Shown here: positions 1 to 64,000 of the stretch, piece after piece
Layout: each line of letters starts with the position of its first letter
Numbering within the stretch: position 1 is the stretch's first letter
Assembly (NCBI GenBank): GCA_017744365.1
Contig: JAGIBL010000001.1
Span: forward strand, 310,001 to 374,000
Reading direction: 5' to 3'
Origin: Nocardioidaceae bacterium
GTDB lineage: Bacteria > Actinomycetota > Actinomycetes > Propionibacteriales > Nocardioidaceae
DNA length: 64,000 bases
The notes under the pieces: generated by a model
Told to the model about the DNA's origin: nothing
Databases searched by the model: none
Seen by the model: only the letters and a program-made list of their open reading frames with translations
Program-made: the position numbers and the translations under genes

Positions 1-1549
1 CGGACTGCCAGCGCAGGACGACACCACGAGGCAGCTGGTGGCCGACTACCTGAACAAGAACGCGGCCGCGACCGACGCCAACGACAAGTGCGACACGTCG
101 AGCGGGGACGTCACCGTCGCCCAGCTCAAGGACGGTGACAACTCCAACGGTGAGGTGACCTTTCCTGGCGCCAACAGGATCAAGGTGGTCTCCCCGTCGT
201 CGAAGGTGGCCTTCGGGCTCGGCAACGCCATCGGCTTCAAGGACACCTGCGTGCAGAGCGTCGCGACGGCGGCGATCAAGTCCGGCGGCACGGGCATGGC
301 GCCGTACTACGCCGCCGCGCCGTGCGACAGCGGCCCGAACGTGCTCAAGAGCGACGCGGGCGGCCCCAGCATCCCGTTCTCACCCCCGCCGCTGTCGCAC
401 GACGGGGAGACCAACACCTCAGTGCTCGGCGGTGACCTGGCGCCGAACCAGGTCACGCCGGTCGCGACACCAGGGGACCCGGCGCACCTATTCATCACGG
501 TTTCGGGCACCAACCTGAGCGCCACGGACATCGACTCGGTGGGCTTCTTCAACTCCGATCTCTCCGAGCCGGTCGTCTCCAACGTCTTCCTCAACCAGAA
601 TGCAACCTCGATCACCGTCCAGCTGCCGAATGCCGTCGAGTCCCGCGGCGACGTGTGGTGGGTGCGGGTGCACCACAAGGTCGTGACCACGGCTCCGGTC
701 CCCGCCTCCAGCGACAAGTGGTCGGCGCGGGGCGACGCGCGGCCGCTGATCATCGGTGACGCCACGCTGTCCTGCAACCCGGAGTCGGCCTCCGGCAACT
801 TCGGGTCGATCCAGATCCCGCACGGCTTCAACAACGACAAGGACGACCTCGTCGCCAACATCCAGGACGGCGTGCTGGCGCCGATCAGCCTGGCGCCGTT
901 CCCGGGCACGTTGCCGGCCGACGGCGACTGCCGCACGATGGGCACGCCGAGCGTCACGAGCGCCGACCCGGCGCCGCACAACCCGGGGACCAACTGCGTG
1001 GACACGCTCACCGGGCTCGGTGCCGGAGACGCCTACGACGGCTACCTGAGGAACCCGAACGGCAAGCTGCTCACTGACACCTCCTCGCGCTGCTCCGCGT
1101 CACCGCAGAACCGGCCCGCCCGGTTCACGCTGTCCACCGGGGAGAGCGTCAACAACGACACGCTCTCGTGCTTCCTGGTGAACGACACCCTGCACCTGTC
1201 GGACCTGATCAGCGTCCCGACGGGTGCCGCCCCGAAGCTCGACCAGTCGATCTGGAGCTCGCCCCGCTTCATGCAGGTGCCGATCCTCGACCACGACCCG
1301 CGTGGCCACACCTGGATGCCGATCCTGCGGTTCAAGGCGGGCTTCGTCACCGACGAGGTCACCGGCTCGAGCCGCAACGCGCCGCTGTTCGCAGGTGACA
1401 CCGAGAACGGCTTCGTGATGCAGAACCCGCACAAGCTGCGCGCCATCCGGATCTTTTTCTTCGACCCTGACTCGCTGCCGGCGCCGCCCGACGGCGGACC
1501 GCTGACCGACTACATCGGCGGTCCCAAGGTGATCACGCTGGAGAACTGA
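1..1549 (+). CDS. TadG-like secreted/pilus-associated protein, 5' truncated
   Basis: Open from the window edge to a TGA at 1547-1549 (about 515 residues visible); the N-terminus, where a signal or membrane segment would sit, is missing. It is a paralogue of the protein at 2079-3875: both share a D-G-D-x-x-N-G-E-V stretch near the front, a CxxxCP/DKC-type cysteine context, an N-N-D-x-L-S-C-F/Y-L block, and an L-D-Q-S-I-x-x-S-P-R-F block close to the C-terminus. That relative carries an N-terminal TadE/G-like membrane helix, so this one probably did too. Family proteins are minor pilins or surface proteins of Tad/Flp pili. Followed after 76 bp by a TadE-like gene. The family call is by inference from the paralogue; the exact function is unknown. 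Confidence 0.6.
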   Translation, partial: GLPAQDDTTRQLVADYLNKNAAATDANDKCDTSSGDVTVAQLKDGDNSNGEVTFPGANRIKVVSPSSKVAFGLGNAIGFKDTCVQSVATAAIKSGGTGMAPYYAAAPCDSGPNVLKSDAGGPSIPFSPPPLSHDGETNTSVLGGDLAPNQVTPVATPGDPAHLFITVSGTNLSATDIDSVGFFNSDLSEPVVSNVFLNQNATSITVQLPNAVESRGDVWWVRVHHKVVTTAPVPASSDKWSARGDARPLIIGDATLSCNPESASGNFGSIQIPHGFNNDKDDLVANIQDGVLAPISLAPFPGTLPADGDCRTMGTPSVTSADPAPHNPGTNCVDTLTGLGAGDAYDGYLRNPNGKLLTDTSSRCSASPQNRPARFTLSTGESVNNDTLSCFLVNDTLHLSDLISVPTGAAPKLDQSIWSSPRFMQVPILDHDPRGHTWMPILRFKAGFVTDEVTGSSRNAPLFAGDTENGFVMQNPHKLRAIRIFFFDPDSLPAPPDGGPLTDYIGGPKVITLEN

Positions 1550-1554
1550 ACCCG

Positions 1555-1625
1555 ACTAGACCTTTTTGCCATAATTCGGACAAATCTGCACAAACGCCCT
1601 ACCCTCGATCTCGGGAGGGGTGCAG
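1555..1625 (+). promoter_or_regulatory. Leader of the first TadE-like gene
   Basis: AT-rich spot in a GC-rich genome: ACTAGACC (1555-1562), a T run, then GGACAA (1578-1583). Just before the start codon CCCTC (1602-1606) can pair with GAGGG (1615-1619), which buries the GGAGG ribosome binding site (1614-1618). The leader of the second TadE-like gene (3937-4001) has the same parts. No match to a riboswitch class that I know. Confidence 0.4.
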
Positions 1626-2075
1626 ATGGGTTCTCGCGCGAGAAGGCGCGAGTGCGAACACGGCGCGACGGCGGTCGAGTTCGCACTCGTGATGCTTCCT
1701 GTGCTGATGCTGGTGTTCGGGCTGATCCAGTACGGCCTCTACTTCTGGGCGATGCAGGGCGGCAGTGACATCGCCCGCAGCGCGGCGCGGCTGGCCGCCG
1801 TCGGGAAGCCTGCTGACTGTGCGGCGTTCCGGGCCGACATCCGTAGCCAGGTCAACGACCTCACCGGCAGCGGATCCACCGCGACGGTCACCCGCAGCTA
1901 CGTGCGCACGAAGCCGCCGGCCGTCAGCATCGGCGACACGGTGACGGTGCAGGTCAGCTTCAAGAGCGTCGACCTGCACTTCCCGTTCGTGCCGTTCATC
2001 AAGGACGGCACCGTGACCGCCAAGGCGAAGGCCCGGGTCGACTTCGTCCCGGCTCCACCGGAGACCTGCGGGTAG
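1626..2075 (+). CDS. TadE-like minor pilin
   Basis: 149 residues. A basic, arginine-rich start is followed by a G-A-T-A-V-E-F-A-L motif and one hydrophobic helix (about residues 17-40), the hallmark of TadE-family pseudopilins; the conserved glutamate sits one residue before F. The remainder is a small extracytoplasmic domain with two cysteines. ATG 1626 is preferred over GTG 1620 because GGAGG (1614-1618) is 7 bp upstream of the ATG but only 1 bp from the GTG. The TadG-like gene begins three bases after the stop, so they are one transcription unit. Likely role: minor pilin or assembly factor of a Tad/Flp pilus. No tadA/B/C or cpaF homologue lies in the window. Confidence 0.8.
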   Translation: MGSRARRRECEHGATAVEFALVMLPVLMLVFGLIQYGLYFWAMQGGSDIARSAARLAAVGKPADCAAFRADIRSQVNDLTGSGSTATVTRSYVRTKPPAVSIGDTVTVQVSFKSVDLHFPFVPFIKDGTVTAKAKARVDFVPAPPETCG

Positions 2076-2078
2076 CCC

Positions 2079-3875
2079 ATGCGCAAGCTCACCGACGTGC
2101 GGGACGAGAGCGGAGCGGTCGCGATCGTAGTCGCGATTCTGGCCGTCCTGCTCTTCTCCTCCGCCGCCCTGACCGTCGATCTCGGCAATGCCTGGGCGCG
2201 CAAGCGCGAGGTCCAGAAGCAGGTCGACGTCGCCGCGCTCAGCGTCGGCTGGATGCTGCCCATGACGGCGGCCAACAAGGCCGACATCGCCAACGGCGTC
2301 GCCGACTACTTCACCGCGCAAGCCAACGCCGTGCTGGGTCAGCGGGCCGTCACCGGTGCTCAGCTCGTCGACGGTGACCTCGGCAACGGCGAGGTCGTCT
2401 TCCAGCACAAGGACGGCACGTCCTGCACCGACAAGTGCCCGCAGCTGCGGGTTTTCGCCCCGCCCGCCGAGGTCGACTTCGGGCTTGCGTCGGCCATGGG
2501 CTTCTCCCACGTCGACGTCCAGCGAGACGCAACGGTCCGTCTCGTCTCCGGGCTGCCGCCCAAGGACAAGACCATCCCGTTCTGGCTGCCCAGCGGCTGC
2601 GGCTACGGGCCCACCGAGGGCGACACCACCCAGGGCGGGACCAACCAGGCCACCGCCACGCCGACGGCCACCCCGACGGCCACCCCGACGGCGACCCCGA
2701 CGGCCACCGCCACGACGGCCGGCACGCGCTACGTGCCGACCCCGGTGGGGACCCACCTGCTCAACGGCACCGACGTCACCCCGGTCACCAACCTCGGCTC
2801 GGTCACGATCTCGGGCTACTTCGTCACCGGTGTCGGCAACGAGTTCAAGAAGGTGACCCTGCGCGCGTTCCCGCCGACGGGCAGTGCGTTCGTCGACTTC
2901 GCCGCGCAGACGGCCGGCAACGGCGTCGTACCGTCCTTCACCATCGGCACCGAGATCAGCTCGATCCCCGGCGACTGGTACGTCTACGCCCTGGCGCAGA
3001 AGAACAACTCCGAGGAGTACTCCTCCAACCACCTGGTCCTCCGGGTCACGCCGCCCGTGGTCGGCCCGTCGCCGACCCCGACGCCGACCGCCAACCCGAC
3101 CGACAGTGCGGTCGCCGTCGGCTGCATCGGCCAGGACCGCGGCAACTTCGGCCAGCTCGACAGCCCGCGTCTCGAGGGCGGTACCAAGCAGCAGCGCCTG
3201 GGCAGGAACATCGCGCTCGGCATCGACCACCTGCTGGCGCCGTACCAGTTCGCCCCCGACCAGCCGGAGCGGAAGTGGTGCGGCTCCGGCGGCACCCTGC
3301 TGCCCGGGGCGCAGCTCGACGACACCTCGCGCGACGGCAACAACTGCATCACCGGCGACACCGGCAACGACGGACCGAAGATGTACGACGGGCTGGTCAC
3401 TGGCATCGCCGCCGTCGCGCCGGGTCGGCTCGACGTGGTCAACGGGCACACCGTCTGTCCGGGGCGCAGCGACTTCACCCTGGACGGCAAGGTCCTCAAC
3501 AACGACGTGCTGTCGTGCTACCTGCGCAACGGCGCGACCCTGGACAGCATCGCCTCGACGTCGGGGGTCACCACCGACATGCTCGACCAGTCGATCATCA
3601 CCTCGCCGCGGTTCGTCTGGCTGCCGGTCGTCTACGCCACCGACCGCGCGCAGAAGGACTTCCAGCCGATCCGCTACTTCGTGCCGGGGTTCATCACCGA
3701 CGAGACCCAGACCGCGCCCGCCACGGCCGGGAACGGCCTGGACATCAACGGCAACTCGGTCAAGGTGCTGCACATCTTCACGTTCAACCGAGACGCGCTG
3801 GTGCCGTTGGAGGACTCCGACTCGGTCGACTACGACGATTCCGTCGGAGGCGGGACGGTGCACCTGGTCGGCTAG
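2079..3875 (+). CDS. TadG-like protein with Thr/Pro linkers
   Basis: 598 residues. The N-terminus D-E-S-G-A-V-A-I-V-V-A-I-L-A-V-L is the TadE/G-like (pfam Flp-assembly) membrane segment, followed by the usual L-G-N-A-W-A-R-K-R-E-V-Q-K-Q-V-D-x-A-A-L block. A large extracytoplasmic part contains a T-A-T-P repeat linker (DNA 2651-2712), a central beta-rich domain, a second P-T-P-T-P-T linker (about 3068-3115), and a C-terminal region homologous to the truncated protein at the window start. Cysteines are paired and conserved between the two paralogues, suggesting disulphides outside the cell. Probably a surface-exposed pilus-associated protein; function is inferred only from the N-terminal family and the TadE neighbour. 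Confidence 0.7.
   Translation: MRKLTDVRDESGAVAIVVAILAVLLFSSAALTVDLGNAWARKREVQKQVDVAALSVGWMLPMTAANKADIANGVADYFTAQANAVLGQRAVTGAQLVDGDLGNGEVVFQHKDGTSCTDKCPQLRVFAPPAEVDFGLASAMGFSHVDVQRDATVRLVSGLPPKDKTIPFWLPSGCGYGPTEGDTTQGGTNQATATPTATPTATPTATPTATATTAGTRYVPTPVGTHLLNGTDVTPVTNLGSVTISGYFVTGVGNEFKKVTLRAFPPTGSAFVDFAAQTAGNGVVPSFTIGTEISSIPGDWYVYALAQKNNSEEYSSNHLVLRVTPPVVGPSPTPTPTANPTDSAVAVGCIGQDRGNFGQLDSPRLEGGTKQQRLGRNIALGIDHLLAPYQFAPDQPERKWCGSGGTLLPGAQLDDTSRDGNNCITGDTGNDGPKMYDGLVTGIAAVAPGRLDVVNGHTVCPGRSDFTLDGKVLNNDVLSCYLRNGATLDSIASTSGVTTDMLDQSIITSPRFVWLPVVYATDRAQKDFQPIRYFVPGFITDETQTAPATAGNGLDINGNSVKVLHIFTFNRDALVPLEDSDSVDYDDSVGGGTVHLVG
2651..2712 (+). repeat. 12-bp tandem repeat encoding T-A-T-P linker
   Basis: About five imperfect units of ACGGCCACCCCG inside the TadG-like gene at 2079-3875. 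The units encode Ala-Thr-Pro-Thr, a flexible and possibly glycosylated linker. Number of copies could vary by slippage. Confidence 0.8.
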
Positions 3876-3936
3876 CGCCACCCTGGCAGGGACTTCAGTC
3901 CCCGGGGCCAGGGCCGAAGGCACTGGTCTACCGAAA

Positions 3937-4001
3937 ACTAGACCAAAAGGGACAATCGGGCTTTTTGGAGTTAATCTCCCTGTCGGGGAGGTGAGCGTCC
4001 G
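3937..4001 (+). promoter_or_regulatory. Leader of the second TadE-like gene
   Basis: Contains ACTAGACC (3937-3944) and GGACAA (3950-3955) as in the leader at 1555-1625, a T run, and competing hairpins: GGAG (3967-3970) can pair with CTCC (3976-3979), or CTCCC (3976-3980) can pair with GGGAG (3986-3990) which is the ribosome binding site of the gene at 4002. Confidence 0.4.
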
Positions 4002-4454
4002 ATGGGGGGACCTCGGAACAGAGACGAGCGCGGAGCTGCCGTCGTGGAGACGGCACTGTGCCTGTGCTTCATCGTGCTGCCGCTGGTGTTCGCGACGATC
4101 GCATACGCCTACATGCTGAGCTTCCGCCAGACCGTCTCGCAAAGCGCTGCCGAGGGAGCGCGGATCGCCGCGGTGGCGCCGTCGACGGCCTCGGACGCCG
4201 ACCGCAAGGCAGCCGCGATCAAGGCGGCCTCGCAGTCGATGGACACGGGCGTCGGCGACCTCAAGTGCAACGAAGGCAGCCTGACCTGCACGGCGGTGAT
4301 GGTGCCCGGCTGTGAGGACGGGTCGACCGCGACCTGCGTGAAGGTGACGATCAGCTACCCGTACCGGGACAAGTCGTTGCTGCCGACGATCCCCGGTCTC
4401 GGGTTCACGCTGCCGAAGACGATCAGCTACGCGGCCATGGTGCAGGTGAGCTGA
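4002..4454 (+). CDS. TadE-like minor pilin
   Basis: 150 residues. Short charged N-terminus, then G-A-A-V-V-E-T-A-L with the conserved glutamate and a single hydrophobic helix (about 15-38), as in TadE-family pseudopilins. The C-terminal domain has four cysteines (C-N-E-G-S-L-T-C and C-E-D-G-S-T-A-T-C), more than the TadE-like protein at 1626-2075. GGGGAGG lies about 10 bp upstream of ATG 4002. The stop overlaps the ATG of the next gene by one base (TGATG), which points to translational coupling. Likely a minor pilin of a second Tad module. Confidence 0.8.
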   Translation: MGGPRNRDERGAAVVETALCLCFIVLPLVFATIAYAYMLSFRQTVSQSAAEGARIAAVAPSTASDADRKAAAIKAASQSMDTGVGDLKCNEGSLTCTAVMVPGCEDGSTATCVKVTISYPYRDKSLLPTIPGLGFTLPKTISYAAMVQVS

Positions 4455-6082
4455 TGGCCTGGTTCCGGGTGCGGACGGTACGACGGCGACGGCGCGACGA
4501 GCACGGGGTGGTGGCGATCCTGCTCGCCGTCATCACCTGCTTCACGCTGATCCCGCTGGCGGCGTACGCCGTCGACATCGGTGTCCAGCGGGTCGCCCGC
4601 CGTGACGTCCAGGGAGCCGCGGACATGGTCGCGCTCGACCTGGCCCGGCAGCTCGACGGGCGCAAGTACTCGCAGCTCCAGGGGACGCTGCAGAGCCTGG
4701 CCAACAAGAGCCTGGCCCGCAACGCCCACGGCGTCGGGCGCGACCTGGTGGTCATCCCCGAGCTCGGCACCATCGACAAGACGAAGTACGACAAGAACAA
4801 CCCGCAGGGCTACTTCACGCCGATCACCTCGGACGCCGGCGGGATCCCGAACGCCGTCCGGGTGACCGCGAGCTCGGACGTCGACTTTTCCCTGCACCAG
4901 GGCAACGGCGGTGTGAACAGGGTCGCGATCGCCGCGAGCCAGGCGCAGGTCTGCTTCGACATCGGGTCCTTCGCGCTGAACCTGAGCTCGGCCAACTCGC
5001 CGCTGCTGAACTCGCTCGTCGGCGACGCGCTGAACCTGAGCGCGATCAGCTACACCGGTCTGGCCAATGCGAACGTCAGCCTGCTCGGACTGGCTACCGA
5101 GCTGGGGGTCGGGTCGGTCGACGGTCTGCTCAACCTCAACAACCTGTCGCTCAACGACCTGTACCTGGCCTCGGCGCGGGCGCTGCAGAAGTCCGGCGGC
5201 GAGACCGCGGACGTCACCTTGCTGAACAACCTCGCCGCCGCCAACCTCGGCATGCTGCCGCGGATCAAGCTCAGCGACGTGCTGGACCTCGAAGCCGGCA
5301 ACAACGCGGCGCTGAGCAGCTCGCTGAACCTGCTCGACCTGGTCTCCACGAGCGCGTTCGTCGCCAACGGCACCAACGCGCTGGCGGTGCCGAACCTGAC
5401 CGCCGGCATCCCCGGCATCGCGGGCGTCAGCGCCAGCCTGAAGGTGATCGAGGGCGCCAAGGGCGGCTGCGGGATCGGCAACGAGGTGAAGACCTCGCAG
5501 ATCTCGCTGACGCTCAACGTCGACCTGACGAACGTGGACATCCTCCTGCTCGCGGCGAAGACGACGCTGTCGATCAACGTCGAGGTGGCCTCGGCCAAGG
5601 CCAAGATCACCAACGCCTTCTGCGGGACGCCGACGGGGGTCGACGTCTCCGTGGCGACCGGCCTGGCAGCGACGTCCGTCGGGCTCAGCGTCGACCTCAA
5701 GACGCTCGGCCTGACCATCGCGAACGTCTACGCGAACCTGGGCACGAGCCCGCCGGCGGCCAGCCCGACCGTGCAGTTCCGCAACCCGCCGGACGCGTAC
5801 GGCGTGCCCAAGAAGGTCGGCACCGCGGCGATCCTGCCCACGATCGGCTCTGCCGACCTGCACATCGACGTGCTCGGGGTGCTGCCGCTGCTGGTCACCA
5901 CCGGTGGGCTGCTGAGCGGCGTGCTGAGCTCGATCGTCACGCCGATCGTGAACCCGCTCATCACCAGCGTGAACACCAACCTGCTCGACCCGCTGACCAA
6001 GTTCCTCGGAATCGAGCTCGGTGGCGCCGACGTCTACGTCAACAAGGCGCCCACCTGCAACAACCCTGTGCTGGCCGGTTAG
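4454..6082 (+). CDS. TadG-like protein (Asn/Leu-rich exoprotein)
   Basis: 542 residues. N-terminal arginine-rich stretch, then one hydrophobic helix (V-V-A-I-L-L-A-V-I-T-C-F-T-L-I-P-L-A-A-Y-A-V-D-I-G) followed by R-D-V-Q-G-A-A-D-M-V-A-L-D-L, the TadG-type N-terminus. The long exported part is rich in Leu, Asn, Ser and Ala, with repeated L-x-L-x-x-L patterns suggestive of a solenoid or elongated fold, and only a few cysteines. It is not visibly homologous to the TadG-like protein at 2079-3875 outside the N-terminus. Coupled to the TadE-like gene upstream. Probably an envelope-anchored adhesin or pilus accessory protein; function not established. Confidence 0.65.
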   Translation: MAWFRVRTVRRRRRDEHGVVAILLAVITCFTLIPLAAYAVDIGVQRVARRDVQGAADMVALDLARQLDGRKYSQLQGTLQSLANKSLARNAHGVGRDLVVIPELGTIDKTKYDKNNPQGYFTPITSDAGGIPNAVRVTASSDVDFSLHQGNGGVNRVAIAASQAQVCFDIGSFALNLSSANSPLLNSLVGDALNLSAISYTGLANANVSLLGLATELGVGSVDGLLNLNNLSLNDLYLASARALQKSGGETADVTLLNNLAAANLGMLPRIKLSDVLDLEAGNNAALSSSLNLLDLVSTSAFVANGTNALAVPNLTAGIPGIAGVSASLKVIEGAKGGCGIGNEVKTSQISLTLNVDLTNVDILLLAAKTTLSINVEVASAKAKITNAFCGTPTGVDVSVATGLAATSVGLSVDLKTLGLTIANVYANLGTSPPAASPTVQFRNPPDAYGVPKKVGTAAILPTIGSADLHIDVLGVLPLLVTTGGLLSGVLSSIVTPIVNPLITSVNTNLLDPLTKFLGIELGGADVYVNKAPTCNNPVLAG

Positions 6083-6114
6083 GTCGGCACGCGAGCCCGT
6101 ACCCGGGGGCCGAG

Positions 6115-6150
6115 TTGTCCACAGACCTGTTCTGGGAGCAGGTATCCACA
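6115..6150 (+). promoter_or_regulatory. Pair of DnaA boxes
   Basis: TTGTCCACA at 6115-6123 is an exact match to the DnaA box consensus of high-GC actinobacteria; GTATCCACA at 6142-6150 differs from TTATCCACA at one base. Both have the same orientation and lie in the gap upstream of yraN-comM-dprA. This is not oriC (no dnaA/dnaN nearby). Confidence 0.5.
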
Positions 6151-6238
6151 GGACGACCGGCTCCCGGGTGCGCCTGTCCCTGACGGTCTGTTCGCTGTCC
6201 CGCGAGGAGGCACCGCCTTCTCGGTGAGGAGGCAGCGG

Positions 6239-6613
6239 ATGGACACGCAGATCCCCGGCGGGCGCAACCAGGCGCTCGGCACGTACGGCGAGAGGCTGGC
6301 CGAGCGGTACCTCTGCGCTCGCGGGATGACGATCCTGGACCGCAACTGGCGATGCCCCGCCGGCGAGATCGACCTGGTCCTGCGCGAGGGCGACGTGCTG
6401 GTGCTCTGCGAGGTGAAGACCCGCCGGCACGTGCGGCGCGGACACCCGTTCGAGGCGGTGACCGGCGTCAAGCTGGAACGGCTGCACCGGCTGGCGGCGC
6501 TGTGGCAGGAGGCGCGTCAGGTCCGGCCCGCCGACGTGCGCCTGGACATGGTGGGCGTGCTGGTGCCGCGGCGCGGAGTCCCGCAGGTCGAGCACGTGCG
6601 CGGGGTGGGCTGA
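6239..6613 (+). CDS. yraN: YraN/UPF0102 family nuclease-fold protein
   Basis: 124 residues, normal for UPF0102. Shows the family blocks G-x-x-G-E-x-x-A-x-x-Y-L, N-W-R-C-P-x-G-E-I-D-L-V and L-x-x-C-E-V-K-T-R; the E/D/E-x-K set matches the catalytic core of Holliday-junction-resolvase-like folds. ATG 6239 is chosen over GTG 6224 because GAGGAGG (6226-6232) sits about 6 bp upstream of the ATG and would overlap the GTG. Stop overlaps the comM start by one base, so yraN-comM-dprA form one operon, the usual actinobacterial arrangement. Biochemical role remains poorly defined in the family. Confidence 0.9.
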   Translation: MDTQIPGGRNQALGTYGERLAERYLCARGMTILDRNWRCPAGEIDLVLREGDVLVLCEVKTRRHVRRGHPFEAVTGVKLERLHRLAALWQEARQVRPADVRLDMVGVLVPRRGVPQVEHVRGVG

Positions 6614-8202
6614 TGCTGGCCACCACCAGGACCGTCTCGCTGCAGGGCGCGGTCGGCCACGTCGTGGACGTGCAGGTCGACGTCAGCCAGGGGAGCATCC
6701 ACACGGCGCTGGTCGGGCGGGCCGACGCCTCGATCAGCGAGGCCCGCGAGCGCTGTCGCGCGGCCGTCGACAACAGTGGGTACCAGTGGCCGACGACGCG
6801 GCGGGTGACGATCCTGCTCTCGCCGGCGGACCTGCCCAAGCGTGGTCCGCACTTCGACCTCGCGATCGCGCTCGGGCTGATCGCGGCCTGCGTGCCGGAG
6901 TTTCCGCGGGAGAACCTGGACGACCTGGTGCTGATCGGCGAGCTCAGCCTGGACGGACGGGTCCGCTGCGTGCCCGGGGTGCTGCCGATGGTGATGGCCG
7001 CTGCTGCGCGCGGCATCGGCCGGGTGATGGTGCCCGAGCCGCAGCTGCCCGAGGCCGCCCTGGTCGCCGGCGTCGAGGTGTACGGCGTGCGCTCGCTGGC
7101 GCAGGCGGTGGCCGTGGTCGCCAACGCCGACGAGATCCCCGAGGCGCCGCCGGTGGAGCCGCTCTCGGGTGAGCCGCTGCTGTCGTGGCGTGGTCAGGAC
7201 CGGCTCGAGGAAGTCGACCTGTCCGACGTCCGGGGCATGGCGGATGCCCGGTTCGCTCTCGAAGTGGCCGCGGCCGGCGGGCACCACCTGCTGCTGACCG
7301 GGCCGAAGGGGAGTGGGAAGACCACGCTCGCGGAGCGGCTGCCCACGATCCTGCCCGACCTGGATCCCGACCAGGCTCTCGAGCTCACCGCGATCCACTC
7401 GCTGTGCGGTGCCGTCGCGACCGAGACGGCGGTGCAGACCCGGCCGCCCTTCCGGGCGCCGCACCACACCGCGTCGCGGGCCGGAGTCCTCGGGGGCGGC
7501 ACCGGGAGGGTGCGACCGGGGGAGGTGAGCAAGGCGACCCACGGCGTCCTTTTCCTCGACGAGTTCCCGCTGCTGCCGATCGACGTCGTCGACGCGCTGC
7601 GCCAGCCGCTGGAGAGCGGGGAGATCACCATCTCCCGTGGCGACGACGAGGCCACGTTCCCCGCGCGCGGCATCCTGGTGCTTGCCGCGAACCCGTGTCC
7701 GTGCGGCGACTACTCGCCGTTGACGCGCGACCACCGCTGCACCTGCCCCGAGGTCAAGCGGCGCGAGTACCGGCGCAAGCTCACCGGGCCGATCGCCGAC
7801 AGGATCGACATCACCCGTATCGTCGCCCCGGCTCGCCGGCACGAGCTCGCCGACCCGCTCAGCCGGCCGGAGCCGTCCACGGTGGTGCTCGACCGCGTGG
7901 TCGCCGCCAGGGAACGACAACGAGAGCGGTACCGGCAGAGCAGCTGGCGGCTCAACGCGCAGGTGCCCGGACCCGCGCTGACCGAGCTCTGGCCACTGGA
8001 CGAGCGCGCCTCCCGGCTGCTCGACACCGAGGTGTACTCGGCCACGCTCACCCGGCGCGGGGCAACCCGGGTGCACCGGCTGGCGTGGACGGTCGCCGAC
8101 CTCCGTGGCGTCGAGCAGCCAGGACCGGCCGAGCTCGACATCGCGCTGCGGCTGCGCAACGGCGGACCGCTGGAGCTGGCGACCGTGGTGCGACCGGCAT
8201 GA
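6613..8202 (+). CDS. comM: YifB/ComM family AAA ATPase
   Basis: 529 residues. N-terminal ribosomal-S5-like fold domain (about 20-150), an AAA+ Mg-chelatase-like core with Walker A G-P-K-G-S-G-K-T (about residues 230-237), Walker B L-F-L-D-E-F (about 313-318), the N-P-C-P-C-G-D motif typical of the family, and a C-terminal Mg-chelatase lid. ComM is a hexameric helicase promoting branch migration during integration of transforming DNA. It sits between yraN and dprA with ATGA overlaps, consistent with a DNA-uptake or recombination operon, although other competence genes are not in view. Confidence 0.93.
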   Translation: MLATTRTVSLQGAVGHVVDVQVDVSQGSIHTALVGRADASISEARERCRAAVDNSGYQWPTTRRVTILLSPADLPKRGPHFDLAIALGLIAACVPEFPRENLDDLVLIGELSLDGRVRCVPGVLPMVMAAAARGIGRVMVPEPQLPEAALVAGVEVYGVRSLAQAVAVVANADEIPEAPPVEPLSGEPLLSWRGQDRLEEVDLSDVRGMADARFALEVAAAGGHHLLLTGPKGSGKTTLAERLPTILPDLDPDQALELTAIHSLCGAVATETAVQTRPPFRAPHHTASRAGVLGGGTGRVRPGEVSKATHGVLFLDEFPLLPIDVVDALRQPLESGEITISRGDDEATFPARGILVLAANPCPCGDYSPLTRDHRCTCPEVKRREYRRKLTGPIADRIDITRIVAPARRHELADPLSRPEPSTVVLDRVVAARERQRERYRQSSWRLNAQVPGPALTELWPLDERASRLLDTEVYSATLTRRGATRVHRLAWTVADLRGVEQPGPAELDIALRLRNGGPLELATVVRPA

Positions 8203-9347
8203 CGGGGCGTTCGCTCGACCCGGTGCGCCGTGCCCGGCTGGTGCTCAGCCGGATCGGCGAACCGGGGGACCCGCGGCTGACCGGCCTGGTCTCCGAGCTC
8301 GGGCCGCTCGCCGTGCTCGACTCGCTGCGCTCCCAGCCCGAGCAGGTCGATCTTCGCGAGGCCCTGGCCGACCGGCTCGCCGCCGCCGACCCGGAGGCCG
8401 ACCTACGTCGCGCCGCTCGTGCGGGGATCCGGTTCGTCACGCCCGAGGACGACGAGTGGCCGGACGGCCTCGTCGACCTGGCGCACGCGCCGGTCCTGCA
8501 CGAGCGGGGCGGCAGCCCGGTAGGGCTCTGGGTGCGTGGTCGCCTGCGCCTGGACGAGGCGGTCGCCGGTGCTGTCGCGGTGGTCGGTTCGCGCTCGGCG
8601 ACCACGTACGGCGCCGACGCCGCCGCCGAGATCGGCAGCGTGCTGGGGGACAGGCGGCGTCCGGTGGTCTCCGGTGCGGCGTTCGGGATCGACCAGGCAG
8701 CGCACCGGGGAGCCCTCGCCGCGCGCGGGATCACGGTCGCCGTGCTCGCCTGCGGCGCGGACCGTGCCTACCCGTCGGCGCACGCCGCGCTGCTCGACTA
8801 CATCGCGGACGTCGGGCTGGTGATCTCCGAGGCAGCGCCCGGGTGCTCGCCGACGCGCGTGCGGTTCCTCGCGCGCAACCGGATCATCGCGGCCCTCGGC
8901 GCCGGCACCGTGGTCGTCGAGGCGGCCACCCGCAGCGGTGCCCTCAACACTGCCCAGTGGGCTGCCGGGATGAGCAGGGTGCTCATGGGGGTGCCCGGCC
9001 CGGTGACCAGCGCGCAGTCCGAAGGCGTGCACCGGCTGATCCGGAGCCGCGACGGGCTGCTGGTCACCTCCGGGCGCGACGTGCTCGAGGCCGTCGGCAG
9101 CGCCGGCGAGCACCTCGTGAGCCAGGACGGCCTGCCTTCCCGTCCGCGCGACCGGCTCGGGTTCGAGCACCGGGTCGTACTCGAGGCAGTGCCACGCCGG
9201 TCCGCGGCCACCTCTCGTTCGATCGCCCGGGCAGCCGGGCTCGCCCCGGCCCGGGTCACGACGATCCTCGAGGACCTCAGTCGAGGCGGCTTCGTCGAAC
9301 GCAGCCGTGACCGCTGGCGCCAGGTGGCGAGCGTCCTCGGCGGGTGA
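8199..9347 (+). CDS. dprA: DNA-processing protein DprA
   Basis: 382 residues. Rossmann-like DprA core: V-V-G-S-R-S-A-T-T-Y-G (about 127-137), S-G-A-A-F-G-I-D-Q-A-A-H-R-G (about 158-171), the R-N-R-I-I-A-A-L nucleotide-fold motif (about 225-232) and E-A-x-x-x-S-G-A-L. The C-terminal 60 residues look like the winged-helix domain found in many DprA proteins. DprA binds incoming single-stranded DNA and loads RecA. ATG 8199 overlaps the comM stop by four bases (ATGA). The usual S-G-x-A-x-G-I-D is slightly altered (S-G-A-A-F-G-I-D), which is within family range. Confidence 0.93.
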   Translation: MTGRSLDPVRRARLVLSRIGEPGDPRLTGLVSELGPLAVLDSLRSQPEQVDLREALADRLAAADPEADLRRAARAGIRFVTPEDDEWPDGLVDLAHAPVLHERGGSPVGLWVRGRLRLDEAVAGAVAVVGSRSATTYGADAAAEIGSVLGDRRRPVVSGAAFGIDQAAHRGALAARGITVAVLACGADRAYPSAHAALLDYIADVGLVISEAAPGCSPTRVRFLARNRIIAALGAGTVVVEAATRSGALNTAQWAAGMSRVLMGVPGPVTSAQSEGVHRLIRSRDGLLVTSGRDVLEAVGSAGEHLVSQDGLPSRPRDRLGFEHRVVLEAVPRRSAATSRSIARAAGLAPARVTTILEDLSRGGFVERSRDRWRQVASVLGG

Positions 9348-9396
9348 CTCGACGGGTGAGCGGCCGCGCCTTCCCGGTTCCACCGGTGTGGCTTCG

Positions 9397-9402
9397 TAGG
9401 CT
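9397..9402 (+). promoter_or_regulatory. -10 hexamer TAGGCT, leaderless promoter of the recombinase
   Basis: TAGGCT ends six bases before the GTG at 9409 and no Shine-Dalgarno sequence precedes that start, so transcription probably begins at the start codon itself. Confidence 0.5.
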
Positions 9403-9408
9403 GCCCAG

Positions 9409-10326
9409 GTGGACCTGCCCGAGGACTTCGCCACCGCCCTGGCGGCGTACGAACGCCACCTGCGTTCCGAGCGCGACCTCACCGACCACACCGTGCGCGC
9501 CTACCTCGGCGACGTCAGCGGGATGCTCGAGCACGCGGCCGCGCTCGGCTGCGTGACCCTCTCCGACCTCGACATCCGGAGCCTGCGCAGCTGGCTCGCC
9601 AAGCAGCAGACCCTCGGGAAGGCCCGCACCACCATGGCCCGGCGTGCCACCGCGGTCCGGGTGTTCACCGCCTGGGCACTGCGCACCGGCCGTGCCTCGG
9701 CTGATGCCGGCGCTCTGCTCGGCAGCCCCAAGGCACGCAAGCCGCTGCCGCCTGCGCTCGACGTCGCCCAGGCGCGCGCCCTCCTCGAAGCCGCCGCGGT
9801 CCAGGCCGACGACGGCAGCCCGGTGGGCCTGCGCGACGTGGCCATCCTGGAGCTGCTCTACGCGACGGGAATCCGCGTCGGCGAGCTGTGCGGCCTCGAC
9901 GTCGACGACGTCGACCGGTCCCGCCGCGTCGTCCGCGTCTTCGGCAAGGGCCGCAAGGAGCGGACCGTGCCCTACGGCCTCCCGGCCGACCAGGCACTCG
10001 GGCGCTGGCTCGACGAGGGCAGGCCACGACTGTTCGTCTCCGGCGCCGGTGCCGCGGTCTTCCTCGGCGCCCGCGGCCGGAGGATCGATCAGCGTGCCGT
10101 CCGCACGATGGTGCACCGGCGGCTCGCCGACGTCCCGGGTGCGCCCGACCTGGGCCCGCACGGGCTCCGGCACACCGCCGCGACCCACTTGCTCGAAGGC
10201 GGCGCCGACCTTCGGACCGTGCAGGAGCTGCTCGGGCACGCCTCGCTCGCCACCACGCAGATCTACACGCACGTGACCACCGAGCGCCTCCGGAGCGCCT
10301 ACCAGCTCGCGCATCCGCGGGCGTAG
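9409..10326 (+). CDS. xerC: Tyrosine recombinase XerC-like
   Basis: 305 residues, the usual Xer length. N-terminal SAM-like core-binding domain (about 5-90) and C-terminal catalytic domain with the full R-K-H-R-H-Y set: Arg in A-T-G-I-R-V-G-E-L (about 155), Lys in the G-K-G-R-K-E-R loop, H-G-L-R-H-T (about 251-256), G-H-A-S (about 277) and the nucleophile Tyr in Q-I-Y-T-H-V (about 286). Position next to dprA and ahead of rpsB is the normal location of chromosomal xerC in actinobacteria, so it is taken as the dimer-resolution recombinase and not as a phage integrase. GTG 9409 is a leaderless start. Confidence 0.9.
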   Translation: MDLPEDFATALAAYERHLRSERDLTDHTVRAYLGDVSGMLEHAAALGCVTLSDLDIRSLRSWLAKQQTLGKARTTMARRATAVRVFTAWALRTGRASADAGALLGSPKARKPLPPALDVAQARALLEAAAVQADDGSPVGLRDVAILELLYATGIRVGELCGLDVDDVDRSRRVVRVFGKGRKERTVPYGLPADQALGRWLDEGRPRLFVSGAGAAVFLGARGRRIDQRAVRTMVHRRLADVPGAPDLGPHGLRHTAATHLLEGGADLRTVQELLGHASLATTQIYTHVTTERLRSAYQLAHPRA

Positions 10327-10353
10327 GGTCGCGGGCTTCGGTTGGTGCTCCTC

Positions 10354-10373
10354 GGGGGCCCCGCCCCGCCCCC
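10354..10373. terminator. GC-only inverted repeat between convergent genes
   Basis: GGGGGC (10354-10359) and GCCCCC (10368-10373) can pair with an 8-base loop, in the 135-bp gap between xerC and the convergent M23 gene. There is no T tract on either side, so this is a weak terminator candidate. Confidence 0.25.
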
Positions 10374-10461
10374 ACCCACCCTCCCCGCGTTCGTCGATCG
10401 CCCGGAGTCGCCCGCGGCACAGCCCCGAGCAGCCCTCACCGGGGCACCCCGCGGCGACGCG

Positions 10462-11001
10462 TCAGCCGGTTCCGCCGAGCGGCAGGAGCCGTACGTTCCT
10501 CGCACCGATGAGCAGCAGCGGGTCCCGGTACTCCTCGCCGACGCGCAAGCCCCAGTGCAGGCAGGCGGCCGGCGGGCAGTGTGTTCCCGCGACCTCGAGC
10601 AGGCCGAGCAGCTGGCCGCGTTCGACGGGCTGGCCGGTGGCGACCTGGGCCACCACCGGCTCGTAGGTCGTCCGGTAGCCGCCGTGGTCGACGGAGACGA
10701 CGCCGCGGCCGGCGATCACGCCGGCGAAGGCGACCGTGCCCGCCAGTGCACTGCGCACGACCTGTCCTGGTCGGCCGGCGAGGTCGGCGCCGCGGTGGGC
10801 GGCGTCCCAGGGGGTCTCGGGACCGTCGAACCCGCGCACGACGTCGGTGTCCTCGAGCGGCCACATCCCGCTGCCGGGGCGAGGTCCCGGGGACGCCGGG
10901 GACGCCGGGGACGCCGGCGATGCCGGCGGGGGATCGGCGCTCACCGGCGGCGGTGGCCCGGCCAGGGCGAGGATCGCGAGCAGCGTGCTGAGCAGGTTCA
11001 T
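10462..11001 (-). CDS. Secreted M23 (LytM-like) peptidase
   Basis: 179 residues from ATG 11001. Signal peptide M-N-L-L-S-T-L-L-A-I-L-A-L-A-G with cleavage near V-S-A, then a Pro/Ala/Ser linker. The M23 core shows H-R-G-A-D-L-A (zinc His and Asp) and L-H-W-G-L-R (H-x-H position represented by a single His followed by W-G), as in many actinobacterial M23 proteins beside rpsB. Possible upstream in-frame starts exist, but they would place a long basic stretch before the signal peptide, and a CACCCT hexamer lies six bases before this ATG. Expected role: cell-wall peptide cleavage or, if the second His is insufficient, a non-catalytic wall-binding role. Confidence 0.75.
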   Translation of the reverse strand: MNLLSTLLAILALAGPPPPVSADPPPASPASPASPASPGPRPGSGMWPLEDTDVVRGFDGPETPWDAAHRGADLAGRPGQVVRSALAGTVAFAGVIAGRGVVSVDHGGYRTTYEPVVAQVATGQPVERGQLLGLLEVAGTHCPPAACLHWGLRVGEEYRDPLLLIGARNVRLLPLGGTG

Positions 11002-11080
11002 GGGACGAGGGTGGACGTGGCGCGGGCGGTTCCGCATCCGCTGGTGCCCGCCTTGTGGAAAGGTCCCCCGAAATCGTCGG

Positions 11081-11089
11081 TGTGGACAA
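11081..11089 (-). promoter_or_regulatory. DnaA box
   Basis: TGTGGACAA, the exact reverse complement of TTGTCCACA, in the divergent gap upstream of rpsB. A partial match (TGTGGAAAG) lies at 11054-11062 in the same orientation. Confidence 0.45.
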
Positions 11090-11123
11090 CTTCGCCCGCG
11101 GCAAGCTGCCCGCCGGGGCCGTT

Positions 11124-11153
11124 TCGACAACAGCGCGGCCGCGAAGCTAGACT
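11124..11153 (+). promoter_or_regulatory. Probable rpsB promoter
   Basis: TCGACA (11124-11129) and TAGACT (11148-11153) are separated by 18 bp, a reasonable housekeeping sigma-factor promoter. It would give a leader of about 225 nt before rpsB. Confidence 0.4.
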
Positions 11154-11384
11154 TCGTCCTCAGCAACCCACCTGGGTTGACTTCGCACGCCCGCAGACCG
11201 TGCCGCCTTCGGGAGAAGCATTCCTCCTGGCAGGCGGAGCCACGCGGGTGAGGCCTTCAGTCCGGACGACAGCCCGGTCAGGTCTCACGCAGGCGTCAGG
11301 GCGGGCCCCGAGCTCGCAAGGAACTGAAAATCGGTTCGCGCCGCAGGCATGCGCGCGGGCCACTGACCAGGAGGCAAGACCGGC

Positions 11385-12326
11385 ATGGCCGTCGTCACCA
11401 TGCGCCAGCTCCTCGAGAGCGGCGTCCACTTCGGGCACCAGACCCGTCGCTGGAACCCGAAGATGAAGCGCTTCATCATGACCGAGCGCAACGGCATCTA
11501 CATCATCGACCTGCAGCAGTCGCTGTCCTACATCGACGCGAGCTACGCGTTCATCAAGGACACCGTCGCCAAGGGCGGCACGATCATGTTCGTGGGCACC
11601 AAGAAGCAGGCTCAGGAGGCGATCGCCGAGCAGGCGACCCGCGTCGGGATGCCCTTCGTCAACCAGCGCTGGCTGGGTGGCATGCTCACCAACTTCTCCA
11701 CCGTGCACCAGCGGATCAACCGTCTCAAGGAGCTCGACGAGGTCGACTTCGACAACGTCGCCGGTTCCGGTCGCACCAAGAAGGAGCTCCTGCAGATGAA
11801 GCGGGAGCGCGACAAGCTCGACAAGACCCTCGGTGGCATCCGGGAGATGACCCGGACCCCGTCCGCAGTGTGGATCGTCGACACCAAGAAGGAGCACCTC
11901 GCCGTTGAGGAGGCTCGCAAGCTCCGGATCCCGATCATCGGCATCCTGGACACCAACTGCGACCCCGACGAGGTCGACTACCCGATCCCGGGCAACGACG
12001 ACGCCATCCGCGCCGTCAGCCTGCTGACCCGCGTGATCGCCGACGCCGTGGCCGACGGCCTGATCGCTCGCTCGGGCGCGAAGACCGAGGGTGACGCTCC
12101 GATCGGCGCGGACGAGCCGCTGGCCGACTGGGAGCGCGACCTGCTCGAGGGCCAGAGCGAGGCACCCGCCGCAGCTCCGGCCGAGGCTCCGGCCGAGACC
12201 CCGGCCGAGGCGCCCGCCGCCGAGGCTGCTCCCGAGGCCGCTGCTGAGGCCGCGCCGCTGGAGGAGTCCGTGGCCGAGGTCGTCGCGACCGAGGCTGCTG
12301 AGAACACCGAGACCAAGGAGGACTGA
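11385..12326 (+). CDS. rpsB: 30S ribosomal protein S2
   Basis: 313 residues. The S2 core is intact: [38 protein letters not shown] and [10 protein letters not shown]2 is needed for late assembly of the small subunit and mRNA binding. Beyond the core (about residue 258) is an extension of some 55 residues rich in Ala, Pro and Glu, encoded by imperfect GAGGCTCCGGCC-like repeats (about 12165-12250); similar acidic tails occur in other actinobacterial S2 proteins. AGGAGG is 10 bp before ATG 11385. Followed by tsf after three bases, the standard pair. Confidence 0.97.
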
Positions 12327-12329
12327 GGC

Positions 12330-13139
12330 GTGGCGATTTCCGCTGCCGACGTCAAGAAGCTCCGCGACCTGACCGCCGCGGGCATGATGGACGCGAAGAA
12401 GGCGCTCGAGGAGGCCGACGGCAACTTCGACAAGGCCGTCGAGATCCTGCGCGTCAAGGGCCAGGCGAAGGCCGAGAAGCGCGCCGGTGAGCGTGAGGCC
12501 ACCTCCGGCCTGGTCGCCGCTGCCGGTGGTGCGCTGGTCGAGCTGAAGAGCGAGACCGACTTCGTGGCCAAGAACGACGAGTTCATCGCCGCAGCCCAGA
12601 AGATCGCCGACGCCGCCGACGCCGCCAAGGCGGGCGACGCCGAGGCGCTCAAGGCGGTCGAGGTCGACGGCAAGACCGTCGGCGAGATCGTCGAGGGCCT
12701 GGCCATCACCATCGGCGAGAAGATCGAGCTCGGCAACGTCGCGTACTTCGACGGCCCGGTTGCGGTCTACCTGCACAAGCGTGCCGCGGACCTGCCGCCG
12801 GCCGTGGGCGTGCTCGTCTCTTACGACGGCGACGAGGCCGCCGCGCGTGCCGCCGCCATGCAGGTCGCCGCGATGAAGGCCCAGTACCTGACCCGTGACG
12901 AGGTCCCGGCCGACATCGTCGCCGCCGAGAAGGACGTCCTGGAGAAGAAGACCCTCGAGGAGGGCAAGCCGGAGGCCGCGGTCGCCAAGATCGTCGAGGG
13001 CCGTCTGGGTGGCTTCTTCAAGGAGATCGTCCTGCTCGAGCAGGAGTCGGTCACCGAGTCCAAGAAGACGGTCAAGCAGGTGCTCGACGAGGCCGGCACC
13101 ACCGTGAAGCGGTTCGCTCGCTTCGAGGTCGGCGCCTGA
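12330..13139 (+). CDS. tsf: Elongation factor Ts
   Basis: 269 residues starting at GTG 12330, preceded by AAGGAGG. N-terminal UBA-like domain with [18 protein letters not shown] and the second signature [12 protein letters not shown] (about residues 71-82), which contains the T-D-F-V motif that displaces GDP from EF-Tu. Duplicated dimerisation core follows. Located three bases after rpsB as in most bacteria. A stable hairpin at 13163-13203 follows the stop. Confidence 0.97.
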
Positions 13140-13162
13140 CCCGGTCGGATCATTGCTCCGGA

Positions 13163-13203
13163 GTCAGCCTCTCCACCATCCTGAGATGGTCGGGGAGGCT
13201 GAC
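13163..13203 (+). terminator. Strong stem-loop after tsf
   Basis: An 18/19-nt near-perfect inverted repeat (GTCAGCCTC...ACCATC with GATGGT...GAGGCTGAC) around the 4-base loop CTGA. No T run follows; instead the GGAGG site of the next gene (13208-13212) begins five bases downstream. It may end rpsB-tsf transcription, stabilise the 3' end, or control translation of the downstream cNMP-binding gene. Confidence 0.6.
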
Positions 13204-13218
13204 TGCTGGAGGTACGCC

Positions 13219-13647
13219 GTGAAGACCACCCAGGACGCCCAGGAGCTCGAGCGGCTCCTCGGAGAGGTACCGCTGCTGAAGCCCTTGTCGGCCAAGCGGC
13301 GACGGCAGCTCGTCGATCGCTCGCGTGTCGTGAACCACGACACCGGCCACGTGCTCGCGGCCGAGGGCGGCGGCGCCCTCGCGATGCACCTGATCCTCGC
13401 GGGCTCGGCCGCGGTCACCACCGGCGGCGAGCAGGTGCGCACCCTGCGCCCCGGCGACTACTTCGGCGAGATCAGCCTGATCGACGGCAAGCCGCGCTCC
13501 GCCGAGGTCACCGCGGCCGAGCCGCTGAGCGTGCTCGCGGTGCCGTACCAGGCCTTCCAGGAGGTCCTCGACGCCGAGCCGGCGTTCGCCCGCGAGCTGC
13601 TCGTCGTGCTGTGCGCCCGGCTGCGGGAGGCCGAGAGCTCCGGGTGA
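13219..13647 (+). CDS. Solo cyclic-nucleotide-binding domain protein
   Basis: 142 residues from GTG 13219, with GGAGG at 13208-13212. The whole protein is one cNMP-binding beta-roll: the phosphate-binding cassette reads Y-F-G-E-I-S-L-I-D-G-K-P-R-S-A-E-V-T-A, with the key Glu and Arg that hold the cyclic phosphate and ribose. There is no helix-turn-helix, so it cannot act as a CRP-type DNA-binding regulator on its own. It is inserted between tsf and pyrH, which usually adjoin. It resembles the protein at 26226-26648, which is coupled to a cyclase. Possible role: cAMP/cGMP sensor acting by protein contact; partner unknown. Confidence 0.8.
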   Translation: MKTTQDAQELERLLGEVPLLKPLSAKRRRQLVDRSRVVNHDTGHVLAAEGGGALAMHLILAGSAAVTTGGEQVRTLRPGDYFGEISLIDGKPRSAEVTAAEPLSVLAVPYQAFQEVLDAEPAFARELLVVLCARLREAESSG

Positions 13648-13679
13648 GGCCCCATTCGTCGCCGGGGCACCTGCTCAAG

Positions 13680-13685
13680 TAGGTT
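13680..13685 (+). promoter_or_regulatory. -10 hexamer TAGGTT upstream of pyrH
   Basis: TAGGTT lies about 31 bp before the pyrH ATG and downstream of the cNMP gene, giving a short leader that includes the GAGGGG ribosome binding site. No clear -35 element. Confidence 0.35.
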
Positions 13686-13704
13686 TCGGGCTACGGCCAA
13701 CTGA

Positions 13705-15008
<1,304 letters not shown>

Positions 15009-15031
15009 GGACCCCGCAGCCCGACTCACCG

Positions 15032-15922
15032 ATGACGACGCCTGACGCCGCCGTACCCGCGCAGAAGGACCACGGCCGCGCCGGCCGGGACCTGCGTGCG
15101 GCGGTCACCTCGGCGGTGGTGCTGCTCGCCGCGATCGCCGGTTCGCTGTTCTTCTACAAGGCCGTGTTCATGGTGATCGTCGCGGCGGCGGTCGTGGTCG
15201 CGATCTGGGAGCTGCACCGCGGGCTCGCCGCCAAGCTCATCGACATCCCCGAGCAGCCGCTGATGGCCGGTGGCGTGGTGATGGTCGCGGTCGCCTACTT
15301 CTGGGGCGCGCCGGCCCTGGTCACCGCGACCGCGGTCACTGCGCTGGTGCTCATGCTCTGGCTGCTGCGCCGCGGCGTGGACGGCTTCGTGCAGAACGCC
15401 ACCGCGGCCGTCTTCACGCTGATCTACGTGCCGTTCCTCGGCTCGTTCGTGGCGCTCATGCTCGCCGAGGGCGGCGACTGGGACACGCGCAGCTTCGTCG
15501 GCGGCTCGCTCGACGACGGCGTGCGCGGCATCGTCGCGTTCATCCTGGTCACCATCGCCAGCGACATCGGCGGGTACGTCGCCGGGGTGCTGTTCGGCCG
15601 GCACCCGATGGCCCCGGTCATCTCCCCGAAGAAGTCCTGGGAGGGGTTCGCCGGGTCGCTGCTCTTCTGCGTCGGCGCCGGCATCGCCCTGGTGGTCTGG
15701 ATGCTCGACGGCGACTGGTGGGTCGGCGTGCTGCTCGGCCTCGCCGCCGTCGTGATGGCCACCCTGGGCGACCTGGTCGAGTCGGTCATGAAGCGCGACC
15801 TCGGCATCAAGGACATGAGCCAGATCATCCCGGGCCACGGCGGCCTGATGGACCGGCTCGACTCGCTGCTCGCGACGATCGCCCCGATCTGGCTGCTGCT
15901 GCACTACCTCGTGTTCAACTAG
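15032..15922 (+). CDS. cdsA: Phosphatidate cytidylyltransferase
   Basis: 296 residues from ATG 15032. About seven hydrophobic segments follow a polar N-terminus. The C-terminal CdsA signature is clear: S-P-K-K-S-W-E-G-F-A-G-S, then K-R-D-L-G-I-K-D-M and P-G-H-G-G-L-M-D-R-L-D-S, which carries the metal-binding aspartates. Makes CDP-diacylglycerol from phosphatidic acid and CTP in the cytoplasmic membrane. Lies after frr as in other actinobacteria. The stop codon is in the first unit of a 13-bp tandem repeat shared with the convergent gene. Confidence 0.95.
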   Translation: MTTPDAAVPAQKDHGRAGRDLRAAVTSAVVLLAAIAGSLFFYKAVFMVIVAAAVVVAIWELHRGLAAKLIDIPEQPLMAGGVVMVAVAYFWGAPALVTATAVTALVLMLWLLRRGVDGFVQNATAAVFTLIYVPFLGSFVALMLAEGGDWDTRSFVGGSLDDGVRGIVAFILVTIASDIGGYVAGVLFGRHPMAPVISPKKSWEGFAGSLLFCVGAGIALVVWMLDGDWWVGVLLGLAAVVMATLGDLVESVMKRDLGIKDMSQIIPGHGGLMDRLDSLLATIAPIWLLLHYLVFN

Positions 15923-15967
15923 GCGACCCAGCTAGGCAACCCAGCTAGGCGACCCGGCTAGGCAACG
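15919..15967. repeat. 13-bp tandem repeat at a convergent gene junction
   Basis: Three full units of CTAGGC(G/A)ACCC(A/G)G at 15919-15931, 15932-15944 and 15945-15957, and a partial fourth at 15958-15967. The cdsA stop TAG lies in unit 1 and the stop of the convergent CheX-like gene (CTA on this strand) opens unit 4. Because each unit begins CTAG, each offers a stop codon on both strands. Confidence 0.85.
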
Positions 15968-16455
15968 CCGACGATCGAGAGCCTTCCCTGGCCGTACCCG
16001 GCGATCGTGACCGACAGGTCCAGTCGGCGGCCGAGCACCTGGCCCATCGCGGCCACGTCCTGCGGCGGAGCCGTCATCGGGCTGTGCATCGCGTACAGCT
16101 TCACGTGCGGGTGCCCCTCGGCGTTGAGCAGCGCCGCACACACGTTGAGCACCTCGTAGAGGTTCTCCTCCATCGACGGGGTCAGCAGCCGCTCGGCGAC
16201 CGCGTCCTGGGCGCCGCCCGGGGGGACCAGGCCGATCGCCGCACCGGCGTAGGCGGAGAACGCCAGGTCGCAGACCGCGACCGCGCGCACGGTGAGCCGG
16301 TCGTCGACGTAGACCGCGTGCGCGGCCCGGTCGCCGGGCTCGGGGGAGTACGGCGAGGTCAGGTCGACCGTGACGTCGCGTCCGAGGAGGCCCTCGAGCA
16401 GGTCCAGGACGTCCTTCGGTGACGGCTCCCGCGTCATCGTGGCCATCTCGCTCAT
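15958..16455 (-). CDS. CheX/CheC-like chemotaxis phosphatase candidate
   Basis: 165 residues. Shows an M-E-E-N-L-Y-E-V-L-N-V-C-A-A-L-L-N segment resembling the E-x-x-N helix of CheX/CheC phosphatases, which dephosphorylate CheY. It follows a stand-alone CheY-like gene with a one-base stop/start overlap, which strengthens that reading. No cheA, cheW, cheB, cheR or receptor gene is nearby, so the partner kinase must be elsewhere or absent. ATG 16455 is used; in-frame ATGs at 16446 and 16437 are possible. The family assignment is tentative. Confidence 0.55.
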   Translation of the reverse strand: MSEMATMTREPSPKDVLDLLEGLLGRDVTVDLTSPYSPEPGDRAAHAVYVDDRLTVRAVAVCDLAFSAYAGAAIGLVPPGGAQDAVAERLLTPSMEENLYEVLNVCAALLNAEGHPHVKLYAMHSPMTAPPQDVAAMGQVLGRRLDLSVTIAGYGQGRLSIVGVA

Positions 16456-16817
16456 CAGCCCAGCACCCCTTCCAGCTTCTCCCGGAAGGACTCCGGCGTG
16501 AACGGCTTGGTGATGACGAACATCGCGCCGGCGGCCTCGGCCCGGGTCACCATCTCCGGCGAGCCCTCCGAGGTCACGAACGCGAACGGCACCTGCTCGC
16601 CCGAGGCGCGCAGCGAGGCGAGCAGGTCGATGCCGTTCATCTCCGGCATGTTCCAGTCGGAGAGCACCAGCTGCGGCGCGTGCTCGCGCACCGCGGCCAG
16701 CCCCTCGACGCCGTTGCCGGCCTCGACCAGGTCGTGGCCGGTGAACCCGGCCTGGCGCAGGGTGCGGGTGACGATCTGCCGCATCACGCGGCTGTCGTCG
16801 ACGATCAGGATCTTCAT
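16455..16817 (-). CDS. Stand-alone CheY-like response regulator
   Basis: 120 residues, one receiver domain and nothing else. Acidic pocket V-D-D (about residues 6-8), phospho-acceptor Asp in L-S-D-W-N-M-P (about 54), the T/S position in F-V-T-S-E-G, and Lys in I-T-K-P-F (about 104). This is the CheY or single-domain regulator pattern. GAGGAGG precedes ATG 16817. Middle gene of a three-gene unit: receiver with Asp/Pro tail, this protein, CheX-like protein. Confidence 0.85.
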   Translation of the reverse strand: MKILIVDDSRVMRQIVTRTLRQAGFTGHDLVEAGNGVEGLAAVREHAPQLVLSDWNMPEMNGIDLLASLRASGEQVPFAFVTSEGSPEMVTRAEAAGAMFVITKPFTPESFREKLEGVLG

Positions 16818-16854
16818 CGCGTGGCCTCCTCGGCTTCGGTGGTGGGTTCGGCGC

Positions 16855-17325
16855 TCACACCCGGGCTCCTTCCGGGCTGGCGTCGGGGCTGGCGTCGGGG
16901 CTGGCGTCGGGGCTGGCGTCGGGGCTGCGCGACGGGTTGAACCCGAGGACGTCGAGCTTCTCCCGGAACGCCTCGCGGGCGAACGGCTTGGTCAGGTACT
17001 CGTGGGCGCCGGCGGCCAGGGCCTGGACCAGGAGGTCGTGCTCGTCCTCGGTGGCCACCACGAACAGCGTGATCGACCGCCACTCGGGTCGTGCCCGTAC
17101 CTGCTCGACGAAGGCCAGCCCGCCCATCACCGGCATCGTCGCGTCGACGGTCACCAGCACCGGCAGGTCGGCGCCGAGCCCGGTCAGCACGTCGAGGGCC
17201 GCTCGTCCGTCGGCCGCCTCGTGCACCTCGTAGCCCAGCGCGCTCAGCTCGCGGCGCTGCAGCGTGCGCATCACGCGGGAATCGTCGACCACCATGGCGC
17301 GCAGGGGGACGCGAAGGTCTGCCAT
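16855..17325 (-). CDS. Response regulator receiver protein with S-P-D-A repeat tail
   Basis: 156 residues from ATG 17325, selected over ATG 17331 because GGAGG is 8 bp upstream of the former and only 2 bp from the latter. Receiver domain: V-D-D acidic pair, Asp in T-V-D-A-T-M-P, Thr in V-V-A-T-E-D, Lys in L-T-K-P-F. The C-terminus has four S-P-D-A repeats encoded by a 12-bp tandem repeat (16874-16921), then a short tail. No output domain. Head gene of the unit containing the CheY-like and CheX-like genes; probably part of a chemotaxis-like or other phosphorelay. Confidence 0.8.
   Translation of the reverse strand: MADLRVPLRAMVVDDSRVMRTLQRRELSALGYEVHEAADGRAALDVLTGLGADLPVLVTVDATMPVMGGLAFVEQVRARPEWRSITLFVVATEDEHDLLVQALAAGAHEYLTKPFAREAFREKLDVLGFNPSRSPDASPDASPDASPDASPEGARV
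16874..16921. repeat. 12-bp tandem repeat, four copies
   Basis: GGGCTGGCGTCG repeated exactly four times (16874-16885 and onward), followed by a partial unit. In frame within the response regulator tail, encoding Ser-Pro-Asp-Ala units on the minus strand. Copy number is likely variable by replication slippage. Confidence 0.9.
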
Positions 17326-17496
17326 GCTCATGTCCTCCCTGACCTGGCCTGTGCATCCGTGCACGGTGTTGCTCGCTGGGTTGTCCTGCCGCGCACATCG
17401 GCGCCGGCGAGCCCGACCTGAGCGAGCTGGACTGGACCGGGACCTTGGACCCAGGGCTCCGTGGAACCGGTTCCGGCTCCGAAGCGTCGCAAGGGC

Positions 17497-18225
17497 ATGA
17501 GGATCGCTCGGACGACCCTGCTCCCGACCCTGCTCCTGCTCGCTGCGCTCGCCGGCTGCGGGAACAACGGGCACACTGACGGGGGCCTGCAGCCGGTGGC
17601 GGCCGGGCCGACGACGTACGTGGTCACCGGGGTGACGGTGAAGGGCCAGCGGCGCGAGCTGGTGCCCGGCACCGAGATCCGGCTGCGGTTCGAGGACAGC
17701 CGGCTCACCCTGACGGCCGGCTGCAACACGATGAGCGGCACCTACGACCTCGACGGCAGCCGGCTGACGGTGGCCGCGCTCGGCATGACCGAGATGGGCT
17801 GCGACCGGGCGCGGATGGACCAGGACACCTGGCTCGGCGGGCTGTTCGCGCGGCCGGTGCAGTTCACCCCGGGACCCGACGGCGCGGTCATCAGCGGGGA
17901 CACGGTGCTCGCCCTGGCCGACCGCGAGGACGTCTCCCCGGACCGGCCGCTGGTGGGCACGAAGTGGTTGCTGGACACCCGGTACGACGCGGACGCGGCG
18001 TCCTCGGTCCCCGACGGGACGGTCGTGGTCTTCGGGGCCGACGGCACCCTGGCGTACGACGGTGGCAGCGGGCGGTACCGGATCGAGGGCGACCGCATCG
18101 TGATCGAGGGCGTCGAGGGCGGGCCGCTGCGGGAGATCGCGGGACCGGCGGCGTACGAGATCGAGGAGCGGAGCCTCACCATCACCGCGGGCGGGAAGGG
18201 CCTCGGCTTCCGCGCCGATCGCTGA
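17497..18225 (+). CDS. META-domain lipoprotein
   Basis: 242 residues from ATG 17497 (GTG 17461 would add a basic stretch). Signal peptide ends in the lipobox L-A-A-L-A-G-C, so it is predicted to be lipid-anchored outside the membrane. The META/HslJ-like domain shows L-T-A-G-C-N-T-M-S-G-T-Y (about 68-79) and M-T-E-M-G-C-D; a second, more diverged repeat with V-V-F-G-A-D-G-T-L-A-Y-D-G-G-S-G-R-Y follows. Proteins of this family are linked to stress or antibiotic tolerance, but the molecular role is unknown. Divergent from the regulator trio. Confidence 0.7.
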   Translation: MRIARTTLLPTLLLLAALAGCGNNGHTDGGLQPVAAGPTTYVVTGVTVKGQRRELVPGTEIRLRFEDSRLTLTAGCNTMSGTYDLDGSRLTVAALGMTEMGCDRARMDQDTWLGGLFARPVQFTPGPDGAVISGDTVLALADREDVSPDRPLVGTKWLLDTRYDADAASSVPDGTVVVFGADGTLAYDGGSGRYRIEGDRIVIEGVEGGPLREIAGPAAYEIEERSLTITAGGKGLGFRADR

Positions 18226-18264
18226 TTCGTCTACGGGCGGACCGCCTGAGACAATCGCCTGGAC

Positions 18265-19389
18265 ATGTCAGAACCGATCAAGACCCTCCCGCTCGTCTTC
18301 GAGGAGCCCAAGGGCCGTGGCAAGCCGCCGCGGCACCTGGCCGACCTCACCCCGGCCGAGCGGAAGGAGCGCCTGGAGGAGCTGGGACTGCCCGGCTTCC
18401 GGGCCAAGCAGCTCTCCACGCACTACTTCTCCCGGCTGGTCGACAGCCCGGACGCCATGACTGACCTTCCGGCTGGCACCCGCGATGCCCTCGTCAGCGG
18501 CCTGCTGCCGAACCTGATGACGCCGCTGCGCACGCTGGAGGCGGACAAGGGCACCACCCGCAAGACGCTGTGGAAGCTGTTCGACGGCGCCCTGGTCGAG
18601 TCGGTGCTGATGCGCTACCCGGGCCGGGCCACCATGTGCGTCTCCAGCCAGGCCGGCTGCGGGATGGCGTGCCCGTTCTGCGCCACCGGGCAGGGCGGCC
18701 TGCAGCGGAACATGTCCACCGCCGAGATCGTCGAGCAGGTCGTCGCCGGCGCCCGGGCGCTCTCCCGCGGCGAGGTGCCCGGCGGGCCGGGCCGGGTCTC
18801 CAACGTGGTGTTCATGGGCATGGGCGAGCCGATGGCCAACTACAAGGCCGTCATCGGCGCCGTACGACGGCTGACCGATCCGGCCCCCGACGGCCTCGGC
18901 ATGTCCGCGCGCGGGATCACGGTCAGCACCGTCGGCCTGGTGCCGCGGATCGAGCAGCTCGCCGACGAGGGCATCCCGGTCACGCTCGCGCTGAGCCTGC
19001 ACGCGCCCGACGACGAGCTGCGCGACGAGCTGGTGCCGATCAACACGAGGTGGAAGGTGCACGAGGCCGTCGAGGCGGCCTGGCACTACGCGGAGAAGAC
19101 CAAGCGCCGCGTCTCGATCGAGTACGCGCTCATCAAGGACATCAACGACCAGGCGTGGCGCGCGGACCTGCTCGCCGACGTCTTGAACTCGTACGGGGAC
19201 TGGGGCTGGGTGCACGTGAACCTGATCCCGCTCAACCCCACGCCCGGCAGCAAGTGGACCGCCAGCGACCCGCGCGACGAGAAGGAGTTCGTCCGTCGGC
19301 TGGAGGCCAAGGGGATCCCCACGACCGTTCGGGACACCCGGGGCCGCGAGATCGACGGCGCCTGCGGGCAGCTCGCCGCCGCGGAGTGA
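18265..19389 (+). CDS. rlmN: 23S rRNA (adenine-2503-C2)-methyltransferase RlmN
   Basis: 374 residues. Radical-SAM cluster C-G-M-A-C-P-F-C with cysteines at 132, 136 and 139, [22 protein letters not shown], and a C-terminal D-G-A-C-G-Q-L carrying the cysteine that forms the covalent RNA intermediate. Methylates A2503 of 23S rRNA and a tRNA adenine at position 37. ATG 18265 follows a GACAAT hexamer at 18250-18255. The stop lies in the first copy of an 11-base direct repeat (ACTCACGCGGG) shared with the convergent gene end. Confidence 0.96.
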
Positions 19390-19414
19390 CTCACGCGGGC
19401 AGCCAGGCGGGCAC

Positions 19415-20380
19415 TCACGCGGGGCGCAGCGGGGGCAGCCAGTGCTGGTCCACCCCGGGCACGGGGAGCCCGACGGCGTACCGGTAGAGGTTCGCCTCCA
19501 GGTAGGCGCTGAGCGCGGAGGAGACCGCGCCGACCAGGCAGAGCCCGATCACGCCGGCGACCAGGAGCAGCGCCCCGGCGACGATGGTGACGCCGCTGCC
19601 GAGGGCCACCATGCCTCCGCCGACGAGGGCAAGCGGTACCGAGGCGAACGCGAGCGCCATCCACGGCAGGGCCAGCCCGAGGCCGCTGACCAGGGTGACC
19701 GTGAACTGCCGCCGTAGCAGTCCGGCAGAGCGTCGTACGGTCTCCAGCGGCATCGTGCCCTCGACCATGATGACCGGCGTGGCGAAGACGGTCGCGAACG
19801 CCCAGCCGACGTCGAGGGTCAGGCCCGCGATGATGCCGCCGATCCCCATCCGCTCGAGGACCCGGACCACGACACCGACCACGGTCGAGAGCAGCGCCCA
19901 GGCGAGCAGCTGGCGGCGACGGCTCCAGGCCACGCCGAGCGCGTCGCGCACGGTGGCCGGGCGCCCTTCGGCACGCAGGACCGCCGCGGCCACGACCGCA
20001 CCGGAGACGAGCTGGAACACGAAGGTGGCCGCTCCCATCGCGGCCCCGGTTACCAGCACGCCGACCAGGCCACCCTGGCTCCAGCCGGGGGTGACGTGGC
20101 CCCAGAACATCGCCGGGAACAGGATGGCGCCGCTGGCGGCCGCGGCGAGCACCGCGCCGGCGAAGAGCAGCGCGATCATGGACCGGTCGGCGAAGAGCAT
20201 CCGGTAGGTCGCACTGACCAGCTGGGCCGAGGGACGGAACTTCGGGAGCTTGCGCCGGCGACGTCCGCTCGCCTCGTCGCCCGGGACCAGCACGTACGAC
20301 GTCCACTGCTCGCCGTCCCAGTAGCGCTCCTGGCCGGCCAGCGCGTAGTCGGGGTACCAGCCGGCCGGATACGTCGACAT
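19415..20380 (-). CDS. DUF2510 multi-pass membrane protein (DUF6159-like)
   Basis: 321 residues. N-terminal P-A-G-W-Y-P-D-Y-x-x-x-x-Q-E-R-Y-W-D-G-E-Q-W-T is the DUF2510 module typical of actinobacterial membrane proteins. The rest has about six hydrophobic segments, each pair linked by short polar loops, with R-R-S-A-G-L-L-R-R-Q-F and small-residue-rich helices resembling DUF6159 or glycerophosphoryl-diesterase-membrane-like proteins. Function unknown. GAGAGG precedes the ATG, and TAGCAT (minus strand, 20421-20426) is a possible -10. Confidence 0.75.
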   Translation of the reverse strand: MSTYPAGWYPDYALAGQERYWDGEQWTSYVLVPGDEASGRRRRKLPKFRPSAQLVSATYRMLFADRSMIALLFAGAVLAAAASGAILFPAMFWGHVTPGWSQGGLVGVLVTGAAMGAATFVFQLVSGAVVAAAVLRAEGRPATVRDALGVAWSRRRQLLAWALLSTVVGVVVRVLERMGIGGIIAGLTLDVGWAFATVFATPVIMVEGTMPLETVRRSAGLLRRQFTVTLVSGLGLALPWMALAFASVPLALVGGGMVALGSGVTIVAGALLLVAGVIGLCLVGAVSSALSAYLEANLYRYAVGLPVPGVDQHWLPPLRPA

Positions 20381-20420
20381 CGCACGCCACCTCTCGTCCG
20401 CGCACGCCGCGGATGCGACG

Positions 20421-20426
20421 ATGCTA
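20421..20426 (-). promoter_or_regulatory. -10 hexamer TAGCAT of the DUF2510 gene
   Basis: ATGCTA on the plus strand reads TAGCAT on the minus strand, about 40 bp upstream of the DUF2510 start, in the divergent gap with the 2'-5' RNA ligase-like gene. Confidence 0.3.
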
Positions 20427-20493
20427 GGTCAGCCGTGCGCGTCCGGCGCGCGGAACGTTCGACCTCGGGTGAGTTCTCCGGAACCCTGGACGC

Positions 20494-21018
20494 ATGGCAC
20501 TGGCCGTCTGCCTGCTCTTCGACCCGCCCTCGGAGCGACTGCTGCGGGGCCTGTGGTCGCGGCTCGAGGCGGGCGGCATCCGGACGCTCGCCACGCATAC
20601 CCACGGCCACCACCACCCGCACCTGTCCTACGCGGTGCTGCGCGCGTGGGACCTGGATCGCGTTCGCGAGGCGCTCGATGGGTTGCCCGGGCACGGCTCG
20701 TTCCCGTTGTCCTTCCACGGCATGGTCGCGTTCCCGCGCGGCCGGGCCGCCCTGGCGCCGGCGCTCACCGCGGACGTCGTACGGCGCCAGCAGGACGTCG
20801 TCGCCGCGGTCCTCGGGGCGGGCGCCGACCTGCACCTGAACTACCGGCCGGGCCACTGGGTGCCGCACGTCTCGGTGGCGACCCGGGCACGCGGCGTCCA
20901 GCTCGCGACGGTGGCCAAGGAGATCGCGGACTCGCTCCCGCTCGACGTCCGGGTCGACCGGGCCGCGCTGGTCGACAGCGCGTCGGGGGAGACCTGGGTG
21001 CTCGACGGGATCCCGTGA
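20494..21018 (+). CDS. 2'-5' RNA ligase / 2H phosphoesterase family protein
   Basis: 174 residues. Two H-x-S motifs about 75 residues apart, H-P-H-L-S-Y-A (about 44-50) and P-H-V-S-V-A (about 123-128), define the 2H phosphoesterase fold (LigT, cyclic phosphodiesterase). Family members ligate or hydrolyse 2'-5' or cyclic phosphate linkages in RNA; the native substrate here cannot be told. Followed convergently by adk with a 10-bp gap. No Shine-Dalgarno is seen; AACCCT ends six bases before ATG 20494, a weak leaderless signal. Confidence 0.75.
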   Translation: MALAVCLLFDPPSERLLRGLWSRLEAGGIRTLATHTHGHHHPHLSYAVLRAWDLDRVREALDGLPGHGSFPLSFHGMVAFPRGRAALAPALTADVVRRQQDVVAAVLGAGADLHLNYRPGHWVPHVSVATRARGVQLATVAKEIADSLPLDVRVDRAALVDSASGETWVLDGIP

Positions 21019-21028
21019 GGGGCCGTCC

Positions 21029-21610
21029 TCAGACGGGAGCCCGGCCCGACCGGGCGAGGGCACCGGCGACACGCTGCGCGATCGCCCCGACAGTGCCGGC
21101 GCCGTCGACCTTCACCAGCAGGCCGCGGTAGCGGTACTCGCCCATCAGCGGAGCGGTCTGCGCCAAGAAGATCTCCTGGCGCCGGCGGATCACCTCGGCG
21201 GTGTCGTCGGCCCGGCCCTCGACGCGCGCCCGCTCGAGCAGCCGGCGCACCACCTCGTCCTGCTCGACGCTGAACCAGAGCACGGCGTCCAGCGCGGTGC
21301 CGGCGTCGCGCAGGACCTCGTCCAGGTAGGCGATCTGGCTGACCGTGCGCGGGTACCCGTCGAGGACGAACCCGCCGGCCGTGTCCGGTTCCGCCAGCCT
21401 CCCGCGGACCATCGCGTTGGTGATCTCGTCGGGCACGTACTCGCCGCCGTCGAGGTAGCCCTGCGCCTGGCCGCCGAGGCGGGTCCGCGCCGCGACGTTG
21501 GCCCGGAAGATGTCACCGGTGGAGATGGCCGGGACGCCGAGGCGCTGTGCCAGCAGCGCGCCCTGCGTGCCCTTCCCGGAGCCGGGGGCGCCCATGAGGA
21601 TCAGTCGCAT
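21029..21610 (-). CDS. adk: Adenylate kinase
   Basis: 193 residues. P-loop G-A-P-G-S-G-K-G-T-Q (about 8-17), I-S-T-G-D-I-F-R-A (AMP site), G-F-V-L-D-G-Y-P-R-T (NMP-binding block) and a short LID with R-A-D-D-T-A-E-V-I-R-R-R. The short LID lacks zinc cysteines, giving the short-type enzyme. Interconverts ATP plus AMP with 2 ADP. The usual actinobacterial adk lies in the secY ribosomal cluster, so this is probably a second copy; whether another exists cannot be seen here. The ATG overlaps the SulP stop by one base, so it is co-translated with the transporter. Confidence 0.92.
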   Translation of the reverse strand: MRLILMGAPGSGKGTQGALLAQRLGVPAISTGDIFRANVAARTRLGGQAQGYLDGGEYVPDEITNAMVRGRLAEPDTAGGFVLDGYPRTVSQIAYLDEVLRDAGTALDAVLWFSVEQDEVVRRLLERARVEGRADDTAEVIRRRQEIFLAQTAPLMGEYRYRGLLVKVDGAGTVGAIAQRVAGALARSGRAPV

Positions 21611-23313
21611 CAGGAGGACCTTTCGGGGTCGACGGGGGTGCCGGGGTCGTGGTGGACGCGGGCGGCGTGCTGGCGTGCGTGCGCGATGGCGTCGGGGGTG
21701 TGCTCGAACAGGTGCCGCTCGTGGGCGAGCCGGTCGTGGATGCCGAGCTCCTGGAGCACCTGCAGGTGCTGGGGCCGGACGCCGGAGATCAGCACGGTGA
21801 TGCCGCGGGCCTCGATCCGGCTGATCGTGTCGCCCAGCAGGACCGCGCCGGTGGCGTCGATGGTGGTGACCCGGGACATCCGCAGCACCACGACCCGGAC
21901 CCGGCTCACCTCGGTCAGCTCGAGCAGGAAGTCGTGGGCGGCAGCGAAGAAGAGTGGTCCGTCGAGCCGGTAGGCGACGATGTGCTCGTCGAGCAGCCGC
22001 CGCTCCTCGTCGGCATGACTGCCCTCGTCGTCGAGCGGCGTCTCCTCCAGGCGCGCGGTCGCGGCCACCTGGCGCAGCGCGAAGAACCCGGCGAGCACCA
22101 GGCCGATGAGCACCGCGGTCACCAGGTCGAGGACCACGGTCGCCCCGGCGGTGACCAGGAGAACCGCGGCATCGCCGCGTGTCGCCCGTGCGAGCGCGGC
22201 CAGGCTGGAGACCCGGACCATCCGGACGGCGGTCGCGATCAACACCCCGGCCAGGGCCGCCAGCGGGATCCTGGCGACGAGAGGGCCGGCGACCAGGACG
22301 GCGACCAGGAGCACGAGCGCATGGGTCAGCGCTGCCAGCCTGGAGGATGCCCCGGCGCGCACGTTGACCGCCGTCCGGGCGATGGCGGCCGTGGCCGGGA
22401 CGCCGCCGAAGAGCGGGACCACGAGGTTGGCCACCCCCTGGCCGGCGAGCTCGCGGTCCGGGTCGTGCCGGCTGCCGACCGTCATCGCGTCGGCGACACG
22501 GGCGGAGAGCAGGCTCTCCAGCGCTGCCAGCGCGGCGACCGCGACCGCCGGCAGCAGCAGGTCGCCAGCGCTCGCCCATCCCGTGGTGGGGAACGAGGGG
22601 ACCGGCAATCCGGACGGCAGGTGGCCGATGGTGGCCGCGTCCAGGCCGGGCCCGTGGTTGGCGAGGGTGGCCAGGGCGATGGCGACCAGCGCGCCCGGCA
22701 GCTCGGGCCGCAGTCGGGCCAGGAGAAGGACGGCGAGGGTGACGACCGCGGCCATGCCGAGGGGTGCCCACGCGGGGTCGTGAAGCCAGTCGCGGGCGGC
22801 GTCCACGGTGGCTGGGAGCACCTTCTCCGCCCGGCTCCGGACTCCGAGGGCGGCGGGCACCTGCTGCAGCGCGATGATGACCGCGATGCCGGCGGTGAAC
22901 CCCTCGACCACGGCGACCGGTACGTAGGCGATGAACCGCCCGGCCCCGGCGTACCCGAGCGCGACCAGCATGAGGCCGGCCAGCAGCCCGACGACGAGCA
23001 CGCCGTCAGGTCCGTGCTGGGCGATGATCGGGACCAGGACCACCGTCATCGCGCCGGTCGGGCCGCTGACCTGGACCCGGCTGCCGCCGAGCGCCGCCGC
23101 CACCGCGCCGGCCACCACGGCGGTGACCAGGCCCGCCCGGGCTCCCATGCCGGAGCTGACGCCGAACCCGAGGGCGAGGGGGAGGGCCACCATCGCCACC
23201 GTGAGGCCAGCCGTGAGATCGCGGCCCGGCGATCCGTGCCAGTCGGTACGACGGGGAGCGAGCTGCGCGGTCCGTGTCCACCCGCGGCGCGCCCAGGTCC
23301 GCAGCGCGCTCAT
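21610..23313 (-). CDS. SulP family anion transporter with STAS domain
   Basis: 567 residues from ATG 23313, preceded by GAGGAGGGAC. About 10-12 transmembrane helices, with the SulP blocks A-L-P-L-A-L-G-F-G, S-G-P-T-G-A-M and G-F-T-A-G-I-A-V-I-I-A; C-terminal STAS domain (about 430-550) with V-R-V-V-V-L-R-M-S-R-V-T-T-I-D-A-T-G-A. Family members carry sulfate, bicarbonate or other anions; the substrate is not resolved by motif. Coupled to adk, which could link anion uptake to adenylate turnover, for example after sulfate activation; that is only a hypothesis. Confidence 0.9.
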   Translation of the reverse strand: MSALRTWARRGWTRTAQLAPRRTDWHGSPGRDLTAGLTVAMVALPLALGFGVSSGMGARAGLVTAVVAGAVAAALGGSRVQVSGPTGAMTVVLVPIIAQHGPDGVLVVGLLAGLMLVALGYAGAGRFIAYVPVAVVEGFTAGIAVIIALQQVPAALGVRSRAEKVLPATVDAARDWLHDPAWAPLGMAAVVTLAVLLLARLRPELPGALVAIALATLANHGPGLDAATIGHLPSGLPVPSFPTTGWASAGDLLLPAVAVAALAALESLLSARVADAMTVGSRHDPDRELAGQGVANLVVPLFGGVPATAAIARTAVNVRAGASSRLAALTHALVLLVAVLVAGPLVARIPLAALAGVLIATAVRMVRVSSLAALARATRGDAAVLLVTAGATVVLDLVTAVLIGLVLAGFFALRQVAATARLEETPLDDEGSHADEERRLLDEHIVAYRLDGPLFFAAAHDFLLELTEVSRVRVVVLRMSRVTTIDATGAVLLGDTISRIEARGITVLISGVRPQHLQVLQELGIHDRLAHERHLFEHTPDAIAHARQHAARVHHDPGTPVDPERSS

Positions 23314-23345
23314 GTCCCTCCTCGGCTCGGCGTCCCGACGACTGA

Positions 23346-23373
23346 GTATTACAAGAAATGAAAAAGTCTTCAA
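23346..23373 (-). promoter_or_regulatory. Probable sulP promoter
   Basis: On the minus strand TTGAAG (23373-23368) and TAATAC (23351-23346) are 16 bp apart in an unusually AT-rich patch between the GAF/ATPase gene and sulP. This is the closest match to a classical vegetative promoter in the window and would give a leader of about 25 nt with a good ribosome binding site. Confidence 0.55.
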
Positions 23374-23391
23374 ATATGGCCGAGAACGGCC

Positions 23392-24303
23392 TCAGTCGTC
23401 GAGCTCCAGCGCGTACCACACCGAGACGCCGTCCGCGCCCGCTTCGTGGCCCCAGCGCGTGGCGAGCGCCTCGACGAGGAGCAGCCCGCGGCCGTGCACC
23501 CGCAGCGGGTCGCCGGACGGCTCCAGGGGAAGGGCGCCCGCGACGCCGCTGTCGCTGACCCGGACGGTCAGCAGCCGGTCCAGCAGCGCGACCCGCACCG
23601 CGCAGCCGCCGTGCGCATGGATGACGGCGTTGGTGACCAGCTCGGAGAGGCACAGCACCGCGGTCTCGACCTGGTCCGCCCGCAGACCCCAGTCCAGGAG
23701 TGTCGCGGTCAGGAGGTGCCGGGCGTCGGCGACCGCGGTCAGCTCGGCCGGGAACTCGCGCGTGACGCTCAGCTCGCCGGGCGCGGTCTCCGGCCTCCGC
23801 GCCGGGCCGACCGGACGGCGGGCGAGGTGCAGCAGTGCCCGGCGCAGGCCGGCGCCGAGCCGGTCCCCGTGATCCAGGAGCATGGCGCTCTGGGTCGGCT
23901 CGAAGGACTGCGGCTGGTCGAAGTACGCGACGAAGCCGCCGAGGACGGCTCCGGCGGCGCCGATCGGAACCGCGGCCACAGCCACGTGCCCGGTGCCGCG
24001 CTGGGCCTCCGCGAAGGCGGCGTACCGGTCGGGCAGGTCCGCGACCGATCCGAGGAGGGGCACTCCCGACCTGATCGCCGTGTTGAGCGGGACGTCGTCG
24101 TACGCGTCGATGTGGCACCAGCCCATGCCCGCGCCGGACTGCCGGTCGCTCGCGGTGAACCGGAGCCGGCGGCCGCCGCCCTCGACCAGGGCCAGCCCGA
24201 CGCGGGTGACGCCGGGCAGCACGCCGAGCCGCGCGAACGCCTGTGCGGCCCACCTGTCCACGACCGTCGGTGAGCGCGGCGCGTCGGGCGCGACCCGGTT
24301 CAC
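23392..24303 (-). CDS. GAF domain protein with HATPase (anti-sigma-type) domain
   Basis: 303 residues. An N-terminal GAF-like sensory region (about 20-155) is followed by an ATP-binding domain of the RsbW/SpoIIAB class: N-box L-S-E-L-V-T-N-A-V-I-H-A (about 220-231), D-S-G-V (G1 box) and G-R-G-L-L-L-V-E-A-L-A (G2 box). Such proteins act as serine kinases or anti-sigma factors; the phosphatase or antagonist partner is not adjacent. GTG 24303 has TAGGCT on the minus strand (24315-24310) six bases upstream and no Shine-Dalgarno, so it is read as a leaderless gene. Confidence 0.8.
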   Translation of the reverse strand: MNRVAPDAPRSPTVVDRWAAQAFARLGVLPGVTRVGLALVEGGGRRLRFTASDRQSGAGMGWCHIDAYDDVPLNTAIRSGVPLLGSVADLPDRYAAFAEAQRGTGHVAVAAVPIGAAGAVLGGFVAYFDQPQSFEPTQSAMLLDHGDRLGAGLRRALLHLARRPVGPARRPETAPGELSVTREFPAELTAVADARHLLTATLLDWGLRADQVETAVLCLSELVTNAVIHAHGGCAVRVALLDRLLTVRVSDSGVAGALPLEPSGDPLRVHGRGLLLVEALATRWGHEAGADGVSVWYALELDD

Positions 24304-24309
24304 GCCCTC

Positions 24310-24315
24310 AGCCTA
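24310..24315 (-). promoter_or_regulatory. -10 hexamer TAGGCT, leaderless promoter
   Basis: Reverse complement of AGCCTA; ends six bases before the GTG start at 24303 of the GAF/ATPase gene. Confidence 0.5.
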
Positions 24316-24337
24316 GGACGATCGGACGCCGCGCGAC

Positions 24338-26104
24338 TCAGGCGAGCATCGCCGCCCGGGCCGCGTTCGCCAGGCTCATCGCCGCCGGCTTGGGCAGCAG
24401 CAGCTCGACGTTGCGGGCATCCGCCGTCCCGGAGTGCTGGGCCAGCGGCGACTGCGGGTCGTTGGCGGCCAGCTCGCGGGACAGGCCCGCCAGCGAGACC
24501 GTGGAGGACAGGTCGCCGGCGAAGTCGGTCACCCCGGCGTGGTCGACGACCGTGGTGAAGATCGACAGCGTGCCGTCCTCGTTGTCGGCCACCTCGATCA
24601 GGCGTGCCTGCTGCGGGAAGTCGATGTGCGAGGCGGTGTTGATCTCCCAGAAGCCGCCGGACCCGTCGGTGCGCTGGTGGGCGATGATCCGGTTGTCGTG
24701 GGTGTGCCCGTTGACCCAGGCGATCACCCGCGGCTGGCTGAGCAGGTAGCTGACCACCGCCGGGCCCAGCACCCGCGGCAGGTTCGGGTCCAGCCCGGTC
24801 AGCACCAGCGGGTTGCTCATCGTGTCCGAGGTGTGGTGGCTGAACACGATCACGGCTCGGTCCCCGGCGGCCTCGACGGTCGCCTTGAGCCAGTCGAACT
24901 GCGGCTGGTCCAGCGACCCGTCGGCGTACCCGTTCGGGTTCACCGAGTCCATCACCACGCAGCGCACCTCGTCGGTGTCGAAGAAGTAGTACGCGGTGCC
25001 GTCGGCGAGGTTCGCCGCGGTGTACCCGTGCCCGACCGGCAGCCCGGTCGTGTCGAAGTGCTCGGCCACGACCTCCTTGCGCGACAGCGACTTGCGCTTC
25101 GGGTCCGGGGTGACCAGCCGCGCGCCCGGGGAGAGCACCAGGCTGTCGATGAGCTCGAGCAGGTTCTGGTCGGCGAGCGCGTTGATGACGTCGCTCTGGC
25201 TGAGCCCCGGCGGCAGCGTGATGACCTTGACCGCGCCCTTGGAGAGCAGGTCCAGCTGGGTCGACCTCGCCGGGAAGTTGCCCTGGATCAGGCCGTCGTG
25301 GTTGCCGAAGCAGGTGTACCAGGGCATCTCGATGCCGGCCGCGGTGAACGGCCTCCGGGACGCGTCCAGCAGGCCCTTGACGACAGGGAAGCCGTGCTCG
25401 GCGCGCAGCTTGTCGTCCTTCTTCAGCCCCGGCGTCCCCTCGGGGTGCCAGTAGTGCACGTCGTAGTAGAGCGCGTTGTTGTCCGAGACGCCCTCGTACT
25501 TGGAGAAGCTGCCGCTGTCGGGCCGCACGCTCTTGCCGTCGAGGATGTCGATGTTCCAGCGGACCTCGTTGCGCTGGCAGTTGTCGGAGTTGTCGCCGGT
25601 CTCGATCATGAACGCCAGCGGCACCCCGGTGACCGGGCCGACACCGATGCTGTTGACCTGGCGCACCATCGCGTCCATCACCTGCGCGCTGAGCATCTCG
25701 TGCGGCCGGTACGACGAGGAGAGAAGGCCCGGGTTCACCCCCAGCGCGTTCGGGTCCTCGAACCGGTCCAGCCACTCCACCCGGCCCGGCGACTGGTGGT
25801 CGACGACGTGGACGTCGGAGAACTGGGCGAACGCGAGCACGGCCCGGCGCCGGTCCTCGCGCCCGTCCTGCGGGTCCGCACCGAGGCCGGCGCGCACGGT
25901 GTGCGGCTCGCCCGGGCCCTCGACGATCTTCGCGTAGCCCTTGGCGTTGGGGGTGCCGCGGCGGAACGTGCGGGCCAGCGTGGTGCCGGTGGTGAGCGGG
26001 GCACCGACGGCGGCCTCGCTGAGCGAGCCGAGGACGGGGGAGAGGGCGGCGGCGCCGGAGACGGCCGCGGCCGAGCGCAGGAGGTGACGACGGGTGAGCT
26101 CCAT
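24338..26104 (-). CDS. Tat-exported metallophosphoesterase (TIGR03767-like)
   Basis: 588 residues from ATG 26104. Twin-arginine signal T-R-R-H-L-L-R-S followed by an Ala-rich hydrophobic stretch predicts Tat export. Calcineurin-type metal ligands in order: F-S-D-V-H (about 93), E-T-G-D-N-S-D-N (about 170), C-F-G-N-H-D (about 264), F-S-H-H-T-S and N-G-H-T-H-D-N. Length and the D-N-C-Q-R-N-E motif match the actinobacterial TIGR03767 family. Extracellular phosphatase or phosphodiesterase; substrate unknown. Divergent from the cNMP/cyclase operon across a 121-bp gap with a CRP-like palindrome. Confidence 0.85.
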   Translation of the reverse strand: MELTRRHLLRSAAAVSGAAALSPVLGSLSEAAVGAPLTTGTTLARTFRRGTPNAKGYAKIVEGPGEPHTVRAGLGADPQDGREDRRRAVLAFAQFSDVHVVDHQSPGRVEWLDRFEDPNALGVNPGLLSSSYRPHEMLSAQVMDAMVRQVNSIGVGPVTGVPLAFMIETGDNSDNCQRNEVRWNIDILDGKSVRPDSGSFSKYEGVSDNNALYYDVHYWHPEGTPGLKKDDKLRAEHGFPVVKGLLDASRRPFTAAGIEMPWYTCFGNHDGLIQGNFPARSTQLDLLSKGAVKVITLPPGLSQSDVINALADQNLLELIDSLVLSPGARLVTPDPKRKSLSRKEVVAEHFDTTGLPVGHGYTAANLADGTAYYFFDTDEVRCVVMDSVNPNGYADGSLDQPQFDWLKATVEAAGDRAVIVFSHHTSDTMSNPLVLTGLDPNLPRVLGPAVVSYLLSQPRVIAWVNGHTHDNRIIAHQRTDGSGGFWEINTASHIDFPQQARLIEVADNEDGTLSIFTTVVDHAGVTDFAGDLSSTVSLAGLSRELAANDPQSPLAQHSGTADARNVELLLPKPAAMSLANAARAAMLA

Positions 26105-26123
26105 GCCGCCCCTAACGAGACGC

Positions 26124-26141
26124 ACGTGTTCCGGGTCACGT
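26124..26141. promoter_or_regulatory. CRP-like inverted repeat ACGTG-N8-CACGT
   Basis: Perfect five-base arms with an 8-base spacer (26124-26128 and 26137-26141). GTG-N8-CAC is the spacing of CRP/FNR-family sites (consensus TGTGA-N6-TCACA). It lies between a phosphoesterase gene and an operon encoding a cNMP-binding protein and a nucleotide cyclase. Confidence 0.45.
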
Positions 26142-26225
26142 CTCCTGTCTGGACATGTGTTCGGTGGACACCTGTTCTCGCCGCAGGAGAGGATGCGCAC
26201 GACGTCCTGTGGGAGGAGTACCGAC

Positions 26226-26648
26226 ATGAACGACGCCCCCGAGCCGGCCCCGGAGCCCGCGCGGCTGCAGCGGCTCAACCGCCTGGATTCCCTCTCCGAC
26301 GCGGAGCTGCGGACCGTCATCGCCGCGGGCCGGCACGTGCGCCAGCCCGCCGGGTGGGCACTGATCTCCGAGGGCACCCCGGCCGACAAGGCCTACCTGA
26401 TCGTCGACGGCGAGGTCTCGGTCCGCCGGCACGGCCACGAGGTTGCCACCCTCGGCCCCGGCGACGTGATCGGCGAGGTCTCCATCGTCGAGCACAAGCT
26501 GCGCACGGCGAGCGTGGTCAGCCTGACCCCGCTCGAGGTCATCCACTTCACCCGCGAGTCCGTCGAGGACCTGATCGAGAAGGTGCCCGCCTTCGGAGAA
26601 GCCATCCGGGCCACCGCCGCGGACCGGCTGGGCGACGACCAGGCGTGA
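26226..26648 (+). CDS. Solo cyclic-nucleotide-binding domain protein
   Basis: 140 residues. One cNMP-binding domain with cassette V-I-G-E-V-S-I-V-E-H-K-L-R-T-A-S-V-V (Glu and Arg conserved), preceded by an E/P-rich start. No DNA-binding domain. GGGAGGAG is upstream of ATG 26226. Its stop overlaps the cyclase GTG by three bases, making a two-gene unit in which the maker and a reader of the second messenger are produced together. Related to the solo cNMP protein at 13219-13647. It may anchor or feed back on the cyclase, which is inferred from gene order only. Confidence 0.82.
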   Translation: MNDAPEPAPEPARLQRLNRLDSLSDAELRTVIAAGRHVRQPAGWALISEGTPADKAYLIVDGEVSVRRHGHEVATLGPGDVIGEVSIVEHKLRTASVVSLTPLEVIHFTRESVEDLIEKVPAFGEAIRATAADRLGDDQA

Positions 26649-27748
26649 CCGACTCGCAGCACCCCCTGGACCCCCAGGAGATCGTCGAGATCCTGGAGAC
26701 CCACCTGCTCGGCAGCACCCCGACGCTGACCGGTGACCAGGTGGCCGAGGCGGTCGGCATCCCACGCGAGACCGCGCAGGCACGCTGGCGCTCGCTCGGG
26801 TTCACCGAGGTGGACGACGACGTGGTCGCCTTCACCCAGGCCGACCTGGAGGCGCTGCGGCTGACCCAGCGGATGCACGAGCTGGGCATCATCCACGACG
26901 AGGACGAGGCCGCGCTGATCCGCACGTTGGGGCGCAGCTTCGCCCGGCTCGCGGAGTGGCAGCTGAGCATGCTCGGCGACACGATCGACCCGAGCACGCT
27001 CAGCGCCGAGGAGCTGGAGGCGGTGATCGGCGAGGTGACGCCGCTCATCGAGCAGGTGCAGAACTACATCTGGCGCCGGCACGTGCTCAGCGCCGCCTCT
27101 CGCGTTCTGCTCGCCCCGCCGGCCGACGACGAGGACGGCACCCGCGAGGCCATCGGCTTCGCCGACATCGTCGGCTACACCCGGCAGACCCGCTCGCTCT
27201 CCCAGGAGGAGCTGGCCCGGCTCGTCGAGGGCTTCGAGGCGCGAGCCCTGGCCATCGTCACCGAGCACCACGGCCGGATCATCAAGACCATCGGCGACGA
27301 GATCCTGTTCGCCGCGGACAGCGCCCACGACGCCGCGCACATCGCGCTGGAGCTGGTCGAGGGGCACCTGGCCGACGAGAACTTCCCCCAGCTGCGCGTC
27401 GGCGTCGCCTGGGGTCCCGTGCTGAACCGGCTGGGCGACGTGTTCGGGCCGACCGTGAACCTGGCATCCCGGCTGACCTCGGTGGCCCGGCCGGGCCGGG
27501 TGCTCATCGACAAGGAGATGGCCGACGCCCTCGCGGACGACGAGGACTTCAAGCTGCGCCGGATGCGCCGGGTCTCGGTCAAGGGCTACCGCCGGCTGGA
27601 GCCGTGGGTGCTGCGCCGCCCGATCGACGAGGACGACCTACCCCCGATCGCCGCGCAGCTCTACGAGCGCGGGCAGGACCTCCTCGGGCTCGTCGACGAG
27701 CCGCAGGGCCGCACCGAACGGCCGTCCGGCGGCGAGCGTCCCGAGTAG
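26645..27748 (+). CDS. Class III adenylate/guanylate cyclase
   Basis: 367 residues from GTG 26645. N-terminal 160 residues are helical (resembling an adenylate-cyclase regulatory domain with a V-A-E-A-V-G-I-P winged-helix-like start). Catalytic domain from about 165: first metal Asp in G-F-A-D-I-V-G-Y-T, second in T-I-G-D-E-I-L-F, G-V-A-W-G-P-V, the G-P-T-V-N-L-A-S-R-L signature with Asn and Arg of the transition state. No membrane segment, so cytoplasmic. Substrate choice (ATP or GTP) is not certain from motifs. The last 111 bp overlap the convergent LOG-family gene. Confidence 0.87.
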   Translation: MTDSQHPLDPQEIVEILETHLLGSTPTLTGDQVAEAVGIPRETAQARWRSLGFTEVDDDVVAFTQADLEALRLTQRMHELGIIHDEDEAALIRTLGRSFARLAEWQLSMLGDTIDPSTLSAEELEAVIGEVTPLIEQVQNYIWRRHVLSAASRVLLAPPADDEDGTREAIGFADIVGYTRQTRSLSQEELARLVEGFEARALAIVTEHHGRIIKTIGDEILFAADSAHDAAHIALELVEGHLADENFPQLRVGVAWGPVLNRLGDVFGPTVNLASRLTSVARPGRVLIDKEMADALADDEDFKLRRMRRVSVKGYRRLEPWVLRRPIDEDDLPPIAAQLYERGQDLLGLVDEPQGRTERPSGGERPE

Positions 27749-28741
27749 GTCCCAGGCGCCCAGCCGCCGGGTCCAGTGCTCCTTGCCGACCAGCACCATC
27801 GGCACCACCTGGGCTGGCTGGGCGTAGTAGTTCTCGCAGGCCGCCTGGAAGATCTCCTGCACGGTGCCGGCCGCGCCCGGCAGGAACACCAGCCCGCCGC
27901 GGCAGGTCCGGATCAGCACGTCCTCGCGCAGCGCGTTGCTGAAGTACTTGGCGATCACCGAGGCGAACGCGTTCGGCGGCTCGTGGCCGTAGAACCAGGT
28001 CGGGATCCCCAGCGAGTCGCCGCCGCTTCCGACCCGGTCCCGTACGTCGAAGGCGGCCCGGGCCCAGGCGCCGACGTCCGCGCGGAAGTCCGGAGCGCCG
28101 GCCAGGATCGCCAGCGCCTCCTCGACGGCATCCTCGGGCTGCCCGGCCAGGAAGGCGCCCAGGTTGGCGGCCTCCATCGCCCCGGGCCCGCCGCCGGTGG
28201 CGACCGTGCGGTCAGCGGCCAGAGCCCGGCCCAGCCGTACGGCGTGCGCGTACCCGGGCTCGTCGCGCCGGAGCGCGTGCCCACCGAGCACGCCGACCAC
28301 GGTTCTGCCCTCGGCGAAGTCGCCCAGCGCGTCGTCGATCGCGTGGTCGTGCAGCGCGGCGGCCAGGGTCCGGTCCAGCTCGCGGGGTGTCCGCGACCAG
28401 GCGTAGGCGCGCGCGTCCGGGGTGCTCGGATAGCCGGCGCCGAGGCCGTCGTACAGCTCCTCGGGGGTGTAGAGCGCGGCCCGGTACGGGTCGAAGGGCA
28501 GGTCCGGGACCGCCGGGAAGACGAGTGCGCCGCGCCGTCGTACGTCGTGCTCGGTGCCGGGACCGTCGCCGTCGGCGAAGCGGCAGCCCAGGAAGACCGC
28601 GGTGGCCACCTCGAGCCGGGCCAGCACCGGCGCGCGCTCGCGCAGGTCCAGCGACTGCAGGTGGCAGCGGCGCAGCGTGCGACCGCCCTGGGCCACGAAC
28701 GCGTCGAAGGCCGCCAGCGACTCGATCTCGCGCAGGTCCAC
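27638..28741 (-). CDS. LOG-family protein (cytokinin-nucleotide phosphoribohydrolase-like)
   Basis: 367 residues, longer than typical 180-residue LOG enzymes. The Rossmann core has V-G-V-L-G-G-H, the T-G-G-G-P-G-A-M-E-A-A-N motif, and P-G-A-A-G-T-V-Q-E-I-F, a variant of P-G-G-x-G-T-x-x-E with Ala for the second Gly. An N-terminal domain of about 130 residues precedes it. LOG enzymes release the base from nucleoside monophosphates; the larger members may act on other nucleotides. GTG 28741 is leaderless: TAGGTT on the minus strand ends six bases before it and overlaps the stop of the next gene. Confidence 0.82.
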   Translation of the reverse strand: MDLREIESLAAFDAFVAQGGRTLRRCHLQSLDLRERAPVLARLEVATAVFLGCRFADGDGPGTEHDVRRRGALVFPAVPDLPFDPYRAALYTPEELYDGLGAGYPSTPDARAYAWSRTPRELDRTLAAALHDHAIDDALGDFAEGRTVVGVLGGHALRRDEPGYAHAVRLGRALAADRTVATGGGPGAMEAANLGAFLAGQPEDAVEEALAILAGAPDFRADVGAWARAAFDVRDRVGSGGDSLGIPTWFYGHEPPNAFASVIAKYFSNALREDVLIRTCRGGLVFLPGAAGTVQEIFQAACENYYAQPAQVVPMVLVGKEHWTRRLGAWDLLGTLAAGRPFGAALRLVDEPEEVLPALVELRGDRG

Positions 28742-28747
28742 GGGCCG

Positions 28748-28753
28748 AACCTA
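28748..28753 (-). promoter_or_regulatory. -10 hexamer TAGGTT, leaderless promoter of the LOG gene
   Basis: Reverse complement of AACCTA. Ends six bases before GTG 28741. Three of its bases belong to the stop codon of the upstream gene (28751-28753). Confidence 0.5.
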
Positions 28754-29191
28754 GGCCATCGGCGTGCGGTCCTCGCGGGAGACGCAGTGGATCGCGTTGA
28801 GCGGGAGCCGCGCGATCTGGGCGAGCGCGGTCCGCAGGTCCGGTCCTGACGCCGGGTCGCGGACCTCGATGTCCAGACCGGTGCCCGCCGCGCTCACCGA
28901 GACCCGGAGCACGCCGAGGTCGGTGGCCCGCAGGCTCCGCCGGACCCGGACGGCGGCGGAGCGCATCGCGCCCTCGCCGTACGCGGCCGCGGTGGTGACC
29001 AGCTCGATGTCGATGCCGTGCGGCCGGGTGCCGACGAGCTCCTGGACCCGCTTGGGCGGGTGGCCGACCCAGTACGTGGTGATCCGGTGCTCCTGCGGAT
29101 GGGCCTCCAGGCCCGCGAACCGGCGGCCGCCGAGGCGTTCCAGGGTCGTGACGACCTCGGCGAAGTCGGCGCGGCGGCGGTGTTTCCTCAC
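28751..29191 (-). CDS. Uncharacterised 146-residue protein
   Basis: Not recognised. GTG 29191 is preceded by GAGGGAGAG at a good distance. The sequence is rich in Arg and Val with no signal peptide or membrane segment. A basic N-terminus, a G-R-R-F-A-G-L-E-A-H-P-Q-E-H-R-I-T-T-Y-W segment, and a C-terminal D-P-A-S-G-P-D-L-R-T-A-L block are visible. Coding potential is supported by the start signal and lack of a competing frame. It lies between the LOG gene and a divergent glycosyltransferase. Confidence 0.6.
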   Translation of the reverse strand: MRKHRRRADFAEVVTTLERLGGRRFAGLEAHPQEHRITTYWVGHPPKRVQELVGTRPHGIDIELVTTAAAYGEGAMRSAAVRVRRSLRATDLGVLRVSVSAAGTGLDIEVRDPASGPDLRTALAQIARLPLNAIHCVSREDRTPMA

Positions 29192-29344
29192 GGGTGTCTC
29201 TCCCTCGGTCGGCGGTCCCGGTGCGGGTGTGCCCGGTAGACGGAGGAGAGGGCCGTTTCATCACGCCATCCGGCCGAATTGGTTGGTTACGCGGCGTTCA
29301 CCGACACGAGGGATCGAGGTGGCCGTCCGTTCCGAGCCGCTTCC

Positions 29345-29350
29345 TACCGT
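29345..29350 (+). promoter_or_regulatory. -10 hexamer TACCGT, leaderless promoter
   Basis: Ends seven bases before ATG 29358 of the glycosyltransferase; no Shine-Dalgarno is present in between. Confidence 0.45.
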
Positions 29351-29357
29351 CGAGGAC

Positions 29358-30494
29358 ATGAGCGGACTGCGTGTCCTCGTCGTCACCGAGTCGTTCCTGC
29401 CGCAGGTCAACGGCGTCACCCACTCGGTGCGCCGGGTCCTCGACCACCTCTCCCTCCGCGGTCACCGCGCGGTGCTGGTCGCGCCCAGCGGGCCCGAGGA
29501 GTACGCCGGCGCGCCGGTGCTGCGGACCGCCTCGGTGGCGATGCCCACCTACCGGGACTTCCCGGTCGGGGTGGCCTCGCGCGCCACGCTGCGCAAGGTC
29601 ATCGAGGACGTCGAGCCCGACGTGGTCCACCTCGCCTCGCCGGCCGTGCTCGGGCGGACGGCGGGACAGGTGGCCCGCGGCCTGGGGGTGCCGGTGGTCG
29701 CGGTCTACCAGACCGACCTGATCGGTTTCGCGGCCCGCTACCCGTTCCCGGGCGCGACCGCGCTGATGCGCAAGCTGACCACCAGCATCCACGGCCCGGC
29801 CGACCTCAACCTGGTGCCGTCCACCGCCAGCCGCGACCAGCTCGCCGGGCTCGGGGTGGCGAACCTGGCGATCTGGCCGCGCGGCGTGGACGTCGAGCAG
29901 TTCCACCCGGGCCGGCGCAGCGCCCGGCTGCGCACCGAGATCGGTGCCGAGCTGGGCGACGTCGTGGTCGGGTACGTCGGCCGGCTGGCCGCCGAGAAGG
30001 AGCTCGACCTGCTCCGCTCGATCGAGCACCTGCCCCGGCACCGGCTGGTCCTGGTCGGCGGCGGCCCGGAGGAGGCGCGGCTGCGCGCGCTGCTGCCCCA
30101 GGCGCACTTCCTCGGCGTCCGGCACGGTGAGGACCTGGGGCGGATCGTGGCCTCCTTCGACGTGTTCGTGCACACCGGCAGCACCGAGACGTTCTGCCAG
30201 TCCGCCCAGGAGGCGCTCGCCTCGGGCGTGCCGGTGGTGGCCCCCGACGCCGGCGGCCTGCGCGACCTGGTCCGGCCGGGCGAGAACGGGCTGCTCTTCG
30301 AGCCCGGCAACGGCACCGACCTGTACGGGCACGTGAAGACGCTGGTCGACGACCGGATGCTGCGCACCCGGATGGGGCTGGAGGCGCACGCCGGCATCCG
30401 CGGGCGCTCCTGGGAGTCGGTCAACGACGCCCTGGTCGCCCACTACCACCGGCTCGCGGGCCAGGCCCCGGTGCCGCTGCGCCCGGTCGCCTAG
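29358..30494 (+). CDS. GT4 glycosyltransferase, MgtA/PimB-like mannosyltransferase
   Basis: 378 residues, GT-B fold. N-terminal V-T-E-S-F-L-P-Q-V-N-G-V-T-H-S-V, central Y-V-G-R-L-A-A-E-K-E-L-D-L-L, and C-terminal E-x7-E region T-G-S-T-E-T-F-C-Q-S-A-Q-E-A-L-A-S-G-V-P-V-V, as in GDP-mannose-dependent alpha-mannosyltransferases that build phosphatidylinositol mannosides or lipomannan-like glycolipids in actinobacteria. Cytoplasmic, membrane-associated by family. The exact acceptor is not determined. Convergent with the RIO kinase gene, with which it shares a 22-bp-period direct repeat at the junction. Confidence 0.85.
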   Translation: MSGLRVLVVTESFLPQVNGVTHSVRRVLDHLSLRGHRAVLVAPSGPEEYAGAPVLRTASVAMPTYRDFPVGVASRATLRKVIEDVEPDVVHLASPAVLGRTAGQVARGLGVPVVAVYQTDLIGFAARYPFPGATALMRKLTTSIHGPADLNLVPSTASRDQLAGLGVANLAIWPRGVDVEQFHPGRRSARLRTEIGAELGDVVVGYVGRLAAEKELDLLRSIEHLPRHRLVLVGGGPEEARLRALLPQAHFLGVRHGEDLGRIVASFDVFVHTGSTETFCQSAQEALASGVPVVAPDAGGLRDLVRPGENGLLFEPGNGTDLYGHVKTLVDDRMLRTRMGLEAHAGIRGRSWESVNDALVAHYHRLAGQAPVPLRPVA

Positions 30495-30497
30495 CCG

Positions 30498-30537
30498 CCG
30501 AATCCGGCCTTCTGGCTCGCCGAGTCGGGCCTTCTGG
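30498..30537. repeat. Direct repeat at a convergent junction
   Basis: CCGAATCCGGCCTTCTGG (30498-30515) and CCGAGTCGGGCCTTCTGG (30520-30537), 16 of 18 positions identical, period 22. They fill the gap between the glycosyltransferase stop and the RIO kinase stop. Confidence 0.7.
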
Positions 30538-31389
30538 TCACCAGGCCGAGGCCATCACCTCGGCGAACAGCTCGTGCTCGTCGACCTCCAGCCCACGCCG
30601 GCTGAACCAGGTGCACAGGTTGTGGCAGTCGCGCAGCAGGAAGTCGGCGCCGTTCGGGTTCGCCACCAGGTCGACCATCTGCGGCAGGTCGATGACAACC
30701 ACGCGCTCACCCGCGGCCAGGACGTTGTACGGCGACAGGTCACCGTGCACGAATCCCTCGGCCGCCATCGTGCACAGGGCGTCGCGCAGCTGCTCGAACC
30801 AGCTGCGCAGCAGGTCCGGACCCGGCCGCGCGGTCGCCAGGCGGGGAGCCGGCTCGCCGTCGACGGTGACCAGCTCCATCAGGATCTCGGTACCGTCGAT
30901 CTGCACGGGGTAGGGCACCGGCACGCCGGCCAGCCAGCAGCGCTGCAGCGAGTCCCACTCCGCACCGGCCCACTGCGCGGCCGCGACCGCCTTGCCGAAG
31001 GCGGACTTCTTGGCCAGCGCGCGGGCCTCCCGGGAGTCCTTGGTGCGCCGCCCCTCGGTGTAGCCGGCGTTGCGGTGGAAGCTGCGGTGCTCCTCGGAGC
31101 GGTACCGCTTGGCGGCGAGCGTGACCGTCTGGTCGGTGCCGGGCACCCAGCGCTCGAGCAGGACGACGTCGGCCTCCTTGCCGGTCTTGAGGACGCCGAG
31201 GTCGGCCTCGAGGGCGGCGCGGTCGGTGACGAGCCAGTCGGGAACGGGCGCGGGTCCGCGCATCAGCGGTTCGAGGTCCCAGTAGCGGGTGAAGCGGGCG
31301 CCGTCCCCGGGGTCGTCGAGGGCGGCGTAGTCGAAGGTGAAGTCAGGGTCGAGCTGAGGGTCGAGCTGAGCCGGATCGGCTGAAGACAT
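30538..31389 (-). CDS. RIO1-type serine/threonine kinase
   Basis: 283 residues from ATG 31389, which follows GGAGAACCCACC. RIO signatures: L-K-T-G-K-E-A-D-V-V-L-L-E (ATP loop, about 67-79), A-K-R-Y-R, a catalytic loop H-G-D-L-S-P-Y-N-V-L (about 216-225) and I-D-L-P-Q (about 230). RIO kinases phosphorylate or act as ATPases on ribosome-related substrates in archaea and eukaryotes; in bacteria their role is open. Upstream, a strong ribosome binding site starts a 35-codon ORF that overlaps this start codon in another frame. Confidence 0.88.
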   Translation of the reverse strand: MSSADPAQLDPQLDPDFTFDYAALDDPGDGARFTRYWDLEPLMRGPAPVPDWLVTDRAALEADLGVLKTGKEADVVLLERWVPGTDQTVTLAAKRYRSEEHRSFHRNAGYTEGRRTKDSREARALAKKSAFGKAVAAAQWAGAEWDSLQRCWLAGVPVPYPVQIDGTEILMELVTVDGEPAPRLATARPGPDLLRSWFEQLRDALCTMAAEGFVHGDLSPYNVLAAGERVVVIDLPQMVDLVANPNGADFLLRDCHNLCTWFSRRGLEVDEHELFAEVMASAW

Positions 31390-31450
31390 GGTGGGTTCTC
31401 CGAAGTGAGGTGAAGGGGCGGGTGGACACGCCGAAGACATCGATCTGCAC
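31343..31450 (-). CDS. Small upstream ORF overlapping the RIO kinase start
   Basis: GTG 31450 to a stop at 31343-31345, 35 residues beginning V-Q-I-D-V-F-G-V-S-T-R-P. GAGGAGG (31462-31456, minus strand) is only 5 bp from the GTG, the strongest such site in this gap and better than that of the RIO gene. The ORF runs 47 bp past the RIO ATG in a different frame. It may be a regulatory leader peptide. I recognise no family. Confidence 0.35.
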   Translation of the reverse strand: MQIDVFGVSTRPFTSLRRTHHVFSRSGSARPSARP

Positions 31451-31538
31451 GTCACCCTCCTCAGCTCCGGAGCCCACGGACGGGCTCGACCGGATCAGGG
31501 TCCCGGAGAGGAAACCGGGTCGCAACGGGTTTTCGCGG

Positions 31539-32390
31539 TCAGGGGTGGAGGAGGCGGGCCAGCTCCTCGACGCCTTGCACAAGCCTGGTGCCCGGGCGCG
31601 CCCACGAGGCGTTCGCGTCCACCGCGTGCACCCGTACGCCGGCGAGTCCGTGCTCGGCCAGGGTCGGGCGCAGGGCATCGGCGAGGGCGGTGGCGCCAGC
31701 GAGGTCGTAGCCGCACGGGCCGACCACGATCACGTCCGGCGAGGCGGCGGCGATCGCGTCCCAGGTGACCCGGCGGGACTTCTCGCCGGGCGTCCCGAGC
31801 AGCGGCTCGCCGCCGGCGAGCTCGATCATCTCGGGCACCCAGTGACCGGGTGCGAACGGCGGCTCGGTCCACTCCAGGAACATCACCCGCGGTCGCGTCC
31901 GGCCGGCGACGGTATCCGCGACCGCGGACAGCCGGGCCCGCTGGGAGGCCACGATCGCCGCGGCCTGCTCGGCGCGACCCGTCCGCTCGCCGAGCGTCAC
32001 GATCGAGCCCAGCACCTCGTCCAGGGTGTGCGGGTCGATGGTGAGCACCTCGGCCGTGCAGCCCAGGTGGGCCAGGGCGTCGTCGACGACGGAGACGTCC
32101 ACCGCGCAGACCGCGCACAGGTCCTGGGTCACGACCAGGTCCGCGTCGAGCCCGGCCAGCGCACCCTCGTCGAGGCGGTAGAGGTCCTCGCCCCGGGACA
32201 TCGCCTGCACGACGTACGCGTCGATCTCGGCGGGCGTCAGCCCGTCGGGCATCGCGGAGGTCGAGACGATCCGCCGCTCGCGCGCCTCGGCGGGGAAGTC
32301 GCACTCGAAGGTCACCCCGACCACGTCGTCGCCGGCCCCGACCGCGAACAGGATCTCGGTGGTCGACGGGAGCAGGCTGACGATGCGCAC
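31539..32390 (-). CDS. Cobalamin-binding (BtuF-like) periplasmic-fold protein without signal peptide
   Basis: 283 residues. Helical-backbone metal-receptor fold: R-I-V-S-L-L-P-S-T-T-E-I-L-F-A-V-G at the very N-terminus, V-T-Q-D-L-C-A-V-C-A-V, and the long central helix. Other BtuF proteins are exported ABC-transporter components; this one begins with the mature fold and lacks both signal peptide and lipobox, so it appears cytoplasmic, as known for a subgroup of actinobacterial 'cobalamin-binding' proteins. No btuC/btuD homologues are adjacent. GTG 32390 is leaderless, with TAGGGT on the minus strand six bases upstream. Confidence 0.78.
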   Translation of the reverse strand: MRIVSLLPSTTEILFAVGAGDDVVGVTFECDFPAEARERRIVSTSAMPDGLTPAEIDAYVVQAMSRGEDLYRLDEGALAGLDADLVVTQDLCAVCAVDVSVVDDALAHLGCTAEVLTIDPHTLDEVLGSIVTLGERTGRAEQAAAIVASQRARLSAVADTVAGRTRPRVMFLEWTEPPFAPGHWVPEMIELAGGEPLLGTPGEKSRRVTWDAIAAASPDVIVVGPCGYDLAGATALADALRPTLAEHGLAGVRVHAVDANASWARPGTRLVQGVEELARLLHP

Positions 32391-32393
32391 ACC

Positions 32394-32409
32394 CTCACCC
32401 TAGGGTGAG
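32394..32409. promoter_or_regulatory. Palindromic bidirectional leaderless promoter
   Basis: CTCACCCTAGGGTGAG, a perfect 16-bp palindrome. Its centre supplies TAGGGT on the plus strand (32401-32406, seven bases before ATG 32414) and TAGGGT on the minus strand (32402-32397, six bases before GTG 32390). Both -10 hexamers share the central TA, and the two start codons are 23 bp apart. The outer arms (AGGGTGAG) also resemble weak ribosome binding sites. Confidence 0.6.
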
Positions 32410-32413
32410 TGAC

Positions 32414-33874
32414 ATGAGCGAGCAGAAGGTCCTGGACGCGGTCCCGAAGCAGCTGCTGATCGGCGGTGAGTGGCGCGACGCGAGCGGGGGAGCGAGGTTC
32501 GCCGTCGAGGATCCCGCCACCGGCAAGGCGCTCTGCGAGATCGCCGATGCCACCCCCGAGGACGCGGTCGCCGCGCTCGACGCTGCCGTCGCGGCCCAGG
32601 CCGGCTGGGCGGCCACTCCGCCGAACGAACGCTCCGAGATCCTCTACCGGGCCTTCCAGCTGCTCAACGAGCGCGCCGACGACCTGGCCCTGCTGATGAC
32701 CCTGGAGATGGGGAAGTCGGTGGCCGAGTCGAAGGGCGAGATCGCCTACGCGGCCGAGTTCTTCCGCTGGTTCTCGGGCGAGGCGCTGCGGCTGGACGGC
32801 TACTACAAGACCGCCGGCAACGGGCAGAGCCGGGTGCTGGTGATGCGCCAGCCGGTCGGCCCCTGCTACTTCATCACGCCCTGGAACTTCCCGAACGCGA
32901 TGGGCACCCGCAAGATCGGCCCGGCCATCGCCGCCGGCTGCACGATGGTGGTCAAGCCCGCCCAGCAGACGCCGCTGTCGATGCTCGCGCTGGCGCGCCT
33001 CCTGGAGGAGTGCGGGCTGCCGAAGGGGGTGCTCAACGTGGTCACCTCGACCAGCTCGAGCGCGGTCTCCAAGCCGATCATCAGCGACCCGCGGTTGCGC
33101 AAGCTCTCCTTCACCGGGTCGACCGAGGTCGGCCGGACGCTGATCGCGCAGGCCGCCGACCAGGTGCTCAAGGTCTCCATGGAGCTGGGCGGGAACGCGC
33201 CGTTCCTGGTCTTCGCCGACGCGGACCTGGACGCCGCGGTCGAGGGCGCGATGCTGGCGAAGATGCGCAACGTCGGCGAGGCGTGCACCTCGGCGAACCG
33301 GTTCCACGTGCACGAGTCGGTGGCCGCCGAGTTCGCCGAGAAGCTGGCCGCGCGGATGGGCGCGCTGACGGTCGGCCGCGGCACCGAGGACGGTGTCCAG
33401 GTGGGCCCTCTCATCGACGCGGCCCAGCAGGGCAAGGTCGCCGAGCTCGTCGACGACGCGGTCGCCCGCGGCGCCTCGGTGGTGACCGGCGGCAGCAAGG
33501 GCGACGGGCCCGGGTACTTCTTCGCCCCGACCGTGCTCACCGGTGTCACCGAGGACGCCCGGGTGCTGCACGAGGAGATCTTCGGGCCGGTGGCGCCGAT
33601 CGCCACGTTCTCCACCGACGAGGAGGCGATCGCGGCGGCAAACCGGACCGAGTACGGCCTGGTCGCCTACGTGTTCACCCGCGATCTGCAGCGGGCGTTC
33701 AAGGTCTGCGAGGCGCTGGAGACCGGGATGATCGGGCTCAACCAGGGCATGGTCTCCAACGCGGGCGCGCCCTTCGGCGGCGTCAAGCAGTCCGGGACCG
33801 GGCGCGAGGGCGGCAACGAGGGCATCGCGGAGTACCTGGAGACCAAGTACGTCGCGATGAACCTCCCGGCATGA
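32414..33874 (+). CDS. gabD: NAD(P)-dependent succinate-semialdehyde dehydrogenase family protein
   Basis: 486 residues from ATG 32414. Aldehyde dehydrogenase fold: F-I-T-P-W-N-F-P (NAD site), M-E-L-G-G-N-A-P (catalytic Glu, about 257), N-V-G-E-A-C-T-S-A-N-R (catalytic Cys, about 289) and E-E-I-F-G-P-V. The lengths and motifs fit the GabD2/SSADH subgroup, which converts succinate semialdehyde to succinate. GTG 32405 is an alternative start but would remove the leaderless spacing. Coupled by ATGA to the Nudix gene. Confidence 0.85.
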   Translation: MSEQKVLDAVPKQLLIGGEWRDASGGARFAVEDPATGKALCEIADATPEDAVAALDAAVAAQAGWAATPPNERSEILYRAFQLLNERADDLALLMTLEMGKSVAESKGEIAYAAEFFRWFSGEALRLDGYYKTAGNGQSRVLVMRQPVGPCYFITPWNFPNAMGTRKIGPAIAAGCTMVVKPAQQTPLSMLALARLLEECGLPKGVLNVVTSTSSSAVSKPIISDPRLRKLSFTGSTEVGRTLIAQAADQVLKVSMELGGNAPFLVFADADLDAAVEGAMLAKMRNVGEACTSANRFHVHESVAAEFAEKLAARMGALTVGRGTEDGVQVGPLIDAAQQGKVAELVDDAVARGASVVTGGSKGDGPGYFFAPTVLTGVTEDARVLHEEIFGPVAPIATFSTDEEAIAAANRTEYGLVAYVFTRDLQRAFKVCEALETGMIGLNQGMVSNAGAPFGGVKQSGTGREGGNEGIAEYLETKYVAMNLPA

Positions 33875-34413
33875 CCGACGAGCTGGTCGCCCTCGTCGAC
33901 CCCGAGGGCCGCGTCATCGGGAACGCACCGCGCTCCGTCGTACGGCGGGACAACCTGCTGCACTCCGCCACCGCCGTGCTGGTGCGCGACCCGGCCGGGC
34001 GGATCTACGTGCACCAGCGCAGCGACACCAAGGACTGGGCACCCGGGCAGTGGGACGCGGCCGCCGGCGGCGTGATCGTGGTCGGCGAGGTGCCCGACTC
34101 CTCCGCGGTGCGCGAGCTGGCCGAGGAGCTCGGCGTCACCGGCGTCGAGCCCCGTCCGCTCGGACGGCACCTCTACGAGGACGACGGCACCCGCTGCTTC
34201 GAGTACGCCTACGAGGTCGTCTGGGACGGCGACATCATCCACCAGCCCGACGAGGTCGCCGAGGGTCGCTGGGCCACCCTGGCCGAGCTGGCCGCGCTCC
34301 TGGCCGACGGCACCCCGTTCGTGCCGGACACGCGGCAGCTGCTGGGGCTGCTGGCGGCGCAGGGGATCGGGGATTACGCGGAGCTCAGCGGTCCGAGCCC
34401 GAAGAGCCGGTGA
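33871..34413 (+). CDS. Nudix hydrolase
   Basis: 180 residues. Nudix box G-G-V-I-V-V-G-E-V-P-D-S-S-A-V-R-E-L-A-E-E-L-G-V (about 60-83) fits G-x5-E-x7-R-E-U-x-E-E-x-G-U. The N-terminal V-D-P-E-G-R-V-I-G and Y-V-H-Q-R-S-D-T-K-D-W-A-P-G-Q-W-D resemble YfcD/isopentenyl-diphosphate-isomerase-like Nudix proteins, so a diphosphate substrate such as a nucleoside diphosphate derivative is likely. ATG 33871 overlaps the upstream stop by four bases. The 3' end overlaps the convergent TPR gene by 29 bp. Confidence 0.85.
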   Translation: MTDELVALVDPEGRVIGNAPRSVVRRDNLLHSATAVLVRDPAGRIYVHQRSDTKDWAPGQWDAAAGGVIVVGEVPDSSAVRELAEELGVTGVEPRPLGRHLYEDDGTRCFEYAYEVVWDGDIIHQPDEVAEGRWATLAELAALLADGTPFVPDTRQLLGLLAAQGIGDYAELSGPSPKSR

Positions 34414-35443
34414 GCAGGCGGACCAGTCCGGCAGTCCACCCGGCCAGGATCAGCAGACCCACCAGCAACAGGAGCACGTTGGCGACTGCCCAGGCCACGG
34501 GCCGGGGTGCGAGGCCCATCACGGTGGTGGTGAGGAGCATGGCCGCCCAGGTGCCGAAGACCGCCCGCCGCGACCGATCGGCCCTCTCCAGGACCGCGCC
34601 GAGGTGGAACCACGACCGTCCCGGAAGCCTGCGGAGCACGAGCGAGGAGGTGCCTGCGCCCAGGACCAACGTGGCCGCGAGCAAGACCGGCCTGGGCCAG
34701 TAAGGAAGGTCGTGCTCAGGGTCGGCAAGGATGCCGAGGGCGATCGCCAGCGCGGCCAGCACGGCAAGCCAGCGCAAGGCGAGACGGACCAGTAGAACGT
34801 CGTGGTTCCACCGCAGGATCTCCTCCTGCGGGGCATTGCCGAGACCGGTCGTGAGCAGCGTCCCGGCCCCGCGGAGGTTGCCCAGCTGCATCCGCAGGAT
34901 CGCCAAGTTGTTCATCGCGGCGGTGTGGTGCGGATCGACCCGGAGCGCTTCTTCGTAGGCGTCACGTGCCCGGAAGGGCGAGGCGATCGCCTGCAGGGAC
35001 AGCCCCAGGACGTTGTGCGCGTCGGCGACGTGAGGCGCCAGCCGCACTGCTTCCCGCGCGCAGGTGACCGACTCCTTCTTCTCGGCGCGGCCCCCGTCCT
35101 GCAGCGCACAGGCGAGGACGTGATGCGTCTGCCACCACGACGGAGCCAGTCGGACTGCCTGACGGGCAACCGCGATCGCCTGCGGACGGTCCGCCTCGAC
35201 CAGGGCACGGGCGAGCAGGACCTGGTGCGCCGCACTCTCCGGCTCGAGCGCGATGGCGCTCCGAGCAAACCTGGCTGCCGAGAGCAGCCGGTGCTGCCGG
35301 ATCTGCGTCTCGGCGAGCATGGCCAGCGCCCTGACCGACTCCGGTTCGGTGACGAGCAGGGTGCGCAGTCGCTCCTCCGCCTCGGCGTAGCGGCCCAGGT
35401 CGATCAGGCCGGAGACCCGGGCGAGCTCGTGCTCGTGGTCCAT
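34385..35443 (-). CDS. TPR protein with four-helix C-terminal membrane domain
   Basis: 352 residues. N-terminal two thirds (about 1-215) contain five to six TPR-like helical pairs (e.g. G-R-Y-A-E-A-E-E-R-L-R, A-L-E-P-E-S-A-A-H-Q, V-R-L-A-P-H-V-A-D-A-H-N-V-L-G-L). The C-terminal part has four hydrophobic segments and ends in a short polar tail. No enzymatic motif. The gene is five bases after the preceding TPR gene, which follows the AAA ATPase by one overlapping base, so all three form an operon. Two paralogues with the same topology lie at 35449-36495 and 38267-39322. Confidence 0.8.
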   Translation of the reverse strand: MDHEHELARVSGLIDLGRYAEAEERLRTLLVTEPESVRALAMLAETQIRQHRLLSAARFARSAIALEPESAAHQVLLARALVEADRPQAIAVARQAVRLAPSWWQTHHVLACALQDGGRAEKKESVTCAREAVRLAPHVADAHNVLGLSLQAIASPFRARDAYEEALRVDPHHTAAMNNLAILRMQLGNLRGAGTLLTTGLGNAPQEEILRWNHDVLLVRLALRWLAVLAALAIALGILADPEHDLPYWPRPVLLAATLVLGAGTSSLVLRRLPGRSWFHLGAVLERADRSRRAVFGTWAAMLLTTTVMGLAPRPVAWAVANVLLLLVGLLILAGWTAGLVRLLTGSSGSDR

Positions 35444-35448
35444 CGGGC

Positions 35449-36495
35449 TCAACCGCGCCTGAAGGCGCCCCGGACCAGCCCGACCAGCCCACCGGCGATC
35501 ACGGCGAGCCCGAGCAGGCGCAGGATCCAGAGGATGACCAGGCCCGTCCCCAGCGCCATCGAACGCGGCGCGAGCCCGATCACCACGACCCCGGCGGAGA
35601 GCGCCACGAAGCCGGCGACGAGGGCCCGCTGCGGCCAGGGGATCCGGGTAAACAGACCGCGCGCCCACAGGTGCGCACCGCGCGGCAGGTGCCGGGTGAC
35701 CCGCCGGGTCGCGACCGCGTAGAGGCCGAGCAGCGCCACCACGGTCGCGACCCGGACCGGGTACGGCGCCCGGCCTCCGGCCAGGCCCGCCAGCAGCACC
35801 CCGAGCGCGGCCAGCGCGAGCCAGAGCCGGCGGACCAGGCGCAGCAGCAGCACGTCGTAGTTCTGGTGCAGCATCGGCCGCTGCGCGTCGATCGACAGCG
35901 CCGAGGTCAGCATCTGGCCGGCGTCGGAGAGCCTGCCCCCGTCGATGGCGCTGCCGGCGAGGTTGTTCATCGCGGTCCCGTTCTCCGGGTCCAGCCGCAG
36001 CGCCTCGCGGAACGCGCGCTCGGACTCCGCGACCAGGTTCAGGTCGTCCAGGCAGAGGCCGGCGAGGTTGTGCGCGTGCGACTCGTACGGCGCCAGCCGG
36101 ACCGCCTCGTTCGCGCTGTCGAGCGCCTCGCGGCTGCGCGGCCGCCGGCCCGATCGCAGCGCCATCCCGAGGGTGTAGTGGGTGCTCCAGTCCGAGGGCG
36201 CCAGCCGGGTCGCCTCGCGCGCCACCCGGACGGCTTCCTCCTGCCGCCCGAGCGCGCTCAAGGCGCTTGCCAGCAGCACGTGGGCGTTGGCCTCGGCAGG
36301 GTCGGCCGCCACCGCGCGCCGCCCGCTTTCGACGGCCTCCTGGTCACGGTCCTGGTGCAGCAGCACGCTGGTGAGCAGCCGCAGCGCGTACCCGGACTCG
36401 GCGTTCCCCGCCAGGTGGTGGCGGACGATCTGCTCGGCCTCCCGATGGCGACCGAGGTCGACGAGCGCCTCGGCCCGGCCGAGCTCGCGATCCAT
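35449..36495 (-). CDS. TPR protein with four-helix C-terminal membrane domain
   Basis: 348 residues. Same plan as the neighbour: TPR solenoid (about 1-200), with L-G-R-H-R-E-A-E-Q-I-V, A-D-P-A-E-A-N-A-H-V-L-L-A, L-D-P-E-N-G-T-A-M-N-N-L-A, then a four-helix membrane domain. The last TPR, N-G-T-A-M-N-N-L-A, is nearly identical in both paralogues. ATG 36495 overlaps the stop of the AAA ATPase (TGATG). The TPR face is probably cytoplasmic and could bring partners to the ATPase at the membrane. No known family name. Confidence 0.8.
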   Translation of the reverse strand: MDRELGRAEALVDLGRHREAEQIVRHHLAGNAESGYALRLLTSVLLHQDRDQEAVESGRRAVAADPAEANAHVLLASALSALGRQEEAVRVAREATRLAPSDWSTHYTLGMALRSGRRPRSREALDSANEAVRLAPYESHAHNLAGLCLDDLNLVAESERAFREALRLDPENGTAMNNLAGSAIDGGRLSDAGQMLTSALSIDAQRPMLHQNYDVLLLRLVRRLWLALAALGVLLAGLAGGRAPYPVRVATVVALLGLYAVATRRVTRHLPRGAHLWARGLFTRIPWPQRALVAGFVALSAGVVVIGLAPRSMALGTGLVILWILRLLGLAVIAGGLVGLVRGAFRRG

Positions 36496-37721
36496 CAGCT
36501 GAGGCCGCGCTTGCGCAGGTACTTGGCCAGCTCGTCGTACTCGCCGCTCTGGTTCGCGAACAGCGCCACGTTGCGAGCGGTCTCCATCCACGGCCCGATC
36601 GACGGACGGACCTCGGCGAGCGCCGCGTCCAGGTCGGGCATCCCGATCATCCGGGCCTGACCGGAGGAGGCCGAGTCCATCAGGGCGTGCTCGCTGGCGG
36701 TGTCGCACAGGTGGGCCAGGTCCGCGCCGGAGTAGCCCTCGGTGCGCTTGGCGAGCTTGCGCACGTCGATGTTCGCCACCGGCCGGTCGCGCAGGTGGTA
36801 CCGGAGGATGGCCTCGCGCGCCGACTGGTCCGGCGGCAGCACCAGCAGGGTCCGGTCGAGGCGGCCGGGCCGGCGCAGCGCCGGGTCCACGTCCCACGGG
36901 TGGTTGGTCGCGCCGAGGACGTAGACGCCCTCGTTGCTGGATCCGATGCCGTCGAGCTCGGTCAGCAGCTGGTTCACCGTGGTGCGCATCCCGGTGTTCC
37001 GGGTCATGGTGCGCTTCTGGCCGATCGCGTCCAGCTCGTCGAGGAACAGCACGCACGGCGCGGAGGCGCGCGCGATCTCGAACAGCTCCTTGACGTTCTT
37101 CTCGCTGTTGCCGATGTACATGTCCAGGACGTCAGCCAGCGAGACGCTGAGGAAGCGCGCCTCGAGCTCGCCGGCGACAGCGCGGGCGAGGAAGGTCTTG
37201 CCGCACCCGGGAGGTCCGTAGAGCAGCAGTCCGCCGCGCAGCGACTTCTTGTAGAGCGTGCGCAGCTCCGGGTTCCGGAGCGGGGCCAGGAAGCTGGCGT
37301 CGAGGCGCTTCTTCACCTCGGTCATGCCACCCACGTCGGCGAGCCGGATGCCGGTCGGCTCCACGTCGTACGGCGACACGGCAGTGCCCTCGTCGGAGCC
37401 GTCGACGAACATCGGCGGGACCACCCCGTCGAGCTCCTCCTCGGCCTGCTGCCAGTCGAACCCGCCCCCAGGGGCCGGCGGCCGGGGCGGTGGAGTCGGT
37501 GGAGTCGGCGCAGCCGGGGGCGCGGTTCCCATGGCCCGGGTCATCAGAGCGCGGGCTGCCTCGGAGTCCGGGTCGTGGGCCAGCGCCGTGGCCGCGTGCC
37601 GGATCGCGTCGGCCGAGCGGCCCGCGGCGAGCAACAGGTCGGCCACGTGCAGGCGCAGCGCGACGTCGTCCGGGTTGGCCGCGACCGCGGCCTCCAGGCT
37701 CGTCAGCAACGATTCGTCCAC
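36495..37721 (-). CDS. AAA ATPase with N-terminal TPR-like region
   Basis: 408 residues from GTG 37721 (GGAGG upstream). N-terminal 60 residues resemble one TPR pair, then a Pro-rich linker, a short conserved segment, and a FtsH/Cdc48-type AAA core: Walker A G-P-P-G-C-G-K-T (about 168-175), Walker B L-F-L-D-E-L-D (about 230), second region of homology N-H-P-W-D-V-D-P-A-L-R-R-P-G-R-L-D-R with two arginine fingers. There is no protease domain or transmembrane helix, so it needs partners for substrate handling; the following TPR membrane proteins are the natural candidates. A TAGAGT hexamer (minus, 37751-37746) may be its -10. Confidence 0.87.
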   Translation of the reverse strand: MDESLLTSLEAAVAANPDDVALRLHVADLLLAAGRSADAIRHAATALAHDPDSEAARALMTRAMGTAPPAAPTPPTPPPRPPAPGGGFDWQQAEEELDGVVPPMFVDGSDEGTAVSPYDVEPTGIRLADVGGMTEVKKRLDASFLAPLRNPELRTLYKKSLRGGLLLYGPPGCGKTFLARAVAGELEARFLSVSLADVLDMYIGNSEKNVKELFEIARASAPCVLFLDELDAIGQKRTMTRNTGMRTTVNQLLTELDGIGSSNEGVYVLGATNHPWDVDPALRRPGRLDRTLLVLPPDQSAREAILRYHLRDRPVANIDVRKLAKRTEGYSGADLAHLCDTASEHALMDSASSGQARMIGMPDLDAALAEVRPSIGPWMETARNVALFANQSGEYDELAKYLRKRGLS

Positions 37722-37745
37722 GTAGGGCCTCCGATCTCGGGAGCG

Positions 37746-37751
37746 ACTCTA
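37746..37751 (-). promoter_or_regulatory. -10 hexamer TAGAGT of the AAA/TPR operon
   Basis: Reverse complement of ACTCTA, 24 bp upstream of GTG 37721; it would give a short leader with the GGAGG site. Confidence 0.35.
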
Positions 37752-37783
37752 GGCGTTCGGCGCTCGGGCCAGGCGAAAACGGA

Positions 37784-37800
37784 ACCCCCAGTGTGGGGGT
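37784..37800. promoter_or_regulatory. Inverted repeat ACCCCC-N5-GGGGGT
   Basis: Six-base perfect arms in the divergent gap between the AAA operon and the SnoaL-like gene. A second imperfect palindrome GTCGG-C-CCGAC abuts it (37801-37811). Possible operator for a dimeric regulator; none is identifiable nearby. Confidence 0.35.
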
Positions 37801-37822
37801 GTCGGCCCGACGTCTCCGGGGC

Positions 37823-37828
37823 TAGCGT
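37823..37828 (+). promoter_or_regulatory. -10 hexamer TAGCGT
   Basis: In the context CTAGCGTCG, 35 bp before ATG 37864. The same nine bases occur before the DsrE-like gene (45021-45029), suggesting one promoter class. Confidence 0.35.
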
Positions 37829-37863
37829 CGCTTCCGAGGGGGACCCCTAGAGAGGCGCAGCAG

Positions 37864-38238
37864 ATGGAAGCAGCGGTCAACAAGCAGGCAGCGATCAACG
37901 GCTACGCGGCGTTCTCGGCGATGGACCCCGAGGCCGCCATGAAGGACATCTCCGACTCGATCCTGTGGGTCGTCGGCGGCAACAACCTGCTCACCGGGGA
38001 GTACGTCGGCAAGCAGGCGGTCGGCGACCTGTGGATGAAGATCGTCGAGAAGGGGTTCAAGACGACCCCGCGCGAGTTCATCGCCGAGGGCGACAAGGTG
38101 GTCGTGCTCTGCGACACCGAGCTCGACGGAGAGCTGGGGCAGACCGCCGACGTGCTCAGCTACGACGCCGAGGGCAAGCTGGTCCGCTTCGACACGTTTG
38201 GCGACGAGGCGGTGCTGGACCGGGTGTTCCCGATCTGA
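37864..38238 (+). CDS. SnoaL/NTF2-like protein
   Basis: 124 residues. A compact alpha-plus-beta protein with the NTF2-like pattern: helical start, D-S-I-L-W-V-V-G-G-N-N, G-x-A-V-G-D-L-W, and strands ending in D-T-F-G-D-E-A-V. Family proteins are small enzymes, ligand binders or immunity-like proteins; no catalytic residues can be fixed. Flanked by the AAA/TPR operon (divergent) and the third TPR membrane protein (convergent), so it may belong functionally with them. Confidence 0.7.
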   Translation: MEAAVNKQAAINGYAAFSAMDPEAAMKDISDSILWVVGGNNLLTGEYVGKQAVGDLWMKIVEKGFKTTPREFIAEGDKVVVLCDTELDGELGQTADVLSYDAEGKLVRFDTFGDEAVLDRVFPI

Positions 38239-38266
38239 CCTGGCTGACCGGGCACGTCCACAGGGG

Positions 38267-39322
38267 CTAGCGGCGACGCAGGTCGCGGCTGATCTCGATG
38301 GCGGCGGCCACCATCATGTTGGCGACCAGCCAGCAGAACCCGGCGATGAACACGAGCAGAACCGGGGCGTCGCCGATCCCGGGGAGCGAGCCCAGCACCA
38401 CGATCGCCACGGTCAGCGCCGGGAGTGCCAGCACGACCAGCCGCACCGGGAACAACAGGTGGCGCAGCGCCGACGGCGGCCAGAACACGATCGGAGCAGC
38501 CAGCCGGCGGTTGACGCGGCGCAGCCACGCCGCGCCCGCGACCGCGCCCGCGAGCAGCACGGCCAGCCGCACCGGGGCCGCCACGCCGTGCGCGATCAGG
38601 AAGGCGGCGACGCCGCTGGCCGGCAGCATCGCCAGGTAGAGGCTCAGCACCGCGGTGAAGGAGACGCCTCGGAACGTGCGGTGCAGCTCACGGTCCTGCG
38701 GGTCCATGGCCAGGGCCGCGCTGACCGCCTGGGCGGCGTCGGCGACGCCGCCGGTGCCGAGCCGGGCGCGGGAGAGCCCGTTGAGCGCGTCCGTGTTCGT
38801 CGGGTCGATGCGCAGCGCCTCGCTGTAGGCGTGCGAGGCGGACTCGGGCGCGCCGACGAAGTCGTGACAGGCGCCGGCCAGGACGTAGCCCGCCGGCAGC
38901 GTGGGCGCGAGCGCGATCGTCTCCTCGGCACACCGCAGCGCGGCCCGGTAGCGGTCCTTGCGACGGCCCTCGCCGCCGTACAGGGTCACCTGGCCGAGGG
39001 TGTAGTGCGCGCGCCAGTCGTGCGGCGCGAGCCGGACCGCCTCGGACGCGGCGATCAGCGCCTCCGCGTTCCGCCGGTTCGCGCGCAGCAGGTGTGCACT
39101 GAGCAGATGGCCGTCGGCGTTGGCCGGCTCGGCGCGCACCGCCGCGAACGCGGGCCCGAGAGCCTCCTCGCGCCGGTCCTGCGCGGCGATCGCCTCGGCC
39201 AGCAGCCGCAGCGCCGCGGCGTCGCCGGGATCCCGTGCGAGCAGCGCGCAGAGCAGCTCCTCGGCTTGAGCCGGACGGCGCAGGCCGAGCAGGTTGGCCG
39301 CGTGCTGGAGCTGCTCGTCCAT
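38267..39322 (-). CDS. TPR protein with C-terminal membrane domain, third paralogue
   Basis: 351 residues. TPR region (about 1-215) with [15 protein letters not shown], matching the P-S-D-W-S-T-H-Y-T-L-G repeat of the paralogue at 35449-36495. It ends in about four hydrophobic helices and a basic tail R-D-L-R-R-R. GGAGG lies upstream of ATG 39322. It stands alone behind the SnoaL-like gene but shares topology with the two proteins encoded beside the AAA ATPase, so it is treated as part of the same group. Confidence 0.8.
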
Positions 39323-39450
39323 GCGTACCTCCGTGCCCGCCCTGCTCGCCGCGTGCGCACCGTCGTCCGCACTGTAGGGCGCTGCGCCGGTGCCTCGCGG
39401 GCGAACGGCCGGATGCGTCCCGGTGCCGGCGCCTGCGGAAGAATGCCCGG

Positions 39451-40560
39451 GTGAGCTCCTCCTCTCGTCGTGACGTGGTGATCCTGGGTTCGACCGGCTC
39501 CATCGGCACCCAGGCCCTGGACGTCGTCCGCGCTCATCCCGACCGCTTCCGGGTGGTCGGGCTGACCGCGGGCGGCTCCCACCCCGACCTGTACGACGCC
39601 CAGGTGGCCGAGTTCGCGCCTGCCTTCCACGGACTCGGCGAGGAGGCCTCCGTCGAGGCCGCGTCGATGCCGGCCGACGTGGTCCTCAACGGCATCACCG
39701 GCGCGGTCGGCCTGCGGCCCACGCTGGCCGCCCTGGACGCGGGCACCACGCTCGCGCTGGCCAACAAGGAGTCGCTCATCATGGGCGGCGAGGTGGTCAC
39801 CTCACGCGCGAAGCCCGGCCAGATCGTCCCGGTCGACAGCGAGCACAGCGCCCTGGCCCAGTGCCTGCGCGGCGGTCGCGCCGAGGAGGTGCGGCGGCTG
39901 GTGCTGACCGCGAGCGGGGGACCGTTCCGCGGGAGGTCGCGGGCGGCACTCGAGGACGTGACGCTCGCTGACGCGCTCGCGCACCCGACCTGGGACATGG
40001 GCCCGGTCATCACGATCAACTCCGCGACCCTGGTCAACAAGGGCCTCGAGGTGATCGAGGCGCACCTGCTCTTCGGGATCGCCTTCGAGGACATCGAGGT
40101 GGTGGTGCACCCGACCTCGGTGGTGCACTCGATGGTCGAGTTCCACGACGGGTCGACGCTGGCGCAGGCCTCGCCGCCGACGATGCTGATCCCGATCGCG
40201 CTCGGGATGGCCTGGCCGGACCGGCTGGCGGACGTGGCGCCGGCGGTCGACTGGTCCGTCGCGAACACCTGGGAGTTCCTCCCGCTCGACGACGAGGCGT
40301 TCCCGGCGGTCCGGCTGGCCCGCGAGGCCGGGACCACCGGCCGCACCGCACCGGCGGTCTACAACGCCGCCAACGAGGAGTGCGTGGCGGCGTTCCGCGC
40401 GGGCCGGCTGCCGTTCCTGGGGATCGTCGACGTGATCGGGAACGTTCTCGCGGCTCACGACGTAGGCTCGAGGACAGCCACACTCACCCTCGACGACGTG
40501 CTGGCCGCCGACGCCTGGGCACGGGCGGAGGCGACCCGGCTCCTGGAGAAGCTCGCATGA
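39451..40560 (+). CDS. dxr: 1-deoxy-D-xylulose 5-phosphate reductoisomerase
   Basis: 369 residues, slightly short. NADPH site [20 protein letters not shown], the metal/substrate block [16 protein letters not shown] and H-P-T-W-D-M-G. Catalyses the committed step of the MEP isoprenoid pathway. GTG 39451 lies six bases after AAGAAT and has no Shine-Dalgarno, so it may be leaderless. Its ATGA overlap with the M50 protease gene, followed by ispG, is the conserved actinobacterial cluster. Confidence 0.95.
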
Positions 40561-41846
40561 ACGCCCTGCTGTACCTCGCCGGTGTGCTGGCGATCTTCCT
40601 CGGGCTGGCGACCTCGATCGCCCTGCACGAGTGCGGCCACATGATCCCGGCGCGGAAGTTCGGCGTCCGGGTGCCGCAGTTCTTCGTCGGCTTCGGCAAG
40701 ACGGTGTGGTCGTTCCGCCGCAACGGCACCGAGTACGGCCTCAAGGCGTTCCCGCTGGGTGGCTTCGTCAAGCTGATCGGGATGCTGCCGCCGCACGAGC
40801 GCGAGGGTGAGCCGGCGCGTCAGGGCGCGTTCTCGCGGCTGATCGCGGACGCCCGCGCGGCCGAGGCCGAGCTGCTCCAGCCCGGCGACGAGAAGCGGAT
40901 GTTCTACCAGCTGCCCTGGTGGAAGAAGGTCATCGTGATGGCCGGCGGCCCGACGGTGAACATCGTGCTCGCCTTCCTCCTGTTCGCGATCGTCTTCGGG
41001 TTCCACGGCGTCCCCGAGCCGACCACGACCATCGACAAGGTCTCCGACTGCGTCGTCGCCGTCCGCGCCGACCAGCCCACCCCGAAGTGCGGGCCGAGCG
41101 ACCCGGTGGCGCCGAGCAAGGCGGCCGGGCTCCGGCCGGGGGACAAGATCGTCGCCTTCGGCAGCACCCCGGTGTCGTCGTACGAGCAGCTGCAGAAGCT
41201 GATCCGCGGCAACGGGGACAAGCAGGCGTTCCTCACCATCGAGCGCGACGGCAGGGAGCAGGTGCTGCAGGCGACCACCGCGGTCAACGACATGCCCGGC
41301 CTCGACGACCGCGCGCGCAGCGAGAAGGTCGGCTACCTCGGCATCACCCCGACCGAGGTGAACGACACCAAGGGCCCGCTCTACACCCTCGGCCAGATGG
41401 GTGGATACACCGTCGACACGGTCAAGGCGCTCGGGCACCTGCCGGTCCGGCTCTGGGGCGTGGCCAAGGCGGCCGTCGGCCTGGAGGAGCGAGACCCGGA
41501 GAGCCCGATGAGCGTCGTCGGCGTCGGCCGGGTCGCCGGCGAGGCCGCCTCCGCGGACCAGGTGAGCACCGGCGACAAGATCGCGTTCGTGCTCAGCCTG
41601 CTCGCCGGGGTGAACCTGTTCCTCGGCATGTTCAACTTCGTCCCGCTGCTGCCGCTGGACGGTGGTCACATCGCCGGAGCCCTCTACGAGGCCGTACGAC
41701 GAAGGCTGGCCCGCCTCCGCGGCCGTCCCGACCCGGGCTACTTCGACGTGGCCCGGCTGCTCCCGGTCGCCTACGTGATGGCGGGTGTCCTGCTCGTCAT
41801 GACCGTGATCCTCGTCTGGGCCGACATCGCCGCGCCGGTAGCCTGA
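40557..41846 (+). CDS. rip1: M50 site-2 intramembrane metalloprotease (Rip1/RseP-like)
   Basis: 429 residues. Zinc motif H-E-C-G-H at residues 24-28 in the first helix, a PDZ domain in the middle ([14 protein letters not shown]), and L-P-L-D-G-G-H near the C-terminus (about 365-371) supplying the third zinc ligand. Cleaves membrane anti-sigma factors and other single-span proteins after a first external cut. In mycobacteria Rip1 sits in the same dxr-ispG setting. Cysteines in the periplasmic loop C-V-V-A and K-C-G are unusual but not diagnostic. Confidence 0.93.
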
Positions 41847-41851
41847 GAGCC

Positions 41852-43003
41852 ATGACGTCCGTCTCCCTCGGCATGCCCGCGGCCCCGCCGCCGGTGCTCG
41901 CGCCCCGCCGTACGACCCGGCAGATCAAGGTCGGCAAGGTGGGTGTCGGCAGCGAGTCGCCGATCTCGGTGCAGTCGATGACGACCACGCTGACCTCGGA
42001 CGTGAACAGCACCCTGCAGCAGATCGCCGAGCTGACCGCCGCCGGCTGCGACATCGTGCGGGTGGCCTGCCCGAGCCAGGACGACGCGGACGCGCTGCCG
42101 GAGATCGCGCAGCACTCGCAGATCCCGGTCATCGCCGACATCCACTTCCAGCCCAAGTACGTGTTCGCGGCCATCGAGGCCGGCTGCGCCGCCGTCCGCG
42201 TGAACCCCGGCAACATCAAGAAGTTCGACGACCAGATCAAGGAGATCGCCGCCGCCGCGAGCGACCACGGCACCTCCCTCCGGATCGGCGTCAACGCCGG
42301 CTCGCTGGACCCGCGGCTGCTCGCCAAGTACGGCAAGGCGACCCCGGAGGCGCTCGTCGAGTCGGCCAAGTGGGAGGCCTCGCTCTTCGAGGAGCACGGC
42401 TTCCGCGACTTCAAGATCTCGGTCAAGCACAACGACCCCGTGGTGATGGTGCGCGCCTACGAGCTGCTCGCCGCCGAGGGCGACTGGCCGCTGCACCTCG
42501 GCGTCACCGAGGCCGGCCCCGCCTTCCAGGGCACCATCAAGTCCGCGACGGCGTTCGGCGCCCTGCTCTCCCAGGGCATCGGCGACACCATCCGGGTGAG
42601 CCTGAGCGCGCCGCCGGTCGAGGAGGTCAAGGTCGGCATCCAGATCCTGCAGTCGCTGAACCTGCGCCCGCGCAAGCTCGAGATCGTCTCCTGCCCCTCC
42701 TGCGGACGCGCCCAGGTCGACGTCTACACCCTCGCCGAGCGGGTCACCGCGGGCCTGGAGGGCATGGAGGTGCCGCTGCGCGTCGCCGTGATGGGCTGCG
42801 TCGTCAACGGTCCCGGCGAGGCCCGCGAGGCTGACCTCGGGGTCGCCTCCGGCAACGGCAAGGGCCAGATCTTCGTCAAGGGCGAGGTCATCAAGACCGT
42901 GCCCGAGTCGCAGATCGTGGAGACCCTCATCGAGGAGGCGATGCGCCTCGCCGAGGACATGGAACCGGTCGACGGCGCGAGCGCCGAGGTCACCGTCTCG
43001 TGA
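41852..43003 (+). CDS. ispG: 4-hydroxy-3-methylbut-2-enyl-diphosphate synthase
   Basis: 383 residues, normal for the bacterial form. N-terminal TIM barrel with V-Q-S-M-T-T-T and D-I-H-F-Q-P; C-terminal iron-sulfur domain with S-C-P-S-C-G-R (Cys about 281 and 284) and [10 protein letters not shown] (Cys about 316). Converts MEcPP to HMBPP in the MEP pathway, using flavodoxin or ferredoxin electrons. Five bases after the M50 gene. Confidence 0.96.
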
Positions 43004-43398
43004 TCCTCGTCGAGGACTTCCCGGGCGACCCGACCTTCGCCGATCAGCCGAGCATGGGCATCCCGGGAGTCTTCGTGTTCTTCTTCGTGCTCGTCCTCGC
43101 CATCGGCATCGGGGGCACCATCTGGCGGGTCACCGCCGCCCGCGACATGGCGCGCCGTTCCGGGCTCGACGCCGACGAGGCCACCGCGATGACCCTGCTC
43201 TCCGACCACGGCCTGGAGGCTACCTACCTGGCCTCCCACATCGAGCCCCACCTGCGCCCCGGACAGCCCGCGGCCCAGAGCCAGACGCCGAAGCCCGCCG
43301 CCGAGCGGCTCGCCGAGCTCGCCTCCCTGCGCGACAGCGGCGCGATCACCGAGGCCGAGTACGCCGAGCGCCGCAAGGCCGTCATCGACAGCGTCTGA
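43000..43398 (+). CDS. Single-span membrane protein with SHOCT motif
   Basis: 132 residues from GTG 43000 overlapping the ispG stop (GTGA). One hydrophobic helix (about 22-43, [14 protein letters not shown]) then a polar linker and the C-terminal SHOCT motif [28 protein letters not shown] is a short oligomerisation or interaction helix pair in many bacterial proteins. Function unknown. Confidence 0.75.
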
Positions 43399-43402
43399 GC
43401 CC

Positions 43403-43408
43403 TACGCT
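43403..43408 (+). promoter_or_regulatory. -10 hexamer TACGCT, leaderless promoter
   Basis: Ends six bases before GTG 43415 of the HD/LuxR gene; no Shine-Dalgarno. Confidence 0.5.
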
Positions 43409-43414
43409 GGGCGC

Positions 43415-44986
43415 GTGGACCAGGGGGACCCGGGGGTTTCGCTCGCCGAGCTGCTGGCCGCGTTCTCGCTGGCGACCGACCTCGGACTCGGTCAGCCGAT
43501 GGAGCACCTGCTCCGTTCCTGGCGGATCGCGGCCCGTCTCGGGCGTGAGGCCGGCCTGCCCGAGGACGAGCAGCCGGACCTGTTCCACGTCGCGATGCTG
43601 GCCTGGGTGGGCTGCGTCGCCGACGCGCCGGAAGTGGCCGCCAGCTTCGGCGACGACATCGCCTTCCGGGCCGACAGCTACGAGGTCGACCTGGGCGGCC
43701 TGCCGGGCTTCGGGTTCTTCCTCGGCCACGCCGGCCTGGGCCGCCCGCTGCGGCAGCGGCTGCTCGCCGCGGCTGTCCTGGTCGGCTCGGGCGGCGGCCG
43801 AGTGGTGCGCGGCATCCAGGGGCACTGCCTGACCACCGCGACGCTCGCGGACCAGCTCGGCCTCGACCCGCGGATCGCGGTCGCGCTGCGCCAGTTCTTC
43901 GCCCGCTGGGACGGCGGCGGCGTGCCGCGCGGCGTCGGCGGCGAGCAGATCGCGCGGACCGTCCGGCTCTTCCACCTCGCCGACGTGGTCGAGGTGCACC
44001 ACCGGCGCGGCGGCGTCCCCGGGGCGGTCGCGGTCGCCCGGGCGCGGCGCGGCAAGCAGTTCGACCCGGACCTGGTGGACGCCTTCTGCGCGGACGCCGC
44101 CGCGTTCCTGCCCGGTGACGACGAGTCGTACGACGCCCACGAGCTGTTCGCCCGCGAGCCGGTGCTGGCCCGCACGCTCACCGACGACGAGCTGGACGCC
44201 GCGCTGGTGGCGCTCGCGGACTTCACCGACCTGCGCTGTCCCTCCCGCGCCGGGCACTCCCGTGGGGTGGCCGACCTGGCCGGTGCCGCGGCCCGGCTGC
44301 TGGGGCTGCCCGCCACCGATGCCCGTACGACGTACCGGGCCGGCCTGGTGCACGACATCGGCCTGCACGGGGTGCCGGTCACCATCCTCGACAAGCCCGG
44401 GCCGCTCACCGCCACCGAGCAGGAGCGCCTGCGCGCCGGCTCGTACTACACCGAGCGGGTGCTCGCCCGCCCGGGCACGCTCGGCCGGCTCGGCGCGGTC
44501 GCCGCGCTGGCCCACGAGCGGATGGACGGCAGCGGGCACCACCGCGGCGTCAGCGGGCCGGCGATCCCGCTGCCCGGCCGGATCCTCGCCGCCGCCTGCG
44601 CGTTCCGCGAGCTGGTCGAGCCGCGGGCCGGGCGAGGGCCGGTGCCGCCGAAGCAGGCCGCGTCGGCGATCCGCGCGGAGGTCGCCGCCGGCCGGCTGGA
44701 CCAGGCCGCCGCCGACGCGGTGCTGGCCGCGGCCGGAGCCGGTCCCGCGAACGGCAGCCGCCGCCGGGTGGCCGGGCCGGCCGGGCTCACCGCGCGCGAG
44801 GTCGAGGTGCTGGTGCTGATCGCGCACGGCGCCGCCACCGGGGACGTGGCCCGCGAGCTGGGCATCGCCAAGAAGACCGCCGGCACCCACATCGAGCGGA
44901 TCTACACCAAGACGGGAGCCTCGTCGCGGGCGACCGCGACCCTGTTCGCTCTCCGGCACGGCCTGCTCGACCCGCTCGATCTGTAG
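43415..44986 (+). CDS. HD-domain regulator with LuxR-type HTH
   Basis: 523 residues. Two HD regions: a degenerate first one (H-C-L-T-T-A-T-L-A and F-A-R-W-D-G-G-G-V-P) and a second HD-GYP-like one with L-V-H-D-I-G-L-H-G and A-H-E-R-M-D-G-S-G-H-H. C-terminal LuxR helix-turn-helix L-T-A-R-E-V-E-V-L-V-L-I-A-H-G and G-I-A-K-K-T-A-G-T-H-I-E. Such proteins may hydrolyse a cyclic dinucleotide or phosphate ligand and control transcription. Directly ahead of the DsrE, unknown, and methyltransferase genes, with a GGGAG-N2-CTCCC palindrome at its stop, so it is a candidate regulator of that group. Confidence 0.8.
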   Translation: MDQGDPGVSLAELLAAFSLATDLGLGQPMEHLLRSWRIAARLGREAGLPEDEQPDLFHVAMLAWVGCVADAPEVAASFGDDIAFRADSYEVDLGGLPGFGFFLGHAGLGRPLRQRLLAAAVLVGSGGGRVVRGIQGHCLTTATLADQLGLDPRIAVALRQFFARWDGGGVPRGVGGEQIARTVRLFHLADVVEVHHRRGGVPGAVAVARARRGKQFDPDLVDAFCADAAAFLPGDDESYDAHELFAREPVLARTLTDDELDAALVALADFTDLRCPSRAGHSRGVADLAGAAARLLGLPATDARTTYRAGLVHDIGLHGVPVTILDKPGPLTATEQERLRAGSYYTERVLARPGTLGRLGAVAALAHERMDGSGHHRGVSGPAIPLPGRILAAACAFRELVEPRAGRGPVPPKQAASAIRAEVAAGRLDQAAADAVLAAAGAGPANGSRRRVAGPAGLTAREVEVLVLIAHGAATGDVARELGIAKKTAGTHIERIYTKTGASSRATATLFALRHGLLDPLDL

Positions 44987-44997
44987 GGAGAACTCCC
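44986..44997. promoter_or_regulatory. Inverted repeat GGGAG-AA-CTCCC
   Basis: Five-base perfect arms with a 2-base spacer, overlapping the last base of the HD/LuxR stop and 25 bp before the -10 of the DsrE-like gene. Possible binding site for the LuxR-type protein encoded immediately upstream. Confidence 0.3.
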
Positions 44998-45021
44998 GAC
45001 GACACGAACCGATCGCCTTCC

Positions 45022-45027
45022 TAGCGT
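45022..45027 (+). promoter_or_regulatory. -10 hexamer TAGCGT of the DsrE-like gene
   Basis: Context CTAGCGTCG, the same as before the SnoaL-like gene at 37864. Leader of about 36 nt ends in GAGAGGAAG before ATG 45070. Confidence 0.35.
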
Positions 45028-45069
45028 CGTACTGACCACGACGACGTACGAGACGAGAGGAAGTCGACG

Positions 45070-45435
45070 ATGGCGAACAAGGCAGTCATCAGCCTGAGCA
45101 CCGGCCTGGAGGACGCGGAGAAGGTGACGGTCGCGTTCCTGGTGGCGGTCGGCGCCGCCGAGACCGGCCGCGAGACGATGATGTTCCTGACCAAGGAGGC
45201 GGTCCGGCTCGCCGTTCCGGGAGTCGCGCTGGGCACCGCGTGCGACGGCTGCCCGCCGCTGCCCGAGCTGCTCAAGCGCTACGAGGCGGCCGGCGGGCGC
45301 TACTACGTCTGCCCGATCTGCTTCAACGCCAAGGAGCTCGACGCGGACGACCTGATCGCCGGCGCCGAGATCAACGGCACCGTCCCGCTGTGGAACTGGA
45401 TCGGCGACGAGCCGGCCACGACCTTCAGCTACTGA
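45070..45435 (+). CDS. DsrE/DsrF-family sulfur-relay-like protein
   Basis: 121 residues, the family length. DsrE fold start V-I-S-L-S-T-G-L-E-D-A-E-K-V-T-V-A-F, then a helix and the cysteine-bearing half: C-D-G-C-P-P-L-P-E-L-L and Y-Y-V-C-P-I-C-F-N-A-K-E-L. Two C-x2-C pairs are more than the single active Cys of classic DsrE/TusD and could bind metal or carry persulfide. Eleven bases upstream of the next gene and in the same orientation as the methyltransferase. Likely moves sulfur or senses a thiophile; specific role unknown. Confidence 0.78.
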   Translation: MANKAVISLSTGLEDAEKVTVAFLVAVGAAETGRETMMFLTKEAVRLAVPGVALGTACDGCPPLPELLKRYEAAGGRYYVCPICFNAKELDADDLIAGAEINGTVPLWNWIGDEPATTFSY

Positions 45436-45445
45436 GGCGATCCCG

Positions 45446-46198
45446 ATGGCCAGCCCCGCCGCCCTCACCACCGCCATCCCGGCCGCGATGGGGGAGGCGC
45501 CCTGGGCCGGGCACGAGTACGTCCGCGGCTGGGGTGTCTTCGGACAGCCCTGGGACAGCGGCCACGTGCTCGCGCTCCGGGTGTTCCCGCAGAGCTCGTT
45601 CGGGGCCTACGCGACGCTGTGGCACCGCGACCCCGAGGGCCACTGGTCGATCCACGTGCACGGCTCGCGGCCCGAGCTCGCCTGCCCGCGCTACTACGGA
45701 CCGGCCTGCTCCTACGTCGGACCGGTCACCATCGACCTGACCTGGACCGGCTCGCGCACGCTACGGGTCCAGGCCGACGGGCCGGAGGTGTCCCTGGACT
45801 GGACGCTGACCCTGTCCCGCAACCCGCTGCTCGGCCTGCTCAACCCGCTCAGCGCGCGGCTGCCGCTGGCCAGCTGGCGTCCGGCCGCGCTGGTGCGGGC
45901 CCGCGAGCTGATGGCCCGCGCCCTCGGGATGGGCTCGCTGCGGCTGGCCGGCCCGATGCCGAGCGGGCACCAGGGGCTGCTGATGCCGGGCCGGATGTAC
46001 CTGGTCCGCGACGCCACCGCGGTCCTGGGCGGCACCGACCTGGGCCGCCCGGTCCGGCTGCGCGAGAACCCGGACATCGGAGGCTCCACGCTGCCGGCGC
46101 GCGGGGTGCTCGCGGTCGGCCAGGGCGTGTGGGACGTCCGCGACGACGAGGAGTTCCGGCAGGCGCGCGTGACGGCTCTCCACGGGACGCCGTCATGA
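45446..46198 (+). CDS. Uncharacterised 250-residue protein
   Basis: Not recognised. No signal peptide or membrane helix. The middle is beta-rich and aromatic (G-W-G-V-F-G-Q-P-W-D-S-G-H-V, T-L-W-H-R-D-P-E-G-H-W-S-I-H-V-H-G), followed by C-P-R-Y-Y-G-P-A-C, and a C-terminal barrel-like region with G-S-T-L-P-A-R-G. The shape suggests a lipocalin-like or isomerase-barrel fold, which is only a guess. Its stop overlaps the methyltransferase ATG (ATGA), so the two are translated together, after the DsrE-like gene. Confidence 0.65.
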   Translation: MASPAALTTAIPAAMGEAPWAGHEYVRGWGVFGQPWDSGHVLALRVFPQSSFGAYATLWHRDPEGHWSIHVHGSRPELACPRYYGPACSYVGPVTIDLTWTGSRTLRVQADGPEVSLDWTLTLSRNPLLGLLNPLSARLPLASWRPAALVRARELMARALGMGSLRLAGPMPSGHQGLLMPGRMYLVRDATAVLGGTDLGRPVRLRENPDIGGSTLPARGVLAVGQGVWDVRDDEEFRQARVTALHGTPS

Positions 46199-46965
46199 CC
46201 GCGCGAGAGCTTCGTGCGCTCGACACCGCCGACCTGGAGGCGCGGGTCAAGGCGATGTACGAGCAGGTCGCGCTCACTCCGGAGCACGAGTTCCACTTCG
46301 AGACCGGGCGCGGCCTGGCCGAGCACCTCGGCTACCCGCCGGCCGACCTCGACCGGATCCCGGCGGCGGCGCTGGACTCGTTCGCCGGGGTCGGCTACTT
46401 CCTCGACCTGGCCGCGATCGCCCCGGGGGAGACGGTGCTCGACCTCGGGAGCGGCTCGGGCACCGACAGCTTCCTGGCCGCGGTGGCGACCGGCCCGGGA
46501 GGCCACGTGGTCGGCGTCGACATGACCGCCGCCCAGCTCGCCAAAGCGACCCGGCTGGCCGGCGACCTCGGCTGGACCGAGTTCCGCGAGGGCTACATCG
46601 AGCGGCCGCCCGTCGAGGACGGCACCGTCGACTGCGTGATCTCCAACGGGGTGGTGAACCTGTCCGCGGACAAGCCGGCGGTGTTCCGGGCCGCCGCGGC
46701 GGCGCTGCGTCCCGGCGGCCGGCTGGCGCTGGCCGACATCGTCACCGACCAGCAGCTGCCCCAGGGGATCACCTGCGACGCCTCGCTCTGGGCCGCGTGC
46801 ATCGGGGGAGCGGCCCAGCGCGAGGACTACCTGGCGGCGATCGTCGCGGCGGGGTTCACGGTGGAGACGGTTCGCGACAACGACTACCGGTTCGTCTCGG
46901 CGAGCGCCCTCGGCGCCACCACGACGTACGGCGTGCGCAGCATCAGCCTGCTGGCCCGGAGGTAG
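46195..46965 (+). CDS. ArsM-like SAM methyltransferase
   Basis: 256 residues. SAM motif I L-D-L-G-S-G-S-G-T-D (about 82-91), then V-I-S-N-G-V-V-N-L-S-A-D-K-P-A-V-F-R and C-I-G-G-A. The V-I-S-N-C-V-x-N and C-x-G-G-A blocks are typical of arsenite methyltransferases; here the central Cys is Gly (S-N-G-V-V-N), the early G-x-D-C is Ser, and only the last Cys (C-I-G-G-A) remains. The substrate is therefore probably not As(III), or it binds in a different way. The 3' end overlaps the convergent lipoprotein gene by 23 bp. Confidence 0.8.
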   Translation: MTARELRALDTADLEARVKAMYEQVALTPEHEFHFETGRGLAEHLGYPPADLDRIPAAALDSFAGVGYFLDLAAIAPGETVLDLGSGSGTDSFLAAVATGPGGHVVGVDMTAAQLAKATRLAGDLGWTEFREGYIERPPVEDGTVDCVISNGVVNLSADKPAVFRAAAAALRPGGRLALADIVTDQQLPQGITCDASLWAACIGGAAQREDYLAAIVAAGFTVETVRDNDYRFVSASALGATTTYGVRSISLLARR

Positions 46966-47683
46966 GGCCCGAGGAGCCGAGGCCCTCCTGGGCTCGGACC
47001 GCCCGGACGACGACCTGCAGCGCGGTCTCGCAGGCCTGCCAGGGCACGCTGTCCTGGGCCAGCTGGTCGAGGTCCTCGATGGCCTTGCGCAGCGCGGTCG
47101 CGTCGTCGAGGTCCACCGAGGCCAGCTGGCCCCAGCCGGGCTGCAGCTCGGTGTCGGCGGCGGGCGCGTTCGCGGTCAGCGTCCGGATCGCCTGCTGCAC
47201 CGCGGCCTTGCTCGGTGGCTTCACCAAACGGCCGTCCTCGTCGCGGGCCGGCGCCGGCAGCGGGTCGTGCAGGTACAGGTCGACCGCGGCCTGCACCTGC
47301 TGGAGCTGGTAGCCCATGTCGTAGGGCCGGAGCTTGTCGTTGAGCTGGCGCAGCGCGGTGATCGCCTTGACCTGCGCCTCGATGGTCGCCTGGCAGTTCT
47401 TCGCCGTCGCCGAGGCTTCGTAGTACTCGATGGTGGCCACCACCGTGTTCCACCGCGCCGGCAGCGAGGAGGGCGCGGTCTCCTCGTCCAGGCCGAGGAC
47501 GCTCTGGCCGACCTCGTGCCACTGCGCGCGGCACTCGGCGGTGCTCTGGGCCGCCGTGGCCTTCTTCGGCCCGTGCTTCTCGGAGCCGCTGCAGCCGGTC
47601 CCGGCCAGCACCAGCACGGCCACCAGCAGCACGGCGGACGGGCGCGTCGGCCGCCGTCGCGGGCCGGGCCGCAGGAGTGGCAT
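46943..47683 (-). CDS. Lipoprotein of unknown function
   Basis: 246 residues. Basic n-region, hydrophobic stretch and lipobox L-A-G-T-G-C (about 26-31) predict a lipoprotein. The mature part is helical with two conserved-looking cysteines (A-E-C-R and K-N-C-Q). No domain recognised. ATG 47683 is favoured over GTG 47689 because TACGGT (minus strand, 47695-47690) ends six bases before it, the leaderless spacing. Confidence 0.7.
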   Translation of the reverse strand: MPLLRPGPRRRPTRPSAVLLVAVLVLAGTGCSGSEKHGPKKATAAQSTAECRAQWHEVGQSVLGLDEETAPSSLPARWNTVVATIEYYEASATAKNCQATIEAQVKAITALRQLNDKLRPYDMGYQLQQVQAAVDLYLHDPLPAPARDEDGRLVKPPSKAAVQQAIRTLTANAPAADTELQPGWGQLASVDLDDATALRKAIEDLDQLAQDSVPWQACETALQVVVRAVRAQEGLGSSGPTSGPAG

Positions 47684-47689
47684 GGGCAC

Positions 47690-47695
47690 ACCGTA
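47690..47695 (-). promoter_or_regulatory. -10 hexamer TACGGT, leaderless promoter of the lipoprotein
   Basis: Reverse complement of ACCGTA; six bases before ATG 47683. Confidence 0.45.
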
Positions 47696-47703
47696 TCGGC
47701 GCG

Positions 47704-47709
47704 TAGGCT
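47704..47709 (+). promoter_or_regulatory. -10 hexamer TAGGCT, leaderless promoter of the GNAT gene
   Basis: Ends seven bases before GTG 47717. Lies eight bases from the minus-strand hexamer at 47690-47695, so the two divergent leaderless promoters are nearly back to back. Confidence 0.5.
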
Positions 47710-47716
47710 CGGGGCC

Positions 47717-48595
47717 GTGCACCTGTCCTCCGACCGTCGCGACGAAGCCTCCGGGCCTCGTGCGACGGGCGTGCGCGTGCTCGGCCCGCCGGACCTGCCC
47801 GAGGCGCTGGCGCTGCTGGAGCAGGACCCGGTCACCAACGTCTTCGCCGAGTACCGCAGCCGGATCACCCAGCTCGACCAGCGCTGGCTCGGCGGCCAGA
47901 TGTGGGGCTACCAGGAGGACGGCCGGCTGGTCTCGCTGTGCCACGTCGGCGCCAACCTGGTGCCGGTGCTGGCCGGCCCGGAGGCCTGTACGGCGTTCGC
48001 CCGGCGCGCTCTGCAGCAGCGCCGGACCAGCTCGACCATCGTCGGGCCGCGACCGGCCGTCGAGATGCTGTGGGCCGAGCTCGGGGAGCACTGGGGACGT
48101 CCGCGCGAGCAGCGCTGGGACCAGCCGCACCTGACCATGACGGCGCCGCCCGCGATCCGGCCGGACCCGCTGGTGCGGAGGACCAAGCCCAGCGAGATCG
48201 ACGTGCTCTACCCGGCCTGCGTGGCGATGTACTCCGAGGAGGTCGGCGTCTCGCCCGAGGTCGACGGCGGGCGCAACCTGTACCGCGCCCGGGTCAGCCA
48301 GCTGGTCAACCGCGGCTGGTCGTTCGCCCGCATCGAGGACGGCCGGGTGCTGTTCAAGGCCGAGGTCGCCTGCGCGACGCCGTACGCGGCCCAGATCCAG
48401 GGCGTGTACGTCGACCCGTCCCGTCGCGGGGAGGGGCTGTGCACCGAGGGGATGGCGGCCGTGGTGGACACGGTGCTGCGCGAGATCGCCCCGACCGTGG
48501 CGCTCTACGTCAACGCGCACAACACGCCGGCGCGGCGCGCGTACGAGCGGGTCGGCTTCCGGCAGAGCGGCACCTTCGCGACCATCATGTTCTGA
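47717..48595 (+). CDS. GNAT acetyltransferase with DUF4081-like N-terminal domain
   Basis: 292 residues from GTG 47717. N-terminal half (about 15-140) fits DUF4081; the C-terminal GNAT has I-Q-G-V-Y-V-D-P-S-R-R-G-E-G-L-C (acetyl-CoA loop R/Q-x-x-G-x-G/A form) and L-Y-V-N-A-H-N-T-P-A-R-R-A-Y-E-R-V-G-F. In mycobacteria the homologous gene follows ispG; here several other genes are inserted between. Acetylates an unknown amine substrate. Confidence 0.85.
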   Translation: MHLSSDRRDEASGPRATGVRVLGPPDLPEALALLEQDPVTNVFAEYRSRITQLDQRWLGGQMWGYQEDGRLVSLCHVGANLVPVLAGPEACTAFARRALQQRRTSSTIVGPRPAVEMLWAELGEHWGRPREQRWDQPHLTMTAPPAIRPDPLVRRTKPSEIDVLYPACVAMYSEEVGVSPEVDGGRNLYRARVSQLVNRGWSFARIEDGRVLFKAEVACATPYAAQIQGVYVDPSRRGEGLCTEGMAAVVDTVLREIAPTVALYVNAHNTPARRAYERVGFRQSGTFATIMF

Positions 48596-48596
48596 G

Positions 48597-48602
48597 TACG
48601 CT
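48597..48602 (+). promoter_or_regulatory. -10 hexamer TACGCT, leaderless promoter
   Basis: Ends seven bases before ATG 48610; overlaps the region just after the GNAT stop codon. Confidence 0.45.
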
Positions 48603-48609
48603 CGCGGTC

Positions 48610-48978
48610 ATGACCGCCCCGCTGCGTCGTGATGCCAAGATCGTCGTCGGAGCCTTCCTCGTCTCCGGCACCGTGCACCTGGTCAAGCCCGAGGTCTACG
48701 AGCCGCTGATGCCGTCCTGGGTGCCCGCGCACCGCGAGGTGATCGTCGGGTCCGGGATCGCCGAGCTCCTCTGCGCGGCCGGGCTGATGCTGCGCCCGAC
48801 CCGCCAGCTCGCCGGGCTGGCCAGCGCCGCGCTCCTGGTCGGGGTGTTCCCGGGCAACGTGAAGATGGCGGTGGACGCCTCGCGGACGAGCAACAGGCCG
48901 TTCAAGGCCGCGGCCCTGGCGCGGCTGCCGCTGCAGCTGCCGATGATCCGGGCGGCGCTGCGGGCCGGCCGCGCCTGA
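48610..48978 (+). CDS. DoxX-family membrane protein
   Basis: 122 residues with four hydrophobic segments. The pattern G-A-F-L-V-S-G-T-V-H-L-V-K-P-E-V-Y and the P-S-W-V-P-A-H-R-E-V-I-V-G-S-G-I-A-E-L-L-C-A-A-G-L block resemble DoxX-like proteins, some of which are linked to sulfur oxidation or redox control. Function unknown. Confidence 0.7.
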   Translation: MTAPLRRDAKIVVGAFLVSGTVHLVKPEVYEPLMPSWVPAHREVIVGSGIAELLCAAGLMLRPTRQLAGLASAALLVGVFPGNVKMAVDASRTSNRPFKAAALARLPLQLPMIRAALRAGRA

Positions 48979-48987
48979 CCGGGGTCC

Positions 48988-49039
48988 GCGAGCGGGCAGC
49001 TTGTACGTGCCCGCAGTGTGCGAGCGGGCAGTTCGTACG
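48988..49039. repeat. Imperfect direct repeat upstream of proS
   Basis: GCGAGCGGGCAGCTTGTACG (48988-49007) and GCGAGCGGGCAGTTCGTACG (49020-49039) differ at two positions, period 32. Each begins with a G-rich block and ends in GTACG. They lie between the DoxX gene and the proS -10. Confidence 0.7.
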
Positions 49040-49078
49040 CGCTGGGTAACCGCTTCGCGAACCACGCGGCCTCGCGGA

Positions 49079-49084
49079 TAGCCT
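49079..49084 (+). promoter_or_regulatory. -10 hexamer TAGCCT, leaderless promoter of proS
   Basis: Ends seven bases before ATG 49092, without Shine-Dalgarno between. Confidence 0.45.
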
Positions 49085-49091
49085 TCTCCGC

Positions 49092-50873
49092 ATGATCTTG
49101 CGGATGTCGAACCTGTTCGTGCGGACCCTGCGGGAGGACCCGGCGGACGCGGAGGTGCCGAGCCACAAGCTGCTCGTGCGTGCCGGGTACATCCGCCGCG
49201 CCGCTCCGGGCATCTACACCTGGCTGCCGCTGGGCCTGCGGGTGCTGCGCAACGTGGAGACGATCATCCGCGAGGAGATGGACGCGATCGGCGCCCAGGA
49301 GCTGCAGTTCCCGGCGCTGCTGCCGCGCGAGCCCTACGAGGCGACCGGCCGCTGGACCGAGTACGGCGACGGCATCTTCCGGCTCAAGGACCGCAAGGAG
49401 GCCGACTACCTGCTCGGTCCCACGCACGAGGAGATGTTCACCCTCGTCGTGAAGGACCTGTTCTCGTCGTACAAGGACCTGCCGGTCTGGCTCTACCAGA
49501 TCCAGACCAAGTACCGCGACGAGGCGCGGCCGCGCGCCGGTCTCCTGCGCGGGCGCGAGTTCATCATGAAGGACTCCTACTCCTTCGACACCACCGACGA
49601 AGGCCTGGACGCCTCGTACGCCGCGCACCGCAACGCCTACATCAACACCTTCGACCGGCTCGGGTTCGACTACGTGATCGTGCGCGCGACGGCCGGTGCG
49701 ATGGGCGGGTCGAAGTCGGAGGAGTTCCTGGCCAAGGCCGAGGTCGGCGAGGACACCTACGTGCGCTGCACGAACTGCGAGTACGCCGCCAACGTCGAGG
49801 CCGTCCAGGTGCGGCCGCCTGCTCCGATCCCGTACGACGATGCGCCCGCTGCGCACGCGGAGGACACCCCGGACACCCCGACGATCGAGACGCTGGTCGA
49901 CTTCCTCAACGCCAAGCACCCGCGCGAGGACCGGCCCTGGACCGCCGGCGACACCCTCAAGAACGTGCTCGTCGTGCTCAAGCACCCCGACGGCACCCGC
50001 GAGCCGCTGGCCATCGGACTTCCCGGCGACCGCGAGGTCGACCAGAAGCGGCTCGAGGGCCAGCTCGAGCCGATCGAGGTCGAGCCGATGGACGACGCCG
50101 AGCTGCGCAAGCACCCGGCGCTGGTCAAGGGCTACATCGGTCCTGCTTTTGGTGGGCGCAGCGCGCTGGGGGAGGAGAGCGACTCCGGCATCCGCTACCT
50201 GGTCGACCCGCGCGTCGCTGAGGGCACCCGCTGGGTGACCGGCGCGAACGTCGCCGGCAGTCACGTCATCGACCTGGTCGCCGGCCGTGACTTCACCCCC
50301 GACGGCACCATCGAGGCCGCCGAGGTCCGCGACGGCGACCCGTGCCCGAACTGCGAGGACGGCACCCTGGAGTCCGCGCGCGGCATCGAGATGGGCCACA
50401 TCTTCCAGCTGGGCCGCAAGTACGCCGAGGCGCTGGACCTGCAGGTGCTCGACGAGAACGGCAAGCTGGTCACCGTGACCATGGGCTCCTACGGGATCGG
50501 CGTCTCCCGTGCGGTGGCGGCCATCGCCGAGGGGAACAACGACGAGCTCGGCCTGGTCTGGCCCCGCGAGATCTCCCCGGCCGACGTGCACGTGGTCGCG
50601 GCCGGCAAGGAGGAGGCGATCTTCGCCGCCGCCACCGAGCTGGCCGAGGGCCTGTCCCGCCAGGGCGTCACCGTCATCTACGACGACCGCGCCGGCAAGG
50701 TCAGCCCCGGGGTGAAGTTCAAGGACGCCGAGCTGATCGGGGTGCCCACCATCGTCACCGTCGGCCGCGGGCTCGCTGAGGGCACCGTCGAGGTCAAGGA
50801 CCGGCGCAGTGGCGAGCGCACCGAGGTGCCGGTTGGCGAGGCCGTCGAGTACCTGGCGAACCTGGTCCGATGA
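49092..50873 (+). CDS. proS: Prolyl-tRNA synthetase
   Basis: 593 residues, a bacterial-type ProRS with the inserted editing (INS) domain in the middle (roughly 220-400). Class II motifs: motif 2 region [17 protein letters not shown], motif 3 near G-S-Y-G-I-G-V-S-R; the T-H-E-E substrate motif is present. Charges tRNA-Pro. Start at ATG 49092 is supported by the leaderless promoter. The following gene overlaps its stop by four bases. Confidence 0.96.
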
Positions 50874-51673
50874 GCCCCGCGGCCGCTGCGTTCCGGGACC
50901 TGCACGCGAGCGGCTGCTTCCTGCTCCCGAACGCCTGGGACCGCGGCTCGGCGCGGTACCTGGCCGGCCTCGGCTTCCCGGCGATCGCCTCGACCAGCTC
51001 GGGCTTCGCCTGGTCCCGCGGTCGTCCGGACGGTGCCATGGACGTGGACAGCGTGCTCGCGCACCTGGTCGACCTGGTCACCGCCACCGACCTGCCCGTC
51101 AACGCCGACTTCGAGAACGGCTTCGGCCGAACCGCGCGCGAGGTCGGCCGCCATGTCGCCCTGGCCGCGTCGACCGGAGTGGCCGGCCTGTCCATCGAGG
51201 ACTCCACCGGCGACGCGGACGTGCCGCTGTTCGAGCTGGGCGAGGCGGTCGACCGGATCGGCGCCGCTCGCGAGGCGGCTCCCGAGGTGGTCCTGGTCGG
51301 CCGCTCCGAGGGGTTCCTCTGGGGCCGGCCGGACCTGGACGAGACCATCCGCCGGCTGCGCGCGTACGCCGACGCCGGCGCCGACTGCCTCTACGCGCCG
51401 GGCATCTCCGGCCGCGAGCAGATCTCCGCGGTCGTCGAGGCGGTGGCACCGAAGCCGGTCAACGTGCTCGTCGGCGGGCCCTCGGACCTGAGCGTGGCTG
51501 ACCTGGCCGCTCTCGGGGTGCGCCGGATCAGCGTCGGCGGGGCGCTCGCCCGGGCCGCCTGGGCGGGATTCGAGCAGGCCGCCCGGACCCTGGCCGACGG
51601 CAGCTTCGCCGGGTTCGAGGGCGCCGCCTCGGGGGCCGACCTCAACAGCTTCTTCTCGTCGTACGACGCCTGA
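50870..51673 (+). CDS. Isocitrate lyase / PEP mutase family protein
   Basis: 267 residues, TIM barrel. [11 protein letters not shown] (substrate loop), [10 protein letters not shown] (metal Asp/Glu) and G-L-S-I-E-D-S-T-G are the superfamily markers, but the catalytic K-K-C-G-H of isocitrate lyase is absent. Related enzymes are oxaloacetate decarboxylases, methylisocitrate lyases and phosphonopyruvate-type mutases; the reaction is not determined. ATG 50870 overlaps the proS stop. Confidence 0.82.
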
Positions 51674-51749
51674 GTCGCCGGACCGCCCAACCGCGTGAGC
51701 CGGGGCAACCGGCCCCAGGCCCACGCCCGCCACGCGGCGTCCGGAAGAA

Positions 51750-51784
51750 AGTTGCTCGCCCCAGCCCGGTTCAGTTGCTCGCCC
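51750..51784. repeat. Direct repeat AGTTGCTCGCCC, two copies
   Basis: Copies at 51750-51761 and 51773-51784, 23 bp apart (about two helix turns), just upstream of the DNRLRE-protease gene. They may be a regulator site for the island, or TTGCTC of the second copy may be a -35 element. Confidence 0.4.
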
Positions 51785-51849
51785 GTCCTGATCCACCAAA
51801 GACTGACGTGGGGTCTGCGCTGTGACGGAGTAGCGAGGAAGGCAACAAG

Positions 51850-54800
51850 GTGAGTACTGGCGGGCGTCTGCGTGCCCCTCTCGTGGGGTGCACATTGATT
51901 CTGTTCTGCACATTGATCCCCCTGACCGTGGCGACAGGAACACCGGTGAGTGCCGTCGCAGGCACCGGAGGAGCTGAGGATCCTGGATCGGACCACCCGG
52001 AGCTCCTGGATGACAGGACGACCACGACCAGCCAGACCTTCCAGAATCCTGATGGCACGCTGACAACCGAGTTCGCGCCGGGGCCTGTTCGGTACCGGGA
52101 CGACGCTGGAACGTGGCAGGACATCGACAACACGCTGGTACACCGGCACGGCCGTTGGGTGCCCAAGTCGTCACCGCTGGATCTGGAGTTCTCCGACGGG
52201 GGCGCCGAGGCGTTCGCGGATCTGGAGCGCGTCGGAGACGACTCCGTTGCCCTGAGCTGGCCGTCGACCTTGCCTGAACCTGAGGTGAAGGGCGCGACCT
52301 TGACCTACAAGAACGCGCTGTCCGGTGGTGACCTTGTGGTGACCGCGCTGTCGACCGGATTCACCCACTCGGTGGTGCTGAACGAGCGTCCTGAACCAGG
52401 GGAGAATGTCGCGATCCCGATCCCGGTCGCGCTGGAAGGCACCCACCTGGCTGAGACGACGGGCGGTGGGTTGAGGATCACCTCGCCGCAGGACAAGCCC
52501 GTTCAGGCGCCGCCGCCGCTGATGTGGGATGCAGCCGAGGACGCGACCGGGCTGCCTGAGGAGACCCATCCAGTCGACGTCCGGGTCGAAGGGGCGTCGC
52601 CGAGTGAGGTCGACGCCGACGCAACCCTGATCCTCACGCCGGATCCGGCAGTTCTGTCGGACCCAGGAACGGAGTATCCGGTCACGATCGATCCGACCTA
52701 CACGATCTCGACGCCCTGGTACGACGTGTTCGTCAACAACGGGTCGTACACCGACGCCCTGACGACCAATGCGTGGGACACCTTCAGGACCGGAACCCAG
52801 AACTCAGGGACCAACGTGACGCGCTCGTTCCTGAAGTTCCCGGCGATCAACCAGGCCACTCTCGACTCGTGGGACATCCAGTCTGCGACCGTGCAGGCTC
52901 GCGTGGTCGGCTCCCCGTCGTGCACGAACGGCACGACGATCGCCTATCCCATCACCGAGGACTGGACCGTCGGTGGGTCGAATGCGGCCCTCAAACTGAC
53001 CTGGGCCAACCAACCCAGTGTCGACACGTCCTATGTGAACAGCCCGCAGCAGTACGTCCCGTACGGCGGTCCCAGCGGCTCCTCGTGCACGGCCCACGGC
53101 TGGTACGGCTGGAACGTCACTCCGGGTGTGAAGGACTGGCGCACGGGGGGAGACCACGCCGGAAAGCAGTTCGGGTTCCGCCTCCAGGCCGCGACAGAAA
53201 CCGCCAACGGCAGCTTCCGCGAGTACCGTTCCCGCGACGGGTCGCCCTCTGACAGCACCTACCATCCGAAGCTGGTCATCACGTACAACAGCTACCCGAA
53301 CACGCCTACTGGCCTGTCGATGACCCCGTACTTGAACGGATACGCAGGCTCGACGACGCCGACACTCTCGGCAACTGTGATCGACCCCGACGGCGGCGCC
53401 GTTCACGCCAAGTTCGATGTCTACTCGGGCGCGAACGTGGTCTGGTCCGGTTCAGGCTCGTCCGTGACGAGCGGAGGCACGTCAACGGCACAGGTGCCCG
53501 CCGGCACGCTGGTCAACGGATCGGCGTACACCCTGCGCGCCTACGCGAGCGACGGTTCGCTGGTGAGTGGCCAGAACAGCACCTCGAGTGGCTACGTTCC
53601 GGTGCCGTTCACCGTCGACACTACGGCCTTGGGCGACGGCGGCTGGCTCGAGCCAGAGGCAAGCGGCCCGCTCGCGACCTCCTACGGCGTGGACACCTAC
53701 GAGCTCGAGGACCTGCAAGCCCTGGCCGCGGACGAGGGAGTGTCTGTCCAGGAAGCCGTCGACAAGTACGGCTGGGCGGGAGATCTCGCCGATGCGGCGC
53801 AGGTCATCGCCACCGATGATCCGTTGAGCTTCGCCTTCGCCGAGCTCTCAGACGACGCCCCCGGAGCCACGATCCATTTCAAGGGCTCTGTCCCGGCCTC
53901 TGCCAATGAGGCCGTGGCTGGTCTTTCCGGCCCGGTGGAACTCTTGGCAGACGCCCCGTACACCGAAGCCGAACAGCAGCAGATCATCGATACCGTGACC
54001 GACTCGCTCGACAGCCAACTGACCGCGAACGGCAATGCCTTCACCGTCGAGCTCGATCCGCACACCGGTGACGTGTCGGCTGCGATCTCCACGGGTGAGG
54101 TCGGACCTTCTCTCAACTCAAACGGCGCTCATGAGTCCGTGTCGAGGGTCGACGCCGAGACACCGTCATCCACCGAATTGGAAGACACTGCCGAGGCCGC
54201 CGTAACCCAGGAGCTCCCGTCGATCACGACCCCTGCCGTCATTGTCACCTTCATCGACGCACCGGGCGGAGCGACCAACACGTTGCGCGGCGGCGTCGTG
54301 CTCGCAGAGGAAGACTATGAAGCCAACAAGCTGTATCGGTGCACCTCTGGCTTTCCGGCGAAGGAGGACGGTTCCGACCATGGGGGCTTGCTCAGCGCGC
54401 GGCACTGCAAGAACGACATGATGTGGTATGCGTACGGGCAGTCGGGGCAGCGAGCGGTGCTCGACACGGCCAGCCTGTTCCTGGACAAGGACCACGGAGA
54501 CATCCAGTATCAGCGCAGCCTCGGAGAGTCCGTCGGCAAGAGCTTCTACTACTTGCCGGGCAAGACACGCGCGATTCTGGGCGTCAAGAAGCCCTACGTC
54601 GGGATGCCGATCTGCATGTTCGGACGCTCTTCAAAGGGCTATCGGGACGGCAAACGCACCTGCACCAAGATCAAGAACCTGAACCAGAGCGGGCGCATGT
54701 ATGTCGATGGGGAGAAATGGATCGTCAAGGGCATGGGCGAGACCCACGGGCAGTGGTCGATACCGGGCGACTCGGGAGGTCCCTGGTTCAGCGGCGGGTA

Positions 54801-54924
54801 TGCGGTAGGCATCGTGTCCGGCAACATGCCGTGCGGCTTCCTGTGGAAGAGCACGTGTGACACCTTCACGCCACTTCAGGGGAACGAAGGGCGAGGGAGC
54901 TTTGATGTCCACGTCTGGTACTGA
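51850..54924 (+). CDS. Secreted DNRLRE protein with C-terminal trypsin-like serine protease
   Basis: 1024 residues. Signal peptide (C-T-L-I-L-F-C-T-L-I-P-L-T-V) then an N-terminal region with Y-P-V-T-I-D-P-T-Y and a DNRLRE-type beta domain (about 280-480) such as precedes Rhs-type repeats, an FN3-like stretch (P-T-L-S-A-T-V-I-D-P-D-G-G), a region resembling an S1 propeptide (about 620-760), and a trypsin-like protease (about 820-1024) with catalytic His 852 (S-A-R-H-C), Asp 884 (H-G-D-I) and Ser 975 (G-D-S-G-G). GC and codon use are visibly lower than in the surroundings. GTG 51850 has GAGGAAGG upstream. I know no described protein with this combination. Confidence 0.78.
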   Translation: MSTGGRLRAPLVGCTLILFCTLIPLTVATGTPVSAVAGTGGAEDPGSDHPELLDDRTTTTSQTFQNPDGTLTTEFAPGPVRYRDDAGTWQDIDNTLVHRHGRWVPKSSPLDLEFSDGGAEAFADLERVGDDSVALSWPSTLPEPEVKGATLTYKNALSGGDLVVTALSTGFTHSVVLNERPEPGENVAIPIPVALEGTHLAETTGGGLRITSPQDKPVQAPPPLMWDAAEDATGLPEETHPVDVRVEGASPSEVDADATLILTPDPAVLSDPGTEYPVTIDPTYTISTPWYDVFVNNGSYTDALTTNAWDTFRTGTQNSGTNVTRSFLKFPAINQATLDSWDIQSATVQARVVGSPSCTNGTTIAYPITEDWTVGGSNAALKLTWANQPSVDTSYVNSPQQYVPYGGPSGSSCTAHGWYGWNVTPGVKDWRTGGDHAGKQFGFRLQAATETANGSFREYRSRDGSPSDSTYHPKLVITYNSYPNTPTGLSMTPYLNGYAGSTTPTLSATVIDPDGGAVHAKFDVYSGANVVWSGSGSSVTSGGTSTAQVPAGTLVNGSAYTLRAYASDGSLVSGQNSTSSGYVPVPFTVDTTALGDGGWLEPEASGPLATSYGVDTYELEDLQALAADEGVSVQEAVDKYGWAGDLADAAQVIATDDPLSFAFAELSDDAPGATIHFKGSVPASANEAVAGLSGPVELLADAPYTEAEQQQIIDTVTDSLDSQLTANGNAFTVELDPHTGDVSAAISTGEVGPSLNSNGAHESVSRVDAETPSSTELEDTAEAAVTQELPSITTPAVIVTFIDAPGGATNTLRGGVVLAEEDYEANKLYRCTSGFPAKEDGSDHGGLLSARHCKNDMMWYAYGQSGQRAVLDTASLFLDKDHGDIQYQRSLGESVGKSFYYLPGKTRAILGVKKPYVGMPICMFGRSSKGYRDGKRTCTKIKNLNQSGRMYVDGEKWIVKGMGETHGQWSIPGDSGGPWFSGGYAVGIVSGNMPCGFLWKSTCDTFTPLQGNEGRGSFDVHVWY

Positions 54925-55420
54925 GTCAGGTCCCTCCCGACGCCGGTGGCGGCGCGGAAGGCTCGCCGTCGTGTGCACGGTCGCCGCCCTCGCCGTCGTC
55001 GGAGGGACGCTCCTCTGGAGCCGTGCAGCCACTCGCCCCAGTGTGGTTCGGCGAGATGCCGTCGTCGCAGTCGTCGACGGACGACACTTCCGCTTCGGCC
55101 CAGGAACCGCCGAGGTCGGTGTGGGGGGCGGCGGGGTGATCCGGTTGGTGGCAGGGCGGTGCTTCGGCGTGGGCCTGGAAGGCAGTGACATGTCGACTGT
55201 GGTGGTCTGGCCTCGGGGCTCGAAGCTTGTCGCCATCGACGGAGGTCTCAGGATCAAGGTTCCGCACGCAGGCAGTTTCGGTGTGGGCGACCAGGTCGAG
55301 TTCGGCGTGACCTTCGGCAAGGAACGCGACGTCTCGAACCTCGCCCTTCCGAAGGACTGCAGGGCGACGAACGCAGTGGTCGTGGAGGATCCACACCTGG
55401 TGAATCGCCTCCAGGACTGA
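54905..55420 (+). CDS. Single-span membrane protein coupled to the DNRLRE protease
   Basis: 171 residues. ATG 54905 overlaps the protease 3' end by 20 bp; GAGGGAG lies upstream. Arg-rich N-terminus, one transmembrane helix (about 20-38, A-V-V-C-T-V-A-A-L-A-V-V-G-G-T-L-L), then a beta-rich exported domain with two cysteines (A-G-R-C and K-D-C-R). Lower GC like its neighbour. Because the two are translationally linked, it may be an inhibitor, anchor or maturation partner of the protease. No family recognised. Confidence 0.65.
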   Translation: MSTSGTESGPSRRRWRRGRLAVVCTVAALAVVGGTLLWSRAATRPSVVRRDAVVAVVDGRHFRFGPGTAEVGVGGGGVIRLVAGRCFGVGLEGSDMSTVVVWPRGSKLVAIDGGLRIKVPHAGSFGVGDQVEFGVTFGKERDVSNLALPKDCRATNAVVVEDPHLVNRLQD

Positions 55421-55443
55421 TGCCGCCGGGAGGTGCCGCGCCG

Positions 55444-55449
55444 TAGCGT
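55444..55449 (+). promoter_or_regulatory. -10 hexamer TAGCGT, leaderless promoter
   Basis: Ends six bases before ATG 55456 of the hydrolase gene. Confidence 0.5.
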
Positions 55450-55455
55450 GGCGGG

Positions 55456-56322
55456 ATGGCGCTGACCCTCCCCGGCGGACGCACCCTGGACCTGCGTGTC
55501 AGCGGGCCCGAGGACGGCGTCCCGTTCGTCTTCCACCACGGCACTCCTGGCTCGGTGACGCCGGTCCGGCTCGTCGAGCGCGCGGTGCACGCCGCGGGCC
55601 TGAGGCTGGTCACGTTCTCGCGTCCCGGCTACGGCGCCTCCAGCAGGCGGGCGGGGCGGAGCGTGGCCGACGACGCCGCCGACGTGGCCGCGATCCTCGA
55701 CGACCTCGGTGCCGAGCGGTGCGTGACCGCGGGCTGGTCCGGTGGCGGGCCGCACGCGCTCGCGACCGCGGTGGCGCTGCCGGACCGGGTGGCCGGGGTC
55801 GCGACGATCGCCGGCGCGGCGCCGTACGGGGTCGAGGGAGTCGACTTCCTCGACGGGATGGGCGAGCAGAACGTCGAGGAGTTCGGCACGGCGATCGCCG
55901 GCGAGGAGGACCTGCGCGTCTTCCTGGACCGCGAGGCCGTCGAGCTGCGCGACGTGGACGCAGCCGGGATCGTGGCGGCGCTGTCCACGCTGCTGCCCGA
56001 CTCGGACCGGGCCGTGCTCACCGACGAGTACGGCGAGGACCTGGCCGCGAACCTGCGCGAGGGGATCCGCCTGGGCGTGGACGGCTGGGTCGACGACGAC
56101 CTCGCCTTCGTGACGCCATGGGGCTTCGACCTGGACGCGCTGGCGGTCCCGGCCTTCTGCTGGCAGGGGGAGGAGGACCTGATGGTGCCGCCGGCCCACG
56201 GTCGCTGGCTGGCCGCACACGTGCCCGGGGCCGTCCCCCACCTGCTCCCCGGCGAGGGGCACCTGTCGGTCGGGGTGGGCCGGATCGAGGAGATCGTCGG
56301 CGAGCTGGCGGCCACGCTCTGA
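55456..56322 (+). CDS. Alpha/beta-hydrolase
   Basis: 288 residues. Oxyanion region F-H-H-G-T-P-G-S, nucleophile elbow A-G-W-S-G-G-G-P (Ser about 96), acidic residue in G-E-E-D-L-M-V and catalytic His in G-E-G-H-L-S. No signal peptide, so cytoplasmic. Substrate unknown. Leaderless start at ATG 55456. Confidence 0.88.
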
Positions 56323-56429
56323 GACCGTGCAAGGTTCTGCGGTTCCGGAATCTGCACCGATGTGACCATTCCGGCTGGCCGGTCGGCGTGCCTATCCTCC
56401 GGTGACACCACACATCGGGGGGAGCATCC

Positions 56430-57431
56430 ATGAACCGCAACCTGGCCCGCGCGGCCGTCGTCCTCATGTCGGCGTTCGCGCTCAGCGGCTCCGGTCTCGC
56501 GATCCAGCCCGGCCTGCTGTCCGCCGCCGGATCGAGCAGCGAGGGCTGCTTCGACCCGGTCGCGGCCGGTGCCGCGGCCCGCGGGACCACCAACGCCCGG
56601 GCGAACGACCACCGCGACATCACCGCCGCGGAGATCGCCCGGATCGAGAAGCAGACCAAGGCGATCCTGGCCGCGAAGGCCAAGGGCCAGGCCCGGCCTG
56701 CGCCGTCCGGCGGTGGCACCGACCCCGCCGGCGCCGCCTTCAACCACATCCCGGTCTACGTGCACCAGATGCTCTCGGCTTCGGGCGCGGGCCGGGTGAC
56801 GCAGGCGCAGATCGACGCGCAGATCGCCGAGCTCAACCAGGACTACGCGGGCGCCGACCAGAACGGCCACACCGGCACCGCGAACGGGGACCAGCCGGCC
56901 AAGGCGAACACCGGCGCCCAGTTCTACCTCGCCGGCGTCGACGAGTACCTCAACAACAGCTGGCACACCGACCGGCAGAGCACGACGTACCGGTCCCAGA
57001 CCCGCAAGGGCGGCCCGAAGTCGCTGAACATCTGGCTCGTCGACTTCTCCTACCTCGGCATCGCGACCTTCCCGTGGGACTACGCCCGCAACCCGGGCAT
57101 CGACGGCATCCGGGTGCAGTACTCCTCGCTCCCGGGCGGCAGCGCGACGAACTTCAACCTCGGCAAGACCGCCACCCACGAGGCCGGCCACTGGCTCGGG
57201 CTCTACCACACGTTCCAGGGCGGCTGCACGAGCACGAACGACGAGGTCGCCGACACCCCGGCACAGTCGTCGGCCACCTCGGGCTGCCCGGAGGGCCGCA
57301 ACTCCTGCTCGCTGCCGGGGCTGGACCCGATCCACAACTACATGGACTACAGCTACGACCCCTGCTACGACGAGTTCACCGCCGGCCAGTCCAGCCGGAT
57401 CTCGTCGATGTGGGCGGCCTACCGCTCCTAG
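56430..57431 (+). CDS. Secreted M43 (pappalysin/cytophagalysin-like) zinc metalloprotease
   Basis: 333 residues. Signal peptide, then a short prodomain and the metzincin motif H-E-A-G-H-W-L-G-L-Y-H at residues 250-260 with a Met-turn N-Y-M-D-Y-S-Y. Three or more cysteine pairs in the C-terminal part fit an exported, disulphide-stabilised enzyme. GGGGGGA is upstream of ATG 56430. Digests external proteins; physiological target unknown. Confidence 0.9.
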   Translation: MNRNLARAAVVLMSAFALSGSGLAIQPGLLSAAGSSSEGCFDPVAAGAAARGTTNARANDHRDITAAEIARIEKQTKAILAAKAKGQARPAPSGGGTDPAGAAFNHIPVYVHQMLSASGAGRVTQAQIDAQIAELNQDYAGADQNGHTGTANGDQPAKANTGAQFYLAGVDEYLNNSWHTDRQSTTYRSQTRKGGPKSLNIWLVDFSYLGIATFPWDYARNPGIDGIRVQYSSLPGGSATNFNLGKTATHEAGHWLGLYHTFQGGCTSTNDEVADTPAQSSATSGCPEGRNSCSLPGLDPIHNYMDYSYDPCYDEFTAGQSSRISSMWAAYRS

Positions 57432-57493
57432 GTTTCTGCCGATCCGCCCGGCACCCGCGAGAAATCCGGCTGCCGGGCGGTGGCGCGTCTCGA

Positions 57494-57499
57494 TAGTGT
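57494..57499 (+). promoter_or_regulatory. -10 hexamer TAGTGT, leaderless promoter
   Basis: Ends six bases before ATG 57506. Confidence 0.5.
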
Positions 57500-57505
57500 C
57501 CCGCG

Positions 57506-58228
57506 ATGAGCACGAGCATCGAGGCCGTCATCTTCGACTGGGGCGGCACCCTGACCGCCTGGCACGACATCGACTTCCACGCCGAGTCGCTGGCCCTGGC
57601 ACAGGCCGTGATCCACTCGCCCGACCCGGACGACGACGTCCATGCGCACGCCGCCCGGCTGCACCAGGCCGGCGCCACCGTCTGGGGCTGGAGCCGGGAC
57701 GAGCAGCGCAGCGCGACGCTCGAGGACCTGTTCACCGAGGCCGGGCTGGGCCACGACCCGGCGCTGCTGACCGCCTACCGCGAGTTCTGGGAGCCGCACA
57801 CGCTGACCGACCCGCAGGTCGGCCCGATGTGGCGCGACCTGCGTGCCGCCGGCATCACGGTCGGCGTGCTCTCGAACACGATCTGGCCGCGGGAGTGGCA
57901 CCGCGGCTGGTTCGAGCGCGACGGGGTGCTCGACCTGCTCGACGGCGACGTCTACACCAGCGAGATCCCGTGGACGAAGCCGTCCCCGAAGGCGTTCGAG
58001 GCGGCCATGGCGGCCATCGGGGTCAGCGACCCGTCGCGGTGCGTGTACGTCGGAGACCGGCTGTTCGACGACGTCTGGGGCGCTCAGAACGCGGGCATGA
58101 AGGCCATCCACATCCCGCACAGCACCATTCCGGCCGAGCAGCTGGGCCACAGCGAAGGGGTGCCGGACGCGGTCGCGCACGAGCTGAAGGAGATCCCGGC
58201 AATTGTTGCAGGGTTGCGCAGTGCATGA
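57506..58228 (+). CDS. HAD-family hydrolase
   Basis: 240 residues. Motif I is F-D-W-G-G-T-L, in which the second Asp of the usual D-x-D is Gly; motif II L-S-N-T, Lys in W-T-K-P-S, and motif IV G-D-R-L-F-D-D. The Gly replacement occurs in some phosphatases and dehalogenase-like members and may change the acid/base chemistry. The cap region is the helical type. Cytoplasmic phosphatase of unknown substrate. Confidence 0.82.
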   Translation: MSTSIEAVIFDWGGTLTAWHDIDFHAESLALAQAVIHSPDPDDDVHAHAARLHQAGATVWGWSRDEQRSATLEDLFTEAGLGHDPALLTAYREFWEPHTLTDPQVGPMWRDLRAAGITVGVLSNTIWPREWHRGWFERDGVLDLLDGDVYTSEIPWTKPSPKAFEAAMAAIGVSDPSRCVYVGDRLFDDVWGAQNAGMKAIHIPHSTIPAEQLGHSEGVPDAVAHELKEIPAIVAGLRSA

Positions 58229-58252
58229 ACACGAACCCGCGGGGTTGTTCCG

Positions 58253-58699
58253 CTACGGGCCGTCCTCGGAAATGATCGACGAGGAAGAACCGGGGAACAT
58301 CTCGGGGGTTCCTCGGAACTCCACCTGACGGACGGCCGCGTCGTCGAGAGCGACAAGGGCCCATCGGCGTTCTGCGCCGGCGGTGCTCTCGACGAGTTGG
58401 CCGAAGGTCCTGGCAATGCGGCGCTCCAGCTGGAGGGCCGCATTGTTCAGTTCTGGGACATTTCGCAGCGGACCGGGCACCTCGTAGCTCACCTCGGCGG
58501 CCACCGGCTCCGCCCCGCGCCGCACGATCATCGCGGTCAGCTGGTCGCGCCGGCGGCGGTGCCGCTGGAAGCCGTGGAGCATGGCGTCGTACAGGTCCGG
58601 GTGCGCCGAGGCCGACGTACGGGCACCGATGACGCCGTAGCAGTAGACCGCGGCGTGCTCGCCCGCCAGCGCCGCCTGCAGCGCCTCGAGCGGGGTCAT
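58253..58699 (-). CDS. DUF4439 ferritin-like protein
   Basis: 148 residues from ATG 58699, overlapping the upstream lipoprotein stop. Ferritin-like helices with A-L-A-G-E-H-A-A-V-Y-C-Y-G and a second helix pair with H-G-F-Q-R-H-R-R-R-R-D (E/H ligands are partly present). The pair of DUF4439-type genes upstream of rimP is conserved in actinobacteria. Metal binding has not been shown. Confidence 0.75.
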   Translation of the reverse strand: MTPLEALQAALAGEHAAVYCYGVIGARTSASAHPDLYDAMLHGFQRHRRRRDQLTAMIVRRGAEPVAAEVSYEVPGPLRNVPELNNAALQLERRIARTFGQLVESTAGAERRWALVALDDAAVRQVEFRGTPEMFPGSSSSIISEDGP

Positions 58700-59229
58700 G
58701 CCGGCACTCCGAGCCGCGGTGACGCCAGCTGCTGGGAGACCCCGGCGGCCATCGAGCCGAGCAACCGCGCGAACGGCCCGCTCTCCGCCCGCAGCGCCAG
58801 CGCGGTCAGCTGGCCGTGCAGGGTGCGCTCGGCGGCGACCAGCCGGGCCAGCGCGACCGCCGGCTTCGGGGGCACCGGCGCCGGCGGGGTCGCGGGCGAG
58901 ACGTCCACCCGGTCCGGCACGGCGTCCCGTACGGCAGTCAGGTGCGCGTCGTGGAGCCCGGTCAGGCCGGCCAGCCTGGTGGCCAGCGCCGGGTGCGCCT
59001 CGGTGGTGGCGGCCACCGCCGCGGCGGCAACCTCGATCCTGGTGACCGCCTCGACCGCCACGGCCACGTCGGGGGCGAGCTCGCGGACCGCCTCGGCGGC
59101 GGGGGTCTTCTCGTCGCTGAACGGGTTGTTGACCGCGCAGCCGGTGGCGAGCACGGCGGTGGTCCCGGCGAGCAGCGCGCGACGGGACAGTGCTCGGTGG
59201 AACGGCGGAGGGGGCTGGACGGGTGGCAT
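58696..59229 (-). CDS. Tat-type lipoprotein, companion of the DUF4439 protein
   Basis: 177 residues from ATG 59229. Twin-arginine S-R-R-A-L-L-A-G and lipobox L-A-T-G-C suggest a Tat-exported lipoprotein. The rest is helical and Ala-rich. Forms an operon with the ferritin-like gene. The start is eight bases from a minus-strand TACGAT hexamer (59243-59238). Confidence 0.72.
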   Translation of the reverse strand: MPPVQPPPPFHRALSRRALLAGTTAVLATGCAVNNPFSDEKTPAAEAVRELAPDVAVAVEAVTRIEVAAAAVAATTEAHPALATRLAGLTGLHDAHLTAVRDAVPDRVDVSPATPPAPVPPKPAVALARLVAAERTLHGQLTALALRAESGPFARLLGSMAAGVSQQLASPRLGVPA

Positions 59230-59279
59230 CAGGGCGCATCGTACGGCGTGGGACCTCGGGTCTCGTTGTCCCGATGCCC

Positions 59280-59285
59280 TAGGCT
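59280..59285 (+). promoter_or_regulatory. -10 hexamer TAGGCT of the rimP operon
   Basis: 34 bp before the rimP TTG; the resulting leader contains AGGAGG. Head of rimP-nusA. Confidence 0.4.
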
Positions 59286-59318
59286 GGAGGGACCACAACA
59301 ACACAGCAGGAGGTCGCG

Positions 59319-59810
59319 TTGAGCCCGCCGCAGACGCCGGAGATCACGGACCGCCTGACTGCTGTGCTGGCGCCCTCCGTCGAGGCGCTCGGCCTCGATC
59401 TGGAGGCGGTGGACCTGACCAGGGCCGGCAAGCGCTCGGTGCTGCGCGTGGCCGTCGACCGCGACGGCGGCGTGGACATGGACCAGATCGCCGAGGCGAC
59501 CCGGGCCGTCTCCGCCGTCCTCGACGACACCGACGCGATGGGGCAGCAGCCCTACACCCTCGAGGTCTCCTCGCCCGGCGTGGACCGGCCGCTGACCCTG
59601 CCGCGTCACTGGCGTCGCAACGCCGGCCGGCTGGTCAAGGTCAGCTTCGCCACGGGTGACCCGGTGACCGGCCGGATCGCCTCGGCCGACGACGACGGCG
59701 CCACCCTGGAGGTGGACGGCACCGAGGTCCGGGTGGACTTCGCCGAGGTGACCAAGGCCAAGGTGCAGATCGAGTTCAAGCCCGCCAAGCGGGACGAGCG
59801 GGAGGACTGA
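59319..59810 (+). CDS. rimP: Ribosome maturation factor RimP
   Basis: 163 residues starting at TTG 59319, five bases after AGGAGG. N-terminal domain with [11 protein letters not shown] and [14 protein letters not shown] (the RimP signature), C-terminal SH3-like domain. Needed for 30S maturation. Followed by nusA after one base. Confidence 0.95.
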
Positions 59811-59811
59811 C

Positions 59812-60792
59812 GTGGACATCGACATGAGCATCCTGCGGATGCTCGAGCGGGAGAAGGAGATCTCCTTCGACGTGCTCGTGGAGGCGATCGAGCAGGCCCT
59901 GCTCACCGCGTACCACAAGACGCCGGGGGCTCTGGAGCACGCCCGCGTCGAGCTCGACCGCAAGTCCGGCCACGTCGTCGTGCTCGCCCGGGAGAGCGAC
60001 GAGGAGGGCAACGCGGAGGGAGAGGAGTTCGACGACACCCCTGCCGACTTCGGCCGCATCGCCGCGACCACCGCGAAGCAGATCATGCTGCAGCGCCTGC
60101 GCGACGCCGAGGACGAGCTGAAGTACGGCGAGTTCTCCGGCAAGGAGGGCGACATCGTCTCCGGCCTGATCCAGCAGGGCCGCGACCCCAGCGACGTGAT
60201 GGTCGACCTCGGCAAGCTGGAGGCGCTGCTGCCCTCGGGCGAGCAGGTGCCCGGCGAGAACTACGCGCACGGCACCCGGATCAAGTGCCTGGTGGTCAGC
60301 GTCCGCAAGGGCCTGCGCGGTCCGCAGGTGATGCTCTCCCGCACGCACCCCAACCTGGTCAAGAAGCTGTTCGCGCTGGAGGTGCCCGAGATCGCCGACG
60401 GCACCGTCGAAATCGCCGCGATCGCCCGCGAGGCCGGCCACCGCACCAAGATCGCGGTGAAGTCGAACGTGCCCGGGGTCAACGCGAAGGGCTCCTGCAT
60501 CGGGCCGATGGGCCAGCGGGTGCGCAACGTGATGAACGAGCTGCACGGCGAGAAGATCGACATCGTGGACTGGTCCGACGACCCGGCCGAGCTGGTCGGC
60601 AACGCGCTGAGCCCCGCGCGGGTCTCCAGTGTGACCGTCGTCGACGAGGCCGCCAGGTCCGCCCGGGTGGTGGTGCCGGACTTCCAGCTGTCCCTGGCGA
60701 TCGGCAAGGAGGGCCAGAACGCCCGCCTCGCCGCCCGGCTCACCGGCTGGCGGATCGACATCAGATCCGACGAGGGTGGCGCCGACGCCTGA
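59812..60792 (+). CDS. nusA: Transcription termination/antitermination factor NusA
   Basis: 326 residues, the shorter actinobacterial form without the C-terminal acidic repeats of the E. coli protein. N-terminal RNAP-binding domain, S1 domain, and two KH domains with [13 protein letters not shown] and [17 protein letters not shown] 59812 follows GGGAGG at good spacing; ATG 59824 is an alternative. Confidence 0.96.
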
Positions 60793-60836
60793 GCACGCGC
60801 CGGGGAACCGGGTTCGGAGTTCGGCGGTTTAGTGGC

Positions 60837-60842
60837 TAGACT
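60837..60842 (+). promoter_or_regulatory. -10 hexamer TAGACT upstream of ylxR-infB
   Basis: Nine bases before GTG 60852. TTCGGA is 18 bp upstream. May add a promoter for ylxR-infB inside the nusA operon. Confidence 0.35.
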
Positions 60843-60851
60843 CACCTGCTG

Positions 60852-61151
60852 GTGACTCCCCACGACCTCCTTGCCGAGACCGGGCCTGTCCGGACGTGCA
60901 TCGGATGCCGTGAGCGAGCCGCCAAGCGTGAGTTGCTGCGGGTGACACTCCGGACCGGCGGCGACGGCTCTCTGGCCGTCGTACCGGATCCGGCAGGCAC
61001 CGCACCGGGCCGTGGAGCGCACCTGCACCCCACGAGCGCGTGTCTGGAGCTCGCCGTACGTCGCCGGGCCTTCGGCCGCGCTCTGCGGAGCGCGGGGAGC
61101 CCGAGCGTCGACGAGCTCCGGGAGCACCTCGCGATGTCAGAGACCGAGTAG
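60852..61151 (+). CDS. rnpM: YlxR / RnpM RNA-binding protein
   Basis: 99 residues. Family motif G-P-V-R-T-C-I-G-C-R-E-R (Cys 16 and 19) followed by R-E-L-L-R-V. YlxR-type proteins bind RNA and have been linked to RNase P modulation. Located between nusA and infB as in most bacteria. Confidence 0.92.
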   Translation: MTPHDLLAETGPVRTCIGCRERAAKRELLRVTLRTGGDGSLAVVPDPAGTAPGRGAHLHPTSACLELAVRRRAFGRALRSAGSPSVDELREHLAMSETE

Positions 61152-61157
61152 TACTGG

Positions 61158-61261
61158 ATGGAACTGGAGCACCAGCTCATGAGCACTCGATGAGTACTTT
61201 CCGATGAGCTTGCACAGCAACTAGCGGTCCGCAGCACCCCGCTCGGACCAGGAGGAAACAC
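61158..61261 (+). promoter_or_regulatory. infB leader with coupled mini-ORFs and hairpin
   Basis: Three overlapping ORFs joined by ATGA: ATG 61179 (M-S-T-R, or from ATG 61158 in frame with M-E-L-E-H-Q-L first; TGA 61191-61193), ATG 61190 (M-S-T-F-R; TGA 61205-61207) and ATG 61204 (M-S-L-H-S-N; TAG 61222-61224). Then GGTCCG (61226-61231) pairs with CGGACC (61244-61249), with an inner AGC/GCT stem, directly before the infB site GGAGG (61251-61255). Confidence 0.5.
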
Positions 61262-64000
61262 GTGGCCAAGGTCCGAGTAAGTGAACTCGCCAAGGAATAT
61301 GGCGTCCCCAGCAAGGAAGTCCTCGCACTTCTGACCGACATGGGGGAGTTCGTGAAGGCGGCGTCGTCGGGCGTCGAGCCGCCGGTCGTCCAGCGTTTCA
61401 AGGACAAGCACGGCGCCGAGCTGATCGCGCGCAAGGAAGCCGCCGAGGCGAAGAAGGCGGCCAAGAAGGCTCCCGCCAAGAAGGCCGCCGCCCCGGCCGA
61501 GGAGTCCGCCGAGGCGCCTGCCGAGGCTCCTGCCGCGGAGGATCCCGCCGAGGCCGCTCCGGCCGAGGCTCCCGCCGCCGCGTCGGCCCCGTCCGCGCCG
61601 GCCGGCCCCAAGCCGGGCCCGCGGGTGCCCAAGCCCGCCGTGGAGGAGGCGCCGGCTGCCGAGGCGCCGGCCACCCCCGCCCCGGCTTCCGTGGAGGAGC
61701 CGCCGGCCGAGGAGCCACCGGCCGCTGCCGCGTCGTCCCCCGCCTCGCCGCGCCCGGCGCCGCGTCCCGGTGCGCCGCGTCCCGGCAACAACCCGTTCTC
61801 GTCGACCCAGGGCATGGGCCGTCGTCCGGCCCCGGCGCCGCGTGACGGCGCCGCCCCGGCCGCGCCCGGCGGTGCGCCGGCGGGTCGTCCCGGCATGCCC
61901 CGGCCGAACCCGGCGATGATGCCGAAGTCCCCGGCCGCGTTCGGCAGCGGTCCCGGTGGTCGTGGCCCCGGTGGTCGCGGTCCCGGTGGCCCGGGCCGTC
62001 CTAGCGCCGGTGCGGGTGCAGGTCGTCCGGGCGCGCCCGGTCGTGCCGGTGCCGGTGCGCCCGGCCGCGGTGGCTTCGGTGGTGGCCCCGGCGGCGGTCC
62101 CGGTGGGGGTCCCGGTGGCGGCGGTCGACCGGGCGGCCCCGGCGGTCGTCCCGGCCAGCGCGGTAGCACCCAGGGTGCGTTCGGCCGTCCCGGCGGTCCG
62201 TCGCGTCGCGGTCGCAAGTCGAAGCGTGCGCGTCGCCAGGAGTTCGAGCAGATGGAGGCCCCGACGATCGGCGGCATCCGCGTCCGCAAGGGCAACGGCG
62301 AGACCATCCGCCTGCCGCGCGGCGCCTCGCTGACCGACTTCGCGGAGCGGATCAGCGTCGACCCGGCCTCGCTGGTGCAGATGCTGTTCCACCTCGGCGA
62401 GATGGTGACCGCGACCGAGTCGGTCAACGACGCCACCCTGGAGCTGCTCGGCGAGGAGCTCAACTACGTGGTCGAGGTCGTCTCGCCCGAGGACGAGGAC
62501 CGCGAGCTGCTCGAGTCCTTCGACCTGGAGTTCGGCTCCGACGAGGGCGACGACGAGGACCTGGTCGTCCGGCCGCCGGTGGTGACCGTGATGGGTCACG
62601 TCGACCACGGTAAGACCAAGCTCCTCGACGCGCTGCGCAACGCCAACGTGGTCGACAAGGAGGCCGGAGGCATCACCCAGCACATCGGCGCGTACCAGGT
62701 GCACGCCGACGTGGACGGGCAGGACCGCCGGATCACCTTCATCGACACCCCGGGTCACGAGGCGTTCACCGCCATGCGTGCCCGTGGTGCGCAGGCGACC
62801 GACATCGCGATCCTGGTGGTCGCGGCCGACGACGGCGTGATGCCGCAGACGGTCGAGGCGCTCAACCACGCCAAGGCCGCCGGCGTCCCGATCGTGGTCG
62901 CGGTGAACAAGATCGACAAGCCGGAGGCGGACCCGACCAAGGTCCGCGGCCAGCTGACCGAGTACGGCCTGGTGCCCGAGGAGTACGGCGGCGACGCGAT
63001 GTTCGTCGACGTCTCCGCCAAGTCGAACCTCAACCTGGACAAGCTGCTCGAGGCCGTCATCCTCACCGCGGACGCGTCCCTGGACCTGCGGGCCAACCCG
63101 CACCAGGACGCCCAGGGTCTGGTCGTCGAGGCGCACCTGGACCGCGGTCGCGGCCCGGTCGCCACGGTGCTCGTCCAGCGCGGCACGCTGCGGGTGGGTG
63201 ACTCGATCGTCGCCGGTCCGGCCCACGGCCGCGTCCGGGCGATGCTCGACGAGCACGGCGACAACATCGAGGTCGCCGACCCGTCGCGGCCGGCGATGGT
63301 GCTGGGCCTGTCCGGGGTCCCGGGCGCGGGCCAGAACTTCATCGTGGTCGAGGACGACCGGATGGCGCGTCAGATCGCGGAGAAGCGCGAGGCTCGCGAG
63401 CGGGCCGCGCTGCAGGCCAAGCGCCGGGTGCGTCGTTCGCTGGAGGACTTCATGGCCTCCATGGAGAAGGGCGAGAGCCAGGAGCTCAACCTCATCCTCA
63501 AGGGCGACGTCTCCGGTTCGGTCGAGGCTCTCGAGGACGCGCTCGCCAAGATCGACGTCGGCGACGAGGTGTCGCTGCGCGTCATCGACCGCGGTGTCGG
63601 TGCGATCACCGAGACCAACGTCGACCTGGCCGCCGCCTCCGACGCGATCATCATCGGCTTCAACGTCCGCCCGCAGGGCAAGGCGACCGAGATGGCCGAG
63701 CGCGAGGGCGTCGAGATCCGCTACTACTCGGTGATCTACCAGGCCATCGAGGAGATCGAGGCCGCGCTCAAGGGCATGCTCAAGCCGGAGTACGAGGAGT
63801 CCGTCCTCGGCCAGGCGGAGATCCGCGCGATCTTCCGGTCCTCCAAGATCGGCAACATCGCGGGCTGCATGGTCACCAGCGGCGTGATCCGGCGCAACGC
63901 CAAGGTGCGCCTGATCCGGGACGGCTCGGTCGTCCTCGACAACGCCGACCTGGCCTCGCTGAAGCGCGAGAAGGACGACGCCTCCGAGGTCCGCGAGGGC
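61262..64000 (+). CDS. infB: Translation initiation factor IF-2, 3' truncated
   Basis: 913 residues visible, open to the window end; a C-terminal portion is missing. GTG 61262 follows GGAGG by six bases. Domain order: short N-terminal helical domain, a long Ala/Pro/Lys then Gly/Arg/Pro-rich disordered segment (about 60-320), then the G domain with G-H-V-D-H-G-K-T (about 445-452), D-T-P-G-H and N-K-I-D, and beta-barrel domains II and III. IF-2 places initiator tRNA on the 30S subunit. The low-complexity segment is very GC-rich (about 61960-62170). Confidence 0.97.

Follow-up and report, generated by a model that had tools for sequence, protein, structure and literature searches.

In a 64,000-nucleotide stretch of a Nocardioidaceae genome (hereafter the window), the 23-bp gap between a BtuF-like gene and a divergent SSADH-like gene quite probably constitutes a shared bidirectional promoter of the 23-bp-spacing type, which would drive two leaderless genes and in which the perfect palindromy appears to be incidental. 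The gap contains the palindrome CTCACCCTAGGGTGAG, within which two TAGGGT hexamers on opposite strands overlap at a common TA (Table 1). A previous sequence-only reading had described the palindrome, the two hexamers with their shared TA, the spacings to both start codons and the length of the gap, and all of these are confirmed here.

Table 1. Coordinates of the features discussed (window numbering, except for the last entry)
Feature	Coordinates	Strand	Remark
Perfect 16-bp palindrome CTCACCCTAGGGTGAG	32394..32409	no strand	symmetry incomplete in relatives
TAGGGT, putative –10 box of SSADH-like gene	32401..32406	+	7 bases 5' of ATG 32414
TAGGGT, putative –10 box of BtuF-like gene	32397..32402	-	6 bases 5' of GTG 32390
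TA centre common to both –10 boxes	32401..32402	no strand	9/9 SSADH loci
Whole intergenic region, 23 bp between start codons	32391..32413	no strand	
BtuF-like periplasmic-binding-protein gene	31539..32390	-	PF01497, GTG start
SSADH-like aldehyde dehydrogenase gene	32414..33874	+	PF00171, ATG start
CTGACG, weak –35-like hexamer, doubtful	32377..32382	+	in BtuF-like CDS, 18 bases before plus –10 box
GH15/trehalase-like and CinA-domain divergent pair	L122:5137-5160 = G000:C7:419137-419160		16-bp CTAG-centred palindrome CTGACACTAGTGTCAG, shared-TA form

Both start codons are credible, since alignments with relatives begin at residue 1 of the BtuF-like protein in 84 of 91 distinct loci, and at residues 1–3 of the SSADH-like protein in the nine loci with an adjacent SSADH. 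The two codons lie 24 bp apart, and 23–24 bp apart in relatives with near starts. The BtuF-like protein matches its Pfam family yet stays far below the NCBIfam cut-offs, and the SSADH-like protein scores 577.9 bits against TIGR01780, below the cut-off of 646.35, with SSADH as the nearest subfamily. A Shine-Dalgarno sequence is not evident by eye on the minus side, which serves the BtuF-like gene; the plus side has GGTGA (32404-32408) inside the palindrome, ending five bases before the SSADH ATG.

The genome carries a sharp signal of the leaderless type. Genome-wide, TANNNT followed after 6–7 bases by ATG occurs 513 times, by comparison with 109 times for the reversed pattern. Within 1.264 Mb, TANNNT precedes coding-like ATG codons 67 times at 6 bases, 63 times at 7 and 16 times at 8, and 0–8 times at any other distance from 0 to 30; before coding-like GTG codons, the counts are 79 at 6 bases, 41 at 7 and 1–14 elsewhere. 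Coding-like starts were here defined by a simple filter (60 open codons plus codon-position G+C) rather than by a gene finder. TAGGGT is the commonest hexamer among the leaderless-type sites (31/250), at which no –35 enrichment was seen. Judged by these counts, the genome appears to use leaderless –10 boxes, and because TANNNT piles up 6–7 bases before starts, each half of the palindrome may be interpreted as the –10 box of a leaderless gene. Divergent coding-like starts at most 59 bp apart form 4,974 pairs, a number in which alternative starts of one gene count separately; 22 of these pairs carry both –10 boxes, as against 3 for a control motif. Four of these 22 (1.264 Mb), the BtuF-like/SSADH pair included, have a 22–24 bp gap with a shared TA.

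Perfect palindromes of 16 bp are no rarity in themselves. In 1,264,000 bases of the genome there are 93, or about one per 14 kb; three Markov controls contain 80, 77 and 67, and six of the 93 fall in the window. The unusual part is the CTAG centre, which is found in just two of the 93 (342394 and 419141 of contig C7), each of which is flanked at –10 spacing by a divergent pair of coding-like start codons. In the window, CTCACCCTAGGGTGAG has a single match at up to three mismatches, with 0.30 expected and at least one in 24 of 100 shuffles. Taken as a raw number, shared-TA sites of the form ANNNTANNNT lying between start codons do not exceed chance (five, versus 8, 2, 3, 4, 4 and 3 in Markov controls and 1 in a reversed control), and the case for ANNNTANNNT against chance therefore rests on the coding filter and on conservation. 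Coding-like frames lie on both sides of four of the five sites in 1.264 Mb, and not of the one site in the reversed control (0/1), the control with which the filter was compared. The arrangement is consequently not singular in this genome, with four such sites in the part examined. The abundance of 16-bp palindromes and the unremarkable raw count would both suit a chance palindrome lying over one or two unrelated promoters without functional sharing; this account is nevertheless highly improbable in view of the A, TA and second T of ANNNTANNNT, which are kept in all nine distinct SSADH-adjacent loci. The outer palindromic part alone may well be due to chance.

This conservation was assessed in the best 80 of 212 relatives, which NCBI assigns to Nocardioides (56), Marmoricola (6), no genus (6) and other genera such as Phycicoccus (12); of 197 genomes drawn later, the 30 best matches supplied loci. 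Removal of duplicates reduced 102 loci to 91 distinct ones, and seven whose alignment started after residue 1 were dropped, leaving 84; six further distinct loci enter the protein tree and the Ser5 counts given below, and not the second-T counts. The BtuF-like gene is present in 22 of 24 genomes of the genus, and SSADH divergently adjoins it in 9 of the 22 best genus loci; Nocardioides marmorisolisilvae and N. marmoriginsengisoli are examples of cultured relatives with this neighbour. Of the 84 usable loci, 68 carry ANNNTA at a distance of 6 or 7 bases before the BtuF-like start, and the other 16 have none at spacings of 5–8. The second T, universal next to SSADH, occurs in 8 of the 59 ANNNTA loci without an adjacent SSADH, and the shared TA is also seen in five loci with other divergent genes (L046, L050, L053, L055 and L077). 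As at the locus itself, opposite-strand –10 boxes sharing bases are thus found in all nine SSADH loci.

The palindrome fares differently, measuring 16, 10 and 4 bp in one SSADH locus each and 2 bp in the remaining six. Comparison of the gap in relatives, which the sequence-only reading had proposed, thus reveals a shared TA centre that is kept and a full symmetry that is lost. Its view of the palindrome as two back-to-back leaderless promoters is supported in silico for what appear to be two –10 boxes of the leaderless type with a common TA, and not for the palindrome as such; the full palindrome was discarded as a functional unit since its symmetry is not conserved. These observations also bear on whether the palindrome could be the operator of a dimeric regulator for one or both genes, as its perfect symmetry and the similar palindrome CTGACACTAGTGTCAG between GH15 and CinA elsewhere in this genome might suggest. 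The outer palindrome letters expected of such an operator are not conserved: the full 16 bp is found in one of nine SSADH and one of 13 GH15/CinA loci, and symmetry extends over 2–4 bp in seven of the former and 2–6 bp in 12 of the latter, the –10 letters being invariant, with the caveat that the 13 GH15/CinA loci were found by those letters and the nine SSADH loci by the minus half only. In addition, the 4.76-Mb genome has just one exact copy of the 16-mer, and Pfam detects no DNA-binding regulator domain in the four neighbouring genes (RIO1, BtuF-like, SSADH and NUDIX). An operator is accordingly a most improbable explanation.

A different division of labour, in which the site serves the BtuF-like gene alone and SSADH is transcribed from farther upstream with a leader, is unlikely, although less so than an operator. 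The GGTGA before the SSADH ATG could be a weak Shine-Dalgarno of such a leader, and in two loci (L003 and L004) the gap is longer and includes a GGGAGG Shine-Dalgarno. These two belong to three SSADH loci in which the ATG sits farther off and the dyad, second T included, is still present, although GGTG cannot be a Shine-Dalgarno there; in the third (L035), the distant start has its own TAGGGT and the first dyad is retained, as judged by eye. Two more SSADH loci read GAGTGG or GGTTGGG, which are poor Shine-Dalgarnos, and the sharpness of the genome-wide TANNNT signal at 6–7 bases likewise argues for a –10 box on the SSADH side. L035 and L010, which share an identical gap, each bear two TAGGGT-containing elements, a pattern that duplication or separation of the dyad might have produced.

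Returning to the shared promoter, its second half was compared with the presence of a near divergent start. The second T is present in 11 of 18 loci with a divergent coding-like start 5–8 bases beyond, versus 6 of 50 loci without one (p 0.00012, kinship ignored), and in 5 of 12 versus 3 of 47 when SSADH loci are excluded (p 0.006, kinship ignored); seven of the 18 near-start loci lack it. After phylogenetic pairing the association is not significant, with 1.6 of 5 starred pairs concordant on average, because the independent pairs on the protein tree are too few. In this tree, built by a quick method from 90 rows (97 distinct loci, 90 usable), the nine SSADH loci do not group in a single clade, as seven non-SSADH loci are nested among them. 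The nesting forks have 82–97% SH-aLRT and the SSADH neighbour changes three times at the fewest, a weakly supported figure. The history may involve one gain with later losses, several gains or simply an imperfect tree. Since the SSADH loci are not one clade, our confidence in the shared promoter was lowered very slightly and that in two of its rivals raised very slightly.

Other shared-TA sites of the same genome provide a second case. At the GH15/CinA pair, ANNNTANNNT is kept in 13 of the 15 adjacent divergent genus loci, with start codons 4–9 bases away on both sides; the survey comprised 24 genus loci, in 16 of which the GH15 gene lay within the fetched stretch and in 15 of which it was adjacent and divergent. 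L184 and L197 are the exceptions: the CinA start of the former is unclear, and in the latter, by eye, the two boxes have parted and each gene keeps its own TANNNT near its start. Spacing on the GH15 side is 8 in 7 of the 13 loci, so that a leader of one or two bases is possible on the GH15 mRNA. A further shared-TA site adjoins an aminopeptidase-like gene (C7:1233714), named by eye from its translation. The ThyA/EamA site (C7:398711) is probably a one-off, as many loci of the genus retain the box on the thyA side and the minus half is not evident by eye; C7:592388, the fifth site, was rejected as two-sided because its minus frame has 17 codons.

Promoters that fire in both directions are an established class, and work by Warman et al. 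from 2021 on bidirectional promoters is said to cover archaea as well. According to the relevant passages of Warman et al. 2026 (PMC12825309), bidirectional promoters can have shared –10 elements, with start spacings of 18, 10 and 23 bp being common; PMC10268837, in part, also treats bidirectional promoters with symmetric –10 elements. The present site resembles this class in that its opposed –10 boxes share bases, and fits the 23-bp type by our arithmetic, since two hexamers sharing TA plus six bases to each start amount to 23 bp. It differs from the class as presented in those passages (PMC12825309) in that both RNAs would be leaderless and the promoter would be the whole intergenic region. 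The same passages state that steric exclusion prevents simultaneous polymerase binding, that basal activity at five E. coli bidirectional promoters is too low for substantial competition, and that strong activation in one direction may repress transcription in the other (PMC12825309). The suggestion that the BtuF-like and SSADH genes are mutually exclusive hence finds no support, exclusion being conceivable if one side were strongly activated.

A close parallel is the divergent pair prpD (Rv1130)/Rv1129c of M. tuberculosis, both of whose mRNAs were mapped as leaderless, in a species with a TANNNT –10 motif and no –35 consensus where closely juxtaposed divergent promoters are called common (PMC3898074, in the passages concerned). 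The likeness extends to divergent neighbours, TANNNT and the lack of a –35 consensus; whether the boxes share bases is not stated in these passages, and both genes are raised in starvation, which does not suggest exclusivity there (PMC3898074). Bidirectional promoters with two leaderless mRNAs were not found among the listed open-access titles and abstract openings, a search that does not establish absence from print. Propionibacterium acnes is an actinobacterium of the same order. Its –10 box is TAnnnT and it has leaderless mRNAs, of which 29% start with GUG; unlike in the genome studied here, a –35 motif, GnTTnG, is reported. The passages of that paper concerned with these features contain no bidirectional promoters (PMC3848588). 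Compared with these systems, the locus appears to represent a known promoter type in conserved and compact form, its twist being the two leaderless genes, and to be a tidy variant rather than a new kind.

We envisage that RNA polymerase, presumably with the housekeeping sigma factor, binds ANNNTANNNT in either orientation, the TA serving both –10 boxes as positions –12/–11. Transcription would begin at or beside each start codon and both mRNAs would be leaderless. The site would hold one polymerase orientation at a time, and initiation is probably rare enough for both genes to be expressed, presumably without strong competition. The BtuF-side box would be the older one, on whose TA the SSADH-side box would have grown within one group of relatives, and exact palindromy would be a local accident. 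A bolder and rather doubtful proposal is that Nocardioidaceae have a selected and stable class of promoters that measure 22–24 bp from start to start and contain one shared TA. The expression ratio of two leaderless genes, neither with any untranslated sequence, would be set by one polymerase-binding site, and divergent genes newly arriving next door would time and again be recruited as a further –10 box grew on a TA already in place. If transcription starts map as predicted, two-way promoters would be recognizable from sequence alone in leaderless-rich actinobacteria, as start-codon spacing gives start-site spacing. The origin and persistence of such promoters, and a possible fixed neighbour ratio through sharing, would then become open to study. 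As a caution for annotation, an operator should not be assumed wherever two divergent genes are separated by a perfect palindrome.

Some observations concern the flanking genes. The Ser5 codon of the BtuF-like gene (window 32376-32378) is AGY in 9/9 SSADH loci and 5/81 others, and TCN in 76/81 loci without an adjacent SSADH, a two-base synonymous switch that tracks the neighbouring gene; the nine SSADH loci are too closely related to count apart, and the switch is thus no proof of selection. The combination AGC plus GTC, which gives CTGAC, is found in 7/9 SSADH loci and 5/81 others. CTGACG was rejected as an SSADH-side –35 element in view of the leaderless-type sites, which lack –35 enrichment, and of the five other AGC loci, all without the second T. 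In the window, the region 52001-56000 has the lowest G+C (0.667) among sixteen 4-kb bins. Downstream of SSADH, the ATG of a NUDIX-domain gene (window 33871-34413, plus strand) overlaps the SSADH stop codon (ATGA), and the two genes may therefore form an operon.
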